A program made the translations under genes and the position numbers. A stretch of 44,106 nucleotides of DNA. Origin: Spirochaetes bacterium ADurb.Bin133 (lineage in GTDB: Bacteria > Spirochaetota > GWE2-31-10 > MWDO01). The stretch lies in the NCBI GenBank assembly GCA_002070605.1, contig MWDO01000003.1, positions 75,853 through 119,958 on the forward strand. Direction: 5' to 3'. Below the pieces are notes generated by a model, which saw nothing but the letters and a program-made list of their open reading frames with translations, had not been told where the DNA came from and did not search any database. This document shows, in pieces, positions 1-44,106 of the stretch (its first letter is position 1; each line of letters starts with the position of its first letter).

Positions 1-1575
1 ATTTTTTGAAGAGTAGAGTTTCTCGTGGATTAGAGCCATCGATCTGATTCGGTTTTTGCTGTCGTTTATGACCGATATCGACTCTTCGCTCGTTACTTTG
101 CTTTTTTTAAGTTCAAGCAAACTTGATATTATCTGCATATTGTTTTTTACTCTGTGGTGGATCTCTTTTATTAAGGCTTCTTTTTCGAGCAACGAAGTTC
201 TTATCTCTTTCTCTTTTAGTTTTTGATCGGTAACGTCTAGTAAAATCCCCAACACTTTGTATGGAAAACCTTCGTCGTTTAATTGGATAAAAGCGTCGCC
301 TTTAACGTATCTTATATCTCCGTTTGGTCTTACTATACGAAAATCCGACGGTTCTTGAAAAAAGTAGATGTTTTTATCGATCGTATCGTCCGATTGGACT
401 CTTTTGCCAAGTTTGTTTTTAAATTTATCTGAAATTATATCAAAATCTTCGGGATGAATAAAATTAAAGTAGTTTGTGGATTCCGTTACGTCCTTTTCTT
501 CGATTCCGTAAATATCCAGAAGTTCTTTGGAAAAGGTCTTTTTATCCGTTACCATATCCCATTCCCAAACGCCGAGTCCGGCTAACTCGGTTGCGTATTT
601 GAGTTTGTTCTCATTTTGTCTTAGAGTTTCATTCATATTTCGAATATCGGTTACGTCGATTACGATTGAGATAACTCCCGTTACTACGCCGTTTTTATCG
701 ACAAGCGGGGTATTAAACCACTCGCAATTTATAATTTTGCCGTTTTTTGTTAAATTTTCGTTTACGCTATGCCGTCCGTCTCTTTTTGATACGATGTCGT
801 CGAATAATTCTATCATTTTTTTGCGGGCGTACTCCGGAATAATTTTTTCGGCGTTTGAGTTTATTATCTCTTTTTCGCTATAACCGAATATTTTTTCGCA
901 AGCGGGATTCCACAATTTGACGTTAAAATTAAGATCGTATTCTATGAAGCCGATATTTGTATTTTCCATAAGAAGAGAGAATTTTTGTCTATAATCGTAT
1001 AACGTCGTCTCGGTATTCTTCTTTTTAGAGACGTCTTCTACGGCTATTATAAAATATTTTGAGTTATATGCGGCGCTATACGCCAAAGATACGTTCATGG
1101 CGCACCACGTAAGTTCGCCGCTTTTTTTAACAAGTCTCAATTCGGAACTTACCGAATCGATCGAACCGCTTAGCAGCGCGTTAAGATTTGCGGCGCATAT
1201 TCCTACATCTTCGGCGCATATAAAATTTTTGAAGTTTTTATCCAAAATCTCAGCTTTTGCGTAGTCGATAATTTCGGCAAACTTATTGTTGACTTTGACG
1301 CAAATTCCGTCCGGATCGGTATGAACGATCCCGATCGATATGTTGTCGAAAGTATCTCTAAAGATAGTTTCATTAATCTGCAGCACGTTGTTAATTTGCT
1401 TTATTTTATAGTTTTTCTTTTTGACGATTATTAGATGGAAAATTGTGTAAGTAAAAAACGACGCTATAAAAAACGCCAGCGCAATTAGAATTTTTAATTC
1501 TAAAGCGCATGGTTTTTCCAACATACAAAATATTGAGTTTAATAAAAACGACGCTAATAGGTTGAAATTCTCCAT
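1..1575 (-). CDS. PAS-domain sensor histidine kinase (HisKA_2 type), C-terminus cut by window edge
   Basis: The frame is open from an ATG at 1575 down to base 1 (525 codons), so the ATPase domain lies outside the window. Residues about 28-55 form one membrane segment, with the motif ALAFFIASFF and then a KKKN stop-transfer. Three PAS-like modules follow. The first contains DNISIGIVHTDPDG, the second NIGFIEYDLNFNVKLWNPAC, and the third GLGVWEWDM followed by a PAC-like stretch. The C-terminal end shows the phospho-acceptor box EIHHRVKNNMQIISSLL, typical of HisKA_2 kinases. Such kinases autophosphorylate on that His and pass phosphate to a response regulator. No regulator is adjacent on this strand. 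It is divergent from rnhB with 85 bp between. The ligand is unknown. The family is confident, the partner is not. Confidence 0.9.
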   Translation of the reverse strand, partial: MENFNLLASFLLNSIFCMLEKPCALELKILIALAFFIASFFTYTIFHLIIVKKKNYKIKQINNVLQINETIFRDTFDNISIGIVHTDPDGICVKVNNKFAEIIDYAKAEILDKNFKNFICAEDVGICAANLNALLSGSIDSVSSELRLVKKSGELTWCAMNVSLAYSAAYNSKYFIIAVEDVSKKKNTETTLYDYRQKFSLLMENTNIGFIEYDLNFNVKLWNPACEKIFGYSEKEIINSNAEKIIPEYARKKMIELFDDIVSKRDGRHSVNENLTKNGKIINCEWFNTPLVDKNGVVTGVISIVIDVTDIRNMNETLRQNENKLKYATELAGLGVWEWDMVTDKKTFSKELLDIYGIEEKDVTESTNYFNFIHPEDFDIISDKFKNKLGKRVQSDDTIDKNIYFFQEPSDFRIVRPNGDIRYVKGDAFIQLNDEGFPYKVLGILLDVTDQKLKEKEIRTSLLEKEALIKEIHHRVKNNMQIISSLLELKKSKVTSEESISVINDSKNRIRSMALIHEKLYSSKN

Positions 1576-1660
1576 CAAAAAGAGTATAATACATTTTTGG
1601 TTATTTACAAAATTAATATTTAAACTATCGATTAAAATAGTAAAATTGCGGAGTTGTTGT

Positions 1661-2242
1661 TTGAAAGAGATTGTTGTCGGTATAGACGAAGCCGGACGGG
1701 GACCTCTGGCCGGAAGAGTTTACGCCGGAGCCGTGATATTAGACGAGGCGAAATATATAGATAATTTGACGGATTCTAAAAAACTTTCTCACAAAGAGCG
1801 TATTTGTTTATACGACGAGATAAGAAATAAGGCGGTATCTTTCGGGGTGGGGTTTGCTTCGGTCGAGGAGATAGATAGAATTAATATTTTACAAGCGACG
1901 TTTCTTGCGATGCGAAGGGCTTTGGACAGTCTAAATTCCGGATACGATTACGTCTTAGTCGACGGAAATGTTTTTCCGTTTAAAAATTTACGGGGCGAAG
2001 CGATTGTAAAAGGCGACGGAAAGGTCAGAGAGATTATGGCGGCGTCCATAGCGGCAAAAGTTGAAAGAGATCTGTATATGATGGAGATGAGTAAATTATA
2101 TCCTCAATACGAGTTTGATAAGCACAAAGGTTATCCGACAAAGAGGCACGTCGAGTTGCTGTTAAAATATGGAGCGTCGCCGATACACAGAAAAACGTTT
2201 GGCATAGTGAAAGAGACTTTACAAGCGGTTCGATATTTATAA
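1661..2242 (+). CDS. rnhB: Ribonuclease HII
   Basis: RNase HII cleaves the RNA strand of RNA-DNA hybrids and starts removal of misincorporated ribonucleotides. The N-terminal motif GIDEAGRGPLAG contains the catalytic Asp-Glu pair. A second catalytic Asp lies in DYVLVDGN, and the C-terminal KHKGYPTKRH is the family signature. I chose the TTG at 1661 (193 aa) because a GGAG stands 7 bases upstream and the protein then begins right at the first conserved strand. An in-frame ATG at 1562 would add 33 hydrophobic residues and overlap the divergent kinase start. The length fits the family (about 190-210 aa). Confidence 0.93.
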   Translation: MKEIVVGIDEAGRGPLAGRVYAGAVILDEAKYIDNLTDSKKLSHKERICLYDEIRNKAVSFGVGFASVEEIDRINILQATFLAMRRALDSLNSGYDYVLVDGNVFPFKNLRGEAIVKGDGKVREIMAASIAAKVERDLYMMEMSKLYPQYEFDKHKGYPTKRHVELLLKYGASPIHRKTFGIVKETLQAVRYL

Positions 2243-2312
2243 AGAAATATTATTAAAAACCGAATATTTAATTGATTATGATTTTTTATTATTAATAACT
2301 AAGGGATACAAT

Positions 2313-4463
2313 ATGACTAAAATAGTAAGTAAAAAAGAGATAAAAATAGACGTAGGAAATCCGTATCTATTTGGAGCAAATATAAGACATAACGGATGCA
2401 ATTTTGCTCTGTTTTCTAAAAACGCAAGTTCCGTGTCTCTTCTTTTATTTGACGATTTTGAGGATTCGGAGCCGGCGACAATTATCGAACTGGATAAGGA
2501 GATACATAAAACCGGCGACGTTTGGCATATATTTATATACGGTATAACGCACGGTCAATATTACGGATATATCGTCGACGGACCGTATTGGCCCGTAAAT
2601 AAAGGGCATCGTTTTAACGTTAATAAATTGCTTGTAGATCCTTATGCGAAAGCCGTATGCGGAAGATACAATTGGACGGACAAAGCTTCTTTCGGCTACG
2701 ACGTCGGATCAAAATTGAAAGATATTTCATATAATAAGAGCAAAAACTACGGCATAGTGTCCAAATCCGCCGTCGTCGACGTTACTACTTTTGATTGGGA
2801 AGGGGATAAGCCCTTAAATATACCGATGAAAAACACGATAATCTACGAGATGCACGTAAGAGGTTTTACGTATCACCCTTCCAGCAAGGTCAATAATCCC
2901 GGAACGTATCTTGGAGTCGTGGAGAAGATTCCGTATTTAAAAGAGCTCGGCGTAACTACAATCGAGCTGTTGCCGGTGCAGGAATTCAACGACGAAGAGA
3001 ATACTAAAATAAATCCGGTTACCGGCGAACGTCTAAAACAGTTTTGGGGGTACTCTACGTTGGCTTTTTTTTCGCCGGACTCGTGGTACGCTACAAAAAA
3101 AGACGGATTGGCCGCGGTTTTTGAATTTAAAGAGATGGTGAAGCAGTTACATAAAGCCGGTATCGAAGTGATAATAGACGTAGTGTACAATCATTCGGGA
3201 GAGGGCAACGAATTTGGTCCGACCGTGAGCTTTAGAGGGCTTGACAATTCGATATACTATATGCTGGACAGAGGGAGATACTATAAAAATTATTCGGGGT
3301 GCGGCAATACTCTAAATTGCAATCATCCGGTCGTTCGTCAAATGATAATGGATAGTCTAAGATATTGGGTCATAGATATGCATGTCGACGGCTTTAGATT
3401 TGATCTAGCCGCGATCTTAGGTAGAGACGATAAAGGCAATTGGGTCCCGAATCACTCGATATTATCGGATATAAGCCACGATCCTATTTTATCCAATACT
3501 AAAATTATCGCGGAGGGGTGGGACGCGGCCGGATTGTTTAAAGTCGGAGGATTTCCCGCAAGATGGGCGGAATGGAATAGTAAATTTAGAGACGACATCA
3601 GAAGTTTTATTAAAGGCGACAACGCCAAAACCGGAGATCTTGCAAAGCGTATAAGCGGCAGCGCCGACATCTTCCACTACGGCGAGAGGACTCCTTATCA
3701 CAGCATTAATTTTATCACAGCTCACGACGGTTTTACTTTGAACGATCTCGTATCTTATAACGACAAGCATAACGAGCAAAACTGCGAAAATAATATGGAC
3801 GGCGACAATAATAACCTCAGCTGGAACTGCGGAGTAGAAGGGGAGACTACCGATTATAAGATTAATATGCTCCGGGACCGTCAGATGAAAAATATGTTTG
3901 CTCTGTTGCTAATAAGCATGGGGACTCCTATGATTCTCTCGGGAGACGAGATGAAATTTAGCAAAAAGGGAAATAATAACACATATTGCCACGATAATGA
4001 GCTAAATTGGTTAAATTGGGATTTATTAACAGAAAACAGAGAATTTTTTGAATTTTGTAAGTTCATGATAAGTTTCAGAAAAGCGCATCCGGTTTTTCAG
4101 AGAGACACTTTTCTTACGGGATTTGATTCGACCGGAAATAAACTTCCGGATGTAAGCTGGCACGGAGTGGAGGTTGGCAAGCCGGATTGGGGGTTTGATT
4201 CTCACACGATAGCCTTTATGCTGGACGGCTCGCGCGGCGAAACGGGCGGGGATTTTTCGGACAACAACATATACGTTGCGATTAATTCCTATTGGGAAGA
4301 TTTGGATTTTCAGCTTTGCGAGCCGGGAAAGAAGAAAATGTGGTATACCTGCGTCGATACGGGGAGCTATCCGGGATTTTACAGGGATAATTGCGAACCG
4401 AGAGTAGAGACTCCCGTAATTACGGTTAAATCGAGAAGCATTGTTATTTTAATAGATAAATGA
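2313..4463 (+). CDS. glgX: Glycogen debranching enzyme (isoamylase-type, GH13)
   Basis: A 716-residue GH13 enzyme that hydrolyses alpha-1,6 branch points of glycogen or limit dextrin in the cytoplasm. An N-terminal CBM48-like domain (about residues 15-110, with GANIRHNGCNFALFSKNA) precedes the TIM barrel. Barrel motifs are visible in order: DVVYNHSGEG, DGFRFDLA with the nucleophile Asp, IIAEGWD with the acid Glu, and NFITAHDGFTL with the transition-state Asp. The start is preceded by AAGGGA at good spacing. No other glycogen gene is in the window, so this looks like a stand-alone gene. GlgX versus TreX/isoamylase cannot be separated by eye. Confidence 0.93.
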   Translation: MTKIVSKKEIKIDVGNPYLFGANIRHNGCNFALFSKNASSVSLLLFDDFEDSEPATIIELDKEIHKTGDVWHIFIYGITHGQYYGYIVDGPYWPVNKGHRFNVNKLLVDPYAKAVCGRYNWTDKASFGYDVGSKLKDISYNKSKNYGIVSKSAVVDVTTFDWEGDKPLNIPMKNTIIYEMHVRGFTYHPSSKVNNPGTYLGVVEKIPYLKELGVTTIELLPVQEFNDEENTKINPVTGERLKQFWGYSTLAFFSPDSWYATKKDGLAAVFEFKEMVKQLHKAGIEVIIDVVYNHSGEGNEFGPTVSFRGLDNSIYYMLDRGRYYKNYSGCGNTLNCNHPVVRQMIMDSLRYWVIDMHVDGFRFDLAAILGRDDKGNWVPNHSILSDISHDPILSNTKIIAEGWDAAGLFKVGGFPARWAEWNSKFRDDIRSFIKGDNAKTGDLAKRISGSADIFHYGERTPYHSINFITAHDGFTLNDLVSYNDKHNEQNCENNMDGDNNNLSWNCGVEGETTDYKINMLRDRQMKNMFALLLISMGTPMILSGDEMKFSKKGNNNTYCHDNELNWLNWDLLTENREFFEFCKFMISFRKAHPVFQRDTFLTGFDSTGNKLPDVSWHGVEVGKPDWGFDSHTIAFMLDGSRGETGGDFSDNNIYVAINSYWEDLDFQLCEPGKKKMWYTCVDTGSYPGFYRDNCEPRVETPVITVKSRSIVILIDK

Positions 4464-4514
4464 GAAGAACAATGTATGCGTTGTCTAATAAACTGATGTA
4501 AATGATATAAATCG

Positions 4515-5141
4515 TTAGATTTTGTATTCTTTTTTTATTTTCCAGCGCTTTTTACTTATAAGGTAAAATTTTTTAACTATTTGAAGAAAAGGGAGATCCG
4601 ATTTTGAATCGGAATACCCTACGGAGTTTTTAACGTCGATATCGTCGATAGAAATTTTGGACAATATCCTATTAATTTTCTGGTAATCTTTGCAGTTTTT
4701 CCCTTTCACGTAATATCTTTCGTTTTTGTATTCGACCTCCGTTCCAAAATATTCGGTTACGTTAAGGAGAGCGCAAATATGTTTAACGTAAAATTCGAAA
4801 GAAGCCGAAGCGCAAATTATTCTATACCCTTCGGCTCGTAGTTTGTCAATTAATTGAGGGACTTGCGGTTTGATCCATCTTTTTATCTTTTTTTCGACAA
4901 AATTGAGCGATATTTCGTCGAGCCGTTCCGGCGGGACGTTTTTTAGCAGTATCAGCCAGTTGTTTTTTAAAGTTTCGATAGAGATAAAACCAAGAATTTT
5001 AACTAAAGATATAAGGAGCAGATATGGCAAACATAATATTTTCAACGGATATAACTTAAAAATATAGAAAATAAATTTTATCAGACTATCGACGGATATT
5101 AGAGTATAATCTATATCGAAAAGCGCTAACTTATGTTTCAT
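4515..5141 (-). CDS. HAD-family phosphatase, subfamily IB (SerB-like)
   Basis: A 208-residue haloacid dehalogenase hydrolase. Motif I is FDIDYTL (nucleophile and acid Asp) at residues 8-14, motif II is CASAS near residue 112, and motif IV is GYSDSKSDLP near residue 182. A hydrophobic cap region (about residues 20-60) replaces the usual polar cap, as in the IB branch that includes phosphoserine phosphatase-like and lipid-associated phosphatases. The substrate cannot be told from sequence. It lies 41 bp downstream of uvrD on the same strand. Its ribosome-binding site (GAGGAAAG) is the last unit of a 13-bp tandem repeat. Confidence 0.85.
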   Translation of the reverse strand: MKHKLALFDIDYTLISVDSLIKFIFYIFKLYPLKILCLPYLLLISLVKILGFISIETLKNNWLILLKNVPPERLDEISLNFVEKKIKRWIKPQVPQLIDKLRAEGYRIICASASFEFYVKHICALLNVTEYFGTEVEYKNERYYVKGKNCKDYQKINRILSKISIDDIDVKNSVGYSDSKSDLPFLQIVKKFYLISKKRWKIKKEYKI

Positions 5142-5142
5142 T

Positions 5143-5194
5143 TTTAACTTTCCTCTTTAACTCTTCTCTTTAACTTTTCTCTTTAACTCTTCTC
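5143..5194 (-). repeat. Four 13-bp tandem repeats spanning the uvrD stop and the next gene's RBS
   Basis: On the minus strand the unit is GAGRARAGTTAAA, repeated four times without gaps. The first copy encodes the last residues and stop of UvrD, and the fourth supplies the GAGGAAAG ribosome-binding site of the HAD gene. Copies differ only at two purine positions. Each unit carries a Shine-Dalgarno-like purine run, so copy number would alter spacing between the two genes. Confidence 0.85.
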
Positions 5195-7252
5195 AAAAAA
5201 ACTTTTTATACGGCTAAATTGCCCCGAGGTTTTTTTAGAAAAATTATCGGCGGTATCGGAGTCGTCTCTCTCTTTTTCAACGGTCGTTTCGACCGCGAGT
5301 TCTTTGAAATTCTCTATTTCTTTTATAAAGCAGGATACGTCGCTAAAATAAAATTTCTCCTGCGAATAAAAACTCGAAAAGTCGATATTTACAAAATTCG
5401 GGGCGCAAAGGTAGAGGTTTTTTTTCGCTCTGGTCGTCGCCACGTAAAACAGCCGTCTCTCCTCTTCAAGAGCGGATAGATTTTCTATCGATTTTGAAGA
5501 GGGAAAAAGCCCGTTTATAAGTTGAATTACAAATACCGAGTTCCATTCAAGCCCCTTTGCGCTATGTATCGTAGAAAGAGTTAAGAATTCGTCCTCTTTC
5601 GTCGATTCGACGACTTTATGCTGAGTTTCCGTCGGAGGCTCCAGAACCATGTCGGTAAGAAACGTCTCGACGTTTTCATATTTTTCCGATATTTTTATCA
5701 AGGTTTCAATGTCGTTAATTCGTTTGTGGTAATTGTCGTATTTTTCCTTCAAAATATGAGTATAAAATTTCATTATAAATTTTATGCGCTCCGATACGGA
5801 TACCTTTTCGTCGGATATTTTTTTTAGAGTGAGAAAAAGCGATTTTAGCTCTTCATAGTAGGTTTTGCCTCTGAAATTGTCTACATCAATCCCATCTACC
5901 CCTAAAGAGCTCTGAATTATGGCAAAAATTATATTATTCGAAGTTTTATTGCCGATTCCGTCTATCATCGTCAAAACTCTATGATATGAAAGCTCGTCGT
6001 TTTGATTTTTGGATATTCTCAAAAATGCGATAATATCCTTAATGTGAGCCGTCTCGATAAACTTCAATCCGCCGTATTTTATATAGGGTATGTTGCGGGA
6101 GTTGAGTTCTATCTCGAGTTCGTTGCTGTGAAAACTCGATCTAAAAAGCACGGCTATGTCGTTCAGTTTTATCCCTTTTTCTCTTAGTTCAAGAATAGTT
6201 TTCGATATATACTTTGCCTGCTCGATACTGTCCTTACTTCTTACAAATAGAGGTTTGACCTCCCCTTCGATGGAGGAATAAAGTTTTTTTGAATATTTTT
6301 CCTTAGCGTTTTCTATAATTGCGTTTGTAAAATTCAATATAGGCTGCGTGCTTCGATAGTTTTGTTCCAGTTTGATAATTTTTGCATCCGGAAATATTTC
6401 GGGGAACTGCATAATGTTTTTAAAATTCGCCCCTCTGAAAGAGTATATGCTTTGCGAATCGTCTCCCACTATCATAATATTGCCATGCTCGGAGGCAAGA
6501 TAGCAGGCGATCTGGGCTTGAATACGGTTGGTGTCTTGATATTCGTCTATCATTATATATCTGTATCTGTTAGAAAGTTTGATTCTCGTTTCGTCAACGC
6601 TCAAAAGGTCTCTGAGTTTAACGAGAAGATCGTCGTAGTCCATAATATTTTTCTGTTTCTTATAAACGGCGTATTTGTCCTTTAATATATTTATCGACTC
6701 GCAATGTTCAAAAAAATGAGGAAAGTCGGACTCTAATATCTTCTCAACGGTTTCTCCGGTATTTATCGATTTGGATATTATTCCTTGAAGAGTGTCTTTT
6801 CTGGGAAATCTTTTCTCCTTTTTATTTAACCCCATTTGGTTTTTTAATAAATTAATTATATCCTCGGCGTCTTGATTATCTAAAATCGTGAAGTTAGAGT
6901 TGTATCCGACTTGTTCGGCGTATCTTCTAAGTATCGTAGCCCCGAAAGAGTGAAACGTGCCGCCGACGACTCTTGAACATCTCTCGTCTAAAATAGCCCC
7001 CGCGCGTCTGGTCATCTCAAAAGCCGCTTTTCTGGTAAAGGTTAAAAGAAGTATTGATTGAGGCAATACCCCTTTCTCAATAAGATACGCCACTTTGTAA
7101 ACTATAGTCCGAGTTTTACCGCTACCGGCTCCGGCAATAACCAGTTCCGGTCCCTCCGATATTACCGCTTCGTATTGACTTTCATTCAACTCTTCTTTGT
7201 AATTTATAATAAAATTGTTATTGGGAGCGCCGCCGTTGTCTTCGAAAATCAT
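5183..7252 (-). CDS. UvrD/PcrA/Rep-type superfamily I DNA helicase
   Basis: A 689-residue ATP-dependent 3'-5' DNA helicase of the UvrD/Rep family, acting in repair and replication restart. In order: the Q-motif region LNESQYEAV, Walker A AGAGSGKT at about residues 40-47, motif Ia LLLTFTRKAAFEM, Walker B MIDEYQDTN, motif III VGDDSQSIYSFRGA, motif IV EQNYRST, motif V LSTIHSAKGLEW and motif VI RRLFYVATTRAKK. Length is typical. The ATG at 7252 is followed almost directly by the Q-motif, which supports it. UvrD, PcrA and Rep cannot be distinguished safely, so no symbol is given. Confidence 0.93.
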   Translation of the reverse strand: MIFEDNGGAPNNNFIINYKEELNESQYEAVISEGPELVIAGAGSGKTRTIVYKVAYLIEKGVLPQSILLLTFTRKAAFEMTRRAGAILDERCSRVVGGTFHSFGATILRRYAEQVGYNSNFTILDNQDAEDIINLLKNQMGLNKKEKRFPRKDTLQGIISKSINTGETVEKILESDFPHFFEHCESINILKDKYAVYKKQKNIMDYDDLLVKLRDLLSVDETRIKLSNRYRYIMIDEYQDTNRIQAQIACYLASEHGNIMIVGDDSQSIYSFRGANFKNIMQFPEIFPDAKIIKLEQNYRSTQPILNFTNAIIENAKEKYSKKLYSSIEGEVKPLFVRSKDSIEQAKYISKTILELREKGIKLNDIAVLFRSSFHSNELEIELNSRNIPYIKYGGLKFIETAHIKDIIAFLRISKNQNDELSYHRVLTMIDGIGNKTSNNIIFAIIQSSLGVDGIDVDNFRGKTYYEELKSLFLTLKKISDEKVSVSERIKFIMKFYTHILKEKYDNYHKRINDIETLIKISEKYENVETFLTDMVLEPPTETQHKVVESTKEDEFLTLSTIHSAKGLEWNSVFVIQLINGLFPSSKSIENLSALEEERRLFYVATTRAKKNLYLCAPNFVNIDFSSFYSQEKFYFSDVSCFIKEIENFKELAVETTVEKERDDSDTADNFSKKTSGQFSRIKSFFEKS

Positions 7253-7368
7253 TGTTGAAAACTATTCCTTTTTCTTATTAGTTTAGAAACTTATAAAAAA
7301 TATTTGATTGGCTAGAATAACACATTCTTTATAAAACACAACGTTTTTCAATTATAATTTGCGTCTCG

Positions 7369-7503
7369 CTCCGCCGGTTTTTTTGGGGCGGGAAAATAAA
7401 ATAACACATATGGTATTAAGAGAAAATTCGACGCATATGGAGCTATATGCGGCGCGCCGCTCCTTGATAAAATCTGGGAATTCCCGTTTTGAATATACTA
7501 ATA
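7369..7503 (+). repeat. Dispersed CATATG-rich intergenic element, copy 1
   Basis: This fills most of the 338-bp gap between uvrD and hydF. It starts with a T-run plus GGGGCGGG, followed by two CATATG units 27 bp apart (7407, 7434), a GC-rich inverted stretch and the palindrome GGGAATTCCC (7476-7485). The same order, with near-identical bases around both CATATG sites, recurs in reverse at 26501-26647. The GGGAATTCCC segment recurs in reverse at 17682-17691. It can be read as a 71-aa ORF, but I treat it as non-coding repeat. Confidence 0.7.
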
Positions 7504-7590
7504 CTCTTAATCAACAATCGTATAAAAATATTTTGACTTTAATCCAAAAAAAATTTATTTTACTTAAAGTTTAGTTATTAAGTAGGGAGT

Positions 7591-8811
7591 ATGAGTTTAA
7601 CAAGCGTTCCTTTATCCGAACAGATAAGAATAGTTTTTTTTGGGCTTCGAAATACCGGCAAGTCGTCATTAATGAATAATATTTTTGAAAAGGATTTAGT
7701 TATCGTATCCGATACTCCCGGAACTACTACCGATCCGGTAACGCGGAGTATGGAACTTGGCAAATTAGGTCCCGTAGCTTTTACGGATACGGCGGGATTT
7801 GACGACGCGGGCGAACTGGGAAGCGAGAGGATAAAAAAGAGTTTGGAGAGAATAAATTCTTCGGATATATCGATTTTGGTTACCCGATCGGATACTCCGG
7901 CTACAAAAGAAGAGATCGCGTTTATCGACGAAATTAGATCTAAAGAGAGACCATTAATAATCGCGTCGACTTATAGCGATCGGCCTAAAAACGCCGAAAA
8001 AACAAAATTATTCCGGGATTTAAATTTAGTTTATATCGATAATATCAAAAAAACCGGTATAGAAGAGTTGAAAGATAAATTGGTATCGTTATCAAGCGCC
8101 GTAATAAGAGAGATTACCCCCGTAGAGGGATTGGTCGACGAGAAGGATCTGGTAATTCTTGTAACTCCGATCGATTCGGCCGCTCCGAAGGGAAGGTTGA
8201 TTCTTCCTCAGGTTGAGACGATCAGGGATTTGTTAGATAAGGAGTGCGCAATTTTGGTATTGAAGGAGAGGGAACTCAAATATTTCTACGACAAATTGAC
8301 CATAAAACCGAGACTAATAATTACCGATAGTCAAGTTTTTACTAAAGTTGCCGCCGATATACCCGAAGATCAGGCGCTTACTTCGTTTTCAATTCTGTTT
8401 GCCAGAAAGAAGGGGGATTTGGCTTATTATATCGAAGGGATTAAGAGTCTTAATAGTATAAAAAAAGGGGCAAAAATTCTTGTTATAGAATCTTGCTCGC
8501 ATCGCAAACAGGAGGAGGACATCGGAACGGTTAAAATTCCGAGATTGTATCGTCAGATTATAGATTCTACCGCGACGTTTGAGTTTGCGCATGCTCTGCC
8601 CGAGGCGGAGAAATTGAAAGAATATTCTCTTGCGATTAATTGCGCGGGGTGTATGGTTACGAGAAACGTTATGATTAATAGAATAAACGTTCTTAAAGAA
8701 AACGGCGTACCTTGCGTGAATTACGGTCTTTTTTTAGCGTGGGCTAACGGTTTGTTGCCGAGGGCTATAGAGCGTTTTCCGCGCGAATATGAAATATATC
8801 GGCAAGGATAG
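7591..8811 (+). CDS. hydF: FeFe-hydrogenase H-cluster maturation GTPase HydF
   Basis: HydF is the scaffold GTPase on which the 2Fe subcluster of FeFe-hydrogenase is assembled before transfer to the apo-enzyme. The G domain is N-terminal: P-loop GLRNTGKSS at about residues 18-26, the G2 threonines in DTPGTTTDPV, and G3 DTAGFD. The middle dimerisation domain contains LVTPIDSAAPKGRLILPQVE, a HydF hallmark. The C-terminal cluster site reads SCSH ... INCAGCM. The residue before CxxC is Asn where many family members have His. HydE, HydG and a hydrogenase are absent here and must lie elsewhere. The GGGAG upstream ends only 1 base before the ATG, unusually close. Confidence 0.95.
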   Translation: MSLTSVPLSEQIRIVFFGLRNTGKSSLMNNIFEKDLVIVSDTPGTTTDPVTRSMELGKLGPVAFTDTAGFDDAGELGSERIKKSLERINSSDISILVTRSDTPATKEEIAFIDEIRSKERPLIIASTYSDRPKNAEKTKLFRDLNLVYIDNIKKTGIEELKDKLVSLSSAVIREITPVEGLVDEKDLVILVTPIDSAAPKGRLILPQVETIRDLLDKECAILVLKERELKYFYDKLTIKPRLIITDSQVFTKVAADIPEDQALTSFSILFARKKGDLAYYIEGIKSLNSIKKGAKILVIESCSHRKQEEDIGTVKIPRLYRQIIDSTATFEFAHALPEAEKLKEYSLAINCAGCMVTRNVMINRINVLKENGVPCVNYGLFLAWANGLLPRAIERFPREYEIYRQG

Positions 8812-8850
8812 AAATTATTTGTTATATTTTATTTTTGATTAATATAATTC

Positions 8851-8879
8851 TTGATTATTTTTAGATAAGTTGTTATAAT
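8851..8879 (+). promoter_or_regulatory. Sigma-70-like promoter for the 8908 gene
   Basis: TTGATT (8851-8856), a 17-bp spacer and TATAAT (8874-8879) lie 28 bp before the ATG at 8908, in the 96-bp gap after hydF. A GAGGGG ribosome-binding site follows. The match to consensus is close. Confidence 0.65.
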
Positions 8880-8907
8880 TAAGACTATATCATAACGAGG
8901 GGCGTAT

Positions 8908-9339
8908 ATGTTTATTAACCGTTCATATAAGAGATTATTTGTAGTTATTTCGTTGTTTGCCGCTATATCGCTATCGCCTATACAGAAGAGCGATTATGAG
9001 AAACTTACCGACCGCGATAGGATACTTTTAGCAATTTCTTACTACGAGGTTTCTATTAAGTATAAAAACCTAAAAAAGGACGAGTTGGCTAAAAGTTATT
9101 TGAACGAGGCGAAGAAAATTGAGGCGGACGTTGAGAAATATATAAAAGGGGAATTGTCTATTCCTCCAAAAACGATAAACATCGATTGGAATTCGATATT
9201 CAAAGAAGAGGCTTCCGAAGACGCTTCGTCCGACGACTCGAAAAAAAACGAGTCTAACGGCGTTTCTTCTAAAAACGACGAGGGCGTAAAAAAAAAACTG
9301 AACGCGCTAGCGCTTTTGTTGTTAACAATGTGGAGGTAA
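8908..9339 (+). CDS. Signal-peptide protein, likely the N-terminal half of a frameshifted gene
   Basis: The 143-residue frame begins with a signal peptide (RSYKRLFVVISLFAAISLSP) after a good GAGGGG ribosome-binding site. A helical, lysine-rich stretch follows with a Ser/Asp/Lys-rich linker. At 9288-9297 there is a run of ten A. After it this frame gives an unconvincing tail (LNALALLLLTMWR), whereas the -1 frame reads smoothly into the 9330 gene. I think 8908-10133 is a single exported protein of about 410 residues made either by slippage on the A tract or by an 11-A allele. No family recognised. Confidence 0.7.
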   Translation: MFINRSYKRLFVVISLFAAISLSPIQKSDYEKLTDRDRILLAISYYEVSIKYKNLKKDELAKSYLNEAKKIEADVEKYIKGELSIPPKTINIDWNSIFKEEASEDASSDDSKKNESNGVSSKNDEGVKKKLNALALLLLTMWR

Positions 9340-10133
9340 CTCCGGAAAATTACCTTGAAGAGCTCTCTAGATCGATAGACGGTTTTTTTGACGCTATTAA
9401 GCAGAGAGACGCTAAGAGGTGCTCGGCTTTTTTTGAGAAACGAGTCTTTGTCAAATATGAGAGCGTTAACGTCTCTAACTACGAAATTCAAGAGACTATA
9501 ATCGGATGGCTTGATAAGAACAGAGAGATTAATATTCCAAAATATTCAAAAAAAATTGATAAGATCGATGAGGACAAGTATCTTGTAGTAATAAATTTTG
9601 AAAAAGATATAGATCTTTTTTTGCCCAGTATCGACAAGAATTTGATTTTAAAATTTTTCAGGAGTGATGGAAAATTTCTTATTTACGAAGTCGATAAAAA
9701 ACAGACCGAAAAGACTTTGACGCAGAACGGGTCGCCTAAAAATGTGATAACGGATATGGTTGAGAGTTTAATAAATGGCGATATTGAAAATGCGATCGAT
9801 TATTTTTATAACGACGTATGGTTTGACGAATACGGTATGATTCTATCCAAATCCGCGATATATAAAAATTTTCAGGCGTGGATCGGTCAGAATCCTGAAA
9901 TTCAGACGGTAGAAGAGGTTATAGATACGGGAACGATTAAGCCTTTTGACGATAAAAACGCCAGAATTTTCAAAAACTGGCAGATTACTTCGGACGAATT
10001 TGATAAAATAACTTTTCAGGTTATCTCAAAATCGGTTTTTCCGCTTAATCCAAATAAAAAGAATTGCGTTTTTATAATGGATAGATCGGATATTGATTCA
10101 AAATATAAAATATTGGGCATAGGGCAATATTAA
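9330..10133 (+). CDS. NTF2/SnoaL-like repeat protein, likely C-terminal half of the same gene
   Basis: 267 residues from a GTG with no ribosome-binding site. The frame is open upstream to the A10 tract (reading TERASAFVVNNVEV), which supports fusion with the 8908 frame. Two similar halves are visible. Each opens with a helix containing 'DA/NAIDYF' or 'DAIKQRDAKRCSAFF' and is followed by alternating strands, the plan of NTF2-like domains that often bind small ligands. With the upstream signal peptide it would be periplasmic or surface-associated. Function unknown; the fold assignment is an inference from the pattern. Confidence 0.7.
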   Translation: MEVTPENYLEELSRSIDGFFDAIKQRDAKRCSAFFEKRVFVKYESVNVSNYEIQETIIGWLDKNREINIPKYSKKIDKIDEDKYLVVINFEKDIDLFLPSIDKNLILKFFRSDGKFLIYEVDKKQTEKTLTQNGSPKNVITDMVESLINGDIENAIDYFYNDVWFDEYGMILSKSAIYKNFQAWIGQNPEIQTVEEVIDTGTIKPFDDKNARIFKNWQITSDEFDKITFQVISKSVFPLNPNKKNCVFIMDRSDIDSKYKILGIGQY

Positions 10134-10135
10134 AT

Positions 10136-10747
10136 ATGGAGAAGGGGATTATTAAGTTTAAGATTGAGCGATGTAAAGGTCGTTTTTTTATCGAACCTCC
10201 CCTATACGAAGACGTTAATGAAGCCAGGAGTAAGTTGCGTTATTATAATTTGATCGGACAATACGGCGACCTCAAGTTGGGGTATGGAAATATTAGTAAA
10301 AGATTGAACGGGAAAGAATTTATTATAACCGGTTCCCAAACCGGACATTTAGAAAGTTTGAACGGCTCTTTTTGGAGCGTTATTGTAGATTATGATTTTG
10401 ATAATAATTCTGTAAAATTTAAAGGGGATATCGAGCCTTCGTCCGAGACTTTGTCGCATTCGGCTTTTTACGAGTTTAATAGCTCTATAAATTGCGTCGT
10501 TCATGTTCACCAAAAGATACTATGGCTTGAATTAATAAGAAGCGGTTGCCTGAATACTTCGCAAGATGCGGAATACGGAAGCCCTGTTTTATATAGAGAG
10601 TTAATCGATATTATAAAAAATGACGACTCCAAATCAGATCCAATCGTTATTGTTATGAGAGGACACGAAGACGGCGTATTATTTGCCGGCTCGAGTATAA
10701 ATATAACTCTGGATAAGATAATAGAGCTTTATAATATGTACATATAG
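10136..10747 (+). CDS. Class II aldolase/adducin-family protein
   Basis: 203 residues. Class II aldolase landmarks in order: GYGNISKR (substrate phosphate loop), ITGSQTG, EPSSETLSHSAFY with the catalytic-type Glu, VVHVHQ with two metal-binding His, and MRGHEDGVLFAG with the third His. Family members include L-fuculose- and L-rhamnulose-phosphate aldolases and methylthioribulose-phosphate dehydratase; the substrate here is not clear. It starts 2 bp after the previous stop, so it is probably co-transcribed. Its last 19 bp overlap the end of the convergent GNAT gene. Confidence 0.8.
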   Translation: MEKGIIKFKIERCKGRFFIEPPLYEDVNEARSKLRYYNLIGQYGDLKLGYGNISKRLNGKEFIITGSQTGHLESLNGSFWSVIVDYDFDNNSVKFKGDIEPSSETLSHSAFYEFNSSINCVVHVHQKILWLELIRSGCLNTSQDAEYGSPVLYRELIDIIKNDDSKSDPIVIVMRGHEDGVLFAGSSINITLDKIIELYNMYI

Positions 10748-11190
10748 CCTTTTTCGTCGCACATTTCAAGTTTGGGGCACTCGAGACACTCTCTCCAAAG
10801 TTTTCTGGGGAATGCGTCTTTATCGAAAAGTTTAAATCCTAATCTTTCAAAGAATTTATCCTGATAAGTTAGGGCTATGAGCTTTTCAATTTTAAGCGCT
10901 CTGGCTCTTTCAATACATTTTTCGACCAGAGCTTTTCCGACCCCTTTTCCAAAATAATCGTTATCCACCGCCAGGGAAGTTACCTCCGCGACGTCTTTCC
11001 ACATAACGCTTAAAGCCGCGCAGCCGATTATTTTACCGTTTGAGTCTTCGGCGACAAAAAAGCTCTGAATGTTGCAATAAATCTTGTAAGGAGTTTTTGA
11101 CAACATTAAGCCTTTAGCTGCGTGAGAATTTATGAGCTCTAATATCCTGGTATCGTCCATAACCGTCGCGTTTCTTATGCTTGCATCCAT
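10729..11190 (-). CDS. GNAT N-acetyltransferase, ArgA-like short N-acetylglutamate synthase
   Basis: A 153-residue single-domain acetyltransferase. The acetyl-CoA site is seen as VTSLAVDNDYFGKGVGKALV at about residues 70-90, and EVTSLAV is the preceding strand. The C-terminal FPRKLWRECLECPKLEMCDE, with three cysteines, resembles the short bacterial N-acetylglutamate synthases that make the first arginine-pathway intermediate. No arg genes are nearby, so the substrate is an inference. It is the last gene of a leftward group that starts with the FG-GAP protein; the gap to the gene before it is 12 bp. Confidence 0.82.
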   Translation of the reverse strand: MDASIRNATVMDDTRILELINSHAAKGLMLSKTPYKIYCNIQSFFVAEDSNGKIIGCAALSVMWKDVAEVTSLAVDNDYFGKGVGKALVEKCIERARALKIEKLIALTYQDKFFERLGFKLFDKDAFPRKLWRECLECPKLEMCDEKGYMYIL

Positions 11191-11202
11191 TTACAACCTC
11201 TA

Positions 11203-11937
11203 TTATATCTTTAATTCGTCGTCTAATTCTTTTTCAAATTTTGAGACCATTATCTTTCTGTCAAGTATCTTTTGAATATCGGACTCGATTCTATCAAAAT
11301 TGGTTTTATCGTTTATGTCGATAACCAAAATTTTGGAGTAGATAGAGTTGAGATTTAGTTTTATTTTAGTAAGTTGATTGCGTAAAATTTTGTCGGTTTC
11401 CTTAATTTTTTTGATATTTTCTAATTGATCTGAGAGACTTTTCACAAGATAAACGTCCGGCGAACTCTTTTTTTCTTCATCGGACAGTCTCTCTTTAACT
11501 ATATCTTCGTCCCACTCTTTGCGTTTCAAAGTTTTTGCTACGTCGTCAATTTTTGCAGCCACAGTCTTAGCGTTATCAAGTTCGTCTTTTATTGTAGAGC
11601 GATATGATTGAAGTTCGTTTTGGATTTTACTTCCTTTTAAATATGCGACGATTTTATCATGTATCTCCCTACACGCTTTTAACTCCTTATTATGGCTATA
11701 GTCGGCGTCGGATAATCCCTTTAAAACCGCTAAAGTTATTATCCAGAAAATGCCTCCGAGGGTAAGAAATACTCCTCCGATAAGAGGTACGGAGGGCAAC
11801 GTAAGTAGAGTAACGATGCCGAGAAGCGAGAAAATCCCCGCTATACTTCCGAAAATCAACCCAAGTATCTTTCGGGCTATTCCGAATACTTTAGATTTTG
11901 TTTTTTTCAAATATTTGCTAATATCTTCAGGTATCAT
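11203..11937 (-). CDS. Membrane-anchored coiled-coil protein of unknown function
   Basis: 244 residues from the ATG at 11937, chosen over an upstream TTG because AGGA lies 8 bp before it. Two hydrophobic segments form a hairpin near residues 25-75 (ILGLIFGSIAGIFSLLGIV, then LIGGVFLTLGGIFWIITLAV). The rest is charged and helical, with heptad-like repeats (about residues 90-240), so it should project as a coiled coil into one compartment. It sits between a 44-residue membrane protein and a GNAT gene on the same strand. No family recognised. Confidence 0.75.
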   Translation of the reverse strand: MIPEDISKYLKKTKSKVFGIARKILGLIFGSIAGIFSLLGIVTLLTLPSVPLIGGVFLTLGGIFWIITLAVLKGLSDADYSHNKELKACREIHDKIVAYLKGSKIQNELQSYRSTIKDELDNAKTVAAKIDDVAKTLKRKEWDEDIVKERLSDEEKKSSPDVYLVKSLSDQLENIKKIKETDKILRNQLTKIKLNLNSIYSKILVIDINDKTNFDRIESDIQKILDRKIMVSKFEKELDDELKI

Positions 11938-11947
11938 AAATGTTATC

Positions 11948-12082
11948 CTATGCCGCTGATTTTTTATAGTTAAATAACTTTTTTTTAAACTCAATAATTT
12001 TTGCTATAAACAAGATAATCAACCCGGCTCCGTATAAGGCGACGCCAAATAAAAAGAAGCCTAGTTTGTTAAAAATGTTCAT
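11948..12082 (-). CDS. Small one-pass membrane protein (44 aa)
   Basis: An ATG at 12082 opens a 44-codon frame ending at TAG 11948. It encodes one hydrophobic helix (GFFLFGVALYGAGLIILFIA) followed by a lysine-rich tail. The stop lies 10 bp before the next ATG, and the next gene's ribosome-binding site overlaps this stop, so translation may be coupled. It begins 30 bp after the FG-GAP gene. The ribosome-binding site is weak (GGGAT, far upstream), which lowers confidence. Topology by the positive-inside rule would be N-out, C-in. Confidence 0.6.
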   Translation of the reverse strand: MNIFNKLGFFLFGVALYGAGLIILFIAKIIEFKKKLFNYKKSAA

Positions 12083-12112
12083 TTTTTTTATTTTCACATC
12101 CCGCTCCGGCGA

Positions 12113-13579
12113 TTAATCTCTTTTCAATATGTAAAAAGTTTTATGAATAATAAACAATACGTCTTTTTTCTGATTCTTAGAAAATCTACCTAATTTTAAA
12201 TTTGCCGGCAAATCTGATCTGTAACCGGGTATATCAAAGTTTTTAATAACCTCGGATATATATCTTGACCTACTATCAACGTAGGTATAATAAAGAATAT
12301 CCACGGTTTTGTTTTTTTTATCGTGAAGAAAATAGTAGAAGTCGGGGTAAAATCCGTCTTTATACTGATCAAAAGGGAGCTCCTCGATAAAGGACATCAT
12401 ATTTTCTATTCTGAAAGGAATATCAAAGAGTTTTCTCCCTTTTCTATTCTCAAAACGCTCTTCAGTTTGTTCGTAAAAGGTAAACGGAACGTTGATTTCG
12501 CCTCCGCCCGACAGTAATTGAAAAATACTGATTAAATTAAAAGGTATCGAAGGGATAATAAAATCCTTATATTTATCGTCGCCTATGTTTAGAAAATACG
12601 GCAGATTAATAGGAATTCCCTTTATTACAATTTGTTTATTCTTATTTATTGAGAAATTGCCTTTATCCATAAAATAGAGGTCGCCGATCGCTTCAAACCT
12701 TATGCGCGGCATATCGAGATTCGCCGACGATACCACGATCTCTTTGATATTATCGCCGTCCATATCGGTTATAATAGGGAATGTGAATTTTACGAACGAA
12801 TTTGATAGAAAATAGAGGTTGTCTTTAGCCATATCGACTTTTAGTTTCAATTTCCAACTTTTATTTACGCAAGAAAAAACATTTATAGAACGCTGAAATT
12901 TTGCTATAATCTCTTTTTTATTGTCGTTGTCTATATCCGTAACCAAAATAATGGGCAAGGTGTAATAAATATAGTGAGGATAAAATTGACCGGGAATCAG
13001 GGCAAACTCAAGAAATGTATTTATAGGAATCTTATCAATTAAGGTAAAATTATCCGTTTTATAGATTTCAATATTTCTAATATTGGCAAATACCAACTCG
13101 TTCTTTTTATCGCCGTCCAAATCGATGATCATATCGACGCTCGTTAGTATCTCCGGTTGAGTAACTACAATTTCGGATTTAATATAATCAATTTTTTTTA
13201 AAGTAGAATGGGTTTTAGTAGCGGTAAGATTGAGGGGTCTGTAATAAACGCCTTCGCTTGTAAGAAACAGTATATCGGCCGTTCCGTTGTTGTCTAAATC
13301 GCCTACGTCAAAAAAAATTGCATAATCCGGCGCGGGTATTTTATCCAACATAACTATCTTATCGTTTTCAATCTTATGTATCTCGACAAATTTACCCTCT
13401 TTTTTGGCAAATTGCGAAATAATTACTTCGTCAATCCCGTCGCCGTCCAGATCTCTTACAATGCTATTTGTTATTCTCGTATAATCCCCGCTTTTTAGGA
13501 GAGACCAATCTTCTGAGAACGTCTGAAAAGCGCCGATAAATAAAAATGCCGCTAAAACTAAAATAAACGATCTTTTCAT
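12113..13579 (-). CDS. Exported FG-GAP/VCBS-type repeat protein
   Basis: 488 residues with a clear signal peptide (MKRSFILVLAAFLFIGAFQ, cleavage before FSEDW). Several calcium-binding-like repeat loops occur: RDLDGDGIDEVI, GDLDNNGTADIL, IDLDGDKKNELV, TDIDNDNKKEII and TDMDGDNIKEIV. They are spaced about 55-70 residues apart, as in FG-GAP/VCBS beta-propellers. Such proteins are extracytoplasmic and often bind partners or polysaccharides. The role here is unknown. It is the first gene of a likely leftward operon with the small membrane protein, the coiled-coil protein and the acetyltransferase. Confidence 0.85.
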   Translation of the reverse strand: MKRSFILVLAAFLFIGAFQTFSEDWSLLKSGDYTRITNSIVRDLDGDGIDEVIISQFAKKEGKFVEIHKIENDKIVMLDKIPAPDYAIFFDVGDLDNNGTADILFLTSEGVYYRPLNLTATKTHSTLKKIDYIKSEIVVTQPEILTSVDMIIDLDGDKKNELVFANIRNIEIYKTDNFTLIDKIPINTFLEFALIPGQFYPHYIYYTLPIILVTDIDNDNKKEIIAKFQRSINVFSCVNKSWKLKLKVDMAKDNLYFLSNSFVKFTFPIITDMDGDNIKEIVVSSANLDMPRIRFEAIGDLYFMDKGNFSINKNKQIVIKGIPINLPYFLNIGDDKYKDFIIPSIPFNLISIFQLLSGGGEINVPFTFYEQTEERFENRKGRKLFDIPFRIENMMSFIEELPFDQYKDGFYPDFYYFLHDKKNKTVDILYYTYVDSRSRYISEVIKNFDIPGYRSDLPANLKLGRFSKNQKKDVLFIIHKTFYILKRD

Positions 13580-13663
13580 AGCAAAAAAGATATTAGTATA
13601 TTTATTGAAAAAATCAATATTAATCGAAATATTTATTCTTTTATTACATAATCTTTAAAAATA

Positions 13664-15058
13664 TTAGGACTTAAATTTATAAAATCTGTTTTTAGATAAT
13701 CCCGTTTTCTCTACCGCTTCAGAGACGTTGCCGTTAAAATGACGCAGTATTTTTAAAATAACGCTCTCTTCTAAAGAGTGAAAATCAAGATTTTTATTGA
13801 TTATATTATCCTTAATAACCGTTAAAGCGCGATCTACGGAAAGTTCGGTCTCGGAAGAGACGGGAAAAATAAAATTAAAATGCGCCGGTAAAAGAACCGC
13901 GCCGTTCCCGGCTACGATTAGAGCTCGTTTGACGGCGTTTTCCAATTCCCTAACGTTCCCGGGCCAATCATAACTTTTTAATAAATTAAGCGCATCCTTT
14001 GAGATTGCAACGTTTTTAATTTTTAATTCTTCTGAAAATTTTTTAATAAAAAATTTGACTAATTCGGGAATGTCGTCTTTTCGCGATCTTAAAGAAGGAA
14101 GAGAAATAGGGAATTCATTAATTCTGTAAAAAAGATCCTCTCGAAAGGCGTTGTTTTTTATTTTATCCGCAAGATCTCTGTTTGTCGCCGCTATTAATCT
14201 AAAATCTACTTTGATTATATTATTACTTCCAAGTCTTTCGATCTCTTTTTCCTGAATAGCTCTCAGCAACTTTGCCTGTAAATTGAACGACATATCGCCG
14301 ATTTCATCGAGAAACAAGGTTCCCTTATCGGAAAGCTCAATTTTTCCCGGTTTATCGCTCGTTGCGGAGCTAAACGCCCCTTTTTTATAGCCAAATAATT
14401 CGCTCTCAAACAAAGTGTCGGGTATAGCCGTCGTGTTAATCTTTATGAAAGGGTAGTCCCTTCTCGGACTTAACTCGTGAATAGCCCTCGCTATCAGCTC
14501 TTTTCCGGTGCCGGTCTCCCCGGTTAGCAAAACGGAAACGGGATGCTTTGCAATAGACCTGACTTTGTTAAAAACTTCTTTTAAACCAAAATCCGCTCCA
14601 ATAATGTTATTTATATCTATCTGAGTCTCTTTTTTTAAATTAATATAATTGTTCTTTATCGTCGAAATTTCGGATTCTTTCTTTCCTAACTCTCTGCAAT
14701 ATTCGATCGCCTCGTCGATAATCGGCTTTAACTCCTTCATCAAAACCGGTTTTTCAATTATTTTTTTAGCCAAGCCGTCGTTTATGGTTTTTTCTAAGAT
14801 GTTTTTATCGGCATAAGCTGTAAGCAATATCCCGTATTTGAACGCATTGATCTTTTTTGCAGAGCGTAATAACTCCAATCCGCTCATTTTTGGCATCTTA
14901 AAATCGGATATAATTATATCAAAGCTCTTTTTCTCTAATATGTTAAGTAAAACTTCCGGAGAACTAAAAGTCTCAATTTTATATTCCGGAAAATATTCGG
15001 AAATACTGATAAGAAGATCGGTTTCATCGTCTACTACGCATATACTTACTTCGTTCAT
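13664..15058 (-). CDS. NtrC-type response regulator with atypical GAFTGA loop
   Basis: 464 residues: receiver domain (SICVVDDE acidic pocket, phospho-Asp in IIISDFKMPK, conserved Lys in IEKP), an AAA+ domain (Walker A GETGTGKELIARAI, Walker B GTLFLDEIGD, then FRLIAATNRDL and DWPGNVRELENAVKRA), and a C-terminal Fis-type helix-turn-helix (FNGNVSEAVEKTGLSKNRFY). It should be an ATPase that activates sigma-54 promoters. The loop that contacts sigma-54 normally reads GAFTGA; here it is GAFSSA, so activation may be altered. I chose the ATG at 15058 (GAGGGG upstream) over 15091, since the receiver begins there. The cognate kinase is not adjacent. Confidence 0.92.
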   Translation of the reverse strand: MNEVSICVVDDETDLLISISEYFPEYKIETFSSPEVLLNILEKKSFDIIISDFKMPKMSGLELLRSAKKINAFKYGILLTAYADKNILEKTINDGLAKKIIEKPVLMKELKPIIDEAIEYCRELGKKESEISTIKNNYINLKKETQIDINNIIGADFGLKEVFNKVRSIAKHPVSVLLTGETGTGKELIARAIHELSPRRDYPFIKINTTAIPDTLFESELFGYKKGAFSSATSDKPGKIELSDKGTLFLDEIGDMSFNLQAKLLRAIQEKEIERLGSNNIIKVDFRLIAATNRDLADKIKNNAFREDLFYRINEFPISLPSLRSRKDDIPELVKFFIKKFSEELKIKNVAISKDALNLLKSYDWPGNVRELENAVKRALIVAGNGAVLLPAHFNFIFPVSSETELSVDRALTVIKDNIINKNLDFHSLEESVILKILRHFNGNVSEAVEKTGLSKNRFYKFKS

Positions 15059-15309
15059 TAACCTGACCCCTCGATTGGCCCTTTTTAACAAAGTAATTTT
15101 ACATATTATTTTTAAAATTTCAATAGTTAGTTGGAAAAAAGATATCGTTTTTAATACCGGAGAATATCGCGTGTCTTTTAAAAGGAGTATTCCCTTTTTT
15201 CATAAAAAAAATAAAAAAAAACAGAAAATTGTAAATCAAAATCAACTTTTTGTTGTTAATTATTATATAACGCGCGCCAAAAATATTTTATCAAAAAGGA
15301 GATAACTTT

Positions 15310-15879
15310 ATGAAGTATGATTTTTCGCTGGTTATAAATAACGAGATTAGAGAAAAAATTTCAGATGTTGGAAAATATTTTAAGTCTAAAAGAATATCGA
15401 CTATTATTTCGAAAATAATAGACAATATGTACCCTTATCTGAAATATTATCACAAAATAAATAAAGAAAACGTCCCTATATATGAAAAACTCAACTGGGA
15501 CAAGAAAATACATATACGTATAGATTATAAATCCTATCTATTATTGAAAAAAATCTACGACGATACCAACGGCTATAGTATGGCGTTTGTAATAAGAAGA
15601 GTTATTGATTATTTTGTTCAGAATATTGAGAAATTTGAGAATTTAAGGGAATTCATCTCAAAAATGAATGCGTTGTATAAAACCAAGCCTCGGAGAATAA
15701 AAAAACGGCAATACAACGTCTGGAATTTTATGGAGTCTCAGGGAATTTGTAAGTTTGGAAGTTTGATAAGGGATGACAAAAAAAGGGAATTCTCGCTAGA
15801 CGCGCCTTATTTAACGATAAAATATAACGAATTTTATCGCCCGATAGAATATTTATATTTACGACAAAAAAATGAGTAA
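15310..15879 (+). CDS. Unknown protein with two ribbon-helix-helix-like segments
   Basis: 189 residues with a strong AAGGAG ribosome-binding site. Two stretches resemble each other and the ribbon-helix-helix plan (short strand, helix, turn, helix): residues about 4-40 (FSLVINNEIREKI ... RISTIISKIID) and about 72-106 (IHIRIDYKSYLLLKKI ... SMAFVIRRVIDYF). A basic patch (KTKPRRIKKRQ) follows. This suggests a DNA-binding protein with two RHH halves on one chain, but it is only a pattern reading. Its stop touches the stop of the convergent hydrolase (no gap). The 251 bp upstream is AT-rich and probably holds divergent promoters; I see no other gene there. Confidence 0.75.
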   Translation: MKYDFSLVINNEIREKISDVGKYFKSKRISTIISKIIDNMYPYLKYYHKINKENVPIYEKLNWDKKIHIRIDYKSYLLLKKIYDDTNGYSMAFVIRRVIDYFVQNIEKFENLREFISKMNALYKTKPRRIKKRQYNVWNFMESQGICKFGSLIRDDKKREFSLDAPYLTIKYNEFYRPIEYLYLRQKNE

Positions 15880-16704
15880 TTAGCGCAGGTTTTCCAATGA
15901 ATTTACAAAGTTTTCGATTAGGCGATTTACTTCTTCGGGCTTGTCGGTGTTTGAGTTGTGTCCCGCGTCTTTTATCCACTCAATAGGGATGCCGGCGTTT
16001 TTATGCCACGCTTTATTAAACCTAAGCGTTGAGCCCGCTTTATCTTTTTCTCCGCAGATTAGCAGCGCGGGACAGGTAATTTCATAGGGTAAGTTTTTCT
16101 CAATCGCTTCGGCAAGAATTTTAAATCCATGACCGGCAATTTTGGCAAATCGTTTTTTATCTCCATTGTATGCTGCCATAATCTCACAAATCAACTTTCT
16201 GCCGTATTCAGACTCCGCCGTTCCTTTTGCTCCCGCCTTCAATAAGGACTTCCATGGATATAACAGATATATAGGTTCCATTCTTTTTAAGAGCCAAATT
16301 TCTACGCCCGTATAATATTTTTTTTGCAACGGAGCTGAATCAATAGAAATAAAGCCTTTCAATGTTTTCGGGTATGCTTCCAAAAAGGCTTGACCGACAT
16401 AGGCGCCCATCGATTGACCGACAATAACGGGATTTGTCATTTTTTCTTGTTCAAGGATCTCGTTTACCCATTTAGCTTTATCGAACAAGTTGAAATCAAA
16501 CGTAAACGGCCATGAAGAGGCGTGAGCGGGAGGATCCCATACAAAAACATTATATTTTCCTTTGAAGTATTCAATCTGTTTGTCAAACAATCTGCGGTTT
16601 GTCGTTAAACCCGGAAGAAAAATCAACGAGACTGCATTGTCATTAATTTTGTTTATCCAGTAATGAATAAAGCCGCATTTTGTTTCGTATGTTTTCTCTG
16701 TCAT
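15880..16704 (-). CDS. Alpha/beta-hydrolase
   Basis: 274 residues with the alpha/beta-hydrolase layout: oxyanion region LIFLPGLTTNRRLF, nucleophile elbow GQSMGAY (Ser at about residue 98), an acid in LLICGEKDKAG and the catalytic His in DAGHNSNTD near the C-terminus. Substrate unknown; ester or thioester hydrolysis is likely for the family. The ATG at 16704 overlaps the TGA of the upstream flavodoxin gene (ATGA), which argues for coupled translation and against the GTG at 16719. Sequence style (fewer TCG and GACG codons) differs somewhat from surrounding genes, so recent acquisition with its partner is possible. Confidence 0.87.
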   Translation of the reverse strand: MTEKTYETKCGFIHYWINKINDNAVSLIFLPGLTTNRRLFDKQIEYFKGKYNVFVWDPPAHASSWPFTFDFNLFDKAKWVNEILEQEKMTNPVIVGQSMGAYVGQAFLEAYPKTLKGFISIDSAPLQKKYYTGVEIWLLKRMEPIYLLYPWKSLLKAGAKGTAESEYGRKLICEIMAAYNGDKKRFAKIAGHGFKILAEAIEKNLPYEITCPALLICGEKDKAGSTLRFNKAWHKNAGIPIEWIKDAGHNSNTDKPEEVNRLIENFVNSLENLR

Positions 16705-17405
16705 TTTCTCGCCACCCAACCGTTATCGATCCAATGTTGTAAATCGACGCTGAGTTCTTGCCCTTCGGGGGTGTTTTTTGAAAGAGACGTTTGGAGCATC
16801 TTGCACATCTGAAAAATAAATTTCGTTTTCAAACTTTTTTTCGCCGGTTTTAAATTGCAAAATTGTCTGGCAAATGCGCGGATCTTTTGTTCAAACCCCG
16901 CCCGTCTTTTTTCCGAAATCTCGTTCCAAATAACGCCTTCCATCATACCGAATCCGATTTTTTTAATTCGAGAAATTCCAAGCCAATTCAAGCTTGTCGC
17001 CGCGTCTTTTTGCGCATCCTTATTCGGCGCCCCGATGCTCTGCGTTATAATCGCGCCCGTTTTGTTGAACATGCGCGGTTCCGGTCGATGAGCAAACCAA
17101 TGAACGCCTAAATGATCTAAAAATGTTTTTACCTGTCCGGGCGCTCTCAACACATAGACGGGATAGGCAAAAACAATTAAATCGGCGTCGAGCATTGCTT
17201 GCCAAATCGGATTGACTTTTAGATAATGCGGGCAGAGCGTTTCGCTTTTCATAAAGCATGTCTTACAACCGGTACAATAGGCGGGGGCGTCTTTTGGAAA
17301 ATAAAATTCCGTAAGTTGATCCGGTTTCAACTCGTCGAGAAAAAATTCTTTTAGATTGTACGTACAACCTTTTATCTCAGTGCCGTTTATTACTACGCAT
17401 TTCAT
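16701..17405 (-). CDS. Flavodoxin-fold NAD(P)H-dependent FMN reductase-like protein
   Basis: 234 residues starting after an AAGGAGG ribosome-binding site. The N-terminal VVINGTEIKGCTYNL is the FMN phosphate loop. A cysteine cluster (YCTGCKTCFMKSETLCPHY) resembles Fe-S or redox-active flavodoxin-like reductases, and ADLIVFAYPVYVLRAPGQVKTFLDH is the family's FMN-contact strand. It probably reduces FMN or small electrophiles in the cytoplasm. It is translationally coupled to the downstream alpha/beta-hydrolase (4-bp overlap), so the two probably act together. Physiological substrate unknown. Confidence 0.85.
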   Translation of the reverse strand: MKCVVINGTEIKGCTYNLKEFFLDELKPDQLTEFYFPKDAPAYCTGCKTCFMKSETLCPHYLKVNPIWQAMLDADLIVFAYPVYVLRAPGQVKTFLDHLGVHWFAHRPEPRMFNKTGAIITQSIGAPNKDAQKDAATSLNWLGISRIKKIGFGMMEGVIWNEISEKRRAGFEQKIRAFARQFCNLKPAKKSLKTKFIFQMCKMLQTSLSKNTPEGQELSVDLQHWIDNGWVARK

Positions 17406-17583
17406 TTTTTAATGTCCTCCTTAATATTATGTGATTTTATTACATTCGTATCAGGATTTTCAATTGGGCTTGAGCCGACGCAAAATAAAACAAGACGCTC
17501 TAAAACGTTATCCTAAAAAACTATTATCTCATACCCTTTCGCGTCGATTATAATTCAAAAAAAATATCTTTACAATAAATATT

Positions 17584-17860
17584 TTAGTTAAATAGAAATT
17601 TTGACACATATGCGCCGCTTTTTGTTCTTAACGACGCAAGCCCCGATATGAGTATGTTTAGTATTTTAGCATATTCAAAACGGGAATTCCCGCTTTTATC
17701 GGGGCGCGACAATTGTCGTATAGAAATTGACACATATGGAGCTGCATACGCTCCTAGATAAAAAATTGACACATATGCGTCGCTGTGTTCTTCGATAGAA
17801 TTTGACACATATGGAGCTACATGCGACGCCGGCATATCCCCAAAAAAGTCGCCCGACTAT
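17584..17860 (-). repeat. Dispersed CATATG-rich intergenic element, copy 2
   Basis: It occupies about half of the 606-bp gap between the flavodoxin gene and MCP1; bases 17406-17580 hold no gene I can support. GACACATATG occurs at 17603, 17729, 17768 and 17804. Two units read ATGGAGCT-CAT-CG and the others ATGCGYCGCT. The palindrome GGGAATTCCC (17682-17691) and flanking bases match copy 1 in reverse. The element ends in a CCCCAAAAAA run that directly abuts the MCP1 promoter block. Confidence 0.7.
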
Positions 17861-17871
17861 AAAAAAAAAGG

Positions 17872-17899
17872 TTGCAAAATTTTATAAAAGGATTATCAT
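17872..17899 (+). promoter_or_regulatory. MCP1 promoter
   Basis: TTGCAA, 16-bp spacer, TATCAT. It is preceded by a block GTCGCCCGACTATAAAAA that recurs in altered form before MCP2, MCP4 and MCP6. The spacer (AATTTTATAAAA) is conserved in all four, which suggests copied promoters and perhaps a shared regulator site. Confidence 0.65.
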
Positions 17900-17961
17900 A
17901 GATTGGAGCTTTGGCGCATTTATCATTTTTGTTAATTGTTAATTAAGGAGACTTGACAAAA

Positions 17962-18015
17962 ATGGAAAAAAGAGCGCGCAGCTCCGCATCTCCGGAAAAT
18001 GAGGAACGACTATGA
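17962..18015 (+). CDS. MCP1 leader peptide (17 aa), overlaps receptor start
   Basis: An AAGGAG ribosome-binding site and the block TTGACAAAA precede an ATG. The frame reads MEKRARSSASPENEERL and stops at TGA 18013-18015, which overlaps the receptor ATG at 18012 (ATGA). The same leader start (TTGACAAAAATGGAAAAAAG) precedes MCP2 and MCP6. Receptor translation is therefore probably coupled to the leader. There is no poly-C tract in this copy. Confidence 0.55.
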   Translation: MEKRARSSASPENEERL

Positions 18016-20093
18016 CGAAATCCGCCGCTAAAAGACGCTTTTCATTAAAAAAACAGATGGTTATTATTTTTGGCGTTATACTTCTCGCGTCTATAACGAT
18101 TTTGTGTTTGCTTGCGTTAAGAGAAGCCCGCTTGGCGGTTATGGAAAAAGTAGAACAGCATTTGAAGGATAAAGCGTCCGACACCGCGGAGATTATCTAC
18201 GGCAGAATAAATCTGTTTTTTCAATTCCTTGAAGATTTTACGCTTCGTCCCGAATTGAATAGCGAAGCTATTTCATATACGAAAAAAACAATTTTTTTGA
18301 ACAAAATTAAGGAGAATTATCCTGTAATTAAGGACTTATATATAGCGGATACCGACGGAATGTGGTATCGGGAAGACGGCGGGAAAGTAAGCTATTCAAG
18401 CGACGCATGGTTTATAGAGGCGATAAAAGGGAAACGTTACGTTTCGTCGCCGTATGTTGACGAAACGGCGAACTATGCGTTGTTTATCAGTTTTTCATTG
18501 CCGGTTTATACGACAAATAAAAAACTGATCGGCGTACTTGGAATCGACGTCGACGGCTTATGGCTTTGCGAGCAAATACGCGACATTGTCGTAGGGAAAA
18601 CCGGCAGCTGTTTTATTGTAAATGAAAACGGTACGGATATTGCCCACTCAAATACGGATTTTGTAACGAGTATGAAGAAGGTAAACGACGTTTTATGGAA
18701 TTTTATTCAACAGTATGCGAAAAGCGAAGAAGCGGAGATTTGTTTCTATGATCTTGACGGGCAAAATTTAATCGCGAGCTTTATAAAAATGAGTACAGGG
18801 TGGACTGTCGTCGTTCGGGCTCCGCAGGAGGAATTTTTGGGGAAAATAGATTCGTTGCGCTTCGAATTAGTTATATTTGCTCTGGTTGTTTTGTCGGCGG
18901 GTTTTATAGTAGTCTTTTTTACAGCGCGGAAAATTGTTCAGCCTATCGTCAATTCCGCCAACGCTCTAAAAAACATAGCTGAAGGCGAGGGGGATTTGAC
19001 GGTACGGCTTGCCGTTACCGGCAACGACGAACTAACCGATATGCAAGAATATTTTAATCAGACTATCGAAAAAATTAGAAATTCAATGAAAACGGTAAGC
19101 GGCAATGCGGATTTGATGCAAAAAATCGGCGCTAATCTTTCTATTAATATGACCGAAACGGCAAGTTCGATAAACCAAATCAGTTCAAATATCCAGGGCG
19201 TTAAACGGCAGGCGCAGACGCAGGCTGAAAGCGTTAGCGAAACCGCCGCGACGATGGAGGAGATTATTCGGACAATAAAACAACTGAATAACAGCATAGA
19301 GAGTCAAGCGGCGAGCGTTATTCAATCTTCCGCTTCGATTGAAGAGATGGTAGCGAACATCGCCTCCATTACTCAAACTCTTGGCAAAAGCGACGTAGTT
19401 GTCCGCGATTTGGCGACGGCGACCGCCGACGGCAAAAAGACGCTCTATTCTTCAAATAGCGTTACCCAAAAAATAATAGAACAGTCGGGCGGCTTACTTG
19501 AAGCGAGTAACGTCATCCAAAACATAGCGAGCCAGACAAATCTCCTGGCGATGAACGCGGCGATCGAAGCGGCTCATGCGGGAGAGAGCGGCAAAGGATT
19601 CGCGGTTGTCGCCGGCGAAATACGAAAACTCGCGGAAGAGTCGAGCGCTCAAGGAAAAGCGATAACTTCTACGCTTAAAAATCTTTCAATCGAGATTGAG
19701 GCGCTCTCCAGCTCCTCCAAAATATTGGAAGAGAAGTTTAACGCAATTTACTCCCTCGCCGAACAGGTTAAAAATATGAGCGCTAGCGTTATGGGGGCGA
19801 TGACGGAGCAAGAACGCGGAAGCCGCGAGGTTTTGTCCGCAATAAAAAATATTAACGAGGTAACGGCTGAAGTAAAAGACGGCTCTGTCGAGATGCTCAA
19901 AGGCGGAGAGCAAGTAGCGAAAGAGATGCATAAATTGGACGACCTAACCCGCGCGATTACCGATAGCATGAACGAGATGGCTTCGGGAGCGGCGCAGATA
20001 AACCAAGCCGCTCAGGAAGTAAATGAGATTGCGCGAAAGAATGAAGAGAGTATCGACAACTTGTCGAGGGAGGTCGGGAAGTTTAAGACGTAG
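18012..20093 (+). CDS. Methyl-accepting chemotaxis receptor MCP1 (dCache_1 sensor)
   Basis: 693 residues: TM1 at about 13-35, a periplasmic double-Cache domain (about 40-280, with WFIEAIKGKRYVSSPYVDE and LIGVLGIDVD typical of dCache_1), TM2 at about 286-308, HAMP ([11 protein letters not shown]), then a long cytoplasmic coiled coil. The hairpin tip reads [18 protein letters not shown], the CheA/CheW contact region. dCache_1 domains commonly bind amino acids or other small solutes; the ligand is unknown. The C-terminal tail ([10 protein letters not shown]) lacks a CheR-docking pentapeptide. First of six tandem receptors; it has no strong ribosome-binding site of its own and seems coupled to the leader. 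Confidence 0.95.
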   Translation: MTKSAAKRRFSLKKQMVIIFGVILLASITILCLLALREARLAVMEKVEQHLKDKASDTAEIIYGRINLFFQFLEDFTLRPELNSEAISYTKKTIFLNKIKENYPVIKDLYIADTDGMWYREDGGKVSYSSDAWFIEAIKGKRYVSSPYVDETANYALFISFSLPVYTTNKKLIGVLGIDVDGLWLCEQIRDIVVGKTGSCFIVNENGTDIAHSNTDFVTSMKKVNDVLWNFIQQYAKSEEAEICFYDLDGQNLIASFIKMSTGWTVVVRAPQEEFLGKIDSLRFELVIFALVVLSAGFIVVFFTARKIVQPIVNSANALKNIAEGEGDLTVRLAVTGNDELTDMQEYFNQTIEKIRNSMKTVSGNADLMQKIGANLSINMTETASSINQISSNIQGVKRQAQTQAESVSETAATMEEIIRTIKQLNNSIESQAASVIQSSASIEEMVANIASITQTLGKSDVVVRDLATATADGKKTLYSSNSVTQKIIEQSGGLLEASNVIQNIASQTNLLAMNAAIEAAHAGESGKGFAVVAGEIRKLAEESSAQGKAITSTLKNLSIEIEALSSSSKILEEKFNAIYSLAEQVKNMSASVMGAMTEQERGSREVLSAIKNINEVTAEVKDGSVEMLKGGEQVAKEMHKLDDLTRAITDSMNEMASGAAQINQAAQEVNEIARKNEESIDNLSREVGKFKT

Positions 20094-20160
20094 TTTGTTA
20101 AACATTCGCCTTAATCCTTTTTTTTTGAATGTAAAAAAGTCGCTCGATTATAAAAAAGAG

Positions 20161-20188
20161 TTGAAAATTTTATAAAAAGATATATAAT
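20161..20188 (+). promoter_or_regulatory. MCP2 promoter
   Basis: TTGAAA, 16-bp spacer, TATAAT, preceded by GTCGCTCGATTATAAAAA. It is the closest of the copied receptor promoters to consensus. Confidence 0.7.
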
Positions 20189-20238
20189 CGGCGATAGTTT
20201 TTTTAAATTTAATCTTTTATTAAAAGGAGTTGACAAAA

Positions 20239-20319
20239 ATGGAAAAAAGTTGTATCATCTTCCCCCCCCCCCCCGATTTTTTTATCGCGCTGTTGCGCAA
20301 AGAAGATGCGCTAAATTAG
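20239..20319 (+). CDS. MCP2 leader ORF containing a 13-C tract
   Basis: AAAAGGAG, TTGACAAAA and ATG at 20239. The frame begins MEKSCIIFPPPP, then runs to TAG at 20317 in the sequence as given (26 aa). The tract at 20262-20274 sets the frame. With 14 C, the frame would stay open to TAA 20379-20381, just past the receptor ATG at 20374, allowing coupling. With 12 C it would stop near 20313. The first 24 bases of the ORF plus the tract are identical to the MCP6 leader. Confidence 0.55.
   Translation: MEKSCIIFPPPPDFFIALLRKEDALN
20262..20274 (+). repeat. Poly-C tract (13 C)
   Basis: A homopolymer inside the MCP2 leader ORF, long enough for slipped-strand change in an otherwise AT-rich sequence. 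Copy number here decides which leader frame is read. Confidence 0.85.
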
Positions 20320-20373
20320 GATACTCTTCTGTGAGAAAAGTAATATTAATATTATTGCAGGGAGTTGAAAGAA

Positions 20374-22518
20374 ATGGATAATTTAATGTATTCTTCAAAA
20401 ACTATAGAGAATAAAAAAAAAATTTCTGTAAAATTTTCTGTGAGAAAAAAACTACTTATCCTTTTTGGTTTGTTGCTTATGGTTACGATAGTTATCGAAG
20501 GTATTCTTGCAGCGCGGGTAGCTCGCAAGGCGGTTATCGAAACGGTAGAGATTAGTCTTATAAACAAGGCGACAGACACGGCGGAGATTATCAACGAGAG
20601 AATTAATGCGGTTTTTCAATTTCTTGAAGGCGTTGCTAGAAGAACGGAGATAGTCGATCCTGCTTTTTCGTTTGAAGAAAAAACGGTTTTTCTCAACAAA
20701 GAAGCGGAAAGTAATCCTTTGATTAAAGAACTATACATCGTAGATACAAGCGGCGCGCAGCATTATCCGGACGGCAAAAAAGAAAACTATTCAGAAGATG
20801 GATGGTTTATTGGAGCCATGAAAGGAAAACGGGTTGCAGAAGAGCCGTATAGCGATGAAACGCGCGAGGACGCAATGTCTATCACTTTTGCCATACCGGC
20901 GTACGATGCAAACAAAAAACTCATCGGAGTACTTGGCGTGGATTTTGACGCTCTATGGCTTTCAAAGCAAATTGAAGATATTGTGATCGCTCAAACGGGC
21001 TATTGTTATATTGTTGGACCTACCGGGAATACAATCGCCGACAAGGAAATTGAATTAGTGCTTACTCAATCAAACAATACCGAACTTGCAAAGGAAGATA
21101 ATACATATTCCAGTATCGCCGCGTTTGAAAAAAGAGCGTTAACGGAAGACAAGCCCGGCGTCGGTTATTTCTATTGGGGTAAAAGCCTTGAACATGGCGC
21201 TTTTGCAAAAATCGAAGCTGCAGGTTGGCCCGTAATTGCTTCAGCGCCTACCGAAGAGTTTATGGGGACGGTTCATGTTATGCGGTACGATATGCTAGTT
21301 ATCGGTATGATAATTTTGATAACGTCATTAATCGCAACCTTTTTTCTTGCTCGCGGTATAGTTCGTTCTATGCGCTCCGCCGTCGCTGCATTAAAGGACA
21401 TTGCCCACGGCGAAGGCGACCTAACCGTCCGCTTGTCTGTCCAAGGAAATGATGAAATTGGCGATATGTCTAGGTATTTTAATCAAACCATTGAAAAAAT
21501 CGGCGCTTCCATCAAATCGGTTGGACATAACGCCGGAATAATGCATGAAATTGGCGCTACTCTTTCTACGAATATGATTGAAACCGCTAGCGCTGTAAAC
21601 CAAATTACCGTAAATATCCAAGGCGTTAGACAGCAAGCTCTGAAACAGGCTGCAAGCGTCGACGAAACTGCCGCGACGATGGAAGAGATTATTAGCGCGA
21701 TAAAAAAGTTGAATAACAGCATAGAGAGTCAAGCGGCGAGCGTCGTTCAATCCTCCGCTTCGATTGAAGAGATGGCGGCGAATATCGCTTCCATTACTCA
21801 AACTCTTGGACAAAGCGACGGGGTCGTTCGCGATTTGGCAACCGCTACCGCCGACGGCAAAGAGACGCTCTACTCTTCAAATAGCGTTACCCAAAAGATA
21901 ATGGAACAGTCGAGCGGCTTACTTGAGGCGAGCGCCGTCATCCAAAACATAGCGAGTCAGACGAATCTCTTGGCGATGAACGCGGCGATTGAAGCGGCTC
22001 ATGCGGGAGAGAGCGGTAAAGGATTCGCCGTCGTCGCCGACGAGATCAGAAAACTTGCCGAGGAGTCTTCCGTTCAAGGAAAAGCGATAACTTCCACGCT
22101 TAAAAATTTTTCAATCGAGATTGAAACGCTCTCCAGCTCCTCCAAAATATTGGAAGAGAAGTTTAACGCAATTTATTTTTTAGCCGAAAAAGTTAAAGAG
22201 GTGAGCGCCAGCGTCATGGGGGCGATGACGGAGCAAGAACGCGGAAGCCGCGAGGTTTTGTCCGCCATAAAAAACATCAACGAAATAACGGCTGAAGTAA
22301 AAGACGGCTCTGCCGAGATGCTCAGAGGCGGGGAGCAAGTAGCGAAAGAGATACATAAACTTGACGAGCTAACCCGCGCGATTACCGATAGCATGAACGA
22401 GATGGCTTCGGGAGCGGAGCAGATGAACAAAGCCGCTCAGGAAATAAATGAGATTGCGCAGAAGAATGAAGAGAGTATCGACAACTTATCGCGAGAGGTG
22501 GGGAAATTTAAGATGTAG
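20374..22518 (+). CDS. Methyl-accepting chemotaxis receptor MCP2 (dCache_1 sensor)
   Basis: 714 residues from the ATG at 20374 (GGGAG 9 bp upstream; an in-frame TTG at 20365 sits too close to it). TM1 at about 22-45, a double-Cache domain (about 50-305) with [21 protein letters not shown] and [12 protein letters not shown]2 at about 309-330, HAMP ([21 protein letters not shown]) and the standard signalling hairpin. The sensor resembles MCP1 but carries an insertion (about residues 225-270), so ligand specificity may differ. The signalling half is nearly identical to MCP1. The tail ([10 protein letters not shown]) equals the orphan receptor tail at 24208-24276. Confidence 0.95.
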
Positions 22519-22573
22519 TTTTTTTTCTCTAGTCGCGTGATGGAGTAGTTTGAAAAATAAGGAGGTTTTTCCA

Positions 22574-22633
22574 ATGCGCATTTGCGAGCGGGTTATAAGA
22601 GATATACCGGAAAAGCATACGCCTTTTCGTTAA
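22574..22633 (+). pseudogene. Truncated gene start with strong RBS (19 codons)
   Basis: AAGGAGG 8 bp before an ATG opens a frame MRICERVIRDIPEKHTPFR that stops at 22631 inside the 3' end of the opposing ATPase gene. Such a good initiation site just after MCP2, with nothing behind it, looks like the remaining start of a gene that was cut off when the ATPase segment arrived. The orphan receptor tail at 24208-24276 could be its other end. Confidence 0.4.
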
Positions 22634-23840
22634 TTGCTCTGATTTTGTCGCAAGTTTCTATCACAAGTCCGGCTTCAATTTTTAGTTTGAATTTTTCAAG
22701 TACGTCGAAGTTTTTTGTGGGACTTGTTGGGGCTATGCTTTTTTTTATTTCGATTGGATAAAGGCTTTTGCCTTCTATGTATAACAAATCGATTTCTTTT
22801 TTGTCGATGTCCCTGTAATAAAAAAGCTTGTCTTGGGGATTTTGATTGTGGGCATAAAAGTTTTTAATGATTTCACTTACAACAAAGGTTTCAAAAAAAG
22901 CTCCGTTCATTGCGCAAAACTCCAGCATCTCGGCGGTGGGCCACTTACAAAGATATGCGCAAAGTCCCGTGTCCATAAAATAAAGCTTTGGGGCTTTTAT
23001 TATTCTTTTTGACACATTTGTCATATAGGGCTGTAAAAGATATATTATTCCCGAGGTTTGCAAAATTGAAATCCAGCGTTTAATCGTCCGCGCATCCACT
23101 CCCGTGTTTCTGGCAATGTCATCATAATGAAGTTCCTGAGCTGTCCTGAGCGCGAGAATTGAAATAAAATTTCGGAATTGAAGCTCGCTGGAAGCGGCAA
23201 TAAGCCTCATAACATCACGCTCAATATAAGTGTTAATATACGATTTAAAATATACATCTCTTTCAGAAACACCGGTGCAAATATCGGGCATTCCACCCAT
23301 AAAAATATCCTGAAAAATTTCCGCCTTAGTTCGATACTTTCGTCCCTCTTTTCCTCGAAGGCGCAAAGATTCGATTTTAGGCTCGAAAAAAGGATTATCA
23401 TACCCGTATTTTTCCGCTTGAGAAAAAGAAGACATATCCACAACGCCGCAACGTCCGGCAAGGGATTCGGAAATTCCCTCTTGAAGTTCAAAACGACTTG
23501 AGCCTGTCAAAATATACATTAGTTCTCGCTCTTTGCTTTCTTTTATCCAGATCAGTCTCTGCTCATCGATTTTTATTTTAATTTCGTCTAAAATACTTGG
23601 CGCTTTTTGAATTTCGTCAATTATCAAAGGATAAGCGTGGCTTTCAAGGAAAAGCCTCGGATTGCTTTCAGCCAAAAGTCTGTCGTCTCTGTCGTCTAAA
23701 GTTACCTTTCGATATTTACTAGCAAAGAGCATCTCGATAGTTGTTGATTTTCCCACCTGCCTCGGTCCATACACAACAATGGCAGGAAAGGAGCGACTAA
23801 CTTTTAGAATAGTTTCTTCCACAGTTCTTTTCATATACAT
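22593..23840 (-). CDS. AAA-type ATPase with DUF4143 C-terminus
   Basis: 415 residues. Walker A is YGPRQVGKSTT at about 24-34, Walker B PLIIDEIQKAP at about 73-83, then the sensor ILTGSSRF. The C-terminal half (DIFMGGMPDI ... LYFMDTGLCAYLCKW ... YYRDIDKKEIDLLY) matches the DUF4143 nuclease-like region common in these stand-alone bacterial ATPases; their role is not settled. Met3 is an alternative start. It lies head-on against the receptor genes and is the only leftward gene in the cluster, so it is probably an insertion. An IS256-type remnant follows 156 bp upstream of its start. Confidence 0.88.
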   Translation of the reverse strand: MYMKRTVEETILKVSRSFPAIVVYGPRQVGKSTTIEMLFASKYRKVTLDDRDDRLLAESNPRLFLESHAYPLIIDEIQKAPSILDEIKIKIDEQRLIWIKESKERELMYILTGSSRFELQEGISESLAGRCGVVDMSSFSQAEKYGYDNPFFEPKIESLRLRGKEGRKYRTKAEIFQDIFMGGMPDICTGVSERDVYFKSYINTYIERDVMRLIAASSELQFRNFISILALRTAQELHYDDIARNTGVDARTIKRWISILQTSGIIYLLQPYMTNVSKRIIKAPKLYFMDTGLCAYLCKWPTAEMLEFCAMNGAFFETFVVSEIIKNFYAHNQNPQDKLFYYRDIDKKEIDLLYIEGKSLYPIEIKKSIAPTSPTKNFDVLEKFKLKIEAGLVIETCDKIRAINEKAYAFPVYLL

Positions 23841-23996
23841 AAGAATACCTCCCTTTTATTATAACATATTTGTTCGATTAAAACAACAGTCAAATGTAGT
23901 TTTAATCGGAAAATTTACAAGCGCTTCATTCGTGTTTTATTCGCTTAATTAAGCTTAAAAACTTAAAAAATGCCTAAAATAAACTTTTAAGAGTCT

Positions 23997-24179
23997 ATTA
24001 ATTCGAGTTTAAGGAAAGTTACGCAGAAACGGTCAGCCTTTCCAACGGACGAATCTATTTATAAAATACTGTATCTTGCATTGACAAATGCGTCAAAAAA
24101 GTGGACAATGCCTATACAGAATTGGGGGCAGGCTTTAAACCAGTTTGCGGTATGTTTTGGGGACAGAGTCCCGTTATGA
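23997..24179 (+). pseudogene. IS256/mutator-family transposase, C-terminal remnant
   Basis: A 60-codon frame ends at TGA 24177-24179. It reads like the end of IS256-type transposases: INSSLRKVTQKRSAFPTDES, then ILYLALTNASKKWTMPIQNW and ALNQFAVCFGDRV. No upstream part of the gene remains, and no inverted ends are seen. It lies between the ATPase gene and an orphan receptor tail, in the 503-bp gap before MCP3, and marks a past insertion or deletion event. Confidence 0.8.
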
Positions 24180-24207
24180 AAAAACGTTCCCAACTGTCAA
24201 AGTCGGG

Positions 24208-24276
24208 AGATTGCGCAGAAGAATGAAGAGAGTATCGACAACTTGTCGCGAGAGGTGGGGAAATTTAAGATGTAAG
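24208..24276 (+). pseudogene. Orphan 3' end of a chemoreceptor gene
   Basis: Twenty-three codons ending at TAA encode [20 protein letters not shown] plus KM. They match the end of MCP2 almost base for base (24 kb copy has cttgtcg where MCP2 has cttatcg). There is no start or upstream receptor sequence, as the IS256 remnant lies 28 bp before it. This is the scar of a seventh receptor or of a recombination event between receptors. Confidence 0.85.
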
Positions 24277-24343
24277 CGTCTGGAGCTCGCTTCGATCTAA
24301 CGCCGCCTTTTGGCATGGCATACATATAGAGGAGGCTGGAAAG

Positions 24344-26449
24344 ATGAAGATAAATGAAGGTAAAGGAATCTCAATCGTTTATAAGCTTTTGCTTATTGTT
24401 TTGGTTTTAACGTTTGTTCAATATGCCGTTTTGCTCATTAAAGATTGGTATGGAACAAATAGGTTTGCTGAAGAGCAAATTAAAACAAACTCTGATATTA
24501 AATATCTAAATTTTAAAGATGCGACTAAGTCTTATAGCATTGTCGGATCAATCTTATTAAAAACAATTACCGAAGACGATGAGATAACGGAGCTTTTTGC
24601 AGCCAAAGATAGAGAGGGTTTGCTTAATAAAACAAGAGGAACTTTTAAAAAACTGAAAGAGGAATATAATATTAAGCAGTTTCACTTTCATACAACCGAT
24701 TCTCATTCATTTTTACGCGTACAAAAACCAAGTCAATTTGGCGATGATTTGCGTTCTTTTCGCATGTCGGTCGTTCAAGCAAATACTGAAAAAAAGCTTG
24801 TTCACGGTTTGGAGGTTGGCGTTTCAGATTTGGGCTATCGCGTTGTTACGCCTTTCTTTTCAAAAGACAACGTTCACATAGGTTCGGTAGAGTGCAGCGG
24901 AGCGATAAATTCGGAATTTCTCGAAAATCTTGCTAAATCTGCTCCGGCAGAGGCGTTAGAGGGCGGTTTAAACGTTAAGGTTGTTGCAAAAAATTTGGAA
25001 GGCGCATATATGCAAATGGGAACTAATTTTGAAGATAATGATGAAGAAGATGCGGAACAGATTATGCAAAAGCTCATAACAGAAAAGTATTTAGGCTTTT
25101 TAAAAGGAGAGACTGCAAGCGCATATTATCCGCTCAAAGATTTTTCTGATAACTATATTGGTTATATAAAGTTTGTTTTTAATATAGACAATATTTTAAG
25201 CGCCAAAAAAATTTCTTTTAGAAACACAAATTTAATTTCAATAGCTACTCTCTTTTTATATATTATTTGCTTTTTAATTTTTTCAAAAATTTTTATTTCT
25301 AAATCTATTGCGGCGACAATAAATCCATTGCAAAATATTGCGGAAGGCGACTTAACAATTCGCTTGCCTGTCCGAAGTAAAGATGAAATTGCCGATATGT
25401 CTAAATATTTTAATCAAACGATTGACAAGATCGGCGCTTCTATCAAATCGGTTGAAACTAACGCCGGAATAATGCGGCAAGTCGGCGCCGAGCTCTCCTC
25501 TAACATAACGGAAACGGCAAGCGCCGTAAATCAAATTACCGTAAACATAGATGGAGTAAAACGGCAAGTAGTTGCGCAATCTGCAAGCGTTAGCGAAACC
25601 GCCGCGACGATGGAAGAGATTATTCGAGCGATAAAACAGCTGAACAACAGCATAGAGAGTCAATCTGCGAGCGTCGTTCAATCTTCCGCCTCGATTGAAG
25701 AGATGGTAGCGAACATCGCCTCCATTACTCAAACTCTCGGCAAAAGCGACGTAGTTGTCCGCGATTTGGCGACGGCTACCGCCGACGGCAAAAAGACGCT
25801 CTACTCTTCAAATAGCGTTACCCAAAAAATAATAGAACAGTCGGGCGGCTTACTTGAAGCGAGTAACGTCATCCAAAACATAGCGAGCCAGACCAATCTC
25901 TTGGCGATGAACGCGGCAATCGAGGCGGCTCATGCGGGAGAGAGCGGTAAAGGATTCGCGGTCGTCGCCGATGAAATACGAAAGCTTGCCGAGGAGTCGA
26001 GTTCTCAAGGGAAAACGATAACTTCCACGCTTAAAAATCTTTCAAGCGAGATTGAAGAACTTTCCGGCTCCTCCAAAATATTGGAAGAGAAGTTTAACGC
26101 AATTTATTCCCTTGCCGAACAGGTTAAAGAGATGAGCGCCAGCGTTATGGGAGCGATGACGGAGCAAGAACGCGGAAGCCGCGAAGTCTTGTTGGCTATA
26201 AAAAACATTAACGAAATAACGGCTGAAGTAAAAGACGGCTCGGAAGAGATGCTCAAAGGCGGCGTAGGCGTTGCCGCCGAGATACATAAACTTGACGACC
26301 TAACTCGAGCGATTATCAACGGCATGAACGAGATGGCTTCGGGAGCGGAGCAGATGAATAAAGCCGCTCAGGAAGTAAATGAGATTGCGCGAAAGAATGA
26401 AGAGAGTATCGACAACTTGTCGCGAGAGGTTGGGAAGTTTAAGGCTTAA
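24344..26449 (+). CDS. Methyl-accepting chemotaxis receptor MCP3 (dCache_3-like sensor)
   Basis: 701 residues after a strong GAGGAGG ribosome-binding site. TM1 is at about 10-29. The sensor (about 35-295) has [20 protein letters not shown] and [13 protein letters not shown], marks of the dCache_3 type. TM2 is at about 298-321 ([17 protein letters not shown]). HAMP ([20 protein letters not shown]) and the shared signalling hairpin follow, tip [18 protein letters not shown]. Codon and base use in the sensor half is plainer and more AT-rich than in the signalling half, which looks like a different sensor joined to the cluster's common signalling module. It lacks the leader peptide found at its neighbours. 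Ligand unknown. Confidence 0.94.
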
Positions 26450-26500
26450 GAAAGGAAAGAAACAGCGAAGCGCGCAAAAAAGCCGCCCGAACTAGTAACT

Positions 26501-26647
26501 CGTCAGTTTTTTGGGGAATAAAAAATATTTGTTCTATATGCGTCTAAATTTTTGTCGGGGAACACAGCGGCGTATAGCTCCATATGTGTCATTTTTCTCT
26601 TAATACCATATGTGTCATTTTATTTTCCTGCCCCCAAAAAACTGACG
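26501..26647. mobile_element. MITE-like element with 16-bp perfect inverted ends (CATATG family, copy 3)
   Basis: CGTCAGTTTTTTGGGG at 26501-26516 is the exact inverse of 26632-26647. Between them are CATATG units 26 bp apart (26581, 26607) and a degenerate TATATG. The inside matches copy 1 (7369-7503) in reverse. The flanks show a near-direct repeat (CGCCCGAACTA before, CGCCCCGAACTA after), suggesting a target duplication in the MCP4 promoter block. The element has no coding capacity of its own. Confidence 0.65.
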
Positions 26648-26672
26648 GAGCGCCCCGAACTATAAAAAAAGA

Positions 26673-26701
26673 TTGCAAAATTTTATAAAAAGATGTATTA
26701 T
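26673..26701 (+). promoter_or_regulatory. MCP4 promoter
   Basis: TTGCAA, 17-bp spacer, TATTAT, with the conserved CCGAACTATAAAAAAAG block before it. It lies 25 bp after the inverted-end element. The transcript should start near 26708, which rules out the receptor start at 26673. Confidence 0.65.
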
Positions 26702-26757
26702 CTGCGGATGCGTTGCTGAGGTTGGAAAATTTTTGCTAAAAATTAAACTTGACAAAG

Positions 26758-26778
26758 ATGGGGAAATTATGGCTTTAA
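26758..26778 (+). CDS. MCP4 leader peptide (6 aa), overlaps receptor start
   Basis: CTTGACAAAGATG resembles the TTGACAAAAATG leader start of the other receptors. The frame MGKLWL ends at TAA 26776-26778, so it spans the receptor ATG at 26769. It is shorter and lacks a clear ribosome-binding site, so it may be a decayed copy. Confidence 0.35.
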
Positions 26779-28715
26779 GAGAAAAAAATGAAATAATGTA
26801 TTTGAAAAAAAATATTATGACGAAAATTTTAGTCTCATACATGTGCTTTCAGTGCGTTAGCGTGATTTTTTGCGGCGGTTTTTCAAAAATATTCAATCCT
26901 AATCTCGACTTGCCTCTATTGCGGTTGATTTTTCATTCGACCAACGGAGCTCAACTAATTGCGATAATAATTGTAAGTACAATATGCTGTCTTATTTATG
27001 TGAAGTTTTTAAATCCTCTTTGGAACTATCTTGAAAAAAGCGAAAACGAAAGAACCGAAGAGGAACTTGAGAGAGTAAAAAAAACTTTACAGGATTTTTA
27101 TCTGGTAGTGTCCGGTACTGTTTTTGGATTTTGGGGCGTTTTAACTGTTCTGTACGTTATTATCGCCAATAAAATTATCGTTACCTCCGCGAGTTTACCC
27201 CCAGCTAGCACCTTTGCGATTTATTGGTCTAATGCGTTGATGGCGTCTATCGGTTGTACGGTTCTTTTTGATCTTTATTTGCAAGATGCAAAAAGTCGTT
27301 TGCATATAACAGAATATGACGCAAAAAAATCTGACGTTTTTGTAGAATACAAAGATCAGTTTTTTTTAATAATCCAAATTTCTTATGTTTCGGCTCTGTT
27401 AATACATCTACAATGGTATTTTGATCAAATAGATCATCTTGGCAAACAGCCCATTATGAACGTCTATATAGCAAATGGAATTGTAATTTTTAACGCTATT
27501 ATTTATGCCGCCGTTTTTGCGATTCTATCCAGAAAACAAGACGACTTACAAGCCAACGCTCTTATTAAACAACTCGAACGTTTAGCCTCTCTAAGCGAAG
27601 AAGGAAACAGGTTTGACCTTTCCAAACGTATTCCAATTCGCAATTTTGATACGACGGGATATTTGACTCTTACGTTTAATCACTATTTGGACGTTCTGCA
27701 AGAGATGTTTTCTGAGATAAAATCCGGCTCCGATATTATTGCTGAAAATGAAGACAATCTTTCGACAAATATGACCGAAACCGCCAGCGCCGTAAACCAA
27801 ATTACCGCGAATATCCAGGACGTTAAACAGCGGGCGCTGAAGCAGGCTACAAGCGTTACCGAAACCGTCGCGACGATGGAGGTGATTATTAACGCGGTAA
27901 AACAGTTGAACGATAGCATAGAGAGTCAATCTGCGAGCGTCGTTCAATCTTCCGCTTCCGTAGAAGAGATGGTGGCGAACATAGCCTCTATTACTCAAAC
28001 TCTTGGACAAGGCGACGGGGTCGTTCGCGATTTGGCGACGGCTACCGCCGATGGCAAAGAGACGCTCTACTCTTCAAATAATATTACCCAAAAAATAATG
28101 GAGCAGTCGAGCGGCTTACTTGAAGCGAGTAACGTCATCCAAAACATAGCGAGCCAAACGGATCTCTTGGCGATGAACGCGGCGATCGAAGCGGCTCACG
28201 CCGGCGAGTACGGGAAAGGCTTTGCCGTCGTCGCCGACGAAATAAGAAAACTTGCCGAGGAGTCGAGCGCTCAAGGGAAAACGATAACTTCCACGCTTAA
28301 AAATTTTTCAATCGAGATTGAGACGCTCTCCGGCTCCTCAAAAATATTGGAAGAGAAGTTTAACGCAATCTATTTACTCGCCGAACAAGTTAAAGATATG
28401 AGCGACAGCATCATGGGAGCGGTGAGAGAGCAGGAGTACGGAAGCCGCGAGGTTTTGTCCGCCATAAAAAATATCAACGAAATAACGGCTGAAGTAAAAT
28501 ACGGCTCTGAAGATATGCTCAGAGGGGGAGATCAGGTGGCGTTAGAGATGCATAGACTTGACGACCTAACCCGCGCGATTACCGACAGCATGAACGAGAT
28601 GGCTTCCGGCGCGGAGCAGGTAAACCAAGCCGTGCAGGAAGTAAATGAGATTACCCGAAGAAATAAGGAAGGTATCGACAGATTGTCGCGGGAGATCGGG
28701 AAGTTTAAAGCGTAA
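26769..28715 (+). CDS. Methyl-accepting chemotaxis receptor MCP4 (polytopic membrane sensor)
   Basis: 648 residues from ATG 26769. The N-terminal half has about six hydrophobic segments (for example [50 protein letters not shown] and [16 protein letters not shown]) rather than one periplasmic domain, so sensing may be in the membrane. A HAMP-like stretch (about 265-310) leads to the common signalling hairpin. Odd points: the tip reads [10 protein letters not shown] where the other five have QTN, and several residues around it differ ([16 protein letters not shown]). It may signal with altered strength. The longer frame from 26673 starts inside the promoter and is rejected. Confidence 0.92.
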
Positions 28716-28884
28716 TTTACCGCTCAGTTAAGTTGATTTGCGTTACGGAAAAACCCGTTCGCGCCGTGAATTATAAATTGTATAGTCGGCTTTGTTGCAT
28801 TTATGCAAATGATTAACGCAGAATTACTCTAATTATATTGAGTCAAATGTATGATAATATAAATATAGTACATGGAGATAAAGA

Positions 28885-30801
28885 ATGACGAAAACGGCTT
28901 TAACTAATCAAAAATCTTCGTTTAGACCGTCCTTTAAAATTAAAACTCAGTTTACCGTTCAAGCGATTTTTAGTATTTTGTTGTTGCTTGCGTTGTTGTT
29001 TACCCTGTTTGAGGCGCGGACGCGTAAGGAGAGGCTTATCAATGCGGAGGAACAAAAATATTTTTCCATGCTGCTTGCCGATGAGTTTAGGCAAACGTCG
29101 CAGGATTTGACCCGTACTTGCCGAGTTTACGTTGCCACCGGCGGCGATATGCGGTATTGGGATGAGTATTGGAATATTGTCGCATGGCGAAAGGGAGATA
29201 TTCCTAGACCGCAAACGGTGAACGCTAATTTATATCCGGGAAGAACTGTCGATCAGCAGGTTTTAATGAAAGAACTTGGATATACGGAGCGCGAATTATC
29301 GCTCCTTAAACAGGCGATAGATTTTTCAAACAAACTAATTGCCGTTGAAGATCAGGCGATGCGTTGCGTGAAAGAAAGGCGTTTTGTATCCGGTCCCTGC
29401 GCAATGCGCGGCGATGAGACGCTATTGGAATTTGCTATTCGCATTGTTAACGACGAAGCCTATCATGCCGAGGTTGAAAAAATTATGGGACCGGTCGGCG
29501 CTTTTGAGCGCGAACTTGACGAGCGTATAACGTTGACTGCGCAAAACGAAAACCGCAAGATGGAGATTGTCCTGCGTATGGCGATGGGCTTTACCATCGT
29601 TGTAATTATATCGGTCGCGTTTTTTGTCTTCTTTTTAAGCAGATCGGTTATAAATCCGATTTTGAAAATATCTGAAGTATTTACCTTTCTCGCGAGCGGC
29701 GACTTGACTCGTTCCTTGCATATTGTTCAGGAAAATGAAATTGGCAATATGGCGCTAGACTTTAACGAAATGCTTGAAAGCGTTAAGCGGCTTATTAGGG
29801 CTATTCAAAAAAACGCCGAATTCTTGTCGGAGATTGGACAAAATCTCTCGTCAAATATGATCGAAACCGCCGGCGCGGTAAACCAAATTAACGTAAATAT
29901 CCAGGGCGTTAAACGGCAGGCGCAGACGCAGGCTACAAGCGTTAGCGAAACTGCCGCGACGATGGAAGAGATTATTAGCGCGATCAAAAAGCTGAATAGC
30001 GGCATAGAGAGTCAATCTGCGAGCGTCGTCCAATCTTCCGCTTCGATCGAAGAGATGGTAGCGAATATCGCCTCTATTACTCAAACGCTCGGCAAAAGCG
30101 ACGTAGTTGTCCGCGATTTGGCGAAGGCTACCGCCGACGGCAAAGAGACGCTCTACTCTTCAAATAATATTACCCAAAAAATAGCCGAACAGTCGGGCGG
30201 TTTGCTTGAAGCAAGCGACGTCATCCAAAACATAGCGAGCCAGACGAATCTCTTGGCGATGAACGCGGCGATCGAAGCGGCTCATGCCGGCGAGTACGGG
30301 AAAGGCTTTGCCGTCGTTGCCGACGAAATCAGAAAGCTGGCGGAAGAGTCGAGCGCTCAAGGGAAAACGATAACTTCCACGCTTAAAAATTTTTCAATCG
30401 AGATTGAGACGCTCTCCGGTTCTTCCAAAGTACTGGAAGAGAAGTTTAACGCGATTTATTTACTCGCCGAACAAGTTAAAGAGATGAGCGCCAGCGTTAT
30501 GAGAGCGATGATGGAGCAAGAACGCGGAAGCCGCGAAGTTTTGTCCGCTATAAAAAATATTAACGAAGTAACGGCGGAAGTAAGAGACGGATCGAAGGAG
30601 ATGCTTAAAGGCGGCGAGCAGGCGGCGAAAGAGATGCATAAACTGGACGGTCTAACCCGCGCGATTACCGACAGCATGAACGAGATGGCTTCGGGAGCGG
30701 CGCAGGTAAATCAAGCCGCGCAGGAGGCGAATAAGATTACGCAAAAAAATGAGGAGAGTATTGAAAACTTGTCGATAGAGGTCGGGAAGTTTAAAGTATA
30801 G
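28885..30801 (+). CDS. Methyl-accepting chemotaxis receptor MCP5 (helical periplasmic sensor)
   Basis: 638 residues with a GGAG ribosome-binding site. TM1 is at about 25-44. A helical periplasmic domain (about 50-215) contains FRQTSQDLTRTCRVYVATGG and RYWDEYWNIVAWRKGDIPRP. TM2 is at about 230-255, followed by HAMP and the shared signalling hairpin. The sensor differs from Cache types; helix content suggests a four-helix-type bundle, no named family assigned. The sensor is nearly identical in DNA and protein to MCP6 (one residue difference over about 195). The 169-bp upstream gap has no leader ORF of the type seen at MCP1, MCP2 and MCP6, so this copy may be expressed constitutively. Confidence 0.93.
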   Translation: MTKTALTNQKSSFRPSFKIKTQFTVQAIFSILLLLALLFTLFEARTRKERLINAEEQKYFSMLLADEFRQTSQDLTRTCRVYVATGGDMRYWDEYWNIVAWRKGDIPRPQTVNANLYPGRTVDQQVLMKELGYTERELSLLKQAIDFSNKLIAVEDQAMRCVKERRFVSGPCAMRGDETLLEFAIRIVNDEAYHAEVEKIMGPVGAFERELDERITLTAQNENRKMEIVLRMAMGFTIVVIISVAFFVFFLSRSVINPILKISEVFTFLASGDLTRSLHIVQENEIGNMALDFNEMLESVKRLIRAIQKNAEFLSEIGQNLSSNMIETAGAVNQINVNIQGVKRQAQTQATSVSETAATMEEIISAIKKLNSGIESQSASVVQSSASIEEMVANIASITQTLGKSDVVVRDLAKATADGKETLYSSNNITQKIAEQSGGLLEASDVIQNIASQTNLLAMNAAIEAAHAGEYGKGFAVVADEIRKLAEESSAQGKTITSTLKNFSIEIETLSGSSKVLEEKFNAIYLLAEQVKEMSASVMRAMMEQERGSREVLSAIKNINEVTAEVRDGSKEMLKGGEQAAKEMHKLDGLTRAITDSMNEMASGAAQVNQAAQEANKITQKNEESIENLSIEVGKFKV

Positions 30802-30865
30802 TCTTGTTAGACATTCGTTTCAATCTTTTTCTGGGCGCAAAAAGTCTTTCCAATTATAAAAAAAG

Positions 30866-30894
30866 TTGCAAAATTTTATAAAAAGCTGCATTAT
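30866..30894 (+). promoter_or_regulatory. MCP6 promoter
   Basis: TTGCAA, 17-bp spacer, CATTAT, preceded by CAATTATAAAAAAAG. The spacer matches those of MCP1, MCP2 and MCP4. Confidence 0.6.
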
Positions 30895-30949
30895 AAGCTG
30901 GTATATTGTTTTTTTTTAGTAAATTTTTATTAAAAAGGAGTTGACAAAA

Positions 30950-31009
30950 ATGGAAAAAAGTTGTATCATCTTCCCCCCCCCCCCCGAAAAAAATGAGACC
31001 GTCTTTTAA
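30950..31009 (+). CDS. MCP6 leader ORF with a 13-C tract that gates receptor frame
   Basis: AAAAAGGAG, TTGACAAAA and ATG 30950. The frame reads MEKSCIIFPPPP, then EKNETVF and TAA at 31007. It overlaps the receptor ATG at 30993 in a different frame. Removing one C puts the leader in frame with the receptor (MEKSCIIFPPPPKK joined to MRPSF). Adding one C gives an early TGA. The receptor ATG lacks any ribosome-binding site, so the leader supplies initiation. Confidence 0.6.
   Translation: MEKSCIIFPPPPEKNETVF
30973..30985 (+). repeat. Poly-C tract (13 C)
   Basis: A homopolymer in the MCP6 leader, the same length and context as at 20262-20274. Tract length modulo 3 sets whether leader and receptor are one frame. 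Confidence 0.85.
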
Positions 31010-32873
31010 GATTAAAACGCAGTTTACCGTTCAAGCGATTTTTAGTATTTTGTTGTTGCTTGCGTTATTGTTTACCCTGTTTGAGGCGCGGACGCGTAAG
31101 GAGAGGCTTATCAATGCGGAGGAACAAAAATATTTTTCCATGCTGCTTGCCGATGAGTTTAGGCAAACGTCGCAGGATTTGACCCGTACTTGCCGAGTTT
31201 ACGTTGCCACCGGCGGCGATATGCGGTATTGGGATGAGTATTGGAATATTGTCGCATGGCGAAAGGGAGATATTCCTAGACCGCAAACGGTGAACGCTAA
31301 TTTATATCCGGGAAGAACTGTCGATCAGCAGGTTTTAATGAAAGAACTTGGATATACGGAGCGCGAATTATCGCTCCTTAAACAGGCGATAGATTTTTCA
31401 AACAAACTAATTGCCGTTGAAGATCAGGCGATGCGTTGCGTGAAAGAAGGGCGTTTTGTATCCGGTCCCTGCGCGATGCGCGGCGACGAGACGCTATTGG
31501 AATTTGCTATTCGTATTGTCAACGACGAAGCCTATCATGCCGAAGTTGAAAAGATTATGGGACCGGTCGGCGTTTTTGAGCGCGAACTTGACGAGCGCGT
31601 AACGTTGACTACGCAAAACGAAAGCCGCAGGATGGATATTTCTCAAAGCGCGGCGACGGGCTTTGCTATCGTTGTAATCATATCGGTCGCGTTTTTTGTC
31701 TTCTTTTTAAGCAGATCGGTTATAAATCCGATTTTAAAAACGTCTGAAGTATTTACCGTTCTTGCAAGCGGCGACTTAACATATTCATTGCGCGTTGGGC
31801 AAAACAACGAAATTGGCGGCATGGCGCGAAACTTTAACGAAATGCTTGAAAGCGTTAAGCGGCTTATTAGGGCTATTCAAAAAAACGCCGAATTCTCGTC
31901 GGAGATTGGACAAAATCTCTCGTCAAATATGACCGAAACTGCCAGCGCTATAAACCAAATTACCGTAAATATCCAGGACGTTAAACAGCGGGCGCTGAAG
32001 CAGGCTACAAGCGTTAGCGAAACCGCCGCTACGATGGAAGTGATTATTAATGCAATAAAACAGCTGAACGACAGCATAGAGAGTCAATCTGCGAGCGTTG
32101 TTCAATCTTCCGCCTCGATTGAAGAGATGGCGGCGAATATAGCCTCTATTACTCAAACTCTCGGCAAAAGCGACGTAGTTGTCCGCGATTTGGCGACGGC
32201 TACCTTCGACGGTAAAGAGACGCTCTACTCTTCAAATAACATTACCCAAAAAATAATGGAACAGTCGAGCGGCTTACTTGAAGCAAGCGACGTTATCCAA
32301 AACATAGCGAGCCAGACAAATCTCCTGGCGATGAACGCGGCGATCGAAGCGGCTCATGCCGGCGAGTACGGGAAAGGCTTTGCCGTCGTCGCCGACGAAA
32401 TAAGAAAACTTGCCGAGGAGTCGAGCGCTCAAGGGAAAAAGATAACTTCCACGCTTAAAAATTTTTCAATCGAGATTGAGACGCTCTCCGGCTCCTCCAA
32501 AGTACTGGAAGAGAAGTTTAACGCAATTTATTCCCTCGCCGAACAAGTTAAAGATGTGAGCGCCAGCGTTATGAGAGCGATGACGGAGCAAGAACGCGGA
32601 AGCCGCGAGGTTTTGTCCTCCATAAAAAATATCAACGAAATAACGGCGGAAGTAAAATACGGCTCTGAAGATATGCTCAGAGGAGGCGAGCAGGCGGCGG
32701 CAGAGATGCATAAACTTGACGACCTAACCCGCGCGATTACCGACAGCATGAACGAGATGGCTTCGGGAGCGGCGCAGGTAAACCAAGCCGCTCAGGAGGT
32801 AAACAAGATTACGCAAAAGAATGAGGAGAGTATTGAAAACTTGTCGAGAGAGGTGGGGAAGTTTAAAGTATAG
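30993..32873 (+). CDS. Methyl-accepting chemotaxis receptor MCP6 (helical sensor, phase-variable start)
   Basis: 626 residues from ATG 30993, which directly follows CCCCCGAAAAAA and has no ribosome-binding site. Sensor, TM2, HAMP and signalling hairpin are as in MCP5. The sensor is almost identical to MCP5, but HAMP (LTYSLRVGQNNEIGGM) and parts of the signalling domain have diverged and partly resemble MCP4, suggesting patchwork gene conversion. In a 12-C state the protein would begin at 30950 with 14 extra residues. It is the last receptor, convergent with citrate synthase after a 17-bp gap. Confidence 0.92.
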   Translation: MRPSFKIKTQFTVQAIFSILLLLALLFTLFEARTRKERLINAEEQKYFSMLLADEFRQTSQDLTRTCRVYVATGGDMRYWDEYWNIVAWRKGDIPRPQTVNANLYPGRTVDQQVLMKELGYTERELSLLKQAIDFSNKLIAVEDQAMRCVKEGRFVSGPCAMRGDETLLEFAIRIVNDEAYHAEVEKIMGPVGVFERELDERVTLTTQNESRRMDISQSAATGFAIVVIISVAFFVFFLSRSVINPILKTSEVFTVLASGDLTYSLRVGQNNEIGGMARNFNEMLESVKRLIRAIQKNAEFSSEIGQNLSSNMTETASAINQITVNIQDVKQRALKQATSVSETAATMEVIINAIKQLNDSIESQSASVVQSSASIEEMAANIASITQTLGKSDVVVRDLATATFDGKETLYSSNNITQKIMEQSSGLLEASDVIQNIASQTNLLAMNAAIEAAHAGEYGKGFAVVADEIRKLAEESSAQGKKITSTLKNFSIEIETLSGSSKVLEEKFNAIYSLAEQVKDVSASVMRAMTEQERGSREVLSSIKNINEITAEVKYGSEDMLRGGEQAAAEMHKLDDLTRAITDSMNEMASGAAQVNQAAQEVNKITQKNEESIENLSREVGKFKV

Positions 32874-32890
32874 TAATTTAAATTGATATA

Positions 32891-34234
32891 TTACCTATCG
32901 TTTAATTTAGTATACTCTTTTTCTACCGCCACGCTTTTATATGCAGGTCTTATAATTTTACCGTTATTTGCAATCTCTTCAATACGATGCGCGCTCCATC
33001 CGGTTATTCGCGCCGTTGCAAATAATGGGGTAAACAACTCTTGCGGTATTTCTAACATTCTATACACAAAACCCGAATAAAAATCAATATTAGCGCTTAT
33101 ACCTTTATATATTTTCCTATGCTCGGAAATTACCTTAGGCGCTAATTGCTCTACTTTTTTATATAAATTAAATTCTTCAACTAATCCTTTTTCTTCCGCT
33201 AAATTCTCCGCAAATTTCTTTAATATTACGGATCTGGGATCAGATAGGGAATATACGGCATGCCCCATTCCATAAATTAATCCGAGATTGTCAAAAGCTT
33301 TTTTGGACAAAATTTTGCTCAAATATCCGGAAATTTCATCGTCGTCATTCCAATCGTTAATGTTTTTTTTGAGATCCTCCATCATTTGCGTAACTTTTAT
33401 ATTAGCCCCGCCATGTTTAGGACCTTTTAGAGAGTTTATAGACGAAGATACCGCCGCATAGGTATCTGTGCCGGAGGACGAGACAACATGATTCGTAAAT
33501 GTAGAATTATTTCCGCCTCCATGTTCTGCATGCAATACCAATACTAAATCGAGAAGACGAGCTTCTAATTTTGTATACTTATTATTAGGTCTGAGAATAT
33601 GAAGTATATTTTCCGCTATAGAATGTCCCTTTAACGGGTTGTGAATAATTAAACTTTGATCTTTAAAGTAATACAAAAATATTAAAAATGAATAAACTGC
33701 TAATAAAGAAAAATTTGATATTAAATATAACGATTGTTTTAAAATATTTTCAAGAGAAGTATCGTCGGGATTATCGTCAAAACTATATAAAGACAAGACG
33801 CTTTTAGAAAGAGAATTCATTATATCTTTAGCGGGAAACCTCATTAAAACGTCTCTAATAAAACCGTCGGGGAGACCTCTGTATTGACTTAACAATTCTT
33901 TAAACGAATTTAACTGTTGCATATTTGGAAGTTTACCCAATATTAACAAATAAATAGTTTCTTCAAATCCAAACCGTTCTTCGAAAATAAATCCTTCAAT
34001 AATCTTGTTTATATCAATACCTCGATAAATCAATTGTCCTTCAATGGGATGTATTACTCCGTCTTTTTCTTCAGTTCCTCTAACTTCTGAAATTTCTGTA
34101 AGACCCGCTAATACCCCTTTACCGCTAATATCTCTTAATCCGCGTTTTACATTATATTTTGTATACAATCCATTATCGACTATAGTTGTGTTTAATATAT
34201 TTTCAATAAATACCGATAAAATTCCATCATTCAT
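32891..34234 (-). CDS. Citrate synthase
   Basis: 447 residues, condensing acetyl-CoA with oxaloacetate. Catalytic landmarks: LHAEHGGGNNSTFT (first His), SSSGTDTYAAVSSSINSLKG, GPKHGGANIKV (second His) and DFYSGFVYRML (catalytic Asp). An N-terminal extension before IEGQLIYRGIDI is of the kind seen in anaerobe citrate synthases. The ATG is preceded by AGGAGG. No aconitase or isocitrate dehydrogenase is adjacent, so it may feed glutamate synthesis through a partial pathway. Methylcitrate synthase activity cannot be excluded. Confidence 0.93.
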   Translation of the reverse strand: MNDGILSVFIENILNTTIVDNGLYTKYNVKRGLRDISGKGVLAGLTEISEVRGTEEKDGVIHPIEGQLIYRGIDINKIIEGFIFEERFGFEETIYLLILGKLPNMQQLNSFKELLSQYRGLPDGFIRDVLMRFPAKDIMNSLSKSVLSLYSFDDNPDDTSLENILKQSLYLISNFSLLAVYSFLIFLYYFKDQSLIIHNPLKGHSIAENILHILRPNNKYTKLEARLLDLVLVLHAEHGGGNNSTFTNHVVSSSGTDTYAAVSSSINSLKGPKHGGANIKVTQMMEDLKKNINDWNDDDEISGYLSKILSKKAFDNLGLIYGMGHAVYSLSDPRSVILKKFAENLAEEKGLVEEFNLYKKVEQLAPKVISEHRKIYKGISANIDFYSGFVYRMLEIPQELFTPLFATARITGWSAHRIEEIANNGKIIRPAYKSVAVEKEYTKLNDR

Positions 34235-34396
34235 TCGTAATTCCTCCTATATTTTATATATAATATTAAAACGAATATCGTCTAACGTTTCATCGTAGAT
34301 GTCGAATTGACGGCTGGCTTATAAAAAACTAAATACAACTAACAAATACTATAAATAATATCAAAAATCAACCATAAATTTATAATTTTACGTAAT

Positions 34397-34640
34397 TCGT
34401 CAGTTTTTTTGGAATGGGGGAATAAATTATCGCATATGCGTCGCGTCGATAACGCGCGGCAATTGCGCATAAAAATTCGACGCATATGCGTTAATTTTGC
34501 TTTTAACGCCATATGTGTCAATTTGTTCTATTTTCTAAAGCGCTGAAGTTACCTTATCTGAAAATATTTGTCCCATATGCGTCGATTTATTCTTTACATC
34601 ATATGTGTCAATTTATTTTTAATGCCATATGCGTCAATTT
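34397..34640. repeat. Dispersed CATATG-rich intergenic element, copy 4
   Basis: It lies in the 492-bp gap between citrate synthase and proA and opens with CGTCAGTTTTTTTGG like the inverted end of copy 3. CATATG occurs at 34433, 34483, 34510, 34574, 34600 and 34626, the last three exactly 26 bp apart. The local unit is CATATGYGTCAATTTATT. A second end (CTGACG) is not found, so this copy seems expanded or broken. Confidence 0.65.
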
Positions 34641-34726
34641 TCAAAAATTTTGGGATTTCCAATTATGGACTTGACATAAATATCAAATTTGTTTAAAGTC
34701 GAAATAATGAAACGCGGAGATTATTT

Positions 34727-36016
34727 ATGAGCGATTTAGAACAAATCTTGATGAAAATGAAAAAACAATCGGCTTTGTTGGCGAGTCTTTCCGGCGATAC
34801 AAAAAACTTGGCTTTAAGAAAGATCGCCGACAACTTGAGAAAGAATAAAGCTCGAATTATAGAAGAAAATTTATCGGATATAAAGATCGCGCAGAGCGAA
34901 AACCTACAGGATACCCTATTAAAACGGCTTTTATTAGACGACAAAAAGATCGAGGGGTTGATTGAGGGGGTTGAAGACCTGATCAAACTCGAAGATCCGA
35001 CTAATAAAATATTAGCCGTTACCGAACTCGATAAAGGGCTCGTTTTGACAAAAAAATCTGTCCCCATCGGCGTTATTGGCGTAATATTTGAGTCGAGACC
35101 CGACGCGTTGATACAGATATCTACTCTTTGTATCAAATCGGGTAATTGCGTTATCCTCAAAGGGGGGAGAGAGGCGGCTAGGACTAACAGGATTTTAGCG
35201 GACATAGTCGTCGAATCGATCGAGTCCGTCGGCGAGGAGTTTGAAAACTCGTTATATCTCCTTGAGACCCGCGAAGAAGTGTCGGCTATGCTAAAATATG
35301 ATAAATATATCAACCTCGTAATACCGAGAGGGTCTAATCAATTTGTGTCGTATATAAAGAAGAATTCTCTTATACCGGTTTTGGGACACGCCGACGGGAT
35401 ATGCCACCTTTATGTGGATTCCGACGCGGATATCGATACCGCCGTCGAGATAACTTTTGATTCAAAAACTCAGTACGTCGCGGCGTGTAACGCTTTAGAG
35501 ACGCTATTGGTAAACGAGACGATTGCCGGGAAATTTCTCCCCGCTCTAAAGAGAGAGTTGGATAAAAAGGACGTTGTTATAAAAGGGGATAAAAAAACTA
35601 AAGAGATACTTAAAGACGTCGAAGACGCGACGGAAGAGGATTGGTCGACCGAGTATCTCGACTACATATTATCTATAAAAATTGTCAAAAACGTCGACGA
35701 AGCGATAGAGCATATTAATAAATACGGCTCCGGTCATACGGATAGTATAGTTTCAAAAAACTCTAAAAATTGCGATAAATTTACGGCGCTTGTCGATTCT
35801 GCCGGCGCGTTTGTCAACTGCTCGACAAGATTTTCGGACGGATTTAGGTACGGTTTTGGAGCGGAGGTCGGCATCAGCACTAATAAAATTCACGCTAGAG
35901 GACCCGTTGGACTCGACGGGCTTGTTATATACAAATACATACTTCAAGGCGAGAGCCATATAGTAGAGGATTATTCAAGCGGTAAAAAGAAGTTTGTCCA
36001 TAGAGAGATAAGTTAG
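34727..36016 (+). CDS. proA: Gamma-glutamyl phosphate reductase
   Basis: 429 residues; reduces gamma-glutamyl phosphate to glutamate semialdehyde with NADPH, the second step of proline synthesis. Family landmarks: VPIGVIGVIFESRPDALIQI (nucleotide-binding), LKGGREAARTN, YINLVIPRGSNQFV, GHADGICHLYVD, and the catalytic cysteine segment TQYVAACNALETLLV. The C-terminal GFGAEVGISTNKIHARGPVGLDG region is typical. A GGAG ribosome-binding site lies 7 bp before the ATG. ProB and ProC are not in the window. The CNNM gene starts 26 bp downstream and is probably co-transcribed. Confidence 0.96.
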   Translation: MSDLEQILMKMKKQSALLASLSGDTKNLALRKIADNLRKNKARIIEENLSDIKIAQSENLQDTLLKRLLLDDKKIEGLIEGVEDLIKLEDPTNKILAVTELDKGLVLTKKSVPIGVIGVIFESRPDALIQISTLCIKSGNCVILKGGREAARTNRILADIVVESIESVGEEFENSLYLLETREEVSAMLKYDKYINLVIPRGSNQFVSYIKKNSLIPVLGHADGICHLYVDSDADIDTAVEITFDSKTQYVAACNALETLLVNETIAGKFLPALKRELDKKDVVIKGDKKTKEILKDVEDATEEDWSTEYLDYILSIKIVKNVDEAIEHINKYGSGHTDSIVSKNSKNCDKFTALVDSAGAFVNCSTRFSDGFRYGFGAEVGISTNKIHARGPVGLDGLVIYKYILQGESHIVEDYSSGKKKFVHREIS

Positions 36017-36042
36017 CGCTTCGTTTTGGGCGGAGGTAACGA

Positions 36043-37284
36043 ATGGTATTATTGTCATTATCGGTAATTCTTACAATATTAATCTCGGCGGCTTGTTCGT
36101 TATTTGAGGCGGCTATTGTAAGCGTATCGTTGACGGATATAGCTAAAATTTCTAAAACCAACCTCGCGTCGGCAAACATTTTACAGAAATTTAAAAAAAA
36201 CATTCAGGAGCCCGTCGGCGTATCATTAATAATAAAAATTTTTGCTTACGCGACGGGGACGTCGGTATCCGGAGTTTTTTTCTACAAAAAATTCGGATTG
36301 GCTTTATTACCGGCTTTTGCTTTGATATTTCCTATTGTTTTAGTTATTATTTCCGACATAATTCCTAAAACTTACGGGATTGCCAATAACGTTAAGGTAG
36401 CGGCGTTTTGCGCAAAACCGGTCGATCTGTTAGTTAAGATATTTAAGCCTTTTCTATATATTTATAAGATAATAAGCGAAACGCTTAAGAAAAAAGCGGG
36501 TAAAGGTAAAAAAAGCAGCGTGGACGATATAGCGGTTTTGACAAGATTTGCCTCTATGAATAATATGATCAGTAAAGATCAGGAACAAATATTATCCCAA
36601 ACTCTCAAACTGCAGAAAATAAAAGTCAGCGATATTATGGTAAAGAAAGAGGAAGCCAAATATCTCTCTACTAATATGAATCTTATGGAAGCCTTACTTG
36701 AAGCTCATATATATCATCATACCAGACTTCTTGTAGTTAAGGACGGCAATATCGACGACGTCGTAGGATATGTGAATTTTAAGGATATTATAAGCGCCCT
36801 TCAGACAAATCCCGAAGATCCCTCCTTACTTAGTATATGCAGACCGATTATTAATGTCCGGGAAGACGATGTTCTTCTTACCGCTTTAAAAGTGTTATCG
36901 AGAAGCCGCCAGCATATAGCGTCCGTCAAAGACGACAAAGGCGGATTGGCGGGGCTTACCACGCTGGAGGACGTTATCGAGACTATTATAGGGGATCTCA
37001 ACGAAGAGATTGAAGAATTGCCCACTTTTTTTTATAAAATTTCTGATACTCGATATATTGCCGGAGGCGGTATTCCGATGAAGTCGTTCAGAGAAAAATT
37101 TCATTTGTCTCTTCCGGACGTGGTTGGGAATTTAAACGATATGATGTTGCAACTATTCGGCAAAATTCCAAAAAACGAAGACAAGATTAAATTGGGCGAC
37201 TACGTCTTGATAGTCAGAAAAATGATACGCTCTCAAATATTTGAAGTAATAATTGACACTAATATTGATATTGAAAATAAGTAG
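36043..37284 (+). CDS. CNNM/CorC-type transporter-associated protein 1 (DUF21-CBS-CorC_HlyC)
   Basis: 413 residues after a GGAGG ribosome-binding site. The DUF21/CNNM membrane domain is N-terminal (about 1-150, four hydrophobic segments, with DIIPKTYGI). A CBS pair follows (about 195-320, with KVSDIMV, HTRLLVVKDG and GLTTLEDVIETIIGDLNEEI), then a CorC_HlyC domain (about 335-410, with GGIPMKSFREKF). Related bacterial proteins handle Mg2+ or Co2+ export. The stop at 37284 directly abuts the stop of the convergent second family member, with no base between. Confidence 0.88.
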   Translation: MVLLSLSVILTILISAACSLFEAAIVSVSLTDIAKISKTNLASANILQKFKKNIQEPVGVSLIIKIFAYATGTSVSGVFFYKKFGLALLPAFALIFPIVLVIISDIIPKTYGIANNVKVAAFCAKPVDLLVKIFKPFLYIYKIISETLKKKAGKGKKSSVDDIAVLTRFASMNNMISKDQEQILSQTLKLQKIKVSDIMVKKEEAKYLSTNMNLMEALLEAHIYHHTRLLVVKDGNIDDVVGYVNFKDIISALQTNPEDPSLLSICRPIINVREDDVLLTALKVLSRSRQHIASVKDDKGGLAGLTTLEDVIETIIGDLNEEIEELPTFFYKISDTRYIAGGGIPMKSFREKFHLSLPDVVGNLNDMMLQLFGKIPKNEDKIKLGDYVLIVRKMIRSQIFEVIIDTNIDIENK

Positions 37285-38535
37285 TTACTGTTTGTCGAGG
37301 AGTTTTACAAGTTTGACGGTTCTGTCGGACGCTTCAATAATCTCAAACGAAACGTTTTTATAAACGACTTTCTCACCTTTTCGTCCTATTCTGCCTAGAG
37401 CTATGTTTATGAGTCCGCCCAGCGTTTCAGCCTCTTCGTCGGTAAAGTCAATTCCCGTTTTCTCGAGAAAGTCGTCGAGATAAGTTTTTGCATCAAAAAT
37501 GTTTTGTTCAATTAGAGCTTCCGACTCCGAAGATTCGGGGTAAAATCCTTTTATTCCGCCTATAATCTCTTCCACAATGTTGTCTATCGTCAGAATCCCG
37601 CGCCGCGTTACGCCGAACTCATCGACGACTATGCCCATATACTTTCTGTTTCGTTTGAGCTCGGATAGTATCTGAATAACCGGTTTTGTCGACGGAACAA
37701 TATAAAGTTTTTCCGTATAAGAGGTAATCGCATCGGTATCGTCTGCGCCTAAAATGTTTATAACGCTAATCGTTGAAGAGATATTAAAAACATTCTCTCT
37801 ATAAACGGGATATCGGCTAAAATCGGCCGTTTTTATTACTTCTTTAAAATCTCCGACGGTAGAGGTTTCGTTAATCGCGACGACTTCGTTGATATGAACC
37901 ATTATGTCTTCGGCGGTCAACTCGCTTATATCAAAAACTTCATTAATTATTTTTTTTGTTTCGTCTGAAATATTTTCAAATCTTCCGACGACCAGAAGTT
38001 CTAATTCGTCTTTTGAGATGGAGTTTCCTTCTTTATCGATTTTTAGCGCTTTACCGATGAATTTAGATATTCTACTTACGGTAAACATTAACGGGAAAAG
38101 AACAAAATAAGCGGTCTTAATGAATTTGGCGTTTCTTAAAGCGGTAGTATTTGGGTATTTTCGAGCTATCGACATCGGGAAAAGCTCTCCAAATACGAGT
38201 ATGGTCGGCACCATGACGAGCGAAATAATTAAGTCGATTTCGATTATTTGTAGAATAAAGCTCAATTTATCTATGATTACTACTTTAAAAAAGTAGTCGG
38301 CAAGAGCGGTGGAAACGACCGTAGCTATATTGATACCGACGAGCGTGGTGCCAAATAATCTCTCCGGATTGTTTAGTAGAGCGAGAATAATAGCGGCTCT
38401 TTTATCGCCGTTTTTTGAAAGATAATCTAGCTTTATGCGGTTGGAGCTAACCATAGCCATTTCTGAATTTGAAAAAAACGACTGCATAAATATAAATAAT
38501 ATGATTAAAAAAGGTATGAAATATATAGCAAACAA
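37285..38535 (-). CDS. CNNM/CorC-type protein 2
   Basis: 416 residues starting at a TTG at 38535, preceded at 5 bp by GGAGGG that lies inside the end of the upstream gene. The upstream stop and this start are separated by one base (TAAT-TTG), so translation is coupled. DUF21 domain: FFSNSEMAMVSSNRIKLDYL and LVFGELFPMSIARKYPN. CBS pair: LTAEDIMVHI, SRYPVYREN and GILTIDNIVEEIIGGI. CorC_HlyC: TYLDDFLEKTGI ... LGGLINIALGRI. It lies downstream of CNNM 3 in one leftward operon. Confidence 0.88.
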   Translation of the reverse strand: MFAIYFIPFLIILFIFMQSFFSNSEMAMVSSNRIKLDYLSKNGDKRAAIILALLNNPERLFGTTLVGINIATVVSTALADYFFKVVIIDKLSFILQIIEIDLIISLVMVPTILVFGELFPMSIARKYPNTTALRNAKFIKTAYFVLFPLMFTVSRISKFIGKALKIDKEGNSISKDELELLVVGRFENISDETKKIINEVFDISELTAEDIMVHINEVVAINETSTVGDFKEVIKTADFSRYPVYRENVFNISSTISVINILGADDTDAITSYTEKLYIVPSTKPVIQILSELKRNRKYMGIVVDEFGVTRRGILTIDNIVEEIIGGIKGFYPESSESEALIEQNIFDAKTYLDDFLEKTGIDFTDEEAETLGGLINIALGRIGRKGEKVVYKNVSFEIIEASDRTVKLVKLLDKQ

Positions 38536-38536
38536 A

Positions 38537-39844
38537 TTAACCCTCCGCGATTGTAGCGTTTAAATCAAAAAGTTCGTTTTTCTTTTTTAGTTTTCTTACT
38601 TTGGTTATTAAAATTTTTTCTATTTTGTTTGGTTCGGCTCCGATTACTTTAAATTGAAGATTATCAAATTTGAACAGCTCGCCTCCCTTTGGGATCCTTT
38701 TCACCTTTTCAAGCAGATAACCGCCGATTGTCGCCGCCGAGTCGCTTTTTAAGTTGACTTTAAAAATTTCGTTGAATTCGGCAAGTTCCAATTTTGATTC
38801 GACTTCAATCATTGAAGGATTATACTTATAAAAAAGAGGAACTATCTCTTCTTTATCGACGACTTCGCCTATAATCGATTCGATAACGTCTTCCATTGTT
38901 ACCAGACCCGAAACGCTTCCGTACTCGTCGATTACTATCGCTAAATGTTGCTTGGAACTCTGAAGCGTTTTAAGCAAATTATCGACTTTCATAGTCTCCG
39001 GAATAAAAAAAGGTTTTGCTAATATAGATTTGTAGTTTTCCAAAATATCTTCTTTATTACAATCCGATTTTACAAGTTCTCTAACGTTTAGTATTCCGAT
39101 AATATTTTCTTCCTCATCCTCCCACACCGGCGTTCTGGAATACTTCTTCTCTTTTATTTTTTGGCGCAACTCCGACATTTTAGTCGTCGTTGAAAAAGAG
39201 AATATCTCGTTTCTGGGGCGCATTATTCTCCATACCTCCGAATTTGGGAAAGATATAACGTTTCCGAGTAGTATGCTCTCCTCTTTGTTTAGAATTCCCT
39301 CTTTATGGCTCTGTTTTATAATTTCAATCATTTCTTCAGACTTGTATTCGTTGGATTCCGTTACATTTCTATATTGAATATGAGAAAAAATAAATACCAG
39401 GAATTTGGAGATGTTTCTAAAAATAAAAATAAAGGGGGTTAATATTATAGTAAGGAAGTACAGTATAGGAGCGACAATCAAGGCAATCTTCGGAGCTACT
39501 TTTATCGCCAACGTTTTAGGGGTAACTTCGCCGATGATAAGTATTAATAAAGTCATTACAATAACGACTAATATATAATCCGCCTGCGGGATATATTTTG
39601 TGAATATATTAGACGCCGCCAACGTAGCCGAAGTGTTTACCGTAGTATTGCATATCAAGATCGTTACGAGCAGTTTTTGCGGATGTTCAAGCAAATCAAA
39701 AATCATTTTACCTCTGATCTTGTACTTCCGTCTAAGATCCTCTACCTTGAGACTGTTGAGAGAGAACAGAGAGGTCTCAGAACATGAAAAGAATGCCGAT
39801 AAAGCTAAAAATATTGGTAAAATTATAAAATTACTATCTATCAA
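38537..39844 (-). CDS. CNNM/CorC-type protein 3
   Basis: 435 residues from TTG 39844. A TTG at 39913 is in frame but would overlap the divergent gene and sits on a TTGACA promoter box, so I prefer 39844, although neither has a ribosome-binding site. DUF21: LSAFFSCSETSLFSLNSLKV and IGEVTPKTLAIK. CBS pair: VWRIMRPRNEI, SRTPVWEDEE and GLVTMEDVIESIIGEVVD. CorC_HlyC: ELAEFNEIFKVNL ... TIGGYLLEKV. Of the three paralogues this one is closest to the classical CorC/TlyC layout. It heads a two-gene operon. Confidence 0.87.
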   Translation of the reverse strand: MIDSNFIILPIFLALSAFFSCSETSLFSLNSLKVEDLRRKYKIRGKMIFDLLEHPQKLLVTILICNTTVNTSATLAASNIFTKYIPQADYILVVIVMTLLILIIGEVTPKTLAIKVAPKIALIVAPILYFLTIILTPFIFIFRNISKFLVFIFSHIQYRNVTESNEYKSEEMIEIIKQSHKEGILNKEESILLGNVISFPNSEVWRIMRPRNEIFSFSTTTKMSELRQKIKEKKYSRTPVWEDEEENIIGILNVRELVKSDCNKEDILENYKSILAKPFFIPETMKVDNLLKTLQSSKQHLAIVIDEYGSVSGLVTMEDVIESIIGEVVDKEEIVPLFYKYNPSMIEVESKLELAEFNEIFKVNLKSDSAATIGGYLLEKVKRIPKGGELFKFDNLQFKVIGAEPNKIEKILITKVRKLKKKNELFDLNATIAEG

Positions 39845-39884
39845 ATCGGTTTGTACTATAAAAAAAAAGAATTTGTTCGATATA

Positions 39885-39913
39885 TATATTAATGAAAAAA
39901 TTATTAATGTCAA
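39885..39913 (-). promoter_or_regulatory. Candidate promoter for CNNM 3
   Basis: On the minus strand TTGACA (39913-39908) is followed after 17-19 bp by TATATA-like sequence. It overlaps the start of the divergent small secreted gene. AT-rich context makes the -10 uncertain. Confidence 0.4.
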
Positions 39914-40284
39914 CTATATTTTATGTTTTTTTTATGACAAACGCCGTTTATTGCGACATAAATTCCTACTCGGAAAGACTTTACGCTTTTTTTGTTTTGT
40001 CGTTTCACAGAAAATATGAGATATATTGTTCAAAAAAACCTATAGGGTATTATAAATACAAGGAAGTCGTAAACGGCTGCGAGCTATATTTGACCTACGA
40101 GGGACGGGATTTCTTGAAAAAATGCAAATTTGACGAAAATTATACGGTATCGTCCGATATTTACCCTTTAAATATATACGCTAACAACAAAGGAGAAGTC
40201 GCGCGGTTTAGAAAAAAATTCGGTCCCGTTATAGAAAAAAACAGAGAGCGGAAGAGATACCCCCACGGGTACGGCGAAAATTGA
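39892..40284 (+). CDS. Small secreted protein of unknown function
   Basis: 130 residues. MKKLLMSTIFYVFFMTNAVYC is a signal peptide, perhaps with a lipobox-like Cys at 21 (AVYC) though the +2 region is not decisive. The mature part is basic with conserved-looking Tyr/Lys repeats (RKYEIYCSKKPIGYYKYKEV) and two further cysteines. No family recognised. The ribosome-binding site is weak. It is divergent from CNNM 3 and ends just before a bidirectional terminator shared with rplY. Confidence 0.65.
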   Translation: MKKLLMSTIFYVFFMTNAVYCDINSYSERLYAFFVLSFHRKYEIYCSKKPIGYYKYKEVVNGCELYLTYEGRDFLKKCKFDENYTVSSDIYPLNIYANNKGEVARFRKKFGPVIEKNRERKRYPHGYGEN

Positions 40285-40300
40285 TAATGGGTTAGGGTAT

Positions 40301-40337
40301 AAAAAAACGGCAGTCTAAAACAGACGGCCGTTTTTTT
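40301..40337. terminator. Bidirectional rho-independent terminator
   Basis: An A-run, then CGGC-A-GTCT, loop AAAAC, AGAC-G-GCCG, then seven T. It lies between two convergent genes and has an A/T tract on both sides, so it should stop transcription from either direction. Confidence 0.85.
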
Positions 40338-40366
40338 ATATATTAAATTTTTATATTAAATAAACG

Positions 40367-41011
40367 TTATTTTGACGCGGGAGGAGTAGCGGCGGCTTCG
40401 GTCGTCGTCGTCGCCGTAGTTGCCGCCGTCGTCGTTGTAGTCGTCGTATCGTCAGTTTGCTCTTCAGCCTTAATTCCGGATATTCTTACCACTACTTCTT
40501 CAGGGTTTGTAATTATCTTATATTTATCGCCAAGAACCAAGTCTTTGATGTGAAAACTTTCGTTAATTTTCATGTCTTCAATATTTATTTCAAAATGAGG
40601 AACCATGTCTTTTGGCAAACACTCTACGGTAACCGCTACTGTATGTCTTTCAAGCGAACCTCCGTCTCTTATACCCACGGCGTTGCCTACAACGTTGATT
40701 GGAATATCAACGCGCGTCGGTTTTTTTGCGTCGAGTTCAAAAAAGTCTATGTGCAGAAACCTATCTTTCAGATAGTCTTTGTCGTAATCCTTAATAAAAA
40801 CGTCTTTTTTCTTTCCGTCTAATTTGATATTAATAACCGTCGATCTGGTTAATTTAGGATATAGTCTAGAAAACGCCAGAGAGTTAATCAAAATATTTTT
40901 ATTCTCCTCAACTCCGTATATAACGGCCGGAATAAAGCCCTCTTTTCTATATCTTTTACAAGCCTCTTTCTTCGTGTTTTCTCTTTTCTTTGCTTCGAGT
41001 AGAATCTCCAT
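40367..41011 (-). CDS. rplY: 50S ribosomal protein L25 (CTC family)
   Basis: 214 residues. It binds 5S rRNA in the large subunit. The N-terminal L25 domain (about 1-90) has YRKEGFIPAVIYGVEEN and the TL5/CTC-type C-terminal domain (about 95-180) has VDIPINVVGNAVGIRDGG and FHIKDLVLGDKYKI. The final 30 residues are a low-complexity Thr/Ala tail (DDTTTTTTTAATTATTTT) encoded by degenerate triplet repeats. AAGGAG precedes the ATG. It lies 38 bp downstream of tRNA-Gln on the same strand and may be co-transcribed with it. Confidence 0.95.
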   Translation of the reverse strand: MEILLEAKKRENTKKEACKRYRKEGFIPAVIYGVEENKNILINSLAFSRLYPKLTRSTVINIKLDGKKKDVFIKDYDKDYLKDRFLHIDFFELDAKKPTRVDIPINVVGNAVGIRDGGSLERHTVAVTVECLPKDMVPHFEINIEDMKINESFHIKDLVLGDKYKIITNPEEVVVRISGIKAEEQTDDTTTTTTTAATTATTTTEAAATPPASK

Positions 41012-41049
41012 ATTAATGTTTGCTCCTTGCGCAATGCGTAAAAATTGAT

Positions 41050-41122
41050 CTGGGTCGGCAGGATTCGAACCTACGAAATGCCGGTACCAAAAACCGGTGG
41101 CTTACCGCTTGCCGACGACCCA
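41050..41122 (-). tRNA. tRNA-Gln (anticodon TTG)
   Basis: 73 nt. The 7-bp acceptor TGGGTCG pairs with CGACCCA. D-arm GGC-AAGCGGTAA-GCC, anticodon arm CCGGT-TTTTGGT-ACCGG with TTG at the anticodon, T-arm GTAGG-TTCGAAT-CCTGC, and discriminator G as usual for Gln. CCA is not encoded. It marks the edge of the cassette-like region that fills the right end. Confidence 0.96.
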
Positions 41123-41216
41123 ACGATCGCAGTAATGTAAATTTTTTTTTATTAAAAGTCAAGATATTTTAATTACAATTTTTATACCTATATGATTCGC
41201 AAGCGATAATGTCCCG

Positions 41217-41313
41217 TTCATCACTCTGTCGGTATCCTCCATTTCTGACGCTCTTGTATCGGATAATATTTCCGCAATTTGAATAGGCGTAATAAATAAA
41301 GACTCATTTTGTT
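41217..41313 (-). pseudogene. Duplicated internal fragment of vapC
   Basis: 97 bp match 41993-42089, inside the intact vapC, with two mismatches. It encodes the segment SLFITPIQIAEILSGTRASE and flanking residues but has no start, stop or antitoxin. It is the leftover of a second copy of the cassette toxin or of a recombination event. Confidence 0.85.
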
Positions 41314-41335
41314 ATAATGTAAAATAAAATTAACT

Positions 41336-41540
41336 TTACCAATTAAACTTATACCCAAGTTCTATTGATATGTTATGATCTATAAAAAAAAGTCGTTGTA
41401 TTATATCCTAATTTAATTATAATTCTTTTTAAATAAATTCCTATCTTCGATGAAAACAACCAACCGTAATATAGAATTGTTTCAGAATAACAATAAATAG
41501 GTACTATATTTATTAGAAATATTAAAATTATTTTTTTTAT
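41336..41540 (-). pseudogene. Decayed small signal-peptide/beta-barrel-like gene
   Basis: After GGAG and 6 bp stands ATA where an ATG is expected. The frame then reads KKIILIFLINIVPIYCYSET (signal-peptide-like) and ILYYGWLFSS. At a T8 run the frame breaks. Across it the sequence continues as DHNISIELGYKFNW and stop, an outer-membrane beta-barrel-like ending. Lost start plus frameshift suggest a dead cassette gene. Confidence 0.5.
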
Positions 41541-41557
41541 AATAAACTCCAAATTAA

Positions 41558-41580
41558 GCCCGCCAAGGACGGCGGGTTTT
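41558..41580 (+). terminator. Rho-independent terminator-like hairpin
   Basis: CCCGCC, six-base loop AAGGAC, GGCGGG, then TTTT. GC-rich in a very AT-rich stretch. No rightward gene precedes it, so it may instead insulate the left edge of the array. Confidence 0.55.
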
Positions 41581-41619
41581 CTGCGTACGCTCTCAAAAAA
41601 TATTTTTGCCCAGCCTTTT

Positions 41620-41787
41620 GTCTAACGCCCCGGCATACAAAAAGGCGCCCGAATAATCCCAGACTGTTACTATATAAAAAATAATATTCCAAATAGCAAA
41701 ATAAATCAACCTTAAATCAAAAAAATCTTAAAGGGCGTTTTAGGTGTAGACGGTACTTTGCCGAAACCGACAACCGGCTGTTGTCGG
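41620..41787 (-). repeat. attC-like repeat A (downstream of vapBC)
   Basis: The left end has GTCTAAC (41620-41626), a perfect RYYYAAC core, followed by GCCCCGGCATACAAAAAGG. The right end has a hairpin ACCGACAAC-CGGCT-GTTGTCGGT (41766-41788) with a GTT core-like site. The inner part (CCCGAATAATCCCAGAC ... AAATCTTAAAGGGC) is shared with repeats B and C. It begins 13 bp after the vapC stop, as an attC site follows a cassette gene. Confidence 0.6.
41681..41709 (-). promoter_or_regulatory. Promoter inside attC-like repeat A
   Basis: Minus strand TTGATT, 17-bp spacer, TATTAT. The same boxes at the same place occur in repeat C and, with TATACA, in repeat B. It points toward the next cassette to the left, whose gene is now decayed. 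Confidence 0.5.
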
Positions 41788-41799
41788 TCGTTGCGCATT

Positions 41800-42174
41800 T
41801 TACTCAAAAGACTCTTCTGAAAGCATCGGATAATGTTTCCTATTCAATGTCCATAGTTTTGTTTTATTCAAAATAGCGCTTGCCGCAATCAAAGAATCTG
41901 CGAGAGTTATTCCATGAGATTTTCTATATTTCTTTAAATATTTTCCGGCAATTTTTCCAATATTTTCATTAATATCGAGTATATTAAACGATTTCATCAT
42001 TCTGTCGGTATCCTCCATTTCTGACGCTCTTGTACCGGATAATATTTCCGCAATTTGAATAGGCGTAATAAATAAAGACTCATTTTGTTCGTTAATCTTA
42101 TTTTCGAGTTCATCAAGGAATTCATTTTTACCTCTTAAAATCCAGATTATAATATCAGAATCAACCATTATCAT
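41800..42174 (-). CDS. vapC: PIN-domain toxin of a VapBC pair
   Basis: 124 residues. Acidic PIN residues are visible: MVDSDIIIW (Asp near 5), IQIAEIL (Glu near 43) and GITLADSLIAA (Asp near 92), with a TLNRKHY end where the last acidic residue is not obvious. VapC toxins are RNases that inhibit translation. The start overlaps the antitoxin by 14 bp; Met3 is an alternative. Its end is 13 bp from attC-like repeat A, so the pair seems to be a mobile cassette. Confidence 0.88.
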   Translation of the reverse strand: MIMVDSDIIIWILRGKNEFLDELENKINEQNESLFITPIQIAEILSGTRASEMEDTDRMMKSFNILDINENIGKIAGKYLKKYRKSHGITLADSLIAASAILNKTKLWTLNRKHYPMLSEESFE

Positions 42175-42403
42175 AATGACGATCCTTTCTTAGATCTGAA
42201 ATATATTCGTCAACATCAAATTTATGATTTTTCCAAATCCCAAATACCTTTTTCATATTTTTTAATAGATTTCTATTTCTGCCTTGAATTTTCTCTTTAA
42301 TGCTTTCTCTAATAAGTTCAGAAATTGACTTGCTGTGCAACTTACTTTCTGTTTCGAGATAATCAAACATTTCCTCATCAAGATAAATTTGCGTTCTTTT
42401 CAT
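42161..42403 (-). CDS. vapB: Ribbon-helix-helix antitoxin of the VapBC pair
   Basis: 80 residues. KRTQIYLDEEMFDYLETES is the RHH strand and first helix, and SISELIRESIKEKIQ is the second helix. The C-terminal part (about 50-80) should wrap the toxin. AAGGGA lies 6 bp before the ATG. It has its own promoter with a palindrome, as usual for autoregulated antitoxins. Confidence 0.88.
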   Translation of the reverse strand: MKRTQIYLDEEMFDYLETESKLHSKSISELIRESIKEKIQGRNRNLLKNMKKVFGIWKNHKFDVDEYISDLRKDRHYDNG

Positions 42404-42418
42404 AATAATCCCTTTATG

Positions 42419-42459
42419 ATGTATACATACATTATAATAGAAATTAAAACTTTTTGCAA
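42419..42459 (-). promoter_or_regulatory. vapBC promoter with palindromic operator
   Basis: Minus strand TTGCAA (42454-42459), 17-bp spacer, TATAAT (42431-42436). The perfect palindrome ATGTATACAT (42419-42428) lies just downstream, at the expected transcription start, where VapB would bind to repress. Confidence 0.7.
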
Positions 42460-42494
42460 GTATAATTTATATTTTCTAATTTTCTGCGCAATTT

Positions 42495-42704
42495 CAACTA
42501 ACGCCTCGGCGTATCTGTCGTTTTCGACGTAAACACGCCAAATATATAATAATAATATAAAAACCTCAATAAAATAAATCAATCAAGTCATAAACATTAA
42601 TCTTGATCTATAACTTGATCTAGCTTTTAAAATTCCTTTAAACATCTCATTATTACATTTTAAGCAAAACATTATTTATATCCTCATATGCCGTGTTAGT
42701 TGAA
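42495..42704 (-). repeat. attC-like element D (longer, divergent inside)
   Basis: CAACTAAC with GCCTCGGCGTAT at the left pairs with CATATGCCGTGTTAGTTG at the right. The arms keep the AAC/GTT cores and the CGGC-AT box of repeats A-C, but the inner sequence is unrelated and has no promoter match. It separates the vapBC cassette from the decayed cassette. Confidence 0.5.
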
Positions 42705-42734
42705 GTTGCGACTAATTATTATATCATCTCTTTC

Positions 42735-42869
42735 CTAATTTAAAAAGAACTGACGTTCCTCCTCCAATATAAGAATTACAATACGCGCCAAAACTAACCC
42801 ATCCCTTATTAATATGTTCCCATGATTTATAGAGTAAAATATAAGCGCAAAAAACAACATTTTCTTCAT
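42735..42869 (-). pseudogene. Short cassette ORF, probably frameshifted signal-peptide gene
   Basis: GAGAGG precedes ATG 42869, giving MKKMLFFALIFYSINHGN, a signal-peptide-like start, then an unlikely tail to TAG (44 aa). In another frame, ending at 42724, the same DNA encodes GWVSFGAYCNSYIGGGTSVL, a beta-strand-like stretch. The two frames together look like one small outer-membrane or exported protein broken by a frameshift. The segment is bounded by inverted GTTGCGACT (42705-42713) and AGTCGCAAC (42886-42894). Confidence 0.45.
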
Positions 42870-42885
42870 AAAAGAAAATCCTCTC

Positions 42886-43031
42886 AGTCGCAACACCCCG
42901 GCATACAAAAAGGCACCCGAATAATCCCAAACCGCTACATCTTATATGTATATTCCAAATAACAAAGTAAATCAACAATAATCTCAAAAATCGACGTCAA
43001 TTTGGGTAAACCGATAACCGGCTGTTATAAG
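42886..43031 (-). repeat. attC-like repeat B (downstream of the second PIN pair)
   Basis: Left: AGTCGCAAC, then ACCCCGGCATACAAAAAGGC. Right: ACCGATAACCGGCTGTTATAAG, like the repeat A hairpin. The inner part GAATAATCCCAAACCGCTAC is shared with A and C. The right core GTTATAAG is nearly the complement of the left core of repeat C, as expected for the two ends of one cassette. Confidence 0.6.
42947..42975 (-). promoter_or_regulatory. Promoter-like boxes inside repeat B
   Basis: Minus strand TTGATT, 17-bp spacer, TATACA. It is weaker than in A and C and points to the decayed 42869 ORF. Confidence 0.4.
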
Positions 43032-43063
43032 CAGTATTTTGCCCGATTAGATTGAATAATTAT

Positions 43064-43480
43064 TTAATATTCATTAATGATTTCAAACCGCATAATTTTG
43101 AAATGCTCATCAAATGTTAAAACCTTATTTATCTTTTTCATTTTCATTACAACAAAAGATGTACAATCAGTAAAACTAAAATTATGCTCCTTATATTTTT
43201 TCATTATTTTCCATGATTTTAATTCTAATTCATGGGTTATTCTATAAACCGTCATTATTTTTTCTTCAATTAAGGAATCTATAAAATTAGAAAATAAGTT
43301 TATCTGTATTTTTCTTGCTCTCAATAAAGTTATCAATTCATCTATAATGTAATTTGACGTTACAAATAATTCTTTTCGATTTGAAAAACAATTTATAGAA
43401 ACATTATGATTTTTATCATCTTCATCAAGGAATGAATAAAAAAATCCGGTATCAACAAAAATTATATTATCATGATTCAT
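43064..43480 (-). CDS. PIN-domain toxin, second cassette pair
   Basis: 138 residues. Acidic residues in PIN positions: IIFVDTGFF (Asp near 10), YIIDELITLL (Glu near 48), FTDCTSFVVM (Asp near 105) and LTFDEHF (Asp near 124). Probably an RNase toxin. The start overlaps the preceding small ORF by 11 bp, the usual toxin-antitoxin arrangement. It is more AT-rich than the core genes. The stop is 33 bp from repeat B. Confidence 0.85.
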   Translation of the reverse strand: MNHDNIIFVDTGFFYSFLDEDDKNHNVSINCFSNRKELFVTSNYIIDELITLLRARKIQINLFSNFIDSLIEEKIMTVYRITHELELKSWKIMKKYKEHNFSFTDCTSFVVMKMKKINKVLTFDEHFKIMRFEIINEY

Positions 43481-43694
43481 AGATTAAATCATCAACATTT
43501 GTTGAAGTATCCGAAAAACCGGACTTAAATGAATTAGAATATTTTAACAACTCATCTTTATTGTTAAAAATATTTTCTTTAGCCTCTTTAATTGGGAAAA
43601 TAATAATTTCTACTTTTTGATTATTAAATTTTGATAAATCTTTAAAACTAATTTGATTATTCTTAATAACTGTAATTTTTCTTAAAAGTTTCAT
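43470..43694 (-). CDS. Putative antitoxin, second cassette pair
   Basis: 74 residues. The N-terminal part is strand-rich (ITVIKNNQISFKDLSKF, NQKVEIIIFPI), like beta-type antitoxins rather than RHH. The C-terminus is acidic and probably unfolded until toxin-bound. It lies directly upstream of and overlaps the PIN toxin. Expression probably comes from the promoter inside repeat C, 123 bp upstream of its start. Confidence 0.75.
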   Translation of the reverse strand: MKLLRKITVIKNNQISFKDLSKFNNQKVEIIIFPIKEAKENIFNNKDELLKYSNSFKSGFSDTSTNVDDLIYES

Positions 43695-43755
43695 AGCAAT
43701 TACCTTCTATAATAACCTACGCTTAAATATAAAAAAAATCAAGGGCAAAATATTT

Positions 43756-43924
43756 CTTACAACGCCTCGGCATACAAGAAGTTGCCCGAATAATCCCAGA
43801 CAGCTACTATATAAAAATAATATTCCAAATAACAAAATAAATCAACCATAAAACTAAAAAAATCTTAAAGGGCAACTTAGGTGAAGCGAGCTTGCCTCGC
43901 GTAACCTTGTATGCCGTGTTGAAC
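43756..43924 (-). repeat. attC-like repeat C, most complete copy
   Basis: The left arm CGGCATACAAG (43768-43778) pairs perfectly with CTTGTATGCCG (43906-43916), and AAGTTGCCC (43779-43787) with GGGCAACTT (43870-43878). Outside these are AAC (left) and GTTGAAC (43918-43924), the latter a perfect GTTRRRY core. A small hairpin GCGAG-CTTGC-CTCGC sits in the right arm. This nested fold is like a large attC site. Confidence 0.65.
43817..43845 (-). promoter_or_regulatory. Promoter inside attC-like repeat C
   Basis: Minus strand TTGATT (43840-43845), 17-bp spacer, TATTAT (43817-43822). It directs transcription into the antitoxin/toxin pair at 43694-43064. Confidence 0.55.
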
Positions 43925-44106
43925 GCCGTTACCTGTGAAAGAGAATATCGCGCCAATTCTCCTAAGTTACAAAACTAGACAACCACAAAGCTCGGAGTCC
44001 AAGTTTGACTATTTCATAACTTTAACAAACCTGACGGATAATCAACATTCATCGCTTGCGGCGAGTAGAAATGTGAAAGAACTTTTCAAACTTGGCTTTA
44101 ATAGAA
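43925..44106. other. Right edge, no supported gene
   Basis: 182 bp beyond repeat C. On the minus strand a short open frame enters from the window edge and stops after about 18 codons (SIKAKFEKFFHISTRRKR). It could be the end of the next cassette's gene, but nothing identifies it. Confidence 0.3.

Follow-up and report, generated by a model that had tools for sequence, protein, structure and literature searches.

A poly-C cassette ahead of spirochaete chemoreceptor genes, and how its tract length may tune MCP2

Phase variation is mostly known from surface antigens and restriction systems. Contingency loci with homopolymeric tracts, which switch genes by frameshifting, are found in Neisseria, Campylobacter and Helicobacter. 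Here, we describe a poly-C tract that lies within a short leader ORF ahead of the chemoreceptor gene MCP2 of a spirochaete. Several characterized systems are comparable. In Treponema pallidum, the tprL gene has a poly-G between the -10 element and the transcription start, and promoter activity depends on how long this poly-G is (PMC7864442). A poly-G of variable length also occurs in the T. pallidum chemoreceptor gene mcp1 (TP0040) (PMC10013896). In H. pylori, the small RNA RepG uses a C/U-rich loop to bind a G-repeat in the mRNA leader of the chemoreceptor gene tlpB (PMC8295292). No earlier description of such a chemoreceptor cassette was found in the open-access papers to which the search was confined. 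A treponeme comparison that counts homopolymeric tracts draws no link to MCPs in the part of that publication covered here.

The window is a stretch of 44,106 nucleotides from Spirochaetes bacterium ADurb.Bin133 (contig MWDO01000003.1), an organism which, by its kinship labels, belongs to the same phylum as the treponemes and to a different order. All features are on the forward strand unless noted otherwise. MCP2 (20374..22518, ATG at 20374-20376) codes for a chemoreceptor with the Pfam domains dCache_1, HAMP and MCPsignal. The cassette is found in the interval between the end of the MCP1 gene (20093) and the MCP2 start (20374). It begins with a promoter-like pair, P1 (TTGAAA-16-TATAAT, 20161..20188, 11/12 match); the block TTG(C/A)AAATTTTATAAAA is repeated upstream of MCP1, MCP2, MCP4 and MCP6. 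The leader has a Shine-Dalgarno sequence (AGGAG, 20225..20229) 9 nt upstream of its ATG (20239-20241). This ATG is located in the spacer of a second promoter-like pair, P2 (TTGACA-17-TATCAT, 20230..20258, 11/12 match), which had been overlooked in the preliminary description. P2 ends 3 nt upstream of a homopolymeric C13 tract (20262..20274). In the assembled 13-C state, the leader ORF (20239..20319) codes for MEKSCIIFPPPPDFFIALLRKEDALN; its start is homologous to the N-terminus of a paralog, L054:1393. As had been proposed, the leaders of MCP2 and MCP6 are identical through the 13-C tract (the shared stretch is 53 bases long, the final C of the tract included), and MCP2 has a ribosome-binding site of its own (GGGAG, 20360..20364), 9 nt upstream of its ATG.

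Reading the leader in each tract state gives three different ends. With 13 C (also 10 or 16), the leader stops at a TAG that ends at 20319. With 12 C (also 9 or 15), it stops at a TAA (20312..20314), so that the expected stop was correct and its end is at 20314 rather than near 20313. With 14 C (also 8, 11 or 17), the frame stays open past the receptor ATG to a TAA at 20379-20381, and the leader overlaps the MCP2 start by 8 bases (ATGGATAA); in the assembled 13-C state there is no overlap. These stop positions, including the stop-start overlap, agree with the preliminary description. None of the three tract frames opens into MCP2, so that a fusion of leader and MCP2 is impossible.

All tract lengths given here are those of the assemblies, in which long homopolymers are prone to error. 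The genome-wide counts for this organism come from pattern searches. They revealed only three tracts of C>=10 in the 2.99-Mb genome, two of which are those of MCP2 and MCP6. With C9 expected 0.06 times per window, a homopolymer at the MCP2 gene start is far above chance. The overlap itself is less striking. Among dinucleotide shuffles of the interval, 12% have some tract state that reads through to the ATG, and in 5% an out-of-frame stop lies <=12 nt from the ATG; the overlap alone is thus weak evidence. The third tract, a G10, is found together with a G9 inside a single 510-codon ORF (L044:2353-3882, reverse strand), which is another possible phase-variable gene.

Related leaders occur in the same organism. 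The sister cassette ahead of MCP6 (30866..30985) consists of the promoter-like block, a Shine-Dalgarno sequence, an ATG at 30950 and a C13 tract at 30973-30985. There, 12 or 15 C fuse the leader to the receptor, and the assembled 13 C represent the non-fused state. MCP1 is preceded by a tract-less leader (17962..18015, MEKRARSSASPENEERL), the stop of which overlaps the MCP1 ATG (ATGA). In the paralog L054:1393, which is on another contig and has the same AGGAG...TTGACAAAAATGGAAAAAAA block and five C's, the block opens a continuous receptor (MEKNNAISSPDEPGSPSRYRLSISRRIILFF...), with the start block serving as N-terminus (MEKNNAISSPDEPG...). MCP1 also has this block. Both tract-less paralogs lack the P2 -10 element. 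That translation really begins at the leader is supported by this use of the same start block in a tract-less paralog and by the fused class of relatives described below.

Several further observations were made on the MCP genes of the window. MCP4, whose likely start is at 26769, has a mini leader (MGKLWL, 26758-26778) with a stop that overlaps this start. The first 300 nt of MCP5 (28924-29223) and the corresponding region of MCP6 (30996-31295) are 99% identical, and in MCP6 the poly-C leader replaces the MCP5-type N-terminus. This reflects a recent duplication or conversion in which the start was exchanged. A 68-nt copy of the MCP2 3' end (22450-22517), 99% identical, is found at 24207-24274, immediately ahead of MCP3. 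A DUF4143 ATPase gene (22593-23840, reverse strand) separates the two copies, which are the trace of a duplication or insertion. A short interspersed repeat (core TTGACACATATG / CATATGTGTCAA) occurs in the window at 17601-17830, 26580-26626 and 34483-34645 and on many other contigs. It is found in both orientations, clustered, mostly intergenic and often close to MCP genes.

A phylum-wide pattern search for the same block detected it in other genomes, among them Treponema pedis T3552B (G339) and T. medium ATCC 700293 (G368; names according to Table 1 of PMC8049484) and relatives of these. The pattern search found no cassette in G058, which has the same genus label as G368 and is putatively T. 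pallidum Nichols. In the treponeme genomes with the block, nearly all TTGAC...C9 loci that were found are located upstream of MCP genes, and most relatives of the cassette retain the leader Shine-Dalgarno sequence (AGGA or GGAG). The leader is absent from the eight remaining genomes of the order, none of the poly-C tracts of same-family genomes is near an MCP gene, and the viral contigs gave no match. The one named MCP2 relative that was found (L074, from a Treponema MAG) is devoid of the poly-C cassette and was set aside. In a genome of the same genus as the window's organism (G002), a C10 context, ACTTCCGACGTCATACCCCCCCCCC, occurs twice (L077 and L079), at or near contig ends; this is either a dispersed element or an assembly edge.

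The loci fall into two classes. In the fused class, the leader frame runs on into the gene in one of the tract states. This class comprises MCP6, L141, L142, L145, L146, L148, L149, L151, L152, L155, L156, L157, L163, L165 and L169, the last of which is not an MCP; about a dozen independent Treponema loci are included. Several of these have their next methionine only beyond the first membrane helix, and because they lack another start before this helix, the leader ATG is taken to be the one used in the fused-class relatives. In the separate class (MCP2, L143, L144, L150, L153, L154, L158, L160, L161, L162 and L167), the receptor start is downstream of the leader and mostly has its own Shine-Dalgarno sequence. 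Whatever the tract state, the leaders of L144, L150, L153, L154 and L162 end 41-195 nt ahead of the receptor, and a leader that overlaps a separate receptor start is found only in MCP2 and L160. ATGA overlaps in one tract state occur in L142, L149, L152, L155, L160 and L163; they were not counted in favour of coupling, given that start codons often lie in an ATGA and that the intervals are short. Pairs of loci from sister species differ in tract length: L150 and L153 have 15 and 16 C with flanks that are 97-98% identical, and L144 and L154 have 16 and 14 C with flanks that are 90-93% identical. Such differences between near-identical loci may be taken as an indirect sign of tract instability. 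Some receptor frames are damaged apart from the poly-C: that of L158 ends early, the start region of L159 is out of frame, and the frame of L147 ends after 289 codons.

It had been proposed that the MCP2 switch works by translational coupling, a mode different from that of MCP6. At MCP2 itself, coupling is plausible, because the Shine-Dalgarno sequence is predicted to be buried in a hairpin (20323..20365, with 20323-20327 and 20329-20332 paired with 20357-20365) which would be traversed by the 14-C leader alone; the 12-C and 13-C leaders end upstream of it. The predicted unpaired probability of this site is 0.04-0.07, and values as low were obtained in 12/300 and 3/100 shuffles. The Shine-Dalgarno sequence of the leaderless control receptor MCP5 is similarly buried (1/100 shuffles), the predicted hairpin changes in longer folds, and a ribosome that terminates at the 13-C stop could partly open it (modelled unpaired probability of the Shine-Dalgarno sequence 0.64). 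Folding of the whole leader RNA was no better than that of shuffles, and general burial of the Shine-Dalgarno sequence was not found in the separate-start relatives. Most of these have leaders that end well short of the receptor, and coupling is therefore not the rule of the family. As to the difference from MCP6, it holds that no tract state fuses MCP2; the transcriptional alternative raised by the promoter-like P2 had not been considered.

Our preferred reading is that MCP2 carries a copy of a conserved chemoreceptor phase-variation cassette that acts by state-dependent coupling. We give this model as a whole a probability of about 0.4. The cassette is ordered as upstream promoter, Shine-Dalgarno sequence, ATG, A-rich codons and poly-C. 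Slippage in the tract, the length of which presumably varies in this organism, would shift the frame in which leader ribosomes continue. With 12 or 13 C, they would stop ahead of the hairpin that hides the MCP2 Shine-Dalgarno sequence, so that MCP2 would be poorly translated. With 14 (11, 17) C, they would pass the hairpin and terminate at the MCP2 start codon, and MCP2 would thus be translated by coupling. MCP2 would therefore be tuned up and down, unlike MCP6, which would be either fused or unfused, and the assembled 13 C would represent the low state for MCP2 and the non-fused state for MCP6. The fixed ATGA overlap between leader and receptor at MCP1 would speak for coupling. The model leaves P2 unexplained.

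Transcriptional control and a vestigial tract are serious rivals. According to the former, P2 is a real promoter the start site of which is covered by the tract, the efficiency of initiation depends on tract length as in the tpr genes, MCP2 is translated from its own Shine-Dalgarno sequence, and the leader ATG is irrelevant at MCP2. For a sample free of search bias, every C>=9 tract of two genomes was collected (n=55). All 15 MCP-upstream tracts among them are preceded by TTGACA (once TTGACT) and, at a spacing of 16-17 nt, by a TATAAT-like hexamer of the form TANNNT whose end is 0-3 nt from the tract (in L163, from a tract interrupted by one A), and so are 4 of the 40 other tracts (Fisher p about 3e-10, a value that overstates independence as the loci share ancestry). 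The hexamer spacing is fixed while the offset of the ATG shifts (5, 8, 9, 11) and the codon phase of the -10 differs among loci, which argues for conservation at the DNA level. Thus viewed, the conserved hexamers resemble a promoter whose start site is at the tract, for which the tpr poly-G between -10 and start is a precedent. That both tract-less paralogs are without the -10 points in the same direction. The strongest support comes from L158 and L161, separate-start loci that keep P2 and the tract but have neither a Shine-Dalgarno sequence nor a usable ATG in the spacer. A weak trend is that the -10 is perfect in 5/10 separate-start and 1/12 fused loci (p=0.056, from hand-made class counts). 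Yet fused-class receptors without an internal start also keep P2, although they could not be made from P2 transcripts, and L145 and L147 have tract and leader without P2. The MCP2 -10 is itself imperfect and 3 nt away from the tract, and P2 may merely travel with the copied cassette. We place this explanation second for MCP2, behind coupling, and consider it rather unlikely. As for other signals, P1 is strong in some relatives and not above chance in others, the leader contains no intrinsic terminator, and a sigma-28 reading of the upstream region, judged by eye, was dropped, as it is not common to the sister loci.

The third place goes to a vestigial tract, which we regard as less likely still. 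MCP2 would then be decoupled and expressed from its own site at any tract length, after an ancestral leader-fused receptor (in the 14-C frame) had gained a second start by duplication or insertion between 13-nt direct repeats. Such repeats exist: TTCTGTGAGAAAA is found at 20327..20339, coding for SVRK in the 14-C leader frame, and again at 20436..20448, coding for SVRK in the MCP2 frame. The copies are 109 nt apart, and a shared word of this length arose in 0.08% of shuffles. The 14-C frame reads SVRKVILIL, resembling SVRKKLLIL in MCP2 (5/400 shuffles), a likeness that the earlier account had missed, and the inner GGAGTTGAAAGAAATGGA is similar to the leader block GGAGTTGACAAAAATGGA. Against a decayed cassette stand a C13 and 53 bases that are identical to MCP6 and have been kept or recently recopied, and an intact P1, Shine-Dalgarno sequence and ATG. 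By analogy to RepG, a trans-acting G-rich small RNA might bind the poly-C of the mRNA leader, since in both cases the mRNA leader of a chemoreceptor gene contains a homopolymer as target (PMC8295292). This is highly improbable: G>=10 is absent from the genome except for the complements of the three C tracts.

A second class of tracts was noticed, in which a poly-G (12-18) is located inside the spacer between -35 and -10 (TTGACA-Gn-TATAAT, often 16-20 nt apart). Such loci include L174, L185, L188, L191, L193, L197, L203 and L215 (T. pedis G339; G353) and often precede small lipoprotein-like genes; 17/46 G tracts score >=10/12. By analogy, this class looks like spacer switching of the porA/tp0126 type.

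On balance, we lean towards a composite cassette, with Shine-Dalgarno sequence, start codon, sigma-70-type promoter and poly-C superimposed in about 50 bases, that is shared across spirochaete lineages. It would render as many as about a dozen chemoreceptors per genome independently phase-variable; the mode would be frame fusion at some loci and, at others such as MCP2, modulation of a receptor with a separate start. If so, chemotactic preference would be a combinatorial bet-hedging trait. The data suggest that spirochaetes with the cassette randomly turn single chemical sensors up or down; with its repeated placement before chemoreceptors in treponemes and in a distant spirochaete, cells of one clone would differ randomly in what they swim towards. 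The loci form a natural series (fused, coupled and separate; with and without leader Shine-Dalgarno sequence; with and without P2) for separating translational from transcriptional effects of the tract.

Among known systems, contingency loci share with MCP6 and the fused-class relatives a long mononucleotide tract just inside the start, where every third tract length yields the complete product. They differ from MCP2, where no length fuses and only the stop of the leader peptide changes, and the genes are chemoreceptors. The 14-C state of MCP2 resembles translationally coupled pairs in its stop-start overlap and predicted buried downstream Shine-Dalgarno sequence, but the overlap exists in one tract state only (8, 11, 14, 17 C). 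As in tlpB, which is controlled by a variable repeat, a homopolymer is found in a chemoreceptor mRNA leader; the MCP2 tract, however, is inside a translated leader. T. pallidum mcp1 likewise combines homopolymer length variation with a treponemal MCP gene, but there it is the C-terminus that changes, the tract being located close to the 3' end. The poly-G promoters of T. pallidum tpr and tp0126 are also spirochaetal and also have a homopolymer in a promoter or promoter-like region, and at the cassette both hexamers and tract position are conserved. The tpr genes code for outer-membrane proteins, whereas the cassette has poly-C on the coding strand, overlaps a leader ORF and precedes chemoreceptors.
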